The position numbers and the translations under genes were made by a program. This document shows positions 1-64,000 of a stretch of DNA of 64,000 nucleotides, in pieces; positions within the stretch are counted from its first letter, which is position 1; each line of letters opens with the position of its first letter. Origin of the DNA: Pogonophryne albipinna (taxonomy: Eukaryota; Chordata; Actinopteri; Perciformes; Artedidraconidae); contig CM053247.1 of the NCBI GenBank assembly GCA_028583405.1, forward strand, positions 6,964,058 through 7,028,057, in the 5' to 3' direction. Under the pieces are notes generated by a model. That model searched no databases and was not told the DNA's origin. It saw nothing but the letters and a program-made list of their open reading frames with translations.

Positions 1-115
1 AATTCATGGCACAATTCAAACGGGATCGTTTTCTCTCTCCATTGACTTCAATACATAATTTTTCCGAAATAAGGTCCCATGGACCGGAAGTAGATGGGCG
101 TGACTTCGCCACTCT
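1..115 (+). repeat. Arm of a dispersed foldback-type MITE
   Basis: The stretch with the motifs CACAATTCAAACGGGATCG and TTTTTCCGAAATAAGGTCCC recurs at 18066-18180 (inverted), 19035-19160 and 47340-47440, so it is one arm of a multicopy element with long inverted ends. Its 5' part lies outside the window. The rest up to 524 is AT-rich, and I see no gene or clear repeat in it. Confidence 0.55.
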
Positions 116-524
116 ATTGAGATGAGCCTTCTGTGTGTCAGCTGTTGCCACAGCTGTTGTTTATGCAGTGGGGTCAGCTGACTCTCAGGGAACACCACAG
201 AGATGCAGCCACAACACATCTTCACTGCCGATACTGGGTAGAAGTAAGAATGCAGTGAGATATAGGGTCTTGTTTTTAGACAATGCATCTTAAGTATCCT
301 ATTAAGTCAAAGACTCTTGAAAACTCTTATTTTAAGTTGTATCTCAGATGAAACGTTATTTAAAAATCGCCAAATAACATTAAAACAGAAAACTTTGAGC
401 ATTTCTGGCTTATTTTGTAACATGTTTCCTGATTCTGGTCAAATATAGTTCAAATAAGTTTTCCCAGTTAATTACAAGATCTGATTCATCTAAATGTACG
501 ATCGTATTTCAAGAAATGTTATCA

Positions 525-2619
525 CAGGGATGCAAACTCATCAGGTATGAAAAAGGTGACAAGGATCCGAGCCCCCCAACCCCACGGAATATCGGCTTTA
601 AAATGAGGAATAACAGAGGATTTTAGCAGTCAGAACAACTAAAGCAGCAGTGTTAATAATAACAGAAATGCCAAAGAGTCACATCTAATAGAAATATATA
701 AAAGCATTTATTTTAATTGTGGAGCAGTCAGTTTATAATTTAGGCAGCACTGTTGAGCATTTTGAAAATGTATTTTCATGCCTCTGTGCAAGGCTTAGTC
801 TTTCTATCTGTATAGCCACTGGTGTAAAGTAACTACATTAATAAACTCAAGTACTATACTTGGGTACAATTTTGAGATACTTGTACTTTATTTAAGTATG
901 TCAATGTTTTGCTACTGTGTTCTTCTTCTCCTCTACAGTTCAGAGGTAAATGGTGTACTTTTCTTCCACTACATGTATTTAATACCTTTAGTTACTTCAC
1001 AGATGTGGATGAATGATGTGAAATCTAATCAAGTGTTAAATCAGAATTTAGTTCCACCTGGAGTAAATCCACAAGCTACCCTGCAGTATACAAAGTCATT
1101 CAAACTAGCTGCACCTTTACCAGCTTTGAGAACACTTTCATGATCAATCATTATAAAACATATCATATATATTATTCTGAGATGGACCAATCTGCACAAT
1201 GACTACTTTTACTGTCGCTACTTTCACTATATTTTGATGAGAATACTTTTCTACTTTTACTTGAGGAACATTTTGAATGCAGGACTTTTACTGTAACAGA
1301 GTATTCCTACACTCTGGAACTTCTACTTTTACTCAAGTACAAGACCTGAGTACTTCTACTTTTACTCAAGAACAAGATCTGAGTACTTCTACTTTGACTC
1401 AAGAACAAGATCTGAGTACTTCCACTTTTACTCAAGTACAAGACCTGAGTACTTCTACTATTACTCAAGTACAAGATCTGAGTACTTCTACTTTTACTCA
1501 AGTACAAGACCTGAGTACTTCTACTTTTACTCAAGTACAAGATCTGAGTACTTCTACTTTTACTGTCGCTACTTTAACTATATTTTGATGATAATACTTT
1601 TGTACTTTTATTTGAGGAACATTTTGATTGCAGGATTATTCCTACACTCTGGTACTTCTACTTTGACTCAAACCTGAGTACTTATACTCAAGTACAAGAT
1701 TTGAGTACTTCTACTTTTACTCAAGTACAAGATCTGAGTACTTCTACTTTTACTCAAGTACAAGATCTGAGTACTTCTACTTTTACTCTAGTACAAGATC
1801 TGAGTACTTCTACTTTTACTCAAGAACAAGATCTGAGTACTTCTACTTTTAATGAAGTACAAGATCTGAGTACTTCTACTTTTAATCAAGTACAAGATCT
1901 GAGTACTTCTACTTTTACTCAAGAACAAGATCTGAGTACTTCTACTTTTAATCAAGAACAAGATCTGAGTACTTCTACTTTTAATGAAGTACAAGATCTG
2001 ACTACTTCTACTTTTAATCAAGTACAAGATCTGAGTACTTCTACTTTTACTCAAGAACAAGATCTGAGTACTTCTACTTTTAATCAAGTACAAGATCTGA
2101 GTACTTCTACTTTTACTCTAGTACAAGATCTGAGTGCTTCTACTTTTACTCAAGTACAAGATCTATACTTATACCACCTCTGTTTATAGCCTATGAAAAA
2201 AACTATTAGAAAACGAAGGCTAAAGCTAACGTTAGCAGATAGTGACAATGTATGCTAGTTAGCTAGCTAGCTCAACGATAATATTGCGACAGAAAGACTT
2301 TTCAGTTTACATCACGCTCTGCCGCTCCGACAGGGAGCTCTGCTCTGAACACCTGAACGGCCCGTTCTAACAGCAGTTCACCAGCGGTCTAGTCTGTGCC
2401 ACAGTGACTCCGGACCACACAGTTAATATTAACGAACGCACCCGTAGGTAATGTAGCTGCTGAAGCTAGACCATCATCGCGGCCGCAGATTACTCCGGGT
2501 CCCAGACCCCCCCATACCCCAAAAATATTTTTATTGCAGATCTACATGAATCACACACACGACCTATTTTGGATTCAAAACGGCGAATTTCGCCGAAAGG
2601 TGACAAGTTTGCATCCCTG
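525..2619. mobile_element. Non-autonomous DNA transposon, about 2.1 kb
   Basis: The ends are inverted copies: CAGGGATGCAAACT at 525 and AGTTTGCATCCCTG ending at 2619. Both sides are flanked by TATCA (520-524 and 2620-2624), which fits a 5-bp target-site duplication. No transposase is recognisable inside. The interior holds a second repeat (about 813-2180) built around ACTCAAGTACTATACTT-type motifs, and its last part has expanded into a minisatellite. A relative of that inner repeat lies at 59070-59590. The superfamily is uncertain: the short CAG ends suggest hAT or CACTA, but the 5-bp duplication does not settle it. Confidence 0.6.
1318..2176 (+). repeat. 33-bp minisatellite array
   Basis: This is a tandem array with a unit near GATCTGAGTACTTCTACTTT plus TACTCAAGTACAA (33 bp, 11 codons). 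There are two blocks, about 1318-1565 and 1690-2170, separated by about 125 bp of the flanking repeat. Because 33 is a multiple of three and the unit lacks stops in one frame on each strand, both strands show long artificial ORFs. Variant units (AAGTACAA or AAGAACAA; TACTCAA, AATCAA or AATGAA) are interspersed. I see no promoter or splice context for a gene. Confidence 0.85.
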
Positions 2620-2624
2620 TATCA

Positions 2625-4269
2625 AACCAATGTTCACTTGTTCTATTGGCAGATGTTTTTTTTTACTTACAACAAGCGAAAACACCTTGTTTTCATTATT
2701 TACTTGTTTTTGGAGCAGCATTTTGTAAATTTTTCTTGGATGAATAAAGAAGAAAAGCTTGTCTTGGTTTCTGTCTAGCAGTTTACACCGGGTTATATTT
2801 TACCATATATTATCAGGGCGGTCTCCTTAGCAAAAGTTGCATCCAACAACCAGTCAATCTATTGTTAGAGATCTTGTAATGCTTAAATTCTCCAAAATGG
2901 CCGCCTGCAAAAACTATGCAGTTACATGTACCTACCCTAACCCTACCTTACATGACCCTACCCTCTCTCTGCTTAGCATTTTTCTGAGCTTTAACAACAT
3001 CCCTAGGTGGCTAAGAGCTAGCAGTGCTAACAGCAAAAAAACAGTGCAAACCCTGGAAAAAAGTGTCGACAAAGCTGGCGTTGTAACCTAAAGGGGAACC
3101 AGAGGGTGGGAGTTCAGCATCTTTGACAACACCATCAGTGGGGACACAGTCATTAGCAGGAACTGCGGTTTAAACGCAGCACGGAGCCTTTAGCTAGCAA
3201 CACACAGGATTCAGATATGCAAGTGGATTCCAACAAAGCACGACTCACTTTCCCATAATGCACAGCCAACTAATTGCTCTTTTACTAGGCAGTCCTCGTG
3301 GTAAAAGGTATTTCATGTGTATTTGTTTAGGGACAAGTATGTAGCATAAACCAATGCCACACACCACAACATTTATAGCCTAAGCTAATTTGCAATGCCC
3401 GTCTCTAGTTCGGCCTCTAAATTACATAAAACTTAACAAATACACAATAGTCACAAAACACAAATTCAATGATAGAAGAAAGAAGAAACAAATATTAAGA
3501 GAGAGAAAATGCTCAAAAAAGAGGAATGCAAGAAAAGAGAATTAGTGAAAAAGAGTACGTTTTGGAATTTGACTTTGTTCATGTTATTCTGTGCGGTTCT
3601 GTGGTTTAGCAGACTGGAGCGTCTCAACAGTGCGCAGGCGAACCTGTGACAGTGGTCTGATATGCAAAGAGAACAAAGCATTATCACTCATTGAGTATGG
3701 TTTCCGTAGGGGGATTCATAAAGATTCATCTTCTTCTTATTCTGGTCTTGACATATAAAGTCAACTTTCTTATCAAAGTTAAGAAATAAATATTTCTCAA
3801 AGTCCCAAAGAAAAAATATATTAAAATATATACATATATGTATATATACATATATATGCAATATATACATACACAAATAAACACAACAATAAATATATCC
3901 AAATATTAATAAATATTAATAATGACTTTTTGTTCCTAATAATTAATCTAAGTGAGATCACTTTTAGATAAAGTTAAAGAGCCAGGACCAAAACATTTAG
4001 ATGTTGTGTCAAGAGTCAAGACAAGATGTTACCAGTCAAACACAGTACTTCAGTGAATCAGCCTGAGAAATGCCACTATGCTAAAATTGTGCCTCTGCCG
4101 CCCTCTATTGGACTGCAGTGTGTAATAACATGTCAATTAAAGGATAATACCTCAGCATTTCAGAAAAGGGTTGCCAGTGTTTATTTAGACTCAACGGTCT
4201 CAGTGTCGTAAAGTAGTCTATTTTATATGTATATATATATAATTGAAGTCATTAAACTCATTATATATA
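2625..4269. other. Intergenic, no gene recognised
   Basis: I see no conserved protein and no complete transposon. An AT-rich microsatellite-like tract (alternating TA and CATATA) lies near 3823-3880, and short TA runs near 4225-4265 abut the next element. The short ORFs here have no recognisable homology, and several are low-complexity. Confidence 0.4.
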
Positions 4270-5129
4270 TACAGTGGAGGAAATAAGTATTTGATCCCAT
4301 GCAGATTTTGTAAGTTTGCCCACTCACAAATAAATTAACAGTCTATAATTTGAATGGTAGGTTTATATAAACAGTGAGAGTAAGAATATCAAAAAGAAAA
4401 TCCAGAAATTGACATTATATAAAAGATAATGTATTTGCATTTAACTGTGGGAAATAAGTATTTGATCCCTGTAATGGCCAATTGTCCAAAAGAACATTTA
4501 TGTTCAAAGGCCACTTAGTCTAGGAGGCGAGTTTGAGTATTGACTCACGTATATTCAAGAAATCAGATACCTTGCTCGTTCCATGCAGGTGCTTTATTGA
4601 GAGGTTCAAGAGATCAGCTGGCGGCCCACTGCCGACGTGCAACATTTGCACGGTATTTAAACAAATAAACAAACAAGATTCCTTGGTCATATGGATGTGT
4701 GTGGTCAAAAACTTTGTCCAACTTCCTCTCTAGACTTCCTGCTGTGTCATGCTGGCAGCGTCATTTATACCTGAGCACGCCCCTACGGTTGCTTTCTATA
4801 AATAATAACAAAACATAAACTAGAGCTGTCCATAAGCAAGATAACACGTTACAAAAACCTTTTCCAACTTCCTCCTGTATAATAATAATTCAGTTATTCA
4901 TCTCATTTAAGTTAAATTAAAGAATATTCAATTGGCTCACAAAACCATCATTACCATAAAATAATGTGCCTAAATGGCTCTTACAATCCCCTTGCAAACA
5001 AGAATTCTGGCTCCCACAGACCGGTTACATAAGTCATCTTCCTTTAAGAAAGTACTCCTAATATCATCTTTACCTGTATAAAAGACCCCTGTCCACAGAA
5101 TCAATCAATCAGATTCCAACCTCTCCGCC

Positions 5130-6857
5130 ATGGGTAAGACTAAAGAGCTGTCTAAGGACCTCAGGGACAAGATTGTAGACATGCACATGGCTGGGATTGG
5201 CAACAAGGCCATCAGAAAGCAGCTCGGTGAGAAGGAGACAACTGTTGGTGCGATTATTTGGAATTATAATGTGTGTGTTTCTAAATGGAAGAAACACAAA
5301 ATGAGCATCAGTCGCCCTCGGTCTGGGGCTCCACACTTGTCTCACCCCTTGGGGTATTGATGATCATGAGAAAGGTGAGGTATCAACCAAGAACTACACA
5401 GGAGGAACTTATTAATGATCTCAAGGCAGCTGGGACCACAGTCACCAAGAAAACTATGGGTTTTACACCATAATGCATAAAATACTGCACAGACCGCAAG
5501 GCCCCCTGGCCCTGCTCAAGAAGGAACATGTTCGAACCGTCTGAAATTTGACAATGAACATCTGAATGAGTCAGAGAAGGCTTGGGAGAAGCTGATGTGG
5601 TCAGATGAGACCAAAATCACAATATTTGGCATCAACTCGACTCGCTGTGTTTGGAGGAAGAGAGATGCTGACTATAACCCCAGAACACCATACCCACCGT
5701 CAAGCATGGAGGTGGAAACATTATGCTTTGGGGTGTTTCTCTGCTAAGGGGACAGGACGACTTCCCTGCATCGAGGAGAGGATGGACGGGGCCCATGTAG
5801 TCGTGAAAATCTTGGCCGATAGCCTCCTTCCCTCAGCCAGGACACTGAAAATGGGTCATGGATGTGTCTTCCAGCAGCACCATAGCCGCGTTCACACCAA
5901 GTACTTTGCCGTACTTAGTTCCCAGCACTTAGTTCCCTCATGGAACTAAAGAGCAGATCGCGTTCACACCCTGAGGGAAGATTACGCAAATGAGCCATTT
6001 ACGTCACTTTGTCTTCTTCTTCTGCTTTGGGTTTACTGGCAGGCCGCAAACAACTTCACGGCGTATACTGCCACCCGAAGTCCCCGGCCGGAAGTCCCCG
6101 GAGTTGGGGACTGGCTTCAGTCGAAGATGCTGGGACTCCCAGCAGCTTCTACTGAAGCCTTCCGAGTAAATCGCCAGAACGCCGACACCTCCTCATCTCC
6201 ACCGCTCCCATGTTTTCTTTTGTGTTGCCATAAGTTAGTCTCTCTGCATTTGTGCGCTGGGCGAATGCTAATGCTAATAATGCTAATGCGAGGATAATAA
6301 AATGGCGGCTCTACAAAACGTTTCAGTTTTATGGGCCGTGGTTTGCAATTCGCCCAGCCAATCAGAACTGGGGCACTTTTTTCCCCCCAGGAGAGTATAC
6401 ACCTCTCAGCAGGCACTAAAAATGGGGGTAAAAGTTCCCAGCACTAAAGTACTCTTTTTGGTGTGAACGCGACATTAGGGGTAGTAACGGAACTAAACGG
6501 GAAAAGTACAGGGAAAAGTACTCCGGTGTGAACGCGCCTAATGACCCTGAACATATGGCCAAGGCAACACAGGAGTGGCTAAAGAAGAAGCACATTTAGG
6601 TGAGGGAGGGGCCTAGCCAGTCTCCGGACCTTAATCCCATAGAACATCTGTGGAGGGAGCTGAAGCTTCCAGAGGCCAAGCATCAGCCTCAACACCTTCA
6701 GGATTTGGAGAGGATCTTCAGAGAGGAGTGGACCAACATCCTTCCTGAGATGTGCACAGACCTGGAGACCAACTACAAGAAGCATCTGACCTCTGTGCTG
6801 TCCAACAAGGGTTTCTCCACAAAGTGCAAGGGGATCAAATACTTATTTCACAGTTAA
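5130..6857 (+). pseudogene. Tc1 transposase remnant, split and frameshifted
   Basis: The N-terminal start reads [19 protein letters not shown], followed by a helix-turn-helix typical of Tc1 transposases. A DDE-domain part follows at 5580-5890 (SDETKI- and [15 protein letters not shown] text in shifted frames). The C-terminal part resumes after the MITE at about 6540 ([16 protein letters not shown], 6620-6670). At least one frameshift, a stop near 5358 and the 654-bp insertion break the frame. Confidence 0.85.
5885..6538. mobile_element. MITE inserted in the Tc1 transposase
   Basis: The ends are GCCGCGTTCACACC (left) and GGTGTGAACGCGCC (right), which are imperfect inverted repeats. The flanks are CACCATA and TAATGACC, so a TA pair is duplicated and the interrupted transposase codons rejoin exactly (HH/NDPEH region). 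The length is 654 bp, with no transposase inside. The end style resembles Harbinger/ISL2EU-type MITEs and is similar in design to the elements at 25224 and 62080. Confidence 0.75.
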
Positions 6858-7020
6858 ATGCAAATCAATTTATATCTTTTATATAAAGTTAATTTCTGGA
6901 TTTTCTATTTGATATTCTCTCACTGTTTATATAAACCTAAAATTACAGACTGGTCATTTCTTTGTAAGTGGGTAAACTTACAAAATCTGCAGGGGATCAA
7001 ATACTTATTTCCTCCACTGT

Positions 7021-7050
7021 ATATATATATATATATATATATATGTTTGT
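7021..7050. repeat. (TA)n microsatellite
   Basis: A run of alternating TA lies directly next to the right end of the Tc1 element, matching a shorter TA run on its left side (4225-4270). The element probably jumped into a TA tract. Confidence 0.7.
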
Positions 7051-7168
7051 GTATTTAATGTGTATAATGACTTCAATTTACTATTTAAGTTTGGAAACCA
7101 TAGGTTTGTGTTTTTAGTTGAGATTTGCTCCAAAGAAATATAGCACTCAGACGATTGATTAAAAAACA

Positions 7169-7174
7169 TTTATT
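7169..7174 (-). terminator. Poly(A) signal of ttc16
   Basis: TTTATT on the plus strand reads AATAAA on the minus strand, about 30 bases past the ttc16 stop codon (7203-7205). This gives a very short 3' untranslated region that ends just before the TA tract and the dead Tc1 element. Confidence 0.65.
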
Positions 7175-7202
7175 CCTGGTATTATCACCACCCAGAGAAG
7201 TT

Positions 7203-10200
7203 TTACTTCTGAGATGTGGACTCGGAACACCCCAAATCGCTTGTTTTCTTACGACATCCTGGTGTGTCTGTGGGCAGACTGTGCTGCAGAGCTGGACGGT
7301 CGTGGAGATATGACTGAACCATTTCCTGAACCTGCTACAGCAGACACAGAAGAAATGCTGTAGTTCAGCAAAAGGCAAACCTGTTCGCTGAATCTTTGTA
7401 CTGTTTTAAGCATCAATCTTTCTGGGCAAAGTAAATAGTTGTGGTGGTTACTTAGTTTTTAACACAGTTGATTTTGAAATATCTGTATCTTGTGTTCGGG
7501 GGATTTTCCTTTGAAAGAGTGGTCAATTCATAATTTATATCAGGTTATGAAGTCTCTTGGTCAGTTTTTCTAAAGTCAACTTGATTTTTATCTAAATACA
7601 CTGCAATTAATTATGCTTTTAACTTCATTACCTGCAGGAGGTTCTTCACGGTTATCAGCGTCTCCTGCTGGTTAACACTCAGCTTCAGCTCCTTTCCTGC
7701 TTCAGGCGGGTCATTTGACGAACTCGCTGTGTTCTCATTGGACAGAGTCATCTTTAGGAGCTGCTCACTCAGTCTAAGAGAACAAAGCAAGAAACACTTG
7801 TCAGATATACTGATGGTAACATGCCCAATAGATTGGTGCAGAAATGAGTCCTAAAACCCTGCAATGGGATAGCATTTTAGGAGTTACAGTTTCCTCGTCT
7901 CAAAGTCAATGATATTTTGGACGTGTTTGTGGTTAGATTGTGACAGTTTGACTTACTTTTTTATGTTTCTTTATTTACTTTTTTAGGGTGCCAGTCAGGT
8001 CTCTCTCCTGACATATAAGATGTTGATAGTCACAGTCGGTTTTAGTAAGTCTGTACTGCACAAAGGTGTATACATCTCACTGCAAACACCCAACATTGAA
8101 TGACATTAGAAAAATAATTAAAGACACAACTTAAAATTATAATCACAAACAGCAAGTGTATTTCGAATACCCCACAAAGAATTAAACAATCGTTCTTCCC
8201 ACAGTTCACTTTTCAATCCAAAACGTTCAACTTCGGGTTTTCTTCAAAATAAATAAAACAGTCAATGGGAGAATGTCAGTCATTTTAGTCAATCCAGTCG
8301 GTTTGGGAAATCCAGTCCTGGTTTTCAAGGTGGTTGGGAGATGAACGGCTCCTTTCAGATTTGTAAACAATAATCCGGAAACGTGAAGCGACAGAAGGAT
8401 ATGATGACGGTGGACAGCGGATCAGACAAAACGGCAACACGGACTTTAAACGACCTTACTGTTGGTTTCTAACGGATGCGCGTGTTGCTCCGACGATCTC
8501 TCTTGCTGCACACACACGCTCCCCTTCCTGCTCCGTCTAAATATCTAGGGAGAATTGAATGGAGGCGCCAACTAAACAGCGAATCACTGGCTGGGTGGGC
8601 GTTACCGTGAGTGACTACCGGTGTTTACATTTCTGGTTGTTACAAGATGTGTGAAAAAGGCTCTGTGATAAACACAAGCATGAGGGATTTACACATTTTA
8701 TTCTACGATATAAAATACAGATTTACGTTAATACCCCACTTGTGATTGTCCGAAGTTTCTTTGTGTCATAAAAACAGTCGTTTGACATTAATGTAGTTTG
8801 TTTTTAGCTTAGCATTAGCTTTTTACTTCTGGGATTTATGCTTTAAGAATAAAAAAGGGGTGTTAATATGTGGAGATGATCCTGCTGAACAAAACAAGTA
8901 AGTATCATAAACGTGCGTTTGGTTTTATTTTCTGCAAAAATTAAAGAACCCAATGGTAAAAATCCCAAATATTTTTTGTTCAGGGACCCTTGGTGTTTCT
9001 AACTTCCGGGTCGGCCTATAAAAATATGTCAAAAACAAGTAGTTGAATAGTTGAATCCTTACGTATTGACAACGAGTGTCCATAATAACGTTTCATTTAT
9101 TCCATGTCAAATGTATACAGTATACGTATAATGTATTGGTGGAAGAGAATTAGTAAGGGTTCAGCTGATCATATGGCACCGGGAGAAAATGGGTTGCTCT
9201 AGGAATCTTGGATGTAGGAAAGATATATAAGTTATTTGTTACATGTCAAGCTGCAGTACACAAGGTGTGTCCTAACCAGATATATTGTGAATGTTTGTGG
9301 TTCTCACTGTTGTTGATCAGAGGGTGAGCTGCAGGCCTGGATGGTGTCCATCAGCTGACCTCTGATCCTCTGTCCTACTGGACTGGACAAAACATCCGAC
9401 TCACTGTAGCCAGGGAACAGATTCATGAGCATAGGAGGCACCTGCAAAAACCCACAGACAGACACACAATTTACTGCTTTTAGTCCCACGTTTTATGAAT
9501 ACATAATGGAGTGCTGCAGGGATTAATCCTTTAACCCGGAAAAGAGTAGGCATTTTACCACATCGAGTTCCCTTGTTCAAAGTCAACTGTTTTTTTGTGC
9601 GTGTTTGGTAGATATAGATAGATATGGTTTTAGATACAAATTGATCTTCACATTTTGTTTTAGAGCATAACATGTCAGTAAATAACCTACTTATAAATGT
9701 CTGAAGCTTTATGTTTCTTATAAAGAGCAGTTGCTAAAAAGTGAGTAAATTAAACTACTTAACGCCATCACGCTGAACATTAGCCGCCTTTAGCTTAACA
9801 GTGGTGACGTAATGTGAGTCAGGTGACTGTGATGTTTTAACTTCATAGCCTATGGTTAGTTTTTCTACATCTGGTGATTGTATTTAAACTTCAAAAACCC
9901 TAAAAGTGGTGTTAATATGTGGAGGATATCCTGCTGAATGAAACGTTTAAGTATCATTGACGTTTATGTCCCACAGATCTCATCTTCTGCAATACTCCAA
10001 TTACTTTTTCCGTTGTGTGTTTTCTAAATGCTGCACATGTTTTGACAATTTGGTAAAAAAAAATATTCATTTGCATCATTTTTGAAACTGCAGCGCGTTT
10101 CTCCAAATCGAAGTGTTGTGGGCCACCATACTAAAGTGGTAAATATGACTATTTATTTTATGGTGGATACAATACTAAGCTGTTTAAATATGAATGTATT

Positions 10201-13200
10201 GTTATGCTATTATCATCACTCTTAAATGTTATTTAGACAGTTTTATCCAAAGCGACTCACCTACAGTTCAACACCGCACAGGAGCAAATGGGGTTTTTCT
10301 GTTGCCTATAGGACACTTTGATTGTTGACTGCAGGGGCGGGGTATCGAACCACTGACCCTCTGATTGTGACTCAGTGGATACATATGCGTTTACCAGTCG
10401 CCCCAATGTTGTTTTTTTGTAAATAGGCCGGTTTTCCTGACAAAAAAAGACTCACTTCTAGCAGTTTCAACATCTTTTTTTAAGACTAGAGCTTTTAATG
10501 AGACACTTGAGCTTGCTTGTCTTTGATACGTTTTGATAGTTCAGGGGCAGGAAACTAGGCTAATACAAATGTATTTAAAATGTTTTTTGTGTGGAAAAAT
10601 ATTGCAACCCCTAATCTTTCAATATAATGATCCCCCTGCAATGCCCTCAAGTACCCCTAGGGGTCCCCATACCCCGGGTTTTGGACTGCTTTAGTAGACC
10701 AGCGAAGAAAAATATGAGTATCTTATGTGAGGGAATCTGCAGGAGGAAGTTCTGACCTCCTCGTTGTTGGGATCCAGGATCAGCATGCAGACAAAGTCCT
10801 CTCTGGCTCCCTCCAAGTTAAGAAGCTTTCGGGAAGCTTTGGATCTGCTTTCATAGTAATGACCCGCGGTGGGGTTGTTCTGGATGGCCAGAGAAAACTT
10901 CTCAACTGCCTCTTGGTAACACCTGAAAATGCAGACACTCACAAATAAAACATCTAAACGAGATTTGATTAATTTTCTTCATGTGTGGTACATATTTGTT
11001 CTCCTGACCCGTTCTGGAAGCAGAAAGAGCCCAGGGTGTTGTGGAGGACAGCAAGGCGTAGCCGGACAGCAGGGTCATCGGGCTCCATCATATCCTCAGC
11101 CTGCTGGTAGTCAGCCAGAGCAAAACACCAGTCACCCTGCTTAAAGAAACAATCTGACACACACATGCACATTCATTTAACAAAAATGAAATGGAACTTA
11201 CATAAATATTAGGTTAACACTATTCTGCAATTGAATAGGTCAGGTGTGCCAACAACCGTCTGATTTGAATCAATTGATTCCTGTTTTCAGAACAGCTGCT
11301 TCTGATGATCTCTATCTAATCTGCACTAGAGTATGAAGAATATATTACATTAACACTGCTGGAGGTCCATTCAGCAAGCAGGTAAAGATTGAAGAGGTCC
11401 TATTGTGTGGCGCAGTGGATAGAGCGTTGGTGTTCAGATCAAGGGGTCAGAGGTTCAAACCCCACTGCAGTCAGCATGTCGTTGTGTCCCTGGGACACTT
11501 CACCCCAAAGTGCTCCTGTGGGGATTGTCCACAGTATTGAGTCTGTAAGTCGCTTTGGATAAAAGCGTCTAACAAGTAACATGTAATGTTGTGCATTTTC
11601 CCTTTCCTGTAGTGTGTTTTCTTTGTATTGGTTGGCCAATCACTACAGAGCCAGCCTGCCATCAGAGCAGACTGGGCTCTGGTTTCAGACAGAGGGTGAA
11701 AAGAGGTGCTGCAGCACAGACAGTATGAGAACAATGCTTTTTTGAACATTAAAGCAAGGAAACATGTCCCAGTAGAGGCAACACATACAATATGAACCTG
11801 AATAGGGCCCCTTTACATATATCTGAAATACACATTATAGTACATACATATAACATTTTGTCAGGAAAACCGGCCTATTTGTAAAAAAACAACTTTGGGG
11901 CGACTGATAAACGCATATCTACCCTATGAGTCACAATCAGAGGGTCAAATTATTTTAAGTGAATGCATTTGTGTTTTATATCTAAATGCTTGGTGTAGTT
12001 TTGTGACATTTTGTATTTATTATGATTAAAAGAAGCTCTTTATGCTATACCTCTGAAACATTTCCTGTACCAAGTACACTTTATATGGTTTGTCACCATT
12101 TTCTTTTCTTAACTGAGGAAGTGCCACACTAGTCTTTATGGCCAAAATGTTCAAGTTTAGCTTGAAAGAGACAATTGTGTTATTAGAACTGATCAGATTC
12201 ACTAAAATTACAATGGTTCACCAATTATTTGAATTATTTGTGGCTTTTGAACCTCAGAGTTTACCCTGACCCTCACAGAAGTTTCAACATACGAAACAGG
12301 GACAGATATACACACACACAGAAACACACACTCAAAGAACAAGTGCCCAGAGCCTCACCTCCTCGGTTCAGGTAGAGGCCCGCCTGGCCCTTCTCCTTCT
12401 CAATGGCCTTGTTGAGAAGCAGCGTGGCCTCGGCGAAGAGGCCTCTGCTGAAGCACTCAACAGCAAAGTCATTGTAGGTCAGAACCAGCTGAAACTGCAC
12501 CTCCTCCTCCACAGAGCCACGTGTATCCTTCCTCTCTGCAGCCTCTGCCTCACCCCCGACCTCCTCCTCCTCCTTGCACAGCTCCACAGCCTGGAACAGA
12601 TCCTCGAAGGATGCTGTGAAATCCTTCAGGCGGCGGTACACAATCCCTCTAATGGAAAAAGAAACACACACATTTAAGTACATTTAATTGAAATGAATGT
12701 AATCAAATAAAACAGTATTAAATATAAAAGTCTAAGGGATTACATGTTTTAAAAGTTAGAATAAAATAACTGATTTAATTGAATGTAACCTCAACAAATG
12801 TTGATTAATAAATATAACAATATATTTATTTAAATAATATGGTTATTTAGCTATTAATTATTGAGGTAGTTACAAAATTATCTTTGGTGGTAATGAGTGG
12901 GGGTATGATATTGGCTATAGCTATGGTCTTCGGTGATGCATTGAGTTCAGCGTTCAAGTTGCGTGTGTGATGACACAGCAGCGTGTGTACTTATTTCTTT
13001 ATTGAAGCTTGTCACTGTCTCATGTTGTTCAGACTCACCTGAAAAGGTAGAGGTGTGCATCCTCTGGGCAGTTCTCCAAAGCGATATTGATCATGAAGCA
13101 GGATTCAGACAGATGGCCAGACAAAGATCTGTCTACTGCTTCTTGTCTGGCCTGTTCGCTGGCCCCCTGCAGCTGCAGCAGCATGGCGCCAGCCGCTGGA

Positions 13201-16200
13201 CTCTGAGGATCCAACGCTAGCGCTGACTTCACATCTCTATAACATTGCGTTGTCTGGACAGAAGAGACAATCCCAGAGAAACTTGATTTTGTGTTTAAAG
13301 TAGTATCTGTATATCTAAGATTCTATACTAAATGTACCCAATATACGTTTCTTTAACCCCATCACTCTTTACAAAGTAATTCCCTCTACCTGAATATTTA
13401 TAAACACTAATTATGGTGTCAGTAAGATTTCTTTATTTACCGCTCTAACTTCCTTGGAAAGGCTTTGGACTTTTCTTCTGCTGCCCCATATAAAAGGCAG
13501 ATTAAGTGGTTTGGCACTAGAACATTTTAAAAAGGCATGTAATCAGGGGTCGTGTAAAAACAAGTGGTGTAGAGGCTAAGCCAATGCTTTAAGCCACTGA
13601 TGTGCCGCTTAAGGTATGTAAATGATGCACGCTTTAGCTCGTCAGGTGAATAAATGTCAGATACAAATTGTCCATTTATTATCCACTGTTTTGTTATCCG
13701 TTAAACTCGGATCAGTTTCCATCACCATAAAGAATGACACTTAAACACAATGACGTCAGTAGCCAAGCTTTACCTTATCGTTGTGTGTATGTGTGTGTTG
13801 AAAACGAGTAAGCAAACATTCTTCCTTTTTTATCCTAAGCGCTAATTGGCTCCTACAAGTGGCATTTATTAACTAAAGGTTGAATCAATTAAACATGGGA
13901 ATATCAATACAGCTAAATTAAACTGTTGGCAGAGTCAGTCTGTTTCATAATTGTAAGTATTTTGTCAGTATATTTGAAATGACTAGGTTAGCTACGTAAG
14001 CTAGCTAGCTTATGGTGGATCTGCAATAATATCGGAAGGAATCATGCGATCACATTGTTAAATAACCCAATAAGTCTGAAGCAGTTTAGGTAAGTTTCCA
14101 GGGACAGCCCTCCGGTCCCAGCTGTGTGTGTCTGCGTCAACCTTTAGTGTCCACGTTTGAGCTTCTTGCACCATTTTTATTTGCAGCATTTTGTTTTTTG
14201 TTTTGACTGCCAGTCAATTTGTATTTTTTTCTTAATCCTGCAGCCCATCTGCCTGAGAAGTGAAACGTACCTGCTGTTATTTACGAACCTGCTTGAGTCG
14301 TTTGTGCAGTCGGGCTCTGAGGATGTAGAGGTCCGCGGTGGGACCCTCTGACAGCATCCAGCCGCTCACCAGCTTCAGACAGTCGCTGTGCTGACCTACA
14401 GCTGACAGGCAGGCCAGGCTGAGATTTAAGAACAGAAAAAACATGTACATTTAACATCTGAAGTCTTGCTTACTATTCATTATTGAGATGTTTGGTCTCT
14501 CTTTTCTCATAGTAATGTCAGATATTCAATTTAAGGTTCAAAGGCTATATTGTGATATGCACAAAAGCTATAGCGCAGTTTTGGCAATGAAAATCTTAAG
14601 CCCCAGCTGCTGTAATTTAGATTTATATGTGTATACAAAAATATCTTCTGACCAGGCTTGAGGAGTAACGGATGACATGTTACTGGGTTACGTGATTAGG
14701 AAACAAAAAACGTAACTGTATTCCACAGTTACATAAATGAATAGGTAATCAAATTATGAATACATTTAAAAAATGGGGATTACTAAGAGGAATACAATGT
14801 TACAATACATAATAAAATGAAGATGGAAGCATATGCGCTCTCATTACTTCACTCATTTCACGCAGGGGCAAATATTAAAATTAGCTGAATGTGCATAAAA
14901 GCAGCTAAAGGCTTGGCTTCACAATTCCATAACACACTTAAGTAAAAGCGGTCTTATTAATCATTATTTTATCTTGTAGTTATTTGCAGTGCATTGGACA
15001 TTGGGGTTATCCAAAAGCAACGAAAAGTAATCAAGTTACATTACTTTTTTATGGTGATTAGGTTCAATTGTATTACACATACTTTGTACAGAATACATTT
15101 TTGAATTAACCCTCCCAACCCTGTTTTTTACATATTATATATTTCTCTATGCTTCTACATATACCTCATGTAATATCCCAAATAAAAACATCATACAAAC
15201 ATTTTGAAGAACCTAAGCACACATGCACAATTTTATTCCAGGTCTTAGTACGCAGGTTGCTGACCTTCTGACCTGGTAGGCCCTGCAGCCGGGCTTCTGC
15301 TCAGCAGCTTTGCTAAAAGCCACCAGAGCCTTCAGGAAAAGGCCTCGGTCAAACAAGCACTGGCCCTGAGGACAAAGAGAAACAGGAAGACCACCATTTA
15401 AAGAGGCCCTATTACGCTTTTTGGGGTTTTCCCTCTCCTGTAGTGTGTTATATATAGGTTTGTGTGCATGTAAATGGTCTGCAAAGGCTAACATCCCAAA
15501 GTTCCATCCAGAGGGAGTTTCTCTCCCACACACTCCCCCCTGCCTGAAATACCTCCATTGGACTCATTTGTTTACTACCTGAACATAGTGACATTACTAT
15601 GTAACATGCATTTCTATTTCTCCAACACATTCTACATGATTTGCTAAGGGGTGGGACATCTCTGAGCAGTTGACCAATCACAACAGAGCCGGCCAGCTAA
15701 CCAATCAGAGCAGACAGGCTCTGGTTTCAGATAGAGCAGTGTTTCTCAAAGTGTGGTCCGCGGACCACCGGTGGTCCGTGAGCGCCCCCTAGTGGTCGTG
15801 AGTATATTGGTAAAATTTCACATTTGAAATAAATAAATGTATTTACATTTTCCCCACTCTCGCGGGAATATCTCTGCAATGGAGCGATCTTAACTTTCAC
15901 TTTCGATAGGATGATATAGCCCAGGGCAACACCTTCGTCACACATGTTTCCACTTGTTTGTACCATTTCCAGGCGATTTGTAATCTGTTCTAGAAAAACT
16001 ATGTCATTTTATTTCAAGAAGCATATAAAACAAACAATTGATGTATTTTATAAACATTTATCCATGCTGAAAGACATGCATCCGATGAAGCATTGCATGA
16101 AGTCTGTTGCTAAATCAAAGGCTGTTGTTGGGGCTGCATAAAGGTTTTTTATTTGTTTTTGTAGGCAGACCATGCAGGCCAGCCCGATGGTCACCAAGGT

Positions 16201-19200
16201 TCATGTTTTAATAGCATTTTTACAAAAAAAGCCCAGGCGAGCCTAACATGTGAAAAAAGTGCTTAGACCTCAGAGAGTTAAACTTGGGCCTGCGACCATA
16301 GTTTTACTATATTTTGTTTTGAAAATCCACAGCGGAGGTTTGTGTCGTACTACATGCGGTGTGTTTTGCATATCTCTCAGTAGCCAACGATCTGTGAGTC
16401 TGTTGGCTCGGACATAAACTCCGCAATAAATGTAGTCTACATTTCATAAGAGCTGTAAAACCTATGAGCATTTTAAATCGCATTTGAACGAAAGGCTTAT
16501 ATAATCTGTAGTTATTATTGTTGATTTAATGTGTGAACGAGGCGATGTAGAGAGGTCATGTTAAGGTGTTGTTAGGCTGTACTTTGTTATAAACTGTTGG
16601 AGTGGTAAGCAGGCCTATTGTTTTTGGATATTTGGGGAGTCAGGTGGTCCGCGAGTGTTTTTTTATTGGTTAAGTGGTCCTTGGTATGAAGAAGTTTGAG
16701 AAACACTGAGATAGAGGGTGAAGAGAGGTGCTGCAGCACAGGCAGTATGAGAATAATAAAGAGCTTTTTGAACATTAAAACATGTAACTTAATTTGTTTT
16801 ACTTGACTATATCAAAAATAACAATTTCTGAGTCCAAACTCACCTGTTTCAAGCCTTACGTGATTTGTGATTTCCTTTTTAATTCAGCACAAACTCATCT
16901 GAGAAAATGTATTTTCTTTTGTTAACTACTCTGCTCAGTATTGTTCAATAAAATGAACTGGTAAATATAATACATGTATTTCGACCAAATAATGTAATGT
17001 ATCATGTTAAAAGCACATCTGACAGTTTGTAGGCAACAGGTTATTCAATGTCACCATTGGACATCATTGTTATTGTTTTAGCATCACATAAATATGTTTT
17101 TAAGTCTGTTGGTTTTATTTATTTTTGCATAAACTCATCTGTGAAACACTCTCTTCTTTTGTTCAATTGTCTGCTCCTGATATATAATAGTCAATATAAT
17201 GACCTGTTCTAATGTTACATTAATGGGTAATAATTTAAAAGGCATTTTTTCTTTGCACCGTATTTTAGCCTACGTTGTGTCCATAAACAGAATTGTACAT
17301 TAATTGTGTTGTAGTTACCTGGAGATAAAAAATGAAGGCCAGGCGGTCCCTGAATGCACCGGGCTCCAGCAGAGAGGCCTGTTTATAACAGGCTGCTGCT
17401 GACTGGAAGTCACACAGCTGCAGGTAGGCCTCCCCCTGGCTCTCATGTAGCCGGGTCTAAAACACACAACACAAGGTTATTAGGTGGGAACAAATCTAAC
17501 GGTTTATCTGAAACATAAAAACATACTGGAACTCATTATAGCAACAACTCACAGCAGCAGATACAAGCAAAATACCAAGCAACTTAACAACAGTGAGTTT
17601 ACAGGTAATGCAATCTTTGCTTTAAAGGAGATTTAGTTTTAGGGGGGACAGGGTTTCCTTTCCTGTCGTCTGTTATATAGGTTTTTGTGCATGTAAATGG
17701 TCTGCAAAGGCAAAAGTCCCAAAGTTTCTCTACCAAACACTCCCTCCCTGCTTGAAACGCCTCCATGGGAATCCTTAGTTGACTTCCCCCAACCTGGTGA
17801 CATCTGTGGTGGGAATTTATTTATCAAATGTGGATAGAGAATCAAACCATTCAGCTGTCTTTGTTGTATTGTATTTCTTGCAAGAAAGTTCAGTCAGTCA
17901 TACAGAGAGCATACAGTCTGCAGAGTGAAAGACGAAGAATAGAGTTTGGGTTGCATATTTAAAAACAGAGAGAGGAGAAAGGGAGGGGTTGAGCTTGGTG
18001 ATAACAATGGAGCATTCTGGAAGTTTAGGGAGTTAGGGAGGAGAGGCGAAGTCCCTCCCCTTCCGGGAGAGCTCCATGGGACCTTATTTCGGAAAAATTA
18101 TGTATTGAAGTCAATGGAGAGAGAAAGATTATCTTTCGATCCCGTTTGAATTGTGCCACAAATTACTCATATGATGTTTGTCAATTTAAAAGATAATTTT
18201 GCTAGTCAAAAAAATAAAAATGTGTCGTAAAACTGTGAAGTAACACATTTTGTGTGAAACGCTGAATGAACTACATCTCTGGTCTCGCAGATTCTCACAA
18301 CAACACACGTCACCAAGATGGCCGTCACTACTGTCTTGTCAAAAAAGTGATTGACTACCCTCACTATCACCACAATGAAACACGTCCAGAGGAATGTCAT
18401 GCAAAGCTGCCTGCCTGCCTTTGATTCTCTCTGAACTGCCTGGTCTTTTTAATGTTTAATGTCAACCATTTGTGCAGATAGCATGAAGTAGAACAGATCA
18501 CCGGTGCTAATGTAGCGTTAGCATTTCTCCCCCGGGCTTAAATGGTGTATTATAGAATGATCACATCGGTGTGACAGTACTCTTCAAAGGGTTCACGAAA
18601 TATGACTACTACTCTTACTGTTTAACATTTTGGGTTACTTGATGTTACTTCATGTTAAGGCTAATAAAAATGACAAGGCTAAGGCTGTAATGCTAACTAA
18701 CGTGCTTGCTACTAGCTAGGTAGCTAACTTGATCCAGCCCCTCCTGGTCCTTTCATCAGACGGGAAGCGAAAGAACGAGCAAGACCCATTGCTGGTATGA
18801 TAACAACCTGGTACTAAGCACACAGGCATCTTGTTAAAGTTATCTTAGCTATCTCTTACATTTAGCGGAGGAAAACAATTGTGACATCAGTTATGACATC
18901 ATTTACGCGACTCTGGGATTTGTAGTCTTTCTAGTTACGTATTTTTCAGTCTTATATTTCAACAGTTTTACGACAAACTGTGACTTTTTTGACAAGGAAA
19001 TTATTTTTTAAGATTGACAAACATCATATGTGTAATTCATGACACAATTCAAACGGGATCGAAAGATAAGTTTTCTCTTTCCATTGACTTCAATACATAA
19101 TTTTTCCGAAATAAGGTCCCATGGACCGGAAGTAGATGGGCGTGACTTCGCCACTCTATATCAGGATGTTCTCAGTTCACCTGAGTTGAAGGTCATACTG

Positions 19201-21912
19201 TTGGTGCACAAAGAGTGTAACTAACAACATTGCAACACATCTTCTTAATAAGGAATGTTCCCAAGCTTAGCTAAGAAGTGTGAGAAGTAGTAAATATGGA
19301 TAAACATTAGCAAATAAGAATCACACAATGATATTATTAAAGTAAGTAAGTGAGTATAATATTGTTCTATTACAATTACCACGTAAAAATCACGCTTCTA
19401 TTTGCTTGGGCTCCAACACATTGTACATGATAGGCTAAGGGGTAGGACATCTGAAAAGTATTTAGGTAACCAATTAGAACATACTGGGCTCTGGTTTCAG
19501 ACAGAGGGTGAAAAGATGTGCTGCTGCACAGGCAGTATGAGAAAAATAAAGAGCTTTTTGGTTACATTAAAGCATTTAAACATGTCACAGAGTAGAGGCA
19601 CACAATACAAATATGAAACCTGAAAATGTGCATAATAGGGCCCCTTTAATAAATATTATTAGTAATAGGCTACTATTATTATAAACAGGGCTAAAACTAC
19701 CTAAAAAAGGTAACTTAATCTTTACAAAGTGTCACAACATACAGTACATTTGAACATAGAGCTTTGTGTCCTAGTATGTCCATCACCTGTTCTGGCTGCA
19801 GTGTGATGGCTTTGGAAAAGCAGTTCACAGCCTTCTCAAACTGGGACTTTCCCATTGCCTCTTTTCCATTTATGTAACTGCAAAGAAAAACCTTATAAGC
19901 ATAATTGAACCCTGAAAAGGCACACACTGGATGTTATGTTCCAGGATACATTGAAACCAGCGACGTGCGGTCAGGGGAGGCAGGTGAGGCAGAGCCTCAC
20001 TTGTCATTCTCCAATGTAACAGAAAAAAAGAATAATAATACAAATAATAATAATAATAAAATGTGTCCACTGATCTGTGTTGTAAATGTGATTTCTGTAT
20101 GATTCCAATCGCTTTTTATAGTAAAAATCGGCTAATTTGCCGAGCTCCGCTACAACTACGGGGAGCGATGAGATTGAGAAGTGAGGCAGGGACGAGCTCT
20201 GCCTCACAGAAGCCCACAGTAACTTGCTGGAGCACGGGCACTAATTTAGCGCGGGCACTTATTTTGTGAGCGCGCTCAAGCCAGTTACTGTGTGGTGAGG
20301 TGAGGCACAGATGAGCTCTGCCTCACCTCAGAATGCGTCACCCCACAGAAACTGTCTGGAAAGCGGGCCCGAAGCGCATGCCTGCACCATCTCACTGTAT
20401 GTCACCAATGTAATGTTTGTAGATCCTTTTATTACATTTATCCTCGCCATCCATAGTCTCTAAATAACTTATTTCACGTATATATGATATTTAAGCCCGC
20501 TGGTCTCATCATACAACGGCAATGTAAAAAGCACCAGGGGAGGCAGCCACAACCTCTGCCGCACTGCAGGGGGCGCACGTGAGCCCACAGGTTCTTGTTG
20601 CTACTGTTATTCTAAGCAGAGACGGTAGACGAAAACAACAAGCTAGACTTTTGAAACTAGAGGAAGATAAGGAGGACTTTTACAAAAAAGTAATAAAGAT
20701 TGTTGTCCAGAAGGATAGCATGGACTTCATCTTCAAGTCAAGGTAAGACCACATTTGTAATGAAAATTGGATCTTACTAAGAGAGAACAATCCAATATTT
20801 AGATTTTGGGTAGGCTATCCTTTTGTTGAACGGTCTGTTTAAAATTAATCGAAGCATCAGACTAAAAAAGCTTTTGAAAATAACAGAATATTTCGATTAA
20901 AGGTGGGGTAGGTAAGTTTGAGAAACCGGCACAATATACACTTTTTGTTATATTCCATGGAATGCTCTTAACATCCCGATAGCAATGAATATCTGAAGTG
21001 CTTTGACAAAAAATACATAAAAACATTTCATCTGTGGAAGCCGTGGTACTGTAAAAAGCACGACCACTCATTTTAGCCGGCCCGGCTAAAATATCCTGCC
21101 TGTCAGCCTTCCATCTGTGCACAAACTTATCTCGTGCCCTCATTGGTCATGTGCGCGTTCGTGTGTGTTGGAGGAGGGGCTGTGTATTTTCAAATTCTAG
21201 CGCACTCGAGCTGGTTTCTCCAAAATTACCTACCCCGCCACCTTTAAGGTCAAAATATATAATATTTGTAAATCTGACTCTGAAAGAGTCAGTGCCTCAC
21301 CAGCCATGAACCTCACCGCACGTCACTGATTGAAACACATAGCTGTCAGTGATGCTAAAGTAAAATTATTGTATTTACTTCTGAAAAATATGTATTTAAT
21401 GAGTGTTTCTCACTGCTCTGCGGCCTTGCTCTGGATGATGTGGCTCGCCTGTAGGTCTAGTCTTTGAGGCCGTTTCTCTCCTGGATCCAGAAAGATTGCA
21501 CTGGAGCCAAAACACTTCTTCAAGGAGCTTTTTCTCCTGGCTTCTTCCACCTTCTCAGCTGACACAGCAGTGGGAAATACACCTGGCTCCTCTGCATGCT
21601 GCGGACAATAAATACAAAAAAATATAATAATAATTTGTAGGGATGACAACCTACAAAACAATGAAGAATAGACTAACTGAATTAAAAAGTAAATATAAAT
21701 ATTTGTTGTATAACCAGTTCTGACCACTACTGAAAATGGACGACTTGCCGTTGATGACGTAAAAAAACACAAATACTTTGCTAAAGTCAATATTACGTTG
21801 ATCAAACTATTTGACCAAACACGAAGATTACGCTAGTTGTACCTTCCGGCTAACTACTTTTCAACAAACATTTGTTTACCGTCTTGTCCTTTATCTCCGC
21901 TAAAGTGTCCAT
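7203..21912 (-). CDS. ttc16: Tetratricopeptide repeat protein 16, complete, 13 exons
   Basis: Coding exons on the minus strand: 21912-21880, 21598-21414, 19877-19787, 17456-17319, 15365-15265, 14418-14289, 13253-13039, 12648-12359, 11153-11009, 10922-10757, 9441-9308, 7773-7632, 7334-7203. All have GT-AG borders and compatible phases, giving 633 aa. The N-terminus reads MDTLAEIKDKT. TPR-type helices run from about residue 73 to 500, for example GEAYLQLCDFQSAA (about 108-121), CYRDVKSALALDPQ, LTYNDFAVECF (about 345) and LYLNRGDCFFKQGDW (about 390-404). These match vertebrate TTC16 segment by segment, as does the MNLFPGYSESDVLSS block (about 503-517). TTC16 is a TPR scaffold expressed in ciliated and germ cells, and its biochemical role is poorly known. 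The C-terminal tail (residues 543-633) is shorter than in human TTC16 (about 870 aa). Exon 8 adds an acidic insert (EEEEVGGEAEAAERK). The start has no upstream in-frame competitor that I could see. Confidence 0.93.
8656..8965 (+). repeat. Dispersed repeat, family A, copy 1
   Basis: It shares blocks such as TTTTGTTCTACGA..TAAAATAC, TGTGTCATAAAA and TTTAGCTTAGC with copies at about 9690-10130, 32387-32790 (inverted), 40847-41065, 58560-58790 and 60172-60560. It lies in ttc16 intron 12. The rest of that intron (7774-9307) shows no gene and no other recognised element. Confidence 0.55.
9690..10135 (+). repeat. Dispersed repeat, family A, copy 2
   Basis: It has the same internal blocks as the 8656 copy (GAAGCTTTATGTTTCTTATAA, GCCGCCTTTAGCTTAACAG, GGTGTTAATATGTGGAG). 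It lies in ttc16 intron 10 and is non-coding. The copies are diverged and have lost clear ends, except for a short complete relative at 58540-58809. Confidence 0.5.
10225..10450 (-). repeat. SINE-like repeat with a tRNA-type promoter relic
   Basis: It contains AAAGCGACTCACC and GGTATCGAACCACTGACCCT, typical of teleost tRNA-derived repeats read in reverse. The terminal part (10380-10450) recurs inverted at about 11860-11945 (GGAAAACCGGCCTATTTGTA). It lies in ttc16 intron 10. It is not a functional tRNA: I could not fold a cloverleaf. Confidence 0.45.
11395..11812. mobile_element. GGGCCC-family MITE carrying a SINE
   Basis: The outer sequence matches the family also found at 15405, 17632, 36032 and 42975 (it starts near AGGTCCTATTGTG and ends TAGGGCCCCTTT). 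Inserted at about 11405-11590 is a tRNA-derived SINE with a B-box-like GGTTCAAACCCC and the common teleost SINE tail GTCGCTTTGGATAAAAGCGT. It lies in ttc16 intron 8, and the remainder of that intron shows no gene. Confidence 0.6.
13254..14288. other. ttc16 intron 6, no gene recognised
   Basis: This is about 1 kb of AT-rich intron. A stretch at 14085-14185 (TCCCAGCTGTGTG..TTTAGTGTCCACG..GAGCTTCTTGCA) resembles 44160-44270 upstream of the coiled-coil ORF, so it is probably a low-copy repeat. No conserved ORF was seen. Confidence 0.4.
15405..16795. mobile_element. GGGCCC-family MITE split by a hAT element
   Basis: The left part (15405-15736: AGAGGCCCTATTACGCTTTT and CCTGTAGTGTGTTATATAGG) and the right part (16709-16795: GGGTGAAGAGAGGTGCTGCAGCACAGGCAGTATGAGA) are one family member interrupted by the element at 15737-16708. 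Removing that insert restores the arrangement seen uninterrupted at 42975-43150. It lies in ttc16 intron 4. Confidence 0.75.
15737..16708. mobile_element. Non-autonomous hAT element with a perfect 8-bp duplication
   Basis: The ends are CAGTGTTTCTCAAA at 15737 and TTTGAGAAACACTG ending at 16708. AGATAGAG flanks both sides (15729-15736 and 16709-16716), which is the 8-bp duplication typical of hAT. The 972-bp interior has no transposase. CAGTGTTTCTCAA ends are typical of Charlie-like hAT families. Confidence 0.88.
17632..19650. mobile_element. GGGCCC-family MITE interrupted by about 1.5 kb
   Basis: The left part (17632-17815: TTCCTTTCCTGTCGTCTGTTATATAGG) and the right part (about 19395-19650, ending TAATAGGGCCCCTTTAA) belong to the same family as 11395 and 15405. 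The middle holds a foldback element (18066-19160) and unassigned flanks. It lies in ttc16 intron 3, and no coding sequence was seen. Confidence 0.6.
18066..19160. mobile_element. Foldback MITE with long inverted arms
   Basis: The left arm (TCCATGGGACCTTATTTCGG onward, about 18066-18240) is mirrored by the right arm (about 18935-19130, ending CCGAAATAAGGTCCCATGG). The inner segments include AACATCATATG and CGTAAAACTGT in opposite orientation. Another near-complete copy is at 46893-47440 and a single arm is at 1-115. It contains no ORF of note. Confidence 0.7.
19958..21328. mobile_element. hAT-type element with a perfect 8-bp duplication
   Basis: The ends are CAGCGACGTGCGGTCAG (19958) and CCGCACGTCACTG (to 21328). 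ATTGAAAC flanks both sides (19950-19957 and 21329-21336). The 1371-bp element has no intact transposase, and a smaller TTAA-flanked MITE (20901-21243) lies inside. The element sits in ttc16 intron 2. Confidence 0.88.
20901..21243. mobile_element. TTAA-flanked MITE (GGTGGGGTAGG family), copy 1
   Basis: The ends AGGTGGGGTAGGTAA and TTACCTACCCCGCCACCT are inverted and flanked by TTAA on both sides (20897-20900, 21244-21247). Relatives lie at 24705-24890 (truncated), 60861-61235 and 61286-61728. The TTAA target fits piggyBac- or Kolobok-type elements. The shared interior includes CTGTCAGCCTTCCATCTGTG and CCTCATTGGTCATGTGCGCG. Confidence 0.8.
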
Positions 21913-22782
21913 TGTGTGTTTCAAATAGCTGATAGAGGCTCTTTTAAATTTGTTCCGTTTATTTCCAACTGTCAATAAAGAGTTGCTGCGGATATGTTGA
22001 ATCTGGTTGTCACTATGGAAACCTCCATACCACTCCGCGGTCTGGGAAAGGCTTTTATTTTCTAAACAAAGGGTATCAAGAAGAGAGCGAGCTTCCCTTT
22101 TCCGGTCACTTCCGGTAAAGTTTCAAGACAGCTAATGCACGTGTAGCGTCAAAAAGATGTATATTTAATGTGTATACTTGTTAACACTGATGTCGCAACG
22201 ATATAACTTTACGTAGAGAAGACAATATTAGCGTATAACGTTATGGCTTTACTTAGCAACTAAACGTTAACCTGTAACTAGCTTTAGCTGCCTCATTGAA
22301 AATAATGAATGCAAAATGCCTTTGAAAGTTTCACCTTTAGTTAGACAGTGTTGTTTTTCGAGGCTCTATAGTTCCTAACACTTTTTTACACACAAAGTTA
22401 CAAGACGCTCTTTTGGTTCTACACATAGACTGTATGGTTCTACCAGTCTATGGGTTCTACACAGAGACTTTTATTTTGAAAGCGGGAAACAGCCGGCACA
22501 AATGATGATCAGCTGACTGAACTGTTGACAAAGCAAGTTGGCTAGCACCGGTGGAGGAAGCAAAAACCATTGCTGATCATTTTGGCGACAAACTTTACTG
22601 AAATATCCGATGCATACTTCACGATGACCTGAGATATTGTATTAGGTGTCTGTTCGCTTGTGTGGCTGCACAACAATTTGTACACACAAGTAGACGATAC
22701 TCTGGAAATAGTTTTCGCCTAACCTGTGATCCATGAAAAACGTGAACAAGAAGACCCCAATAGTAACATTACTGCTGTCAGT
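21913..22782. promoter_or_regulatory. Head-to-head promoter interval of ttc16 and slc2a8
   Basis: The start codons of the two genes are 870 bp apart and diverge. The interval has an X-box-like site at 22009-22022 and two CCGG(A/T)-type ETS sites at 22099-22114 (TTTTCCGGTCACTTCCGGTA). No TATA box stands out. An inverted pair around TAGACTGTATGGTTCTACCA (about 22427-22455) is also present. No other gene is visible here. Shared control is an inference from the spacing. Confidence 0.65.
22009..22022 (-). promoter_or_regulatory. RFX X-box-like motif upstream of ttc16
   Basis: GTCACTATGGAAAC fits the degenerate X-box form GYYRYY-N(1-3)-RRHRAC (GTCACT, AT, GGAAAC). It lies 97 bp upstream of the ttc16 start codon. 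RFX factors drive many ciliary genes through X-boxes placed just upstream of the start, so the position agrees with a cilium-linked TTC16. A match to so loose a motif can arise by chance. Confidence 0.5.
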
Positions 22783-22876
22783 ATGGACATCCAGAACGAG
22801 AGTAGAAGGCTGCTGGATGCGGAGGATGGAGATGAGGACCTTACTGGACTCATGTCTGAGCAAGATGCTTATCTGA
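22733..22876 (+). other. Upstream ORF overlapping the slc2a8 start
   Basis: An ATG at 22733 opens a 47-codon frame that overlaps the slc2a8 start (22783) in another frame and stops at 22874-22876, just before the exon 1 donor. The context of this ATG is weak (T at -3), whereas the slc2a8 ATG has A at -3 and G at +4. If the transcript starts upstream of 22733, leaky scanning would be needed for GLUT8 production. Confidence 0.45.
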
Positions 22877-25800
22877 GGTCAGTTAACACAACCAAACACA
22901 GTACCGAGCTGAGTGTAGTCTGTTTTATTAACACAAATATGGATTTTTAAAGTACCATTACAGACGTCTTACATGTATCTGTATGTTAACTTCAAGGGGC
23001 ATAGTTCACACCCTTCTAACTGTAACGCAATTCATGCTGGTGTATTACAAACAATTGAATGCACTTTTCATAAGTCAAAGGATCCATTTAGTTTTTTATT
23101 TAATACCAAAAAATATAAAATGTTGACTAGTATCTTGACAATAATGTGCCTATTAGTTGTTCCACTACCATTTGGACGTTATTATTGAAGAGGCTTCACC
23201 ATGGACCGGTGATGTCATTTTTTAAGTTCTCATTCCTATCATGTGCTCCACAATTACAGCAAAGCTGTCGTTGGCAGTACAAATCTTGGGCCTTAGGACA
23301 ACAATACTCATTTAATATACTGTATGTAAAACAGAAAATCTGACAAGTAAAAGCAAAAACGGCTTTAAATAATAGTGCAGGTTATATCCAGCTGGTTAGG
23401 ATACTCTCAATGATGCGCCCGTAGAAGGGCGTCCATCCTGGAGTCCATGTTTAACCTCCTTAGACTTTTGGAGGAAGAAGAGTCTCTTGTTCTCTTTGAG
23501 ATGTTGTTTGCGTGGTGAGTTCAGGTTCATTTTGAGATTGTGGTACGACTGGGCGGTAGTCAATGAAGCAGAGGGCTTAGTCATCAGATCTAGGTGATTT
23601 GCTGGATTAAGCAGTTTGAAAGGTCTACACATTATGTCCTGTATGTTTCTATTGGGCTCCTGAGTCTTTTGTACTTGCTTAACTGGGGAGATTATATTAA
23701 AGCATGCCAAGTTACTCAGCTCTTCTGGGAGAGATGTGGACATTATATCAGCGTTGCTTGGCCTCTTGTAGTCTGTGATGGTTCTTAGTCAAAAACATAT
23801 TTCTGGTGTTGGGGCTCTGGTAGTCAGAAAGAGGTGAGCAATGTATTTTTCATTCTGTAATATGAAGAGATGTCAGAATGCACTGCCTGTGGACTGAGCT
23901 ACTGCCACCCAAGTCCTTTTAGCCAGCAACATGTCAGAAAACAAGTTATTATTTTTGTTTGTCCATAATCAATCCAGCACCTAAAGGAATTGGTTTAAAA
24001 TGTTATTGAGAACATAAAAAATCACAAATCTTCAGAGAAACTGGGGTCAGACAATGTAAATCAATTATTGAATAATGGTTTTAGCAGAACAGTTGTGTCA
24101 CTGTTGTTTCTTTCCATGCCCTACAGAGGGGAAGAAAGCTAATGGCTAGTCAGCAAGAAAGTGCAGCTGCCTTAAACAGTATAAATGATTTTCAACTTAC
24201 ATACTCCAAATACTTTTCTATCATAGTATAGGTTTTATTATGTACTAACACAATACAATTATTATTCTTGTTTAACATTAAAAACAATTGAAAACAGACA
24301 GAATCAAAATCACATTGACCTTTGTCCTTCATCTTCTTTCCGTCTTTCTCTCCACAGTAAAGTGAACAACAGGAATCTATACTTGGCAACGTTTGTGTCT
24401 GTTCTTGGTCCCATGAGCTTCGGGTTCGTGTTGGGGTACAGCTCACCTGCCATCCCAGAACTTACCAGTATCAGTGACCCTCGGCTGCGGCTGGACGCTA
24501 ACCAGGCCTCCTGGTTTGGGGTAGGATGTTACCATATCACTTGGCTCAAAGCAGAACTGCTTTTAGAAGATGTGTTTTTAACATATCAGCAGTTGTATGT
24601 CACCACATGTTGCCCATAAACATCTCATTGGATTCACATGGGTTCAAAACATGGTAAAAGTATAAAGAAACACACAAAAAACTCTAATAGTATCAGACGT
24701 CTAATGTAAGGTAATTTTGGAGAAACCAGCTCGAGTGCGCTAGAATCTGCTACTTCCTTACAGAGCCCCTCCTCCAACACACACGAACGCGCACATGACC
24801 AATGAGGGCATGAGATAAGTTTGTGCACAGATGGAAGGCTGACAGGCAGGTAGGCCATCCAGTTATTTTAGCCGGGCCGGCTGTTTTATTATTATTGTAG
24901 GAGCCATGAAACGTATATAGCAATGCGTTTGGTTTTGATATAGGATGTTTGTTTGGTCACTGTTGATTGGTTAGCTTGGGTCACATGGATATGGGCGGCA
25001 CTCATTATAATCCTGTTCACCTGCGTGAGGTGTGTGTGTGGAAGAGAGGGTGACACAGGGCCGTTGTACTTTTTGTTGACCGCACGTTTTAATAATTGCT
25101 TTGATTAATATAACGATGTACATGTCCAAGGAAAATAAGTTGATCATCCCAGTTTTCATTGAACCACATACTTTTTCAACAGAGTTTTTGATCTCAGCAA
25201 GTACTTTTTTGTAGCGTGTCTAATGTCGCGTTTCCACTGCAGCGGGTAGCTCGCTTTAAGCGAGGCCCGTTTTTGGTTGCGTTTCCACTTGGCCTAGTTT
25301 TGGCCCGGGGCTACTTTTTCACCTTTTTTCTGACCCGACTAAATCGTGGTTCTAGGGCCAGGAACAACCAGGCTGAGTCGGGCTGAGTATGCTAAACTAG
25401 AGAGAGAATCGCTGGCAAGGGGGCTACAACTACAACAAGATGAACATCTTTGACCGTGATTTAATTGTAATACACGTTTCAAAATGATGCCGAAGTAACA
25501 ACATACTGATACCGGTTAGTAAAAACCATGAATTAATGCTTTGACAAGTCTGCAGACAGACGGCAGGCGAAAAACCCTTTTAAAATGCGTGTTTTCTGAA
25601 TGGAGCTTGGCTAAGCTAACGTTATATATGCTCCGACCGTCCACACTCACAACAACGGCCTATACAGACATAAATAAACCAGCGACTGTATTCTCCATGA
25701 CTCAGGCAGTCTGTGGTTTGTACTTGTTTAACTTTTGTCTAGTTTCTGAACAGATATGAAGAGCTCTGAGTGCTAAGAGCTAACGGCTGTGTTGTTTTTC

Positions 25801-28800
25801 TGGGGCTCTCATTGAAGATGACGTCACGGCTCCTCCTACACTGCGTTACTATAGTAACTACCACAGTTCCTAAACTGTAATGGAAGCGCAGCATTAAAGT
25901 GAGCCGGGCCTAATAAGGCCTAACCAAACCGAGCGAGGCCTGCAGTGGAAACGCGCCATAACAGGCCCGGCCTCAGCCTCTCAGCGACTTTGTTTGTTTC
26001 CTGCTGTCGCTATATTTTGTCAACAAAAAACAACACAACAAGCACACAAGGCGTAAGGCGATCATCATCAAACAGGGCATGGATTAAGGATCTATTGGAG
26101 GAGAATGGAGATAAGAAATCATTGGAAACAATTCACGGAGGCACTGGCTGTTAATAAAGACTGCAGTTTTGGAAGCTGCATTCAACGTGGATCACGGCCA
26201 GGTAAGCCTTACCACTGAATGTGCACATATTCTCCACTCTGTCGCATGGAAGTCACGCTGCTCTGTTGATGTGGAAATGTGATGCTTTTCAAGAAATTAT
26301 CTTCCGATCTGTGAGTGTGTTACAATCAAACGAATGCACTGAAGAAGTTCCAATAATCAAACGGAGAAAATTAGTCAAATAAATGTTGACGTGTAAAATG
26401 TTGAAATGGACTATGAGAAAAGAGAACGCACACTCAATGCGAAGGCATCGGTAAATATAACATCGAAAAACTTCAACGGGAACGTAAAACCAGTGTGAAC
26501 AAAATAAAAGCACTCATACCAGAAATAAAAGCACATATGAGAGAAAAAGGAAAGGCCTCACGTGTGCAAACTCATTTAGAGAAATTATTTGGGGTGAAAA
26601 AGCCATTATTTCACATGAAATGTTGATTCCTTTACTCCCAGAGGATGAACTGAAGAAACAAAAGGAATGGTTTGCCAGTATCTTGGAATACAGTGAAAGC
26701 TTTCAGAGGGACATTAATCAGTGGTTAAAGGAGCCACAAGAGGATTCTGCCACAATAACTGCTGCTGTGCTGTGCTGTTCCAACAACGAATGATATGCAA
26801 GAGGATGTACAACCAAGTGACAGTGTGTCAAACGTGGAAACCGGAAGAAGAGCAACCCGATCACAGAATTCTGCTTTGGGGAAAAAGTCTGCAACTTCTA
26901 CTGCTTCGTCTGCATGCCGTAAAACAGAGGCTGACTTGGCAGCTTTAATGGCAAGAAATAAACGATTAAAGGACAAACATGAACTGGAGATGGAGGAGAA
27001 ACGAATAAGGAGCAAACTTCAGATGGAGGAGGATATTGCAGCACACATGGCTAATATGATTATAATACGAAAGTTACCTTACCAATTCAGAGACAAGTGG
27101 AGTACTTTAGCCTGTGAGCTGCAGGAGAAGAACAGCTGCAGAGCAACATTCTTTCACAATTTTAATTGAGAGACAAGTTAAAATCTTAACCGACCCAGTA
27201 TTTGGAAACATACAAGATGCTCCCTTCATAACAACAAATACTGGTTTAAACAGATCACAGCCTCGCTCAAAGCCGCAGAGCAACATTCTTTGACATCACA
27301 CACTTCATTGAGAGACTAGTTAAAATCTTAACCGACCCAGTGTTTGAAAACATTCTAGATGCTCCCTTCATAACAGCAAATACTGCTTTAAACAGATCAC
27401 AGCCTCGCTCACATTTTGTAGGAACTAGCTTTTCCACCACTGTAGCTCTTGTAGAAAAAGAAACCCAGACAGATACTGAATGGAAGGAACACATTCTGAC
27501 AAAATGGACGACATGTCTGTGCTGCGGAGGAGGTCACACCTTGGACTCGTGCCATCAACTTGAAAAAGGAACACACAAAGAGAAGATAGGCTTCTTGATG
27601 GAAAAAGATGTCTGTTTCGGCTGTTTGTGCGTGGGGCACATTAGCAGAAATTGCAATAAACTAATTTCCTGTTCAAAATGTGGCTTCAAACATCCAACCA
27701 TACTTCACATCCCTTCCAATGAAGCAAGACACAATCCTGCTCAAGCCAAGAATACATCAGAGCTATCAGTGTACAGCACACTGGTTTCAAGTGGCCTTAC
27801 AGGGGCTGGTGATGACAACTGTAAACCTCCCATAGTTCCAGTGCAAGTCAAGTCAACGAAAGGCAGCAAGATCGTCACCACCTATGCTTTCTTGGACCCA
27901 GGAAGTACAGCAGTGTTTTGTACAGAGGATTTGATGCACGAGCTCGGCCTAACTGGAAAGAAGGCGCAGATTCGTTTACGAACCATGGGCCAAGAAAGGG
28001 TCGTAAATAGCCATATTGTGTTCGGACCAGAAGTGGCTGGCTTAAAAAATGACAATTTCTGTGAACTGCCACAAAGCTACACCCAAGAGTGCATGCCTGC
28101 CCACAGTGGGAACATTCCTAGACAAGCGGACCTACAAAGATGGCCTCATCTAAAAAACGTTAATTTGAAATAAATGCAGGGATTGGACTGTTGATAGGAA
28201 CCAATGTTCCTAAGGCCTTGGAACCATTGGAAGTCATATGCAGTGTGGATGATGGACCATATGCAAGCTGGACAATCCTAGGCTGGACAGTGAATGGACC
28301 ACTAGAAGGAGTGAGTGGGAATGCAATGGACTTTGACAAACCAGAAGTATCTGTGAACAGAATCTCAGTTGTGAATTTGGAGGAACTTTGGCAACAGCAG
28401 TTCAGCGCAGACTTCCCTGAATGCAGATTGGAGGAACAAGCTGGAATGTCAAGAGAGGATCTCAAGTTTAAGAAGTTTGCGAAGAAAGTGTTTTCTCAGC
28501 AAGAGCAAGAGCAAGAGTCGAAGAAGTGTAAAAAGAAAAGTATTAAAGATGAGAAGAAGCCTCATCCCAAATCCCAACAAAAGCCCTCTCCTTCAACGGC
28601 TGCTCAGAAAGGTGCCCGCTGCAAGCAAAAGAAATGTAACAGCCATCGTGTTCAACAAGGTGGAGACTGTGGAGAACAAGATGAAGTGGACCAACATGCT
28701 CTACAAGGCCGAAGGACTCAACATCAAAGACGACGAGGACATGCTGCGCTCCTCGTTAAAGAAGGAGTGGGACGATCGAAGCAAGAATATCGTGGAGAAG

Positions 28801-31800
28801 ATGCAGAAACGGCAGGAAGAGACAGAAGAACATCCGACATCAGTGACATCTTTACCACAATATTGACTGTTTTCGACTGACCGACTTAAAGGACACTAAG
28901 GATTCTTTTTGACTGAGCCTAGGTGGTGGTACCTTTTGGCCTAACTGACTTGTGACTCGTACACAGAAAAGAAGAAGGAAAACTACACATGCATGAACTG
29001 CAACTGCATGGACTTGATTACCAAGCTATAATTGTCTCCCATTTTAACAATGTTAGTAATTATTATGTATACTAACCTAATAATTAGAGGCTGGTGTGTA
29101 GGAGCCATGAAACGACACAGGGCCGTACTTTTTGTTGACCGCACGTTTTAATGATTGCTTTGATTAATATAACAATGTACATGTCCAAGGAAAATAAGTT
29201 GATCATCCCAGTTTTCATTAAACCACATTATTTTTCAACAGAGTTTTTGATCTCAGCAAGTACTTTTTTGTAGCATGTCACACAATATCTAACAGGCCCG
29301 GCCTCAGCCTCTCAGCGACTTTGTTTGTTTCCTGCTGTCGCTATAATTATTGTGACACATGTGACATGTGTTTTGGCACATTTTATGTTTTTATATTTGC
29401 ATCCTTTCTGAAGCTGCAGCGTGTTTCTCCTATTGTAAATGTTCTTGGCCGTTGTAAATGGTTTGCATGGTCAGCATATAAACCTTTTTATAAATCGAAA
29501 TAAGTATCATGAGTGAAATGTTTGGACAGAAAAGCTAGGCAGTAGAGAAGAGCAGATTTCTGACAACAATCTACTTCTAATGTGTACTTGGAGTTTTCAA
29601 ATTGGGCGAATACGTAGTGAACTGTTAATATGACACTATATTTCCCCAAGGCTCAGTGTTGTTTATTTCTCAGTCCATAGTGACGGTGGGGGCGGCGGCC
29701 GGCGGCCTGCTGGGCGGATGGATGGTGGAGAAGTTCGGCCGGAAGCTCAGTCTGATGTTCTGCTCGCTGCCGTTCGTCTTCGGTTTCACCATGATCATCG
29801 CAGCTCAGAACGTGTGGATGCTGTACGTCGGCAGAGTGCTCACCGGCCTCGCCAGCGGGGTCACCTCACTGGTGGTCCCGGTAAGTAGCACCGGCATGCT
29901 TTCCAGCCCCTAAAGGAATTGGTTATCATTTGTATTGAGAACAGAAAAAGAGCACATGTTTGGAGAAGCTGGGGTCAAATAATGTTAATCAATTAATTGA
30001 ATAATTGTTCTAGCAGAAAAGTAGTTTCACTGTTTCTTTCCATGCCCTACAGAGGGAAAGAAAGCTAATGGCTAGTCAGCAACAAAGTGCAGCTGCCTGA
30101 AACAGTATGAATGATTTTCAACCGACATACTCCAAATGCTTTTCTATCATCTTATATTGGTGAAAGAATGAATGAAATGAACACTCCCCGGTATCGCCTT
30201 TTTACTTCATATATAAGCAGCGGAACTGTCATTGACTCCAAATTGGGAAAATTGTTTTGTTGCAGCAGCAAAATATATAAATATATCCAATTCAACTCCA
30301 ATCCAACTTTATTTCTATAGCACATTTAAAAACAGTTGACCAAAAAATATAAATATATAAAAAAATAACAGATAGGATATAAAAACAAATGTAGAACACA
30401 GGGCAATAAAAAACATAGCCACAGACTGAAAACTCACATACGTGACGTAAAAGCAATATAAAGCCCCAATTTAAAAGTCTATGTAAATATATCCAGATTA
30501 ACAGTAGAAAAATGTACGTCTATAAATAGAAAATAAACAGTAAAAATCCACTAATAGACAGACTTACAACTTAAACAACATATATAAACATAGGGTACTA
30601 AATACATAACACAAGTATGCAAATAGCCATTTATTTGTATTAAAATGTGATTGCATTACAGGTATGTCTGTGGAATATTAGCACATCTGTTTGCGTTGTT
30701 ATGCTGCATATTTATAAAACATCAATTACTACATCCCAGATAACTTTTTAAATGTGTCTCTTATACATATTTTCCCCGACAAATTACTTTAGAGCTTAAA
30801 CATTTGGTAAGACAATTAATGTATTTACAGAAAATGAAATGTCAACTGTTAATGTATTTGATAAATATTGATGAATCACTCACACATTGGCAAAATTGCC
30901 AAACACTCTCTGCTTTTAGCCTCATAAATATAGAGCCTTTGCTAAGTTTTCAATTTTACATTATTGTTCTATCAAATGACAAAACAAGCATTTTGATGTG
31001 CTGGTAACTTTGGACCTTTTTGTACAACCAATAATGAATTAATAAGTAAGTAAACAGCATGTGAATCAATAATAACGCAACAAAAAAATATGAATAGTAA
31101 TATACCTATGATTTTTGGCTATAGCTGCAACTTGTTTCTCTTTTACTCAGTTCGATAATGAAAATAGTTTGATTATGTGTCTTTGGGTCAAAGTCTAGAA
31201 TATCACTGAGCGTTCTCTGGTGTCATTTTCTCGTTGTCTCTCTTCATACAGCTGTATATCTCTGAGATGGCCCATGAGCGGGTACGCGGGACCTTAGGCT
31301 CCTGTGTGCAGCTCATGGTGGTGATAGGCATCATGGGAGTGTATCTCGCAGGTATGTCTCCTCAGCTTTATGTCTTTATGGAGTCCTTCAATCTCATTTA
31401 ATAAAGTCTGACTACAGGATATTGAAACGTGCTGAATGTTTAAGAAACATAAGTCTCACGAGGTCACAGTTTACAAGCTGTATATCATTAACTTCCAGCG
31501 TAAGACAGTAGCTGAAAAATACATAGCTACAAATCTTATCTCAAAATGTGTAATATCTTTGCTCGTTCTGGTTATTATCTGTATTCATTATCTTCTCTAA
31601 ACACCTAATGTAAACCTGCTTAGTTAAAAATGTCCTTAGGTTGCTATACTGTTTCAAACGTCTGGTTCAAAGGTTGTGGTGCATCATGTGATGTCCTCAA
31701 ATATGATCGGAGTCCCGTGCTGCCTCTTCTACAGCCTCACTGACCTGCCGCTCGCTAATCTTGTTCGCCGCATGCCATTCACTTTGACCCAATAGAAGAT

Positions 31801-34800
31801 GTGTGTCCCATGACATGGGTTGTTTCCTGTGAGAGGACATGTATATATTATGTTGTTTGGCCTTTAATGTGTGACACATTTGGTATTATTCAATGTGATA
31901 TAAAGGAATCCAATTTCCACAGTAGTAACGGTTTGGTAGTTTTCAAACTAGGAACACAAATTGGAATCTAATTTTGTCACATGCCAGCTGCTGTTCAGCA
32001 CAAAGGTGAACACTGTGGTTGTTGAAAAGCCAGTGGAACAATCAGATCTGCTGGCAAATGTATTTTTGGATGCAGCAGATGAAGACGGCCGTGACTGGAC
32101 AAGGCTCCTCTTTGTCCTGCAGCCTTCAGTCTGACATGCACACAACTGGGGGAAAAACTTGATGCTTGGTCCAACAATTTGAAAATACAGACAAGAAGGA
32201 AAGAAGGAAATTCAGGCAAATGAAGTCCCTTTTGTAGGAGATAATACCTTGTCCATTGGCTGCAAAAAAAAACTAAAACACTCAAAAGTTAGCATCGCAA
32301 GGGCTCCCTCAACAAAAGTTAAAAGTTTTTTTCAATTCCATTTTGGAATATCTCAAAAATAAGCTCTTTGACAAACACACTTTTATATTTACACATTTTG
32401 CTCAGCAGGATAATCTGCACATATTAACACAAGTTTTATGATTTTTTTTTTTTAAGCGTAAAGGCAATTATCAAAAGTACAACGCTAACGCTAGGCTATA
32501 CACGAACTGCATCAATGTCGCACGGATGCACATCTAAGCTAAAGGCGGCTAATGTTCGGAGTGATTACGTTTAGTAGTGTTATTTGTTCACCAGAATAAT
32601 CTCACAGATTAATAGTACATATTAATCACCAGAAGTTAAATCTAACGTTATAAACAAACAACATCACGTCGCAACGGCTTCGCATCTCCACCGCTAAGCT
32701 TAAGGCGGCTAATGTTTTTTGCGTGATTACTTTTAGTAGTTTGATTTAGCCACTGCTTCTAGCAACCACTCTTTTCAGGACACATAGAAGCTTCAGAGTT
32801 CAGACATTCACAAGTGGGGTATTTACTGATGTATTTTATGTCATTGAACATCATTTAAAAATACCTTCAGCTTGTGTTGACAACAAACCATATTTCATGC
32901 CTTCACTCAAAACACCTTCGAAAAATGGAAACTGGAAGTGTTAGAATGCTAACTCATTTCTGGGTTATAAAAGTCATTCCTGCACCACTATCTTCTGAGC
33001 TGTGTGACCTCGTTCTGCAGGGCTCTACCTAGACTGGCGCTGGCTGGCAATCTGCTGCTCCATCCCGCCTACGCTGCTGATGGTCTGCATGTGCTTCATG
33101 CCAGAGACGCCGCGCTTCCTTCTGTCACAGGGCAAGAGGCGGGAGGCCGAGGAGGCGCTGCGTTTCCTGCGAGGTCCGGACGCCCCCATCGAATGGGAGT
33201 ACGCCCGCATCGAGGACGCCTGTAATGAGCAGGTGAGTCTGGAGAGTTTTTACAATGATTTTTGGTCTATCCATGAAGAACATTTATGAATGAAATGTCT
33301 CACTGATGGTTTTTTAAAGCGTTTGGTCAGTGAGAACATGTGTTTCCTCTCAGGGCTCTAGATTCCAAATGTCCGACCTGAAAGACCCTGGAGTCTACAA
33401 GCCTGTGATGATCGGGGTCATGTTGATGGTATTTCAGCAGATGACGGGAATCAACGCCATCATGTTCTACGCAGAGAACATATTTGAACAGGCACATTTT
33501 AAGGTGAGAAGGCTTTTATCTGTGATTTATTCCATCGGATAAATCACAGATTATAAATCAAATGTTTGTTCGTGTGGAAATGTGGTTTTGCGACAGTTAG
33601 TCGATTTGCAAAGAAGTAAATAAAAGATAGGATAAAATATTTATATAAACATAAGATAAAGTATTAATTAAAAAGTGACATAAACTAATCTATCATCATC
33701 AATCTAAACATTACAAATGAATGTAAAATGTACACTAAAAGATACTTTACAATTAAAAATACAAATAGTTATATCAACCTGAGAAGTAATAATGTGAAAA
33801 TTAGCATGTTTATTACTTTATATTAAATAAAAACTGTATTTGTGCTCCTGTTCTGTCCTCTGTCGCCGTGAGAAAACGTTTTAATGTAAAAGTCGTTGAA
33901 AATAAGGATTGATAGCTATTGTTTCTGATTATAAATAAAAACAATATACAACAACTAAATCTAAACGCAAACAAAAAGTAATGATTTGACTCCATTTCAA
34001 TCATAAATCCCTTTGATTTGTTGGTACATGAAATTGTAATTCATACCATGTATGATGTCTATGTTTTTTAAAAGCGTCAATGTGAATGTGTTGTTTCTCA
34101 GGAGAGTGACCTGGCCTCGGTGATCGTGGGTCTGATTCAGGTCGTCTTTACGGGAGTGGCCGCGCTGATCATGGACAGAGCTGGAAGAAAAATCCTTCTC
34201 ATCATCTCAGGTATTTTCAATCCAACTTCATATTTTATTCACATAGTAGTGTCGTGGTAGTCATTTTGAAAATAACAACTAGGAAGCAATATATCATGCA
34301 TTTTTCCCCCACATTCTGTGAAACAATATTGCAGGGCTGATTACAAAATACTGGGGTTAAACAAAAGTTTTATGAAGATGTAATAATGCCATATGAATAA
34401 TTATAAGCAACATGGATTCTTGACCTGCATAAAGCATTGTTTAGCACACTAAGATCATATCTATCTGGTCCTTCTCAAAGTGTTTGTATAAGTAATAAAG
34501 TGTAGGCAATCAAACCATGATCAGTGCTACAAGGCTCAATTTTGGGACCACTGTTGTTCAGCAATTAAATTAATGAATATCAGTTTTTGAGGATGTGGAC
34601 ATCCAGATATATTCTATCAACACGGTCAATCCTGTAATAATCAAATACAAACCGTGTATCCACAGCTTAGTGTGAATGGATAAATGATCAAAAACTTAAA
34701 TCACAAAGCAAAAAGATCAAAATACAGTCAATATACCACAATCCTAAGAAACTCAAGAGATGCAAAATCATAAGAAGTTCAAATAACAAAACATCCATCA

Positions 34801-37800
34801 ATGATTTAAATAAAATGAGGGCTCATTGCTTAAACATTTGTAGTGAGTGTGGGTCCTTTAACACTCTGAAAATAGTCCAGTTAAATTTAAGGTGGATATG
34901 AGTGTTTATGAATACAGAGTTCAGAGTGTGGCGTTTGGGTGCAGGTTAGAGTGTAGGGTTTTGGGGGGATTGGAGGAGAACCTGGAAGTGGCAGAGAAAA
35001 ACTTACCTGGAGGTCCAGGCAGGCCAGGGAGGATCCCAGAGCATCACATGCAGGTCAAAAGATGAAGAATTGTATTCATCCCACCAGCTCCCGGGGTCAT
35101 GTGTTTTCAAAAGTCCACCTGGTTGACCAAAAAAGTCCCCAAAAATGCAGCTAGGTTAATAAACTGGATCAGACTGCCACTTCTTTCCTCTTTCAGCATT
35201 TTTTCACAGCCCTCTCGTCTCCTTTGTGCAACTTCCAGCAGTCATCTCCTTTCCTCTTCAGCTCACAGGTGTGGCTTATTTGTCAAAATAGCTTCCTCCA
35301 GCTCTCAGGTGTGGATTGTTTAGCCCCTCCCCTTTATGATCAGGGAAGGAATCTTTTTTTATTTTGCCCGTTCCTGCTACCAGCGTAGCGTAGTAGAGGA
35401 GTAGGGTTTGAAATATTACCCGCACAGCTATTTTTACCAAATGTTCATAACAGACTTTGCTTGTTTCCCATTCATAATCAAGGTGTTGCCATGGCGATCA
35501 GCACCACAGCTTTCGGGGTTTACTTCTACCTGATGTCTAAAAATCACCCCCCGACACTGGGACTCTTGGTGCTGGACATCCAGAGCACAGCGGGCGAGGA
35601 ACCCCATGCTGACCTGGCCTGGCTGGCCCTGGCCAGCATGGCTGTCTTCATCACAGGTGAGACCCTGACTCCCTGACACAACTCTAACCCTGTCATTAAA
35701 GGCCCCGACACGCAGAACAAGTGCCAAAGAGCAAGTTTAGACATGTTGTGCCTGATTAAATTGTCTGGATATTGATAGATATTGCATTACAATATGTTGA
35801 TGATTGTGATTTTCAGGGTTTTAAGAAGTAATCCGATCCTTTACTTTGGCAAAAGTACTAATACCCTTCTGTGAAAATACTCCTCTACAATTTAAAGCCA
35901 TGCATTTAGACTTTACTGAAACTAAAGTATTTAAATAATGATAATAATAATAATTCATTACATTTATTAGAGTGCTCAAAGTGCTTTATATTACATATTA
36001 CACATATCAGATATACAATTAAAGGGATACTATTGTGCTTTTGGGTTTTTTTCCCTTTCCTGTGGTGTGTTACACTGAACAAAAATATAAACGCAACACT
36101 TTTGTTTTTGCTCCCATTTTTTATGAGATAAACTCAAAGATCTAAAACATTTTCTATATACACAAAATAACCATTTCTCTCAAATATTGTTCACAAATCT
36201 GAAAAAATCTGTGATAGTGAGCACTTCTCCTTTGCCGAGATAATCCATCCCACCTCACAGGTGTGGCATATCAAGATGCTGATTAGACAGCATGATTATT
36301 GCACAGGTGTGCCTTAGGCTGGCCACAATAAAAGGCCACTCTAAAATGTTCAGCGGCAAACTCTGGGGAAGAGCCGGGACGCCAATACGGAAGTGCCACA
36401 CACTGCAGTTCATACATGGGCTGCTAGGGACTGGCTGCAGAAAGGAGCAATTTCCATAGACCCCCATGTTAAAATGCCCAACTTTACAGCAGAAAAAAAC
36501 ATGTTTCTACCCATGGATGCAATACATATTATTATCGATATAGTTAGATTCCACCTTCATGATTATGAATCTGTGAGTGAATTGTTTTCTAACGCTTTTA
36601 TTTATATTAAAGTTTTTGCATAAATTAGGGCGTGGTCACTTTGATGGACACGTACATGCCTCACTGTCAGCTAACAGCAACTTGTCCACTCTGCTAGGCT
36701 ACAACCATAGAGGCTACAACGTTAGTTAGTCATAGTACTGTACTTGACCCTTTAGCTTTAGCCGTGTTCGTGGTGATTGTGCCTTTTAGGGAATATTGTT
36801 ACAAATACCAGACAATTAAAATGTCGTGCTGTGCGCTTGAATGTACTAACAGAACTTCCAAGAAGTCTAAAATGATAATATTATACATGTTAACCCCGTT
36901 CGCAGGTGTTTGTGTGCTTGGTAGCTTAGCTTGTTACTTATTAGCCAGCTAAGGACGTAACCCTTTATGCATACATATACATTTTAGTTTATGATTCAGC
37001 CTTGGGTAAGACTTTTATAGTCTATGGCTATGACGCCCATAATGCTAAACGGGAGCAAATGTTAATAGGGGACCCAATTATCCCAGTGGTGGCCGCCGGA
37101 GCTAACGGAGCCGCAGGGGGCTAGCTCCAGCCGGCGTCCCGGAGCTAGCCCACTGCGGCTCCGTTAGGTCCGGGCGGTGGAGTCCGTCTTTTCTCAACGT
37201 GTGAATGACAAGCATTAAGAATAACAAAATATAGCTAATTCTCTTGCAGATTGTCTCATTTGATTATGAATGTAACGTTTATATAGGGGAACTACACTGT
37301 TAGCAGTAACTTGGTATGCATGTATTTCATGTTAGCTTAGCTTCTTAGCCTGAGCTAGCTCGGTTTACTTCCAGTTCGGAGGCAGCAGGTCCCGCCTCGG
37401 CTCCGCCTCTTTGCCCTTATTTGGAGCAGGCGGGATTAGACTCTGACGTCACAGTCGAGCCGTTAGTGGCCGACTCCGCCTACTAAGGGCTTCACGGCAA
37501 CTCTGCAGAATCCTATGGGTGACGTCACGGACACTACATCCATTTATATATACAGTCTATGGTTTTATCACACAGCACAATGCCACAGATGTCGCAAGTT
37601 TTGAGTGAGCGTGCAATTGGCATGCTGACAGCAGGAATGTCCACCAGAGCTGTTGCCCGTGAATTGAATGTTCATTTCTCTACAATAAGCCGTCTCCAAA
37701 GGCGTTTCAGAGAATTTGGCAGTACATCCAACCGGCCTCACAACCGCAGACCACGTGTAACCACACCAGCCCAGGACCTCCACATCCAGCATGTTCACCT

Positions 37801-39561
37801 CCAAGATCGTCTGAGACCAGCCACTCGGACAGCTGCTGCAACAATCGGTTTGCATAACCAAATAATTTCTGCACAAACTGTCAGAAACCGTCTCAGGGAA
37901 GCTCATCTGCATGCTCGTCGTCCTCATCGGGGTCTCGACCTGACTCCGATTCGTCGTCGTAACCGACTTGAGTGGGCAAATGCTCACATTCGATGGCGTC
38001 TGGCACGTTGGAGAGGTGTTCTCTTCACGGATGAATCCCGGTTTTCACTGTTCAGGGCAGATGGCAGACAGCGTGTGTGGTGTCGTGTGGGTGAGCGGTT
38101 TTCTGATGTCCATGTTGTGAATCGAGTGGCCCATGGTGGTGGTGGGGTTATGGTATGGGCAGGCGTATGTTATGGACGACGAACACAGGTGCATTTTATT
38201 GATGGCATTGTGAATGCAAAGAGATACCGTGACGAGATCCTGAGGCCCATTGTTGTGCCATTCATCCACGACCATCACCTCATGTTGCAGCATGATAATG
38301 CACGGCCCCATGTTGCAAGGATCTGTACACAATTCCTGGAGGCTGAAAACATCCCAGTTCTTGCAAGGCCAGCATACTCACCGGACATGTCACCCATTGA
38401 GCATGTTTGGGATGCTCTGGATCGGCGTATACGACAGCGTGTTCCAGTTCCTGCCAATATCCAGCAACTTGGCACAGCCATTGAAGAGGAGTGGACCAAC
38501 ATTCCACAGGCCACATTCAACAACCTGATCAACTCTATGCGAAGGAGATGTGTTGCACTGCGTGAGGCAAATGGTGGTCACACCAGATACTGACTGGTTT
38601 TCGCACCCCCCCAGACCCCCCCAATAAAGCAAAACTGCACGTTTCAGTGGCCTTTTATTGTGGCCAGCCTAAGGCACACCTGTGCAATAATCATGCTGTC
38701 TAATCAGCATCTTGATATGCCACACCTGTGAGGTGGGATGGATTATCTCGGCAAAGGAGAAGTGCTCACTATCACAGATTTTTTCAGATTTGTGAACAAT
38801 ATTTGAGAGAAATGGTTATTTTGTGTAAATAGAAAATGTTTTAGATCTTTGAGTTCATCTCATGAAAAATGGGAGAAAAAACAAAAGTGTTGCATTTATA
38901 TTTTTGTTCAGTGTATATAGGTTTTTGTGCATGTAAACGGTCTGCAAAGGCTAAAATCCCTGTCCCTTTATGAACATTAAAGCATGTAAACATGTCACAG
39001 TAGAGGCACAAAATACAAATGTCCACCTGAACATTTGCAGAATAGGGCCCCTTTAATCCACAGCAATGCATCATATTCCACTAGATCATCATATGTTTAT
39101 AGCGTTCCTGTGAGAACTACACATTTCTTCTCAGAAAAGCCTTCTTTATCTAAATTATGGCCATGCTTTTCCTAACTAATCCAAGAAGCTTTTGAATGAG
39201 CTTGAAAAAAAGGATAATTTTAATAAAGGAACGCTTTGTCCTTCAAATTATCACAGATATTCAAAATCTAACTTCATAAAATCACAAGTTGCATACAATT
39301 GAAATGGACTAGTATGTCCAGTTTGTTTTTAAAGGTCCCATGTCATGGCCATTTCTACTGATCATAATTCCATTGTTGAGGTCTACCAGAATAGATTTAT
39401 ATTGTGCAATGTTCCAAACTCACATTGGTTTCTCATACAGCATCTCTGTATAGTATGTGTATTCACTCTCTGTCCTAAACGGCTTGTTGGAGCTCCTGCC
39501 CCCCCACCCCTGTGAGCCCAGTGTGCTCTGATTGGTCGAGAAGCTGACAGGCTCCTTGCTG

Positions 39562-39655
<94 letters not shown>

Positions 39656-42064
39656 TGTGGGAGCAGACAGGCTTGGCGATACAGCAAGAACAAGCGAAAC
39701 TCATCCTGAGCAGCACAAACACTCACAGCCGAAGTAAAAACAATAAGTGTGGCTTGATATTGAGTAAGAAAAAGGTTTATAACGCTGTGAGAATGGGTCT
39801 GCGGAGAGCATTTCTCCACGATCCCAACGTAGTGGCCCGAAAAACGTTTACCCATTTAAACCGTCGTGGTAGATACCTTGTTTGTTTTAAACATCATAAA
39901 TGCACAAACAACAATGAATACTTACAGGTTGTGTAGCCGAATCTCCCGCTGGTCCAAACAAAGTAGGAACAGCATCGTTCTTCAGTGCCCTACGCTGTAC
40001 ATATCCGACATGAATCCTGAAAGGTTTGGGAAGCTTTGTTTCGTGAAAGGCTGGCAGAGGGTGCGGCCATAGCTCTGGGCGTGGCTACTGGGTATCCCTA
40101 CGTAGCGATACCCAGGAAGTAAATGAGAAATCTCCAACGAGGCGTTTTGGGGAGGTCTTTTCTGTGTTACAGTTTTACTCCCTACAGGGTGTACTTTGAG
40201 GGTTTTTGACTCTGCAGACCGTTTACATGCATACAAACCTTCATAACACACAAGGGGACGGGTAATAACCGGAAAAGCATGACATGGGCCCTTTAAGTCC
40301 TTGGTTGAATCTTTAATTGTTTCCTTCCACCACTGGGAATATTTTAGAACATATGGACTGTGTGCCTCCACAGGTTGCACGACATTAATAATCGTTGTTG
40401 TGTTCAGGTTTCGCTCTCGGTTGGGGTCCCATCCCGTGGCTGATTATGTCGGAGATCTTCCCGTACAAAATTAGGGGGGTGGCCAGCGCAGTGTGCGTCC
40501 TCACCAACTGGAGCATGGCTTTCGTCATTACCAAAACATTCCAAGACATGATGGTAAGTGATCAACAGGACTCTATTTCAAGGGGTATTCAAAATAGATT
40601 TTTGGGACATTTTATGTTTTTAATGGGAAGCCAACTAGAATGGGTAAAGATGTATATATTGTCATGAGCATGTTTTCCGGAGGTAATTTTGTTTATGCTA
40701 TACAGGTAATAGATACACATAAATGACAGGACAGTATGATGAGATGACAGTCCCAGCTGAAACAAACAAAAGTTCAAATGAAATTAAATAAATAACAAAA
40801 GACAAAACAGAAGTGTTTGTGGTGAGAAGCCTGAAATAAGGTCTGTTGGTAACACAAGCTGAAGAGATTTGCACGTTTTGTTCTACGACATAAAATACGT
40901 CAGTAAATACTCCACTTGCGAACTTCCGAAGCTTCTCCGTGTGTCATAAAAAGGAGGTTGCTAACAGGTGAATAAATGGGACTACTAAACGTCATCACGC
41001 CGACCCAAGTCTGCCTTTAGCTTAGCGGTGGTGATGTGCAGCCATGCCAAAAATACATCATCACTGCACCACTCTTATGTGCATATCATAATTATTGTTC
41101 CAAATAATCTCTTCGCTGGTATTGGCCCATTGTTATGGCAATATTTACTTCTGAAAAATGTGCTATTTTTTACAGAACGCATAACTTATTGGATATAGTC
41201 AACGAAACCTCTATGATCCTGATTATTTCATCTTGACAGAAAAACATTATAAACATTTAATCTCTTAATCTATGACACGATTATTCAAGTCATTTATTCG
41301 TTTCACTTTAACCAATGTGAGGAATTTGTTGCTTCTCAGTTTCATATCAACGTAAAATGATCTTCGTTTGGTTTTGAACATTGGTCCTACACAATAAAAA
41401 AAGATGTCAGTCTGGAAAATGCAAAAAATAAAATGAGTTTTAAAGTTAACTGGCACTTTATAGTGTTAATAAAAAAAGGAATTTGTATGTGTTTTGGTTA
41501 GAGCTTCACGATAAAGAAAAATATAAATCATTGCAATTATTTGGACTGATATTGCCGTTGCGTTATGATTCGCAATATCGGTGGAAATTGTCATTTTTGA
41601 AACATTATTCACAATATTGTTGAAAAATAATATGAAATCATCTTTTTCTTTAGACAGGATCTGTACCAAACAAGGATGTTTTATTAAGTCTGTAGAATGC
41701 CTTTTCATACTTTATGAAATGTTCCATTCAGAAATATATTTTCACTTATTTACTTTACCAAATATTATGTTTGCTATGATTTGGATATTGCACTAGTCCA
41801 TATTTCGATACAGTTGTGAATCGTTGGGCAGCCCTTGTTTTGGTATCTACTGTGAAACAATGCAAGTTTCCTCTTTGAACTTTTCCAACATCTGCATCTA
41901 ACTGTGACCTTTTCCAGAGTCTTCTGAGCAGCGCAGGAACCTTCTGGCTCTTCGCCTCCATGTGCACCGCCAACGTCATCTTCACCATCGCCTTCGTCCC
42001 AGAGACAAAGGGCAAGACGCTGGAGCAGATCGAAGCCATCTTCAGAGGGACGTCAGGTCCATGA
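22783..42064 (+). CDS. slc2a8: Facilitated glucose transporter GLUT8 (SLC2A8), complete, 10 exons
   Basis: Coding exons: 22783-22877, 24358-24520, 29674-29880, 31252-31351, 33021-33232, 33354-33503, 34102-34210, 35483-35656, 40408-40553, 41918-42064. All introns are GT-AG and the joined frame is open for 500 aa (human 477). This is a class III sugar transporter of 12 helices that moves hexoses across intracellular membranes. Visible family marks: [11 protein letters not shown] in helix 1, GRKLS (loop 2-3), [53 protein letters not shown] and [12 protein letters not shown]. It resembles GLUT8 more than GLUT6, for example [18 protein letters not shown] and [11 protein letters not shown]. An acidic dileucine signal ESRRLL (residues 6-11) fits endosomal retention. 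The loop between helices 9 and 10 has no N-glycosylation sequon. The chosen ATG is the first in frame. Confidence 0.96.
23396..23760 (-). repeat. Possible LINE remnant in slc2a8 intron 1
   Basis: The text around GGATACTCTCAATGATGCGC and GAAGAAGAGTCTCTTGTTCT resembles 3' parts of teleost non-LTR retroelements. A 115-codon minus-strand ORF here shows no clear domain. The assignment is tentative. Confidence 0.3.
23970..24232 (+). repeat. Segment duplicated between slc2a8 introns 1 and 3 (copy 1)
   Basis: About 260 bp here align collinearly with 29905-30155, sharing CCTAAAGGAATTGGTT, TTTCTTTCCATGCCCTACAG and AGAAAGCTAATGGCTAGTCA. This copy ends about 130 bp before exon 2. It is non-coding, and I cannot tell an intragenic duplication from a dispersed repeat. 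Confidence 0.65.
24705..24890 (-). mobile_element. Truncated MITE (GGTGGGGTAGG family)
   Basis: It reads as the inverted right half of the element at 20901 or 60861 (GAGAAACCAGCTCGAGTGCGC, then GATGGAAGGCTGACAGGCAG). It stops at GGGCCGGCTG, next to the BEL/Pao insertion point. The other half is not found beyond the retroelement. Confidence 0.65.
24896..26014 (+). repeat. 5' LTR, interrupted by a MITE
   Basis: The LTR proper is about 381 bp once the 735-bp MITE and its TAA duplication (25221-25961) are removed. It holds about 130 bp (about 24915-25055) that is absent from the 3' LTR. Shared blocks include GTACATGTCCAAGGAAAATA and GGCCCGGCCTCAGCCTCTCA. Confidence 0.8.
25224..25958. mobile_element. 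PIF/Harbinger-type MITE inside the 5' LTR
   Basis: The ends TGTCGCGTTTCCACTGCA and TGCAGTGGAAACGCGCCA are inverted with one mismatch and are flanked by TAA (25221-25223, 25959-25961). A 3-bp TWA duplication is the Harbinger signature. The length is 735 bp with no transposase. It is absent from the 3' LTR, so it landed after the retroelement. Confidence 0.85.
26795..28475 (+). pseudogene. BEL/Pao gag-protease region, frame-broken
   Basis: A charged coiled segment (26795-27169) is followed by a duplicated gag block and then by cysteine clusters of zinc-knuckle type ([14 protein letters not shown] and [14 protein letters not shown], about 27515-27660). A retroviral-like aspartic protease follows ([12 protein letters not shown], about 27885-27920; DUF1758-like). 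After a stop at 28171 the frame shifts by one and continues with [17 protein letters not shown] and [18 protein letters not shown], then [13 protein letters not shown] and MSREDLKF, the usual linker before reverse transcriptase. The reverse transcriptase itself never follows. Confidence 0.85.
28475..28815 (+). pseudogene. Captured surf6-like coding fragment
   Basis: Directly after the BEL linker MSREDLKF, the same frame gives [19 protein letters not shown], which resembles the start region of SURF6 (LAKKICS.. then lysine-rich). A one-base frame change near 28615 leads to [29 protein letters not shown] and [10 protein letters not shown], matching the conserved SURF6 core (LIFNKVE, KMKWTNLLYKAEG, VVEKMQQRQ). 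Part of the middle between FNKVE and KMKWTN is missing. There are no introns, as expected of an mRNA-derived copy. SURF6 is a nucleolar nucleic-acid-binding protein of ribosome biogenesis. The intact host gene is not in this window. Confidence 0.8.
29097..29345 (+). repeat. 3' LTR, internally deleted
   Basis: This 249-bp copy of the LTR joins GGAGCCATGAAAC directly to GACACAGGGCCG and so lacks about 130 bp found in the 5' copy. It has no MITE. The 3' boundary CTATA is followed by the ATTAT duplication. Confidence 0.8.
29905..30155 (+). repeat. Segment duplicated between slc2a8 introns 1 and 3 (copy 2)
   Basis: It is collinear with 23970-24232 and begins about 25 bp after the exon 3 donor. 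The rest of intron 3 (30156-31251) is AT-rich. It includes a short repeat-like stretch (CAACTTTATTTCTATAGCAC, about 30300) and no gene. Confidence 0.65.
32387..32790 (-). repeat. Dispersed repeat, family A, inverted copies
   Basis: It holds AGCTAAAGGCGGCTAATGTT and CACATATTAACAC, the reverse of the 9690 copy, twice in about 400 bp. That indicates two partial copies in tandem. It lies in slc2a8 intron 4, and the remaining part of that intron (31352-32386, 32791-33020) shows no gene. Confidence 0.5.
34430..34700 (+). pseudogene. Non-LTR retrotransposon reverse transcriptase relic
   Basis: Broken frames give [18 protein letters not shown] text, then GSILGPLLF near 34535-34560 and a WINDQKLNHKA-like stretch, which match the order of RT motifs in L2- or jockey-type LINEs. 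It has many stops and lies in slc2a8 intron 7 (34211-35482). The rest of that intron has no gene, only a purine-rich stretch near 34920-35060. Confidence 0.55.
36351..37560. mobile_element. Insertion inside the Tc1 element, unclassified
   Basis: This is about 1.2 kb between the left arm and the sequence GGTTTTATCACACAGCAC that normally follows it. It contains GACGTCACGGACACTACATC and ends ATATACAGTCTATGG, a terminal motif seen in many fish repeats. I could not define inverted ends or a target duplication, and no coding domain is recognised in it. Confidence 0.55.
37580..38593 (+). CDS. Tc1/mariner transposase, intact (337 aa)
   Basis: The enzyme cuts and pastes its own element at TA sites. 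The N-terminal paired-like helix-turn-helix region (residues about 8-110) includes [20 protein letters not shown]. The DDE domain shows FTDESRFSL (first Asp), [13 protein letters not shown] (second Asp) and [17 protein letters not shown] (Glu). The second Asp and the Glu are separated by 34 residues, which is the DD34E form. No stop or frameshift occurs over the whole length, unlike every other transposase in the window. The natural start is [10 protein letters not shown] at 37580. An in-frame ATG at 37559 is created by the end of the neighbouring insertion. It lies within slc2a8 intron 8 in sense orientation. Confidence 0.92.
   Translation: MPQMSQVLSERAIGMLTAGMSTRAVARELNVHFSTISRLQRRFREFGSTSNRPHNRRPRVTTPAQDLHIQHVHLQDRLRPATRTAAATIGLHNQIISAQTVRNRLREAHLHARRPHRGLDLTPIRRRNRLEWANAHIRWRLARWRGVLFTDESRFSLFRADGRQRVWCRVGERFSDVHVVNRVAHGGGGVMVWAGVCYGRRTQVHFIDGIVNAKRYRDEILRPIVVPFIHDHHLMLQHDNARPHVARICTQFLEAENIPVLARPAYSPDMSPIEHVWDALDRRIRQRVPVPANIQQLGTAIEEEWTNIPQATFNNLINSMRRRCVALREANGGHTRY
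39333..40292. mobile_element. TTAA-flanked MITE with a (CA)n tract, copy 1
   Basis: The ends AGGTCCCATGTCATGGCC and GCATGACATGGGCCCT are inverted and flanked by TTAA (39329-39332, 40293-40296). It contains a long CA repeat (39568-39652). A 5'-truncated second copy is at 48022-49053. It lies in slc2a8 intron 8, upstream of exon 9. Confidence 0.75.
39568..39652 (+). repeat. (CA)n microsatellite
   Basis: About 42 uninterrupted CA units lie within the MITE. It produces long artificial ORFs on both strands and has no coding meaning. It is probably polymorphic. Confidence 0.95.
40847..41065 (+). repeat. Dispersed repeat, family A, copy 4
   Basis: It holds CACGTTTTGTTCTACGACATAAAATACG, GTGTGTCATAAAAAGGAG and GCCTTTAGCTTAGCGGTGGTG, as in the 60172 copy. 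It lies in slc2a8 intron 9 (40554-41917). No gene was seen in the rest of that intron. Confidence 0.55.
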
Positions 42065-42488
42065 AGGCCCTCCTGCAGAAACACACACGACATAAACTGA
42101 AAAGTCCCAGACCTTATATATCTGGGCAGACTAATCCTCAGGACTCTGCGCGGGCATTTAAACTAATTATTTTCAGTCGGTATGATTTAAAGTTAAATTC
42201 ATAAAATAATTTTGTTCAAGGATTTATTGGAAAGTTATTATAACAACTGTATTATGTAATGAATGTCACAATGTGGGCGAACGCGTTACAACGGCCCAAA
42301 AACACTTCCATTAGGAGTAACGTGTTGCAGTTTTAAAAAAGAATGCAAACTCCCCCACAAATGTGACAAAACACATGCAAATTAAGAACCATCTTCAACT
42401 TGACAGCACATGCCCAGCATTTCGAAAGCCTTCACCAACTTGAGGAATCATGTAAAGGGTTTACTAAAAGCACATGCAAAACACTGCA

Positions 42489-42494
42489 AATAAA
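42489..42494 (+). terminator. Candidate poly(A) signal of slc2a8
   Basis: This is the first AATAAA after the slc2a8 stop codon (42062-42064), giving a 3' untranslated region of about 430 bases. Weaker variants occur earlier (ATAAAA near 42200), so the true site is uncertain. Confidence 0.4.
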
Positions 42495-42974
42495 GAAAAA
42501 TGCTGTCTCCATTTTGTTTTGTGCTTCTTGCAGTGATTTGTTTGTGCAGCGATTTTAAGAAACTCTGCGTATGTTACGTCAAGTTGGCGAAGATGTTTCT
42601 TCCTTTGGATGTGTTTTGGCACTTTAGAGTGTTTATATTTACATCGATTTTCAGTGCAGCGCTTTTCTCCTTCCTGTGATTTGGACTGCTGTAGCGTGTT
42701 TGCGCGGATCGGCCACTGTAGAATGGTTTACATATTGCTTTCTAACGGTATTTTTTTTACAAAATTCAACAGATGCAGTGTCTTAATGTATTACATTGTG
42801 TCAATTCTTTTACATAATTTGGTGTTATTACATAATGCGTTGGTTTTATTGAAATAATTCAGATCATGTTTGCAGGGTGTGGTTTATGGTTGAATTGTAT
42901 AGATTTTTAATGAAGTCTGTTTCTAATATTTTGTACATATGAGTGAGGTGAGATTACACTAAACTCATCTCTCA

Positions 42975-43152
42975 GCGTTGACCAATCACAACAGAGCCGG
43001 CCAGCTAACCAATCAGAGCAAACTGGGCTCTGGTTTCAGACAGAGGGTGAAAAGAGGTGCTGCAGCACAGGCAGTATGAGAAAAATAAAGAGCTTTTTGA
43101 ACATTAAATGTCGCAGCACAAAATACAAATATGGACCTGACAGTTGGCATCA
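42975..43152. mobile_element. GGGCCC-family MITE, partial copy
   Basis: GACCAATCACAACAGAGCCGG, CTGGTTTCAGACAGAGGGTG and GCTGCAGCACAGGCAGTATG match the 15405 family without the hAT insert. The ends are incomplete. The surrounding intergenic DNA (43153-44528) has no gene I recognise. Confidence 0.65.
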
Positions 43153-44654
43153 AAGGTCCCATGAAACAAAGAATTTTGCAGAATCTTTATCGTACTGATG
43201 TTTTGGGAGGCGAATTATTTATGTGACTGGAGTCTGACTAATTGTTAATCTAACCGTAGTTTACATCATCAGAGAAATGAAGTGAAACTCGAACAGATTC
43301 TCTGATGCAAAGCTTTTCGAAACATCTATCAACAACACTGCAAACAATGAACTCTGTTTTTTGGTAACTTGTGTAATATTCGGCTCTTATTTTGTTTAAA
43401 TTAAATGTTTTACAATTGTACTCTGAGTTCAGTCTGAACGGGAGCAAATTAAGCTTTTTGTTGTTGGTGTTTCTTATACCATTGCTATTAAAGAATTTCA
43501 ACTTTATTATTATTATTAAAGGACAGCCTGGGATGCAGAAGGCAGAAAGAATACCCTTTTAAAAATGATGGCAGGATGATCTATCCGTACGAAATATGTG
43601 AAATTGCAATTAATTTATAACCGAATATTCAACATTAATTTCAGGTGTTGTGTTGAAGGGGCTGAAACATAAAAGTCAGTTGAGAGAAAAGGGTACAGCT
43701 TTTTAAACCTTTGTATAAAAAAGATTAACAAAAAGCTTCATAATTGGATGTGAAGAAGAGTGGGCTACAGTTGAGCTATAGCCTATCTGTTGTCGTGAGC
43801 AGGACACTTCATAAATCACTCTTTTGAACCTCTGATTTCCGCTTTTTTTTACTTTTACATTCTTGTCAGGTATTGTTTTGGATTTCTGATTAAATGAGCC
43901 ACAGTTGGACAAAGAGGCCTGTGTACACTTTCACACTGTTATAGCTTAACATGGTGATATTTGTGTAGCCTACTGTAATGGACTTTTCTAATTTCATAAT
44001 TGTGAGTAATTAGTTGTGTTGACTGGCTAAAAACGAGCTATCTGAATCACGCATCACTATTACATTACATTTAGCTGACGCTTTCTCCTTTACAATGGTA
44101 AAATAAGTCAACAAAACGTACATTTAACGTAACTTTCCAGGAAAAACGACCGGTGACCGACTTCAAAACTCCCCGTCAACAAGCGCTCCTGGTCCCAGCC
44201 GTGTGCATCACTGTTTAGTGTCCCCTTTTTTGTTTTCCTTATGTCCTGAGCTTCTTGCATCGTTATTATTAAACAACCTTTAACGTATGCAGCGTTTCCC
44301 TGACTTCATTTGAAGAGCAAGACGTCATCGATTTATGCCTTAAAGTTTTATGACGTAATGAGCATTTCATCTTCCCTGCACATCTGAATTCGAAGTACTG
44401 CCAAGGTGGCTTGGTAAGACTTAGTTTGTTCAGAGAGACTGTAGCTTTTGAAAAAACAGCAAGTAAGAAAAGTAAACAAACTTTAACATTTTACATTTTA
44501 TTTAAACATTGGGCTAAAAGTTGAATAAATTCCAACTCCAAGAACAACAGCAACTCGAGGTTGCACACACAAAACAACTAAAGGCAGCTTTATATTTCAA
44601 GGTGAACCCTTTGCTGCTGAAACTCAATTGTTTAATTTAGACACATTTCTCAAA

Positions 44655-46031
44655 ATGGAGACAATTGAGTATGATAGCAAATTCCAGCTCCAGGCGAAAG
44701 AAGATGCAGTAAAATATAAGCAGAAGCTGTTTGCTGAAGAACTGTTCTCACAAAGCCTCAAAATAGAGTCTCTGCAGTCTGAAAACAAGATTCTAAAGGC
44801 AACTATTGAAAACGACAAGGATGTATTAAAAGAGAAACTAGGGTATATTGAGGAACTTCTTGACGAGAAAAAATCTTGGAACAAAAAAGTTGGAGACGCA
44901 GAGGCAGAGGCAAAAATCAAAAAGCTGCAGCAATCAATTTTCACCAAAGACACCCAATTTGAGGAACATAAAAAAGAACTCATTGCAAAGTATGAGTCTC
45001 TCATACGGAGAAGCTCAGCAGAGTTTGAAGAAAATGAGAGGAGTTTGCTGGCAACGCATGAAAGGCAAATAAGCAGTATTTTGGGAGAAAAGAATGAAAA
45101 ACAAGATAAAATATTGGAAGAGAAGCTGCAAGAATGTAAAGCCGATGTGTTAAAGGAGACAAATAAAGTAATTCAGAAGGAAAAAGAGCTGGTCAACTTA
45201 AAAGATAGAATGGCAGCTGAAATCGAGACCGGTATTTTTCATAAAAGATTAGATGCAAATGTGGAAAATCTTTTGGTTAAGAAACGTCAGGACGACCTAG
45301 TTGAAAGACTGAGGAAAGAAGTAGTGAGACTAGAGGCAAAGCCGGATTTAACTAATGATTTGGCTAAGTCACATAAACAATGCGAGGATCACAAGATGAT
45401 TATTAAAAGGGAAAAAACGGAAATATTCAATTTAAAGAAGGATGAAAAAGCATTGGTAGACAATTTGGCAAAAGAAAAGGACCGCAACCTTATTACAAAT
45501 CTTAAATTAGAAAAAGAGAAGGAGAAATCCAAGCGTTTGGACCAAAAGTTCAGAATCTGCGAGACTGAACACATGAAGAACAAGGCAAGCCTGAGCCAGA
45601 ACTTGAATGAAAACAAGGTCCTGAAAGGAAGGGTCGCAGATCTACACTCTAAACTCAGGGGCTGTCAGCCACTCATGATCAAAGGGCGCGTAAAAACCCA
45701 AGACATGGAGACCTACATCATGCGCTGTAAGGAAGATATACAAGCAGTGGCTGATATCACTGACCCCAAGAAGCTTATTATCGGTGTTGCTCATCTCAAA
45801 GCACAGCACGTAGATGGCGATGACAGAGTGCCAATGGAGGAAAACACGAGGACAGGGTATCGTCATATGGTTGACGGCTTGATGCATCAGGTTAAAGGTT
45901 TGGCAAGGGTTCACACAGCCGATGCCAAGCTAGTGGAACGTACCAGGGACGAAGTTAACTGTTTTAATCAAAGAAAGATCAACTTGTGTAGAACATCATC
46001 AACGAGACAACACACGAGGTCTTGGCGCTAA
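44655..46031 (+). CDS. Intronless coiled-coil protein resembling the CFAP57 C-terminal half
   Basis: The frame is 458 aa from ATG in a good context (AAAATGG), and it stays open upstream to 44529 without another ATG. The first about 340 residues are continuous charged coiled coil. The last third (for example DMETYIMRCKEDIQAVADI, LIIGVAHLKAQHV) aligns in pattern with the conserved end of CFAP57 (WDR65), a ciliary inner-arm dynein factor with WD repeats followed by coiled coil. WD repeats are absent here. The family match is from memory and moderate. No splice sites are needed. A one-base shift near 46000 appears to cut the natural end (see the next entry). A retrocopy truncated at its 5' end would give exactly this arrangement, but an independent single-exon gene is possible. 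The intact length argues for recent origin or selection. Confidence 0.5.
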   Translation: METIEYDSKFQLQAKEDAVKYKQKLFAEELFSQSLKIESLQSENKILKATIENDKDVLKEKLGYIEELLDEKKSWNKKVGDAEAEAKIKKLQQSIFTKDTQFEEHKKELIAKYESLIRRSSAEFEENERSLLATHERQISSILGEKNEKQDKILEEKLQECKADVLKETNKVIQKEKELVNLKDRMAAEIETGIFHKRLDANVENLLVKKRQDDLVERLRKEVVRLEAKPDLTNDLAKSHKQCEDHKMIIKREKTEIFNLKKDEKALVDNLAKEKDRNLITNLKLEKEKEKSKRLDQKFRICETEHMKNKASLSQNLNENKVLKGRVADLHSKLRGCQPLMIKGRVKTQDMETYIMRCKEDIQAVADITDPKKLIIGVAHLKAQHVDGDDRVPMEENTRTGYRHMVDGLMHQVKGLARVHTADAKLVERTRDEVNCFNQRKINLCRTSSTRQHTRSWR

Positions 46032-46297
46032 AAGCAAAACTCAGACTCACGGAAAAAAATCTTGAAAAGGCAACAGACACAACACCAAAGAGGGTGGACT
46101 CGTGGTTAGATGAAAAGTACCTGAGAAAAACCAGAACTGTTTCAGAGGAAACAATGGTTTCAGAGGACACAATGGTTTCAGAGGAAACATTGGGACACTT
46201 CCCCCGAGGGAAAAGGATCAATGTGAGACTTGAAGACAATTTACAAGCCCACCAGCCACATGAGGATGAAAATGACCATCCAACTATTTTCCTGTAA
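45985..46297 (+). pseudogene. Frame-shifted continuation of the coiled-coil ORF
   Basis: In another frame from about 45997 the text reads NIINETTHEVLALKAKLRLT and runs for about 100 codons to a stop at 46295-46297. NIINE..LALKAKLRLT resembles the CFAP57 segment LIKEIN..LRRELK that follows the conserved block, so a single-base loss (or two-base gain) probably displaced the end. It includes a triplicated TMVSEE/D motif (46142-46190). An A-rich run at 46364-46379 could be a decayed poly(A) tail. Confidence 0.45.
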
Positions 46298-46424
46298 GTT
46301 GTAACTTGCGTACGGGTGTTCTCCGGGTTTGCTCCGGGTTTCGTCCTGCATCACTATATAGTGCAAAAAAAACAAAAAACTGTCAGACTGAGTCGATCTG
46401 AACTTCAACCCACTCCTCAAAACA

Positions 46425-46552
46425 GTAATAATAATTACTTTGATTCATATAGCGCCCAAGGACACTTTCCAATTGGAAGGGGGGCTGAGACAAATTTCTC
46501 AAAAATGTGTGATTTTGGGCTATATAAATAAACTTTGATGATTGATTGATTG
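46425..46552 (+). repeat. 3' tail of a teleost retroposon
   Basis: CATATAGCGCCCAAGGACAC, GGGCTATATAAATAAACTTT and a short TTGA tandem end (46530-46552) are the usual tail of fish non-LTR elements or their SINEs. It provides an AATAAA downstream of the coiled-coil ORF. Confidence 0.5.
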
Positions 46553-46892
46553 ACTTTGTGCAGCGATTGATTTGTCTAAGGGACAAAGGTGAAACAGTAA
46601 AGTGTACAGTATGTGTTTCTGCAAACATGTCAAGATGAATTTGTTTTATGGTTCATGATTTAGTTGAATAAATACCTAAAAATTGCCTGAAAACGTTGAG
46701 CCTTTTCTCATCATTCTGTATTGGTAACAATCATTATCTAAAGGGACGTATTTTGCTTTGAAATACAACAAATAAAATGCATACACTACCTGTCAAAAGT
46801 TTGGACACACCTTCAAATTTGAAGTTTTTAATTTATTTAAATGTTTTCTACTTTGTAGATTAATACTGAAGACATCAAAACTACGAAAATGT

Positions 46893-47445
46893 ATCTCTCG
46901 ATCCCATTTGAATTGTGCCACAAATTACACATATGATGTTTGTCAATCATAAAAAATAATTTCCACATCAAAAAAGTCACAGTTTGTCGTAAAACTGTTG
47001 AAATATAAGACTATGAAAAATACGCAACTAGAAAGACTACAAATCCCAGAGTCCCGGTCCCGCATGCTGGCTCTTACGGATCCGACTAACTCCCCTTGTG
47101 TGTATGTACAGCTCTCAACATGCCCAGACTTGTAGTGATTTTCACCTCTTTTAATACTTTTCGCCTCATTCTGAAAGAAAGAAGTGAAATGTGCTAACGT
47201 GACGGCCATCTTGGTGTGTGGTGTGAGACGGGAGATGTAGGTCATTGAGCGGTTTCACACAAAAAAAATTGTTACTTCACAGTTTGATGACACATTTTTA
47301 TTTTTTTGTCTTACAAAATTATCTTTTAAATTGACAAACATCATATGTGTAATTCGTGGCATAATTCAAACGGGATCGAAAGATAATGTTTCTCTCTCCA
47401 TTGACTTCAATACATAATTTTTCCGAAATAAGGTCCCATGCAGAG
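46893..47445. mobile_element. Foldback MITE, second copy
   Basis: The left arm starts near CGATCCCATTTGAATTGTGC and the right arm ends CCGAAATAAGGTCCCATG. The interior has CAAGATGGCCGTCAC in reverse. It is the same family as 18066-19160, but only about 550 bp because the middle differs. Confidence 0.65.
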
Positions 47446-48021
47446 CCATATAATAGAAGAGTTACGACAACGGAAGTCCAAAAACGGTTATCGTCACGTG
47501 TTTCATGTAGACGAGGATCGTTCCCCGGAAGTTCATGGCGGGCAATGTGAATGCATTGATAACAGGAGATAGAACTACGATTTTTGGTAATTATTAGTGA
47601 ATAAAGGTTTTGATTAGCAAGATTTATACAACAAATCGATATGTGTATGTATTTACATCAATATGTTTTTAAAAATAAAATAGAATTTGCTAATATTAAG
47701 TGATAATATTAGGATTAGTGTGAACAACTAGTTTACATGTTAGGCTAACAGTGCCTTGGTTAAAGAGCCTGTTGCTGTTTATTTATAGCTTTGAATTCTT
47801 TAAAACCAATATTATCTTCTTAAACTTGTATGGTAGTCAGGAGCATCACTTTCTAATGTTTATTGATATATTTAGAGGGAGGGGATCTAAAGTAATGCTT
47901 TAAAATTCAGATTAGATTAATGTCTACCATTTTCTTAAACTCATGGTAGTTTCAGTAATCCCATGGTAATTGAGGACACAAGTTATCTAAATGACTAATG
48001 TCATCTTAATGGCTTTCACAG

Positions 48022-48651
48022 CGAGAACAAGCAAAACTCATCCTGAGCACACACAAACACTCACAGCCGAAGTAAAAACAATAAGTGTGGCTTGATATTG
48101 AGTAAGAAAAAGGTTTATAACCAGAGGTGCACATCACTTTTTTGCTCTGGTTCTCAAAGGAGCACCTGGAAATGTTGCTTGGTGCTCATCCTTAAAATGA
48201 AATAAACCGTAACTTTTGAGGGGGTCTTGACTTTATTTGCCAGACACACGGCACTGAACACACATGCAGAGGTGAACACAGAACACACATGCAGAGGTGA
48301 ACACAAGACAACATTAGCACGACCAGTAATCCTACAAGCTGTCATCACTACCCTCCTCACTGTTCTCCTCACTGTCTTCGAGAGCGGCTTTGTTTTGGAT
48401 TAAGTCAACCGGATAACTCAAAACATATCCAGGATAGGTTGAACTAGATTCGTAGTATACCCCCCAGGTTAGCCGCACAGCATAAGTTACCATGGAGATC
48501 TAGCCTGCTAAAAAGAGAACCAGCGTCGTAGGACCGGAAAGCCGGAGTTTTCCCTGAAGTTAGCCGGCTAAGCGAAAATCCTGCTTCGTAGTATACCCCC
48601 CAGATCTGGCACCCTAGGCGAACATCACGCCAGTGCTACGGGCCGTCCCTG

Positions 48652-48683
<32 letters not shown>

Positions 48684-49053
48684 TAAATGCACAAACAACA
48701 ATGAATACTTACAGGTTGTGTACCCGAATCTCCCGCTGGTCCAAACAAAGTAGGAACAGAATCGCTCTTCGGTGACCTACGCTGTACATATCCAGCATTA
48801 ATCGCTGAAAGGTTTGTGAAGCTTTGTTTCATGAAATGCTGCAGCTAGGGTGTGGCCTCTGGGCATTCACACGTCACAGTACCCAGGAAGTAAACAATGG
48901 AAAATGAGAAATTTCCAACGAGGCGTTTTGGGGCAGCATAGACTGTGTTAGAGTTTTACTCGCTACAGGGTGTACTTTGAGGGTTTTTGACTCTGCAGAC
49001 CGTTTACATGCATAAAAACCGGGTAATAACTGGAAAAGCATGACATGGGCCCT
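48022..49053. mobile_element. TTAA-type MITE, 5'-truncated copy 2
   Basis: It shares GAACAAGC(G/A)AAACTCATCC, TTGATATTGAGTAAGAAAAA and CTACAGGGTGTACTTTGAGG with 39333-40292 and ends in the same TGACATGGGCCCTTTAA. About 500 bp of unrelated sequence (about 48122-48680), ending in a (CT)n run (48653-48680), sits in its middle. Confidence 0.65.
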
Positions 49054-49579
49054 TTAACTTCATTTTAATAATTCTTACTTAGTTGGTTGTATTTTCCATC
49101 TTATGTTAATCATTCATCTTGTTTTACCATAATATTCAAGTGTGTTTGAACTCTTATTTTCCATTAATTGTGGCATTCTTTATCCCTTATAGTCTCATTC
49201 TGTCTATTACTACGTAAAGCACAGGGCACTTGGTGCATTTCTTTTATGGATGTTGCTCCACAAAGGTTTTTTAAAAGTTATTTTATTCCTTATAATGGCA
49301 AATTCTTGCTTCATAGCGTATATTAGTGTCTAAAAGCACTGACTGTATGATTAATGGTGCGTTCACACCGTTCACACCTGCCCTCTGCGTCTTCATACTT
49401 TTCAAACAGACAGTTCAAATTCAGAGTTTGAGCCGTTTGAGCAGAACAGTGTATTACTTTTCAAAATAAAAGACGTATCAGGTAAATGTAACACCGACGT
49501 GACCATTTAGATCATTATTTTTGCTCTCACGGTGATACATTAATACCAAACTAAATACATGAGATCATACAATTCATGA

Positions 49580-49950
49580 AAACATGTCACAGACTATTTT
49601 CCTCAGCTCTTTATTTAAAAAGTGGACGAAGTTCCCTTCCCAGGGAAACTATTGTGACAGCCGTCTCGCCCTGCTGAACGCTTTTTCCGGTCCGCCGTCA
49701 AAAATACCGGAAACACTACTTGCGGAACCACTTGGTGTCACCTCGCCTGTTGTCCGGACAGAGCCGCCTGTCTTGTCGCTGCTCAGACTCGGAGACTCCG
49801 GGGAATGCTGCCGCAGAGATGGAGTTGAATCACAAAAACAACAAAGTGTCGGACAGAGTTTGAGACAAAGGGAGCAACGCGTCAGGTTTCCGGCTGATGG
49901 ATATTTGTTGAATACAACCCAGGCGTACCATTTAAACAATTGGTTTGAAA
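49580..49950 (+). promoter_or_regulatory. hira promoter and 5' leader region
   Basis: This is GC-richer than its surroundings, with CCGGAA-type ETS motifs (TACCGGAAACAC near 49708) and no TATA box. It ends at the hira start codon. A 135-codon ORF from 49584 crosses it in another frame and overlaps the hira ATG. I treat it as leader sequence because it shows no family resemblance. The transcription start cannot be fixed from sequence. 49054-49579 shows no gene. Confidence 0.5.
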
Positions 49951-50662
49951 ATGAAGCTGCTGAAGCCGAGCTGGGTGAGCCACAACGGTAAGCTTGTGCA
50001 GGAATCTGTTGGACCAAGTTGGGCTTTTGTTGTCGGTAGGGGGGTGATAAGGAGGCATGATGGTGGTGGTCGAGACTAGTTGGAATTGTTTGTCACTTAA
50101 TATGGGCACCCATACTAAACTTAATCCCACAGCTGCAAACACACATTTGGTGTTTTTGACACTATTCCTATCCCTCCTCGCTGTTTTAAATTTATACATG
50201 TTTTCTTACATTAGCCATCTAGCTAGCTAGCTAGTTAGCCCCCTGGCTAACTCGGATGCCCAGACGCTAGCTAATTTAACGTTACCTGCAAAATGACCCA
50301 TGTCAAAGTCTTAAAGTGACTTCTTGTTTAAAAGCTTTGAGGAGATTTTTTTTAAGCAACCACCAATTATTTTAGTAAGAGTGAACAAACTCGACCTGCA
50401 GCTTAAAAAGTGATTACCCAAGCTGTCAGTGTTTGAAAGTTAAGCTTTGGGGAATTGGCCTGAATGTAGGGTGCAGCTAACGATTAATGTCATTAGAGTC
50501 AAGCTATTAACTTTTAAGATCATTATTTTGTTCTGTAAAACATCCTAAACATTTGTAAGTGTGTATTACAAAATTCCAGAAAACTAATGGGCTACCTTTA
50601 TTTTTTATATATATAAAAATAAGCTTAAAATAAATGAATTCGAATAGGTACATGGCACTAAG

Positions 50663-50706
<44 letters not shown>

Positions 50707-50711
50707 ATATA

Positions 50712-50746
<35 letters not shown>

Positions 50747-53700
50747 ATACCTATACCTATATATACCTATACCGGAATTTGTTATGATAGTCAAGAAAAC
50801 TCCTGGTGAATTTTATTCAAATTCCAACAACATTTATCCCTCCCTCATCAAAGCCACGGTGCTGCAACTGAGGCTAAACTTCAAGGTTGATGAGGGAGGG
50901 GAAAATGTTGTCAGATTGATGAAAAAATTCACCAGGAGAGTTTTCTTGACTAATAGAATGAATTCTGGGGGTTGGAGCTTAGACTTTTCGACTTTCAATT
51001 TTAAGGACCTCCCTAATATATATATTTGTGTGTGTATCTTATCTAACGGCCTACAACTGACATGGGTTAACAGATGCAAACGGCAGGACTCTGGATTTTG
51101 TTTAGTTGATAATGCATTTCAGTACTGATGTACGTTGACACTCATCAAACTTATTTTAAGGGGGTCCTAAGACACATACAAATACACTTTGATAGATGAT
51201 AAAGGGAAAAAACAAATTTGAAATGTGTATAAAAATAATTTTCTGTATATGACTTAATCTGCTGATGGAATAATAATGTTTTCACTCAAATTGAAACAAT
51301 TACTTTACTTTATGATTAGTCGTTACACAGATTTTTCAATTATTTTAGAATCATGTTCAACAGATACGGAACAATTATGCATTTTAATGTATTGTTTATA
51401 TCTTTTGGACTAACAAACAATACATTAACATGCGCAACCTTGGACTTGAGAACACATTGGAGTGACATCTTATAGAATCGATATAAAACTGTCCGTCACT
51501 AGTTGCAGCACTACTTGCCACTATTTATTAGACCTTCTTAATGCTCATCTGGTAATTATAGTTCATACAACTTGTAACATGTTTATTTTTAAGGAACATT
51601 TAATCTATCCGAGTAATGTCAGAGAATTACAAAAATCTCAAAGATTGGAAGGTTGTATATAAAATAAATACTGTACAGGAATAAAATACTGCTTAATGTC
51701 ATAATACATAATTATGTGGAATGCAAACCGATGATGAATGCTTTAAAGTCATAAAAGCACTTCACAGAGTTCAGTCTTGTGGCCTGTGGGATAAAACTTT
51801 CCCTCAGCCTGGTGGTTTTCAGAATCAGAAATCCTTTATTTGTCCCAAAGTGGCGAAATGTTCAGTCTTACAGCAAAAGTGGCATAGCAGGTAAAAAATG
51901 CTTGCAATAATAAGGAATAAACCAACTTATTAAATATAGAGAAGAAAATAAAGATAAATAAGTACACACTCATGGCCAAAAATGATGAGCAGTAACTAAA
52001 AGAAAGTAGTGACTAGGGATGGGTATCGTTAGGATTTGATCGATATCGGTACTGCTTATCGGTATTTTTCGATACTCTTATCGATACTTTTCAATAATTT
52101 GCTCAAAATTATAGACATGAATACAAGATGTGAAGATTAAACAGTCATTTTATTGTAATTTTCTTGCAGAAATAACTGTATAACTTATACATTAGCTTCT
52201 CAGAAGCAGACACAAATAAATAAAATAACTTAAAGGGGTCTGGCTCGCCCTATCATGCTTTATGGGCTTTTCCCTCAGAGGATGAAAAGAGGCATTTAAA
52301 ATTTTTTTTTTTAAACATTTGGAAATCAGATACATCTTCATCCAGACATTTCAAACTGACAACCTAGCTCGACAAGAGATCCTTAAAACATTGTCCTACA
52401 GTAGGGCTGCAACAAACGACTGATTTGATAATCGATGAATCTATCGATTAATGAAACGATTAATCGACTATTCGGACTATTACGCCTTGCACAATTTCTC
52501 AAACGCTCTTATTTAGCCATCAACTTTTAGATTTAACTTGAGGTTGTTTTAGGCATGTGGAAACTAACAATGAAGACAATAAAGATGAATACTTGATTAA
52601 AAAATACATATTATTAAATTAAACACATTTTGAACAAAATTAACATTGCTTTTTATTTAAATTAAATAAATAATATTTCACATCAAAAGAAACAAGTGTT
52701 TTAACAAATCGTATTAAATAATGTGATGACAGAACTGTAAACAGAATAGCTGAAACTTTAACATAATAAATAACTCAGTTACCTCTAATCATTAACCCAT
52801 GTTTGTATAATTGAGTTAATTCCGTGTGTTGCTGCTAGCATACATAACACCTGACGTGGAAACGTTACTCGTGGATGGGGCTACAGAGCTACTAGAAAGA
52901 CAGTCGAACCCGGTGCATTCCTCCGTCTGAATGTGGAGCACTTTTGCTAAATGTTTAGACAAATTGCTCGTGTTACCGCCCTTACATGCTAAACTCTTAT
53001 TACACTTTTGGTAACGAGCATCGAGACGGGTAAAGTTTAACCACACCTCGGAGCGAGTTCTCTCCGCCATCTCCGCAGTGTGTTGCATGCATGATGTAGC
53101 AGGTGTGTGTAAACTGCCCCGCCCCCTCGCACACAGACGGGGGAGAGAAAGATCTCTCGTCTGGATTGGAAAGATCGAAAATACATCATAGACGCATTTT
53201 TTTGTCTTTTTGCATATTAGAAATGAGTTGGCGACACTAAGACTGCGATATAATGCTTATGTAGCAATAATACATGACATTAATTTTTTAAATGTCTCCG
53301 GTACCGATAAAAAGACCAATAACGTTGGAGCTTAACGGCGTGTAAAACACACGTGATGACGTCACCAACGAATCGACGACTGAATAAGTTGGCAACTACT
53401 TTGGTAATCGATTTTAATCGATTAAGTCGATTAGTTGTTGCACCCCTATCCTACAGTGACATCATGCAAAACTGTGATATGAAGAAATTGGTAAAAAGGC
53501 TAAGATGGCAAAAAGATAAAGGCGAGTAGGCCTATGTATATTATTCTGGATTGTACTTTTAAATCATCACAAAATAAATGATGTGCTGAACTGAAACACG
53601 TCAAAATGTGTCTGAAGGTTTAAACATAGAACAAAGTATTTGAGCTTAAAATATGTCAATTCCTAGTAAATGACCAACAATTGCTGAACCATACATTGAA

Positions 53701-56700
53701 ACGTTGACCTTTAACAACATTTAAATGCAGTTTTCCAATTCACAATGACATCTGTAAGTTTAACTGGTTTATAAAACATTCAACGAAAGGCCAAATTATT
53801 ATAAGTGTAGGAGCTCACATTAATACACTGTCAGTGTTAATAAACTAAAAAAAGACAAGGCGATGTGCCTGCAAGACTGCACTCAGGTAAACTAAACATA
53901 TTACCCGTGCGCAGCAGCTAACCTGCCTGCGAGCCTTCGCTCAGGTCACATTTACACACGGCACGGCTGAAGCCCACGGAAACGGCACCTATAGTTGCCG
54001 ACAGTTTAGTATTTTTTAAATACCGTTACATTTGTCACTATTAGCACTAGCAGTATCGCTAGCAGCCACATTGTTTAGGCTGTCAAATACGCTGCACCGT
54101 TTTAGATTCAATGAGTGTCTCGTTTGCAAATGCTTCATTAAGTTGCTTGTGTTACCCCCTTTACAAGCAACTAATTGAGTACATAGATTGCACCTTGCAC
54201 TATCGCCACTACATTTTTTAAAGTGCACCCAGACCTTCGATCGCTTCGCTCTGTCCGCCATGCCTGCGGGAGTCTCACAACAATAATAAGAGCGCTGTTG
54301 AGAGAGATGACGAGTGGCATTTACAGTGGCCAATCAGAGGGGTCTCAAACCGGATACATCACACACGGGATGAGGGTTCCCAACCAACCAGAATGGTTTA
54401 AAGTTAAACTAAGGAAGCAGACGTAACACATATACCGATAACAGCACCGTTTGTCCAGCGGCTTAACGGTATACCGATGCCGTCCAATCAGTTACCGGTA
54501 TTGGCTTAGTACTGGTTCTCGATACCCATCCCTAGTCCTGTTTTTTCTCAAGTCCAAAGTCAACGCAGACGTCTACCAGGACATTTTAGAGCACTTCATG
54601 CTTCCTTCTTCTGACAAGCTTCATGGAGATGCTGATTTCATTTTCCAGCAAGACTTGGCACCTGCCCACACTGCAAAAAGTACATAAACCTGGTTGTAGG
54701 ATCATGGAATTACTGTGTTTGATTGGCCAGCAAACTCGCCTGACCTGAACCCTATAGAGAATCTATGGGGTATTGTCAAGAGGAAGATGAGACACGAGAC
54801 CCAACAACGTAGACGAGCTGAAGGCCACTATTGAAGCAACCTGGGCTTCCATCACAACTAGGGGTCTGGCCGATTATCGGGGCCGATATTTCGCATTTGA
54901 CCGATTATCGGTATTGGCCTTTTTTTTCTCTCAAATTGCCGATAAAACTTTGGCTCTGATGCGGCCGTTTCTCTGGCTGCAGTCACCACTCTCTATACAT
55001 GAGCAATATCCCGCCCACAGCGCTATCTGATAGGCTATTACTGAAGTGTCAATCAACACTGAAGATTTTCCAGGCGGGAGCCAGCCAGAGAGGCGGGACC
55101 TTCTCAGATTACAGGTAGGTGCGAAAGAACACAGACAGAGGCAAGCAGCAGCGCTGAGCGGCAGAGCCATACATGTGTTTCGAAGGTAAGTCAGTTGAAA
55201 GCCGAAGCTCAATAAACATCCCAATCCCCTTTGCTGAAGTTGCAAAAACACCACGATCTTATGATCCAATTCTATCAGTTTCCCAGTTACACAGGGACGC
55301 GGAAAGTCAGTCAGAGTTGGGGGTGCGTGCAACGGAGTAACTGTGGGGGGGGGGGGGGGGGCTGCGAGTGGAGCCTTGCAGGTTTTCAGGTTGATATGGG
55401 AAGCTCATTAGCTAGCCAACATGTATCTAGCAAATGTTTAGAAGTGAGGCTACTAGACTAACGTTAGGTCTACTGTAATAGCCTCACTTTTAATATTTTG
55501 CAAAACATTAGCTAGCACTCGTGTTTTGCAGTTGCTAGCAGCTTATTGGGATTTTATGCTAGATAGACAGGCATTGTTTTGATATAATAAATTCACACAC
55601 TGTTGCTGGTATTTTTGGCCCATTCCTCCATGCAGATCTCCTCTAGAGCAGTGATGTTTTGGGGCTGTCGCTGGGCAACACGGACTTTCAACTCCCTCCA
55701 AAGATTTTCTATGGGGTTGAGATCTGGAGACTGGCTAGGCCACTCCAGGACCTTGAAATGCTTCTTACGAAGCCACTCCTTCGTTGCCCGGGTGGTGTGT
55801 TTGGGATCATTGTCATGCTGAAAGACCCAGCCACGTTTCATCTTCAATGCCCTTGCTGATGGAAGGAGGTTGTCACTCAAAATCTCACGATACATGGCCC
55901 CATTCATTCTTTCCTTTACACGGATCAGTCGTCCTGGTCCCTTTGCAGAAAAACAGCCCCAAAGCATGATGTTTCCACCCCCATGTTTCACAGTAGGTAT
56001 GGTGTTCTTTGGATGCAACAGCATTCTTTCTCCTCCAAACACGTCTAGTTGAGTTTTTACCAAAAAGTTCTATTTTGGTTTCATCTGACCATATGACATT
56101 CTCCCAATCCTCTTCTGTATCATCTGTGAGAGCCAGAAATCTTGTTTGTTTGTAGGTGACCAAATACTTATTTTACCGAGGAATTTACCAATTAATTCAT
56201 TAAAAATCCTACAATGTGATTTCCTGGATTCTTTCCCCCCATTCTGTCTCTGACTAAATACTTTTTTGCCCCACTGCACATCATATTATTCCAATGCTTA
56301 TGTACTTCATGTTGTAAATAATGGTTTGAGTAAATGAAATAAACAATGTATTTAATAATAATATTTTGCTTCAATTTTTTTATTTTCATCTAATCACAAA
56401 GCAGAGGTAAGAATATATCCATCACTTCACTGCAGCTTCATGTCTTCTATTATGAGCCGCATGGAATACTTTCATTTCTAAGAAATAGGAAATCAGTCAT
56501 GTCATTTAACATCAACAGCAGTAAAACAAATATTGTGTTTGTGTGCAACAAGTAAAGAGAAGCTGCTGTTAGTTTTATAAATATGTGGAATTCAGACAGA
56601 CTCAAGCAATGCTTATTAAATATATATGAAAATAAAGGACACAAATAAAATAAAATTCTGAAACTAAGATGCAAAATAGTGCAAGATAAAGGGGTAAAAT

Positions 56701-59700
56701 ATATACTACCACAATTAAAATTAAATAATATAATTGTGTCAACACTGTATTGCAAATACATAAACTGTTTACAGCAATATAATAAGTATATGCATAATGA
56801 GAAGTACTGTATTGCACACAGTTGTGATCGTTTAAAATAAAAAATCTTTTTTTAAGGCTAAAGTGACAGAAGTGATGAGCTGTTCTCTGCTGCTGAGACC
56901 GGACCGCCATTTATTTCGAAAAAATACTCACTTGTCAAGCGCGCTGTGCATCCTGGGATATGGTAGGGCTGGGCGATATGGCCACAAAAAAAAATCCCCG
57001 ATTTAAAAAAAAAAAATCCGATTTACGATTTAAATCGATTTTCTCTGACTGGTTGGGAGATGACACTGGATTCTTTTTGAAGAAGGCCGCTAAAGTCATC
57101 TTTTTCTTGGGTGGAGGCTGTGCATCTTCTTGGCGCACCTGCACAGCCGTGCCAGGCTGCTGTGGTGTACTGTTGTTGGCAGGAGCAGGTAGAGACATCA
57201 TCTCAGCAACAGCTCTTTTTTTGACTGGTTCCACCTTGTCTGGGTCAATGTAGGTTGTGCGGAACCTTGGGTCAACCAGTGAGGACATGTCCAAGAGTTC
57301 ATCTTTTACAGGGTCGCTGTATTTGTCGTCAAGGTACCGCATTATTTTTCCTTTTATTGTTTTCGTGAGCTCTGCGTCTTCCTCCTCTGGCTGTAGGAGA
57401 CTGGTTTTGAAAAGATGGAGCACTGGTTTGATGTATGAAACACTAACATGAGACGCCCCGGAGAGTGCATCATTGAATTCTTGGAGTGGTTTCACAGCTT
57501 TATTTATCGACTCCAACACATCCAGATCTTGCCAAGTGGGCACAAGATGGCGACTTTTCTTGTCCGAACCCAGGACACGGACTAGAGCCTTCTCCTGTTC
57601 GAGAAATCTCTCAATCATTCTTTGGCGTGAACCCCACCTGGTCGGGGACTCTGTTATCAGCTGATGAGTGGGTAGACCAAGCTCTGCCTGTACTTCACTC
57701 ATGTCTCTTCTTTTTTTCCAGCTGTAAGAAAAGGCAGACACACCTTTTTTACATACCCCAATAGCACGATCCATCCGTGGGTCCTTCACACCATTCTCTG
57801 TATATCCTTTGCAGTAAATTTGTCGTACTGCTGCCTTTGCTAGCAACAGACTTCAAACATACTTTGCAGCTGGGTGTTGTCTAAATCTGACCTCGCGAAC
57901 ACAAACCAATTCCAAATAACGGATGACACCGTGCCTTTCTTTGGAACAAGTTCTTCCCTGCTCGTTGTCATGTTGTTTGTGTATCACTCTATTTGGTAAA
58001 TGCGCGCACTGTGCGGGGGGAGGGCTGAGCCCATTCCGAACTATGGGAGCCCAGAGGGAAGCGTTGGCGGATGTTGAAGAGAAAACCGATTTTCATTTAA
58101 ACAAGTCGACGTGAACTACACACTCGAGTTAATCGATAAAATCGATTTATCGCCCAGCCCTAGGATATGGTAGGCCGCGAAGGATACATCAGATTTGTCC
58201 TCCAAATCCGGGAAAAGAAGGCTGCATTCATCGTCCGCATTCGTCGGAGTCTGGCCTTGTCTTTAAATTGGGACAGCCTTCTCTCGACGGAAGTGATGTA
58301 AGAGAGAATTATTGCGAAAGGGAATGCAGCAAAATAATCTTTATTTCGATTACATTGTTGTCGTAATCGTTGCAAGCCAAAATCGTAATCAAGATTCAAA
58401 TACGATTAATTGCAAAGCCCTACTGTACATTGAAAACCGAGTTTCATCAATGAACAACCAATTCACGGGCAACAGCTCTGGTGGACATAACTGCAGTCGG
58501 CATGCCAATTGCATGCTCCTCAAAACTTGCGACATCATAGAGTGCCACAGTGACGCGTCCTAAAACCCGGAAGTAAGTTAGCATTTTCCACTTCCGGTTC
58601 CTTCGACAAAAACCAATGCAATTTCTCCATAGGATTTTGGAAAATAGCTCGAAATAAGGTCTGTGGTTGACACAAATTGAAGAGACGGATCACGTTTTGT
58701 TCAGCCGGATAATATCCACATGTCTACCCTACTTTTATAATTTTCGAATCATAAATCTAATCGATAGATTTATGATTAGAAAATGTTAGGACGCGTCACT
58801 GTGGCACTCTATTGTGCCGTGTCATAAAACTGCTGTATTGTGACCAGCCTAAGGCAAGGCACACCTGTGCAATACAGTGCAGTGGATGGATTATCTTGGC
58901 AAAGGAGAAGTGTTCACTAACACAGATTTAAACAAATTTGTGAACAATCTTTGAGAGCAATAGACATTTTGTGTACATAGAAAATGTCTTGGATCTTTGA
59001 TTTCAGCTCATGGAAAATGGGAGCAAAAAAAAGTGTTTATATTGAGCTAAAAGTTAGCACAGGGATTTAGCGGTGTAAAGTAACTAAGAACATTTACTCA
59101 GGTACTGTACTTAAGTACAATTTTGAGGGACTTGTACTTTACTTAGGTTTACCATTTTATGCTACTTTGTACTTCTACTTAAGAGGTAAATACTGTACAT
59201 GTATGTAATACCTTTAGTTACTTTGCAGATTTGGATTAATGATGGGAAATATAATCAACACTTAAATCAGACTTTACTTACACCTGGATTCAATTCACAT
59301 GTTACCCAGCAGTAAATGAAGCAATTCAAAGTTCCAACATTAACAGCTCCGATAAACACATCCAAACATCCATAATTATCATCAAAACACATAATATAAA
59401 TGATTGTGAAATTGGCAAATGTGCATAACGAGTTTACTTGATGTACTATAAGTATATTTTGATGCCAATACTTTTGTACTTTTACTTGAGAAATATTTTG
59501 AATACAGGACTTTTACTTAAGAAGTATTCCTACACTTTGGTATTTATGATTATACTTAAGTGCTAGATGTGAGTATTTCATCCACCACTGGTTCCACATC
59601 ACAACTTAATTGCTTATCTATCTACAGTTTCAGTCTAAAGTATCTGTTAAACTGTGTCTATGAATCTATACAAAATGTGATAAATATCATTAAATGTAGA

Positions 59701-62700
59701 CATTCGTTGTGTTTTACAGGCAAGCCCATATTTTCCGTTGACATCCACCCTGATGGGACAAAATTTGCAACCGGGGGCCAAGGTAAGACCCGTACCTGTG
59801 CACATCCTCTGGCGATGAAGTTGATTTTTGTCTTTAGATGGTGTCCAATACTTGTTGTAGCACTAAGGCGAAGGAAGTGTACTGTGTTTTTGAATCTATG
59901 ACTACATACTAAAAGTTCGCCTGCAGACTACAGTCTATAGGATTAAAAAAAATTAAACACAAAGATACATAAAGTCAACAATGTATGGGTTTTCATATTG
60001 GATTTGTTTTCAGGAGAGGATTCGGGCAAGGTGATGATCTGGAACATGGCGCCAGTCCTTAGAGAGGAGGATGAGAAGAATGAGAATATTCCCAAAATGC
60101 TTTGCCAGATGGACAATCACCTAGGTAACCAGCCTTACCACTATTCGCTTTCCAGTTGATTCTAATAGAGTGGTGCCGAGTCCTAAAACCCGGAAATAAC
60201 TTTGTTTTCCGACATAATAGACTGCATTAATTACGCCTCTCACGAATATCCAAAGCTTTTATGTGTCATTTAAACGGCGGTCGCTAACAAGTGACTAAAG
60301 TACAAAACGTCATCATGCAATACAACATCGCCTTTAGCTTAGCGGTGGTGATGCACACCATGCGACCGTGATGTAGTTGGTTTATACCCTAGCTTTATCT
60401 TTTTACTTCTGGCGATCGCAATTACGCTTTAAAAATCACATGGTGGCATTAAAATGTAGAGTTTATCCCACTGAAGAAAACGTTTTAGGCATCATAAACA
60501 TGTGCTTGCCAAAGAGCTTTTATTCTGCATTATACCGCAATCCAATCCGGTAATCCCACTGCTTTTTTCCATAAACTTGTGCTTTTAGGATACTCATTAT
60601 TATACTTTGAACGACACTTGTAACCACAAATTCGAAAAACACAGTTACAGCTTCTATAGTGAAAAATATTAACAGCCAAGACCGAGGTATGGTTTTTTAA
60701 GATTGCTTTAAGCGCTACCCATCAGTCCGAAAAAGCCAAGCTTATACTCCCCCTTTAGATCTGCACTAACGACAGGACAATTTTAAAATACAAATAAATG
60801 TTGTTGTTAGAGATGACAACATAACAACAGGATTCACCGTATGAGTACTACAAGTCACTTAAAGGTGGGGTAGGTAAGTTTGAGAAACCGGCTCGAGATA
60901 CACTTGTTGTTATATTCCATGGAATGCTCTTAACATCCCGATAGCAATGAATATCTTAAGTGCTTTGAAAAAAATCCATACAAAAATGCATCTGTGGAAG
61001 CCGTAGTACTGTAAAAAGCACGACCAATCATCTGAGCCGGCCCGGCTAAAATAACTGGATGGCCTACCTGCCTGTCAGCCTTCCATCTGTGCACAAACTT
61101 ATCTCGTGCCCTCATTGGTCATGTGCGCGTTTGTGTGTGTTGGAGGAGGGGCTCAGTAAGGAAGTAGCAGATTTCTTCCGGCTGTGTATTTTCAAATTCT
61201 AGCGCACTCGAGCTGGTTTCTCCAAAATTACATTAAAATGGCATTTAAGTGTTTCTAAGACTCTTTGGATAAAAGTGTCAGTTAAAGGTGGGGTAGGTAA
61301 GTTTCAGAAACCGGCTCGAGTGCACTAAAATTTGAAAGTACACAGCCGAAAAGAATCCGCCCCTTCCTTCAGACTTCCTTACAGAGCACCTCCTCCAACA
61401 CACATGAACGCGCACATGACGTCAGCAGACTGGTGAAAGTGTCCGCCTGTTGCTGGCGAGTCATTGAAGTACTACTGCAATGCACGCCCAATGACGGTAC
61501 GCCCAATGAGGGCACGAGATACATTTGTGCGTGCACGAGATGGAAGCCCGGCTAAACGGATTGGTTGTACTTTTTACAGCACTACGGCTTCCACAGATGA
61601 CATTTTTTTATGGATTTTTTGTCAAAGCACTTAAGATATTCATTGCTATCGGGATGTTAAGAGCATTCCATGGAATATAACAAAAAGTGTATCTCGAGAC
61701 AGTTTCTGAAACTTACCTACCCCATCTTTAAATGACATTTAATGTAATGTAGTGTAGCTTCTGGGTCGGTCTATAAAAATAAGACATCACACTATAAGGG
61801 TTTGAATCTTTTTCTGTTTTTATTCACCACTGACTACTATTGCTGCTCTGAGTGCAGCAGCAGCAGACTGTGTTCATACTTGTGGGGTTGTGTTCTAAAT
61901 GTGCAAGCAGTTAGATTTAATAATAGGAAATTCTTGCAGGCCCTATTAATGCCCACTATAAAGGACTGCCTCGTCAGCACAAATCCCCACAACTTAAAGG
62001 GGACCTGTCATGCAAAATGCACTTTTGTACGTCTTTTTTACATGAATGTGTCCCTGGTGTGTCAGGGAACTCACCAATACCTCATTCACACCAACGGTGT
62101 TTCAGGGCCGGTTCGGAGCTGGAGCTTGAAAAGCACCGGGTTTTCCTCTTCACACCGCAGCGGAGCAGCCTCTTAGCTCCGGAATCTGGTTCATTTCGAG
62201 CACCAAAAAATTGTCAGGCCAGAGCAAAAGCACCACATACGTCACGCTTACGTCGAGGCGGGGGCAGGGGCGGGATCAACTCCTGAACAACAACAAAAAG
62301 CCGGCGTTTTATCCAGTTTGTACACAACGATGGAGAAACTTAACAAGCAGCAGTGGTCCACTGAAGAGACCAGCTACCTACTGGGAATCTGGTCTTCCGA
62401 AGAGGTACAGAGGAAGCTGGAGCACAATCGGCCATTGTTGTTGTTGTCTGTGTCAGCTGTGAGGGGTTTCCGCGCGGTTTGGCTTTATGAAGCAGGCACG
62501 CAAACGGTTACGTCATGACGCAAACGATGACGCAAACGATGACGCAATGACGCAGCACCAGTCGGACTCTGGGCGGTGTGAAAAGAGCCGGAGCTAAACC
62601 GAAGAACCGGTTCTGAACCTGAAAGCTCTAGCACGGAGCTTGAACCGGAGTTGCGTTGGTGTGAATGAGGTACAAGTGTCAGAAAACACAACCCTCTCTC

Positions 62701-64000
62701 TTTTCCTCCATACCCAAATCTCTAAAAACGGGGCTGCAACGGAGCTGATACAGATTTGAATTGTTCTGACGTCAGAAAAGGGGTGCTCCGCCTATATGGG
62801 TAACTGTCCACCTGTCCGTGCGGCAGAGTTTCAGTTAGATTTTTTTTGCCGGTCAACATGTCCGTTAAAGTTTAAAGTGCCGGTCAAAGGTCTTCTTTGT
62901 TATTTATTGAGCTTTAAAACGAATAAATAACGACTCTATATAATCATATAAAAATAATACACGGAGGACGGAGCTGCTCTTTTCCTCCCCCTCTTCTGAG
63001 AGCCCAGCAGCTGATCTCAGAGCACGCTACCCTCTCCTGCAGGGGGGCGTGGTCAGCTGCAGCTCATTTGCACTAAAGCTACGTCACATTATCAGCCCTT
63101 GAAAAAACAGGGCTGGAAAAGAGCAAATAGAGCGAAATGAGGCATGGCTAAAATGCAGGATCTGTTTGGTATTTTGAAAAAAAAACTTTTTATAGGTATG
63201 GCCCTACAATATATTTGTCAAATATAGCATGATAGGTCCACTTTAAATTTACAACAGAGTGTTTGTGTGTCTCTGCAGCTTGTGTGAACTGTGTGCGCTG
63301 GTCCAACAACGGGCTGTACCTGGCATCAGGAGGAGACGACAAGCTGGTCATGGTGTGGAAGAGAGCTGCGTATGTACACACACACACACTCACTCACTTA
63401 CTCACTCACTCACTCACTCACTCACTCACTCACTCACTCACTCACTCACTCACTCACTCACTCACTCACTCACTCACTCACTCACTCTCACACACATACA
63501 CACACACACGAGTAAATACAGATGATGTTCTTGCTGTTACAGGTTCAATCTTAGATACGTTTAAAGTATTTTTTAACCACATACCTCTTTTTTTGGGGGG
63601 TAATTAAATGTAAAGACCTGTGCCGTCAGTGTTTTTCAAATCAATAATATTAATAATCTATAAAGAATTGTCAATTGTATTTCTCTAGGTAAATACTAGC
63701 TTATCCTATAAATTGGAAGGATAAATAAAAGGATCTTTAAATTAGATGTAACGAAACGTGTATTGTATGTAATGTATTTATCACCTTTCATAAGCGGGTT
63801 AGAAAGTGCTTCAGCAATAATACAAAATAACCTCAACCCCCACCCCCATTATAAAACACACATCCAACAAAGTTAACACAAGAAAGTGATTTCATAAAAA
63901 TATGATTTTAGTAGTGATTTAAAATAAATCCGTGAGGCCATATTGACACTGTGTGTTTTACTATGTAGATTCATCGGTCCGAGCACAGTGTTCGGGTCGA
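49951..64000 (+). CDS. hira: HIRA histone H3.3 chaperone subunit, 5' part (5 exons seen)
   Basis: Coding exons: 49951-49987, 59720-59782, 60014-60124, 63279-63369, and 63969 onward, continuing past the window end. Borders are GT-AG with phases 1, 1, 1 and 2. The start [13 protein letters not shown] is almost identical to mammalian HIRA and identifies the very small first exon. Next come [74 protein letters not shown] and [10 protein letters not shown]. These cover the first WD40 blade and most of the second, 111 residues of a protein of about 1,010. HIRA forms a complex with UBN1 and CABIN1 and deposits H3.3 independently of replication in the nucleus. Intron 1 is 9.7 kb and full of transposons. 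Confidence 0.97.
50655..51030. repeat. (TA)n tract beside a long imperfect hairpin
   Basis: Alternating TA with CCTATA interruptions (50655-50772) adjoins an inverted repeat. GTCAAGAAAACTCCTGGTGA (50791) pairs with TCACCAGGAGAGTTTTCTTGAC (about 50930), and TCCCTCCCTCATCA (50838) pairs with TGATGAGGGAGGGG (50888). Further out, the ATAT runs also mirror. The structure is probably a foldback MITE. It lies in hira intron 1, and the stretch after it (51130-51780) shows no gene. Confidence 0.65.
51780..51965 (+). repeat. LINE/SINE-type fragment
   Basis: GAATCAGAAATCCTTTATTTGTCCCAAAGTGG and GATAAAACTTTCCCTCAGCCTGG are segments common to teleost non-LTR repeats. No ORF is present. Confidence 0.4.
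52402..53448. mobile_element. hAT element with a perfect 8-bp duplication, nested
   Basis: The ends TAGGGCTGCAACAAACGACT and TAGTTGTTGCACCCCTA are inverted, and TCCTACAG flanks both (52394-52401, 53449-53456). The ends carry many ATCGATTA motifs. It encodes a BED-finger fragment on the minus strand (52816-53088), but no catalytic domain. Confidence 0.88.
52816..53088 (-). pseudogene. BED zinc-finger fragment of a hAT transposase (inner element)
   Basis: Ninety codons include [21 protein letters not shown] followed by [17 protein letters not shown]. The text fits the BED finger at the N-terminus of hAT transposases, but the expected C-x2-C pair reads as K-C-N-K and the last zinc ligand spacing is altered (KVLH). 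The finger is therefore probably degenerate. Confidence 0.7.
54016..54333 (-). pseudogene. BED zinc-finger fragment of a hAT transposase (outer element)
   Basis: The text [20 protein letters not shown] then [18 protein letters not shown] keeps the C-x2-C and H-x4-H ligands of a BED finger. The catalytic hAT domain is not present. It is closely related in motif to the fragment at 52816-53088 in the element nested within the same host. Confidence 0.75.
54540..54860 (+). pseudogene. Tc1 transposase C-terminal relic
   Basis: Fragments give [16 protein letters not shown], then [20 protein letters not shown] and RRAEGHY, the second Asp and Glu regions of a Tc1 DDE domain, with stops between them. 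It is truncated on its left by the hAT end at 54534 and on its right by a hAT-like terminus at about 54862. Confidence 0.75.
54862..55590. mobile_element. Probable hAT-like end and unassigned sequence
   Basis: AGGGGTCTGGCCGATTATCG with repeated GATTATCGG motifs looks like the terminus of a hAT family. The opposite end was not found. A run of G lies near 55346-55361. No transposase text is seen. Confidence 0.4.
55596..56275 (-). pseudogene. Tc1 transposase, C-terminal half, minus strand
   Basis: One open frame (56063-55593) carries [40 protein letters not shown] and [19 protein letters not shown], so the last two acidic residues of the DDE triad are present. The first Asp segment ([15 protein letters not shown]) is in another frame upstream (about 56110-56060). 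The N-terminal DNA-binding half is missing. A terminal piece (TACTTTTTTGCCCCACTG, about 56255-56275) follows. 56285-56955 shows no gene. Confidence 0.82.
56964..58162. mobile_element. hAT element with a perfect 8-bp duplication and partial transposase
   Basis: The ends TAGGGCTGGGCGATA and TATCGCCCAGCCCTA are perfect inverted repeats, flanked by GGATATGG on both sides (56956-56963, 58163-58170). A minus-strand transposase ORF fills the left two-thirds. It lies in hira intron 1, and its insertion is one of the cleanest in the window. Confidence 0.92.
57000..57846 (-). pseudogene. hAT (ZBED-like) transposase fragment
   Basis: About 280 codons in one frame: [75 protein letters not shown] and [11 protein letters not shown]. 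This is the central part of the RNase H-like catalytic region and the alpha-helical insertion of ZBED1/hAT-type transposases. The N-terminal BED finger and the C-terminal dimerisation (hATC) block are missing. Confidence 0.8.
58430..59045 (-). mobile_element. Relic of the Tc1 family at 36073, inverted
   Basis: Read on the minus strand it holds the arm (ACAAAATGTCTATTGCTCTC, about 58950), then the start region with ATGTCGCAAGTTTTGAG (about 58520), and GTTGCCCGTGAATTGG, matching the intact copy. Only one arm and about 100 bp of transposase remain. A 270-bp MITE interrupts it near the former start codon. Confidence 0.75.
58540..58809. mobile_element. MITE with 24-bp perfect inverted ends (short family A member)
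   Basis: The ends GAGTGCCACAGTGACGCGTC plus CTAA and their exact complement are flanked by TA (58538-58539, 58810-58811). The interior has AAACCCGGAAGTAAGTTAGC and CACAAATTGAAGAGACGGATCACGTTTTG, shared with family A repeats at 8656, 40847 and 60172. It therefore shows what complete ends of that family look like. Confidence 0.8.
59070..59595 (+). repeat. AAGTACTT-type dispersed repeat
   Basis: GTGTAAAGTAACTAAGAACA, AAGTACAATTTTGAGG, TTTACTTGAGAAATATTTTG and GGACTTTTACTTAAGAAGTA match the inner repeat at 813-2180, but there is no tandem expansion here. It ends just before hira exon 2. Confidence 0.65.
60172..60560 (+). repeat. Dispersed repeat, family A, copy 6
   Basis: It starts GAGTGGTGCCGAGTCCTAAAACCCGGAAATAAC, close to the MITE end at 58540, and continues with TTTATGTGTCATTTAAACGG and CGCCTTTAGCTTAGCGGTGG. 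It lies in hira intron 3. The rest of that intron is mostly MITEs. Confidence 0.6.
60861..61235. mobile_element. GGTGGGGTAGG-family MITE, copy 3
   Basis: It starts TTAAAGGTGGGGTAGGTAAG and ends at GGTTTCTCCAAAATTAC. The interior keeps CTGTCAGCCTTCCATCTGTG and CATTGGTCATGTGCGCG. Its extreme right end is eroded, unlike the 20901 copy. Confidence 0.7.
61286..61728. mobile_element. GGTGGGGTAGG-family MITE, copy 4, opposite orientation inside
   Basis: It starts TTAAAGGTGGGGTAGGTAAG and ends CTTACCTACCCCATCTTTAA. The interior is a reversed version of copy 3 with an extra stretch (61420-61500). Together with copy 3 it forms a large imperfect inverted repeat across 60861-61728. Confidence 0.7.
61998..63242. 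mobile_element. TTAA-flanked MITE hosting a Harbinger-type MITE
   Basis: The ends AGGGGACCTGTCATGC and GCATGATAGGTCCACT are imperfect inverted repeats with TTAA on both sides (61994-61997, 63243-63246). The element at 62080-62670 is inserted in its left part. It lies in hira intron 3, ending about 35 bp before exon 4. Confidence 0.75.
62080..62670. mobile_element. Harbinger/ISL2EU-type MITE with a Myb-like ORF fragment
   Basis: The ends CCTCATTCACACCAACG and CGTTGGTGTGAATGAGG are perfect over 17 bp and are flanked by TA (62078-62079, 62671-62672). Inside, an ATG at 62330 opens [20 protein letters not shown] and [13 protein letters not shown], the start of a Myb/SANT-type domain like the accessory protein of PIF/Harbinger transposons. 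The MITE was thus probably derived from the accessory-gene end of an autonomous element. Confidence 0.78.
63386..63487 (+). repeat. (CTCA)n microsatellite
   Basis: About 25 tandem CTCA units lie directly after hira exon 4 (donor at 63370), with CA-rich edges. The tract creates spurious long ORFs. 63500-63968 is the rest of intron 4, with nothing recognised. Confidence 0.95.

What the first reader, a model, noticed from the sequence alone, without database searches (positions are those of the whole stretch)
24896..29345. A BEL/Pao retroelement that swapped its polymerase for host surf6 coding sequence
Between two LTRs and an exact ATTAT duplication, gag and protease are followed, at the usual pre-RT linker MSREDLKF, by intron-free surf6-like sequence instead of RT, RNase H and integrase. 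The junction keeps the frame (KFKKFAKKVFSQQ), so the element once could have made a Gag-protease-SURF6N fusion. This is the arrangement of a transduced cellular gene, as in acute transforming retroviruses, but in a fish BEL element. The later surf6 core (KMKWTNMLYKAEG, VEKMQKRQ) is in another frame.
Basis: partly seen in the sequence, partly recalled or inferred. Interest (0 to 1): 0.88.

Follow-up and report, generated by a model that had tools for sequence, protein, structure and literature searches.

The report
Jumping gene carrying captured host gene
A retrotransposon in this animal genome lost its polymerase genes, carries pieces of the spliced messenger RNA of the host gene surf6 in their place, and spread to about twenty places, while a second, only distantly related retrotransposon appears to have captured the same host gene separately.

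Summary
Window 24896-29345 is a BEL/Pao-type element (two LTRs, exact ATTAT duplication) whose pol, after the pre-RT linker MSREDLKF, is replaced by surf6 sequence; only the last pol codons (VTSLPQY*) remain. The window's genome holds at least 22 loci of this family A, 18 with both junctions. Ten of ten copies in which both outer LTR ends were found have perfect, mutually different 5-bp duplications: the chimera moved as a unit. surf6 came from spliced mRNA: one copy keeps the exact exon 1/2 join, and four later losses lie between short direct repeats. A second BEL family (B, five loci) carries another surf6 segment with the exact exon 3/4 join. Backbones A and B differ at 46% of aligned pre-RT bases, their shared surf6 bases at 13%, so the gene was probably captured twice. 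Shared variation in family A favours third codon positions in gag-protease but not in surf6, a modest signal: surf6 looks like cargo.

The parts
24891..24895 (+). left target-site duplication ATTAT
   Evidence: sequence
24896..26014 (+). 5' LTR, interrupted by a nested inverted-repeat element
   Evidence: self comparison
25224..25958 (.). nested DNA-transposon-like element with 20-nt inverted repeats (95%) and TAA duplication (25221-25223 and 25959-25961); empty site in the 3' LTR
26401..27783 (+). gag remnant (limits approximate) with frameshifts; 750-790 nt present in many other copies missing; tandem duplication 27154-27269 / 27296-27411; zinc-knuckle-like Cys/His stretch near 27520-27710 (motif recalled)
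27784..28131 (+). aspartic protease region
   Evidence: Pfam Asp_protease_2 E 7e-4, below cut-off
28164..28469 (+). pre-RT linker ending MSREDLKF
   Evidence: 49 of 102 residues identical to the same stretch of family B
28471..28835 (+). captured surf6 sequence: CDS 35-76, 130-218, 535-594 and 764-961 of this genome's gene, with internal losses
28843..28866 (+). last codons of the element's own pol (VTSLPQY*)
   Evidence: same end as the integrase-bearing relative L036
28867..29096 (+). 3' untranslated region of the element
   Evidence: 86-94% to other copies where matched
29097..29345 (+). 3' LTR with an internal deletion
29346..29350 (+). right target-site duplication ATTAT

Best explanation
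A BEL/Pao element captured surf6 by template switching of reverse transcriptase between its own RNA and a co-packaged spliced surf6 mRNA, losing RT, RNase H and nearly all of integrase. The resulting gag-pro-surf6 element kept LTRs, leader and pol end, was copied in trans by RT and integrase of another element, and spread to at least 22 loci while surf6 was trimmed further between short direct repeats. A second, only distantly related BEL family captured another part of the same mRNA independently. Shown: junctions, exon joins, target duplications, direct repeats at four losses, different breakpoints and backbones of the two families. Inferred: template switching, trans supply, that there were two captures, and their order.
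For: Copies and junctions: (22 family A loci; 18 with both junctions, L025 among them with a 34-nt longer form of the 3' one). Transposition: 10 of 10 copies with both outer LTR ends found have perfect, mutually different 5-bp duplications. Spliced mRNA: L025 has the exact exon 1/2 join, L031-L035 the exact exon 3/4 join, against GT..AG introns in the gene L028. Losses at direct repeats: TAAAGAAG at CDS 851/881, TGGAG at 590/764, GCAAAA at 229/715, ACATCAGTGA at L025 5233/5267. Pol end kept: L036 carries an integrase core (rve E 7e-5, below cut-off), DUF5641 (E 1e-30) and the same VTSLPQY* end. The 26 loci of the exon-4 search are the gene and 25 BEL chimeras. Two captures: different breakpoints on both sides; 166 of 306 backbone bases identical before RT against 106 of 122 shared surf6 bases, Fisher p 5e-11. 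Gag-protease: 25 of 45 shared-variable sites at third positions against 42 of 130 singletons, p 0.008; surf6 8 of 26 against 22 of 65.
Against: No RT-bearing relative close to family A was found: which scored 40 of 112 candidates, the pre-RT matches above 80% are chimera loci plus one truncated copy without the junction (L047); the rest are about 70%, and the integrase search did not complete, so the helper is unknown. The selection signal is modest: p values are uncorrected for several tests, the pre-RT stretch alone shows little (8 of 19 shared against 14 of 38 singletons), the non-coding 3' UTR control gave 9 of 19 shared against 15 of 43 singletons at an arbitrary third position, and shared gag-pro against shared surf6 is p 0.10. 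8 of 19 copies have in-frame stops in gag-protease. The tree of copies was poorly supported. In L018 the five bases of the duplication also follow the 5' LTR on its inner side, unexplained.
Confidence: 0.9

Rival explanations
1. Separate surf6 retrocopies (LINE-type processed pseudogenes) landed inside BEL elements.
For: surf6 is free of introns in the chimeras.
Against: The same 3' junction without poly(A) or surf6 3' UTR in 20 of 22 loci, ending in the element's own pol end; the same 5' junction in 19 of 22; no retrocopy outside the elements among 26 loci.
Confidence: 0.02
2. One capture only: families A and B inherited surf6 from a common ancestral element and trimmed different parts.
For: Both are BEL elements; of 144 comparable surf6 sites, A and B agree against the gene at 2.
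Against: Backbones differ at 46% of aligned pre-RT bases, shared surf6 at 13%; breakpoints differ on both sides; distances A-gene 9.3-10.3%, B-gene 3.5-5.3%, A-B 12-13.6%, with 7 sites where B and the gene agree against A; B and the gene have ATC (KIKWTN) where A has ATG and human SURF6 has Met. Without an outgroup gene this ordering rests on few sites.
Confidence: 0.07
3. The surf6 segment was moved from one BEL family to the other by recombination between elements.
For: LTR subtypes differ among family A copies, and the window gag has a duplicated stretch with 91% identity, so mixing occurs.
Against: The two segments share only about 122 compared bases, and B is closer to the gene than to A.
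Confidence: 0.08
4. surf6 gives the element a function (a basic tail on Gag-Pro that binds RNA or nucleolar NPM1) and was selected twice.
For: Both captures join surf6 in its own frame not far apart in pol (about 30 codons); in family B the three length changes shared between copies keep the frame, and L035 reads from part of gag through protease and surf6 without a stop. SURF6 interacts with NPM1 (PMC6265330, abstract seen).
Against: Family A shows no third-position excess in surf6 and stopped, shifted or mixed frames in many copies, with progressive loss of surf6. In family B, L032-L034 share an in-frame stop, L031 has frame changes, and L035 leaves surf6's frame in its last residues.
Confidence: 0.15

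Closest known systems
Maize Bs1 LTR retrotransposon (passages read in PMC13317346, PMC5408686, PMC7264820)
   Same: LTR element carrying segments of host genes. That Bs1 lacks RT is recalled, not read.
   Different: Plant element with segments of three different genes; [quoted passage not shown] Here one gene was taken by two BEL families of an animal genome, one with at least 22 loci.
LTR-mediated retroposition in metazoans (Tan et al. 2016; not held; known through passages of PMC5408686 and PMC8232201)
   Same: mRNA joined into LTR elements by template switching at microsimilarities, reported in zebrafish among others.
   Different: Here the chimera replaces pol and amplified as a family; whether Tan et al. 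list amplified families could not be checked.
Acute transforming retroviruses (recalled)
   Same: Host coding sequence fused behind gag in place of pol, dependent on a helper.
   Different: Endogenous BEL/Pao element; no envelope noticed (none was searched for); cargo is a ribosome-biogenesis gene without sign of selection in family A.

Membership tests
BEL/Pao LTR retrotransposon | paired LTRs with 5-bp target duplication | tested here: met
   10 of 10 family A copies with both outer ends found
BEL/Pao LTR retrotransposon | BEL-type gag domain DUF1759 (its link to BEL is recalled) | tested here: met
   L012 E 1.8e-6 above cut-off, L024 E 2.3e-5 just below; family B L031 E 1.2e-9; region missing in the window copy
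BEL/Pao LTR retrotransposon | BEL-type RT, RNase H and integrase in pol | tested here: not met
   surf6 lies in their place; relative L036 with the same leader and pol end has integrase core (below cut-off) and DUF5641. So it is called a BEL-derived, non-autonomous family
Transduced host gene | derived from spliced mRNA | tested here: met
   exact exon 1/2 join in L025, exact exon 3/4 join in L031-L035
Transduced host gene | chimera replicated as a unit | tested here: met
   same junctions at many places with different target duplications
Transduced host gene | fusion protein made | not testable with these tools
   surf6 frame kept at least 20 residues past the junction in 14 of 19 copies; expression unknown
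Processed pseudogene (LINE-type) | poly(A) tail and own target duplication around the gene copy | tested here: not met
   surf6 ends at CDS 961 of 1044 and joins the pol end

The most novel reading that the evidence does not exclude
Two distantly related BEL families each gained a surf6-derived tail on Gag-Pro because it helps a polymerase-less element, for instance by sending Gag or its RNA to the nucleolus or by helping packaging; surf6 would be a recurrent host donor for retrotransposons.
Probability: 0.15. Interest if true: 0.9.

Novelty: new variant of a known kind. Interest (0 to 1): 0.74.

Why it matters
It is a genomic record, with intermediates, of a retrotransposon taking up a host mRNA, amplifying it and trimming it. 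If the same gene was taken twice by two backbones, one can ask whether some host mRNAs are preferred donors (packaging, purine-rich repeats) or whether the cargo is useful. Both are testable by comparing related genomes.

Tried and rejected
Considered and rejected: chance match (Pfam and PDB E near 1e-9, plus DNA identity to the gene); LINE-type retrocopy; assembly artefact (many contigs, different duplications); segmental duplication for family A (ten copies with different duplications; the other twelve could not be tested this way). Three of the five family B loci, on C3, are 98.5-99.6% alike over long stretches, so family B is five loci but probably three insertions. A tree of 22 sequences (21 family A copies and L036) was too weakly supported to order the losses. 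A first site comparison returned empty because of an unsupported BLAST setting and was redone. Viral contigs held no relative of the 163-aa query. Rfam at gathering thresholds and the tRNA scan were empty.

Papers: surf6 with retrotransposon listed 6 papers; in the one with most mentions (PMC9065133, passages) the word is part of a dye name; the others were seen as listing only. surf6 with retrocopy: 0 papers. The broader listings showed no title on this; most of those papers were not opened. Opened: passages of PMC8232201, PMC9065133, PMC13317346, PMC5408686, PMC7264820; outline and abstract of PMC6265330.

Not answered: the integrase search with L036 and the family B pre-RT search, so the helper element remains open.
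Full report
Observation. The window element spans 24896-29345 with LTRs that both start TGTAGGAGCC and an exact ATTAT duplication. Its 5' LTR is interrupted by an inverted-repeat element with a TAA duplication, whose empty site is seen in the 3' LTR. Aligned LTR parts have 6 mismatches in about 240 positions. Gag is decayed and lacks 750-790 nt present in many other copies. After the protease region and the linker MSREDLKF come 365 nt of surf6, then the codons VTSLPQY*, which are also the pol end of the integrase-bearing relative L036.

Copies. A search of the window's own genome (1.07 Gb, 861 contigs) with 28400-28900 gave 35 rows, which I count as 29 places: 22 loci of the window's family A, 5 of another family B, the surf6 gene (4 rows on C20), and one relative without surf6 (L036). 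The tool calls such counts lower bounds. Of the 22 A loci, 19 carry the 5' junction, 20 the 3' junction (L025 and L027 in a form 34 nt longer) and 18 both. Outer LTR ends were sought by motif in 20 A loci; three of these were fetched again longer, two of which gave both ends. Ten copies have both outer ends, and ten of ten have a perfect 5-bp duplication: attat, gttgg, ctgtt, ctgcc, cagtc, accac, gtatg, ggtgt, gttgt, actgt. In L018 the same five bases also follow the 5' LTR on the inner side, which I cannot explain. The relative L036 matches at 4 of 5 positions. LTR pairs of family A differ by K2P 0.009 to 0.059 over the stretches that aligned.

Origin from spliced mRNA. The gene L028 has four coding exons with GT..AG introns and a 1044-nt coding sequence. 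L025 keeps GACCGTTTG|CTCATTTC, the exon 1/2 join; family B keeps GAGGACAG|GGAAC, the exon 3/4 join. Family A copies differ in how much surf6 is left: L025 and L027 hold stretches lost elsewhere, and L010-L024 lost a piece that the window and L009 keep. Four losses lie exactly between short direct repeats of 5 to 10 nt, as expected of template switching (mechanism text: PMC5408686, passage read).

Census of the gene. With exon 4 as query, 26 loci match: the gene, 20 of family A and 5 of family B. No other surf6 retrocopy was detected, but two fragmentary A loci (L026, L030) were not in this list, so short fragments can be missed.

Second capture. Family B (L031-L035) has DUF1759 gag (L031 E 1e-9), LTRs that share only short stretches with A (best E 0.2), and surf6 CDS 321-612 and 740-825 (to 596 and from 745 in L031) joined further into pol (after ..AEQRIQSLKRK). 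A and B agree at 166 of 306 bases (54%) in the pre-RT stretch and 389 of 620 (63%) from knuckle to protease, but at 106 of 122 (87%) of the surf6 bases compared (window against L035). The surf6 of B is closer to the gene (3.5-5.3%) than that of A (9.3-10.3%); of 144 comparable sites, B and the gene agree against A at 7, A and B against the gene at 2, A and the gene against B at 1. At CDS 777 B and the gene have ATC where A has ATG; human SURF6 has Met there, which suggests that A is older. I read this as two captures. Three of the five B loci are near-identical on one contig.

Function. In gag-C/protease of 19 A copies, 25 of 45 shared-variable sites are third positions against 42 of 130 singletons (p 0.008); with the pre-RT stretch added, 33 of 64 against 56 of 168 (p 0.015); in surf6 8 of 26 against 22 of 65 (p 1.0). 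Against this: pre-RT alone gives 8 of 19 against 14 of 38; the non-coding control gives 9 of 19 against 15 of 43 at an arbitrary third position; shared gag-pro against shared surf6 is p 0.10; the p values are not corrected for several tests. So Gag-Pro was probably kept working while the chimera spread, and surf6 in A was probably cargo. In B the three shared surf6 length changes keep the frame, and L035 is open from part of gag into surf6, leaving surf6's frame only in its last residues; L032-L034 share an in-frame stop and L031 has frame changes. A use of surf6 there is not excluded.

Helper. In one search, which scored 40 of 112 candidates, the pre-RT matches above 80% are chimera loci plus C5:2879996, a truncated copy without the junction; the rest are about 70%. 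The supplier of RT and integrase is thus inferred.

Known kinds. Bs1 of maize and LTR-mediated retroposition in animals are the nearest precedents (passages read; the primary animal paper is not held). What I did not find within the searches is a report of a BEL family with surf6, or of one host gene captured twice; most listed papers were not opened.

Noticed in passing
L031-L035 (C12:36.14M, C3 three places, C6:42.02M): Second BEL family with its own surf6 segment; L035 reads open from part of gag through protease into surf6 in surf6's frame.
   Followed up: yes
L036 (C849:1-7000): Short relative with family A LTRs, leader and pol end but integrase instead of surf6; perhaps a deletion derivative of the RT-bearing parent.
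   Followed up: partly
window 27154-27411: Tandem duplication in gag whose copies differ by 9%, more than the LTR pair (about 2.5%), which suggests recombination between diverged elements before insertion.
   Followed up: partly
window 24227-24619 and 29629-29913: Exon-like stretches of a sugar transporter near both ends (for the right one, the left one by eye), so the element lies inside or beside such a gene in the same orientation; 23973-24224 and 29902-30150 are 87% alike.
   Followed up: partly
window 37523-38593: Open frame of 356 aa that looks like a Tc1-type transposase (recalled).
   Followed up: no
window 44529-46031: Intron-free 500-aa coiled-coil-like frame followed by another frame near 46000; could be a retrocopy of a cilia gene (guess); no Pfam family above cut-off.
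   Followed up: no
L042 1845-5319: Another LTR element (407-bp repeats, 99.3% alike) inserted in the protease region of a family A copy.
   Followed up: no
window 1313-2174: Minisatellite of about 33-bp units.
   Followed up: no
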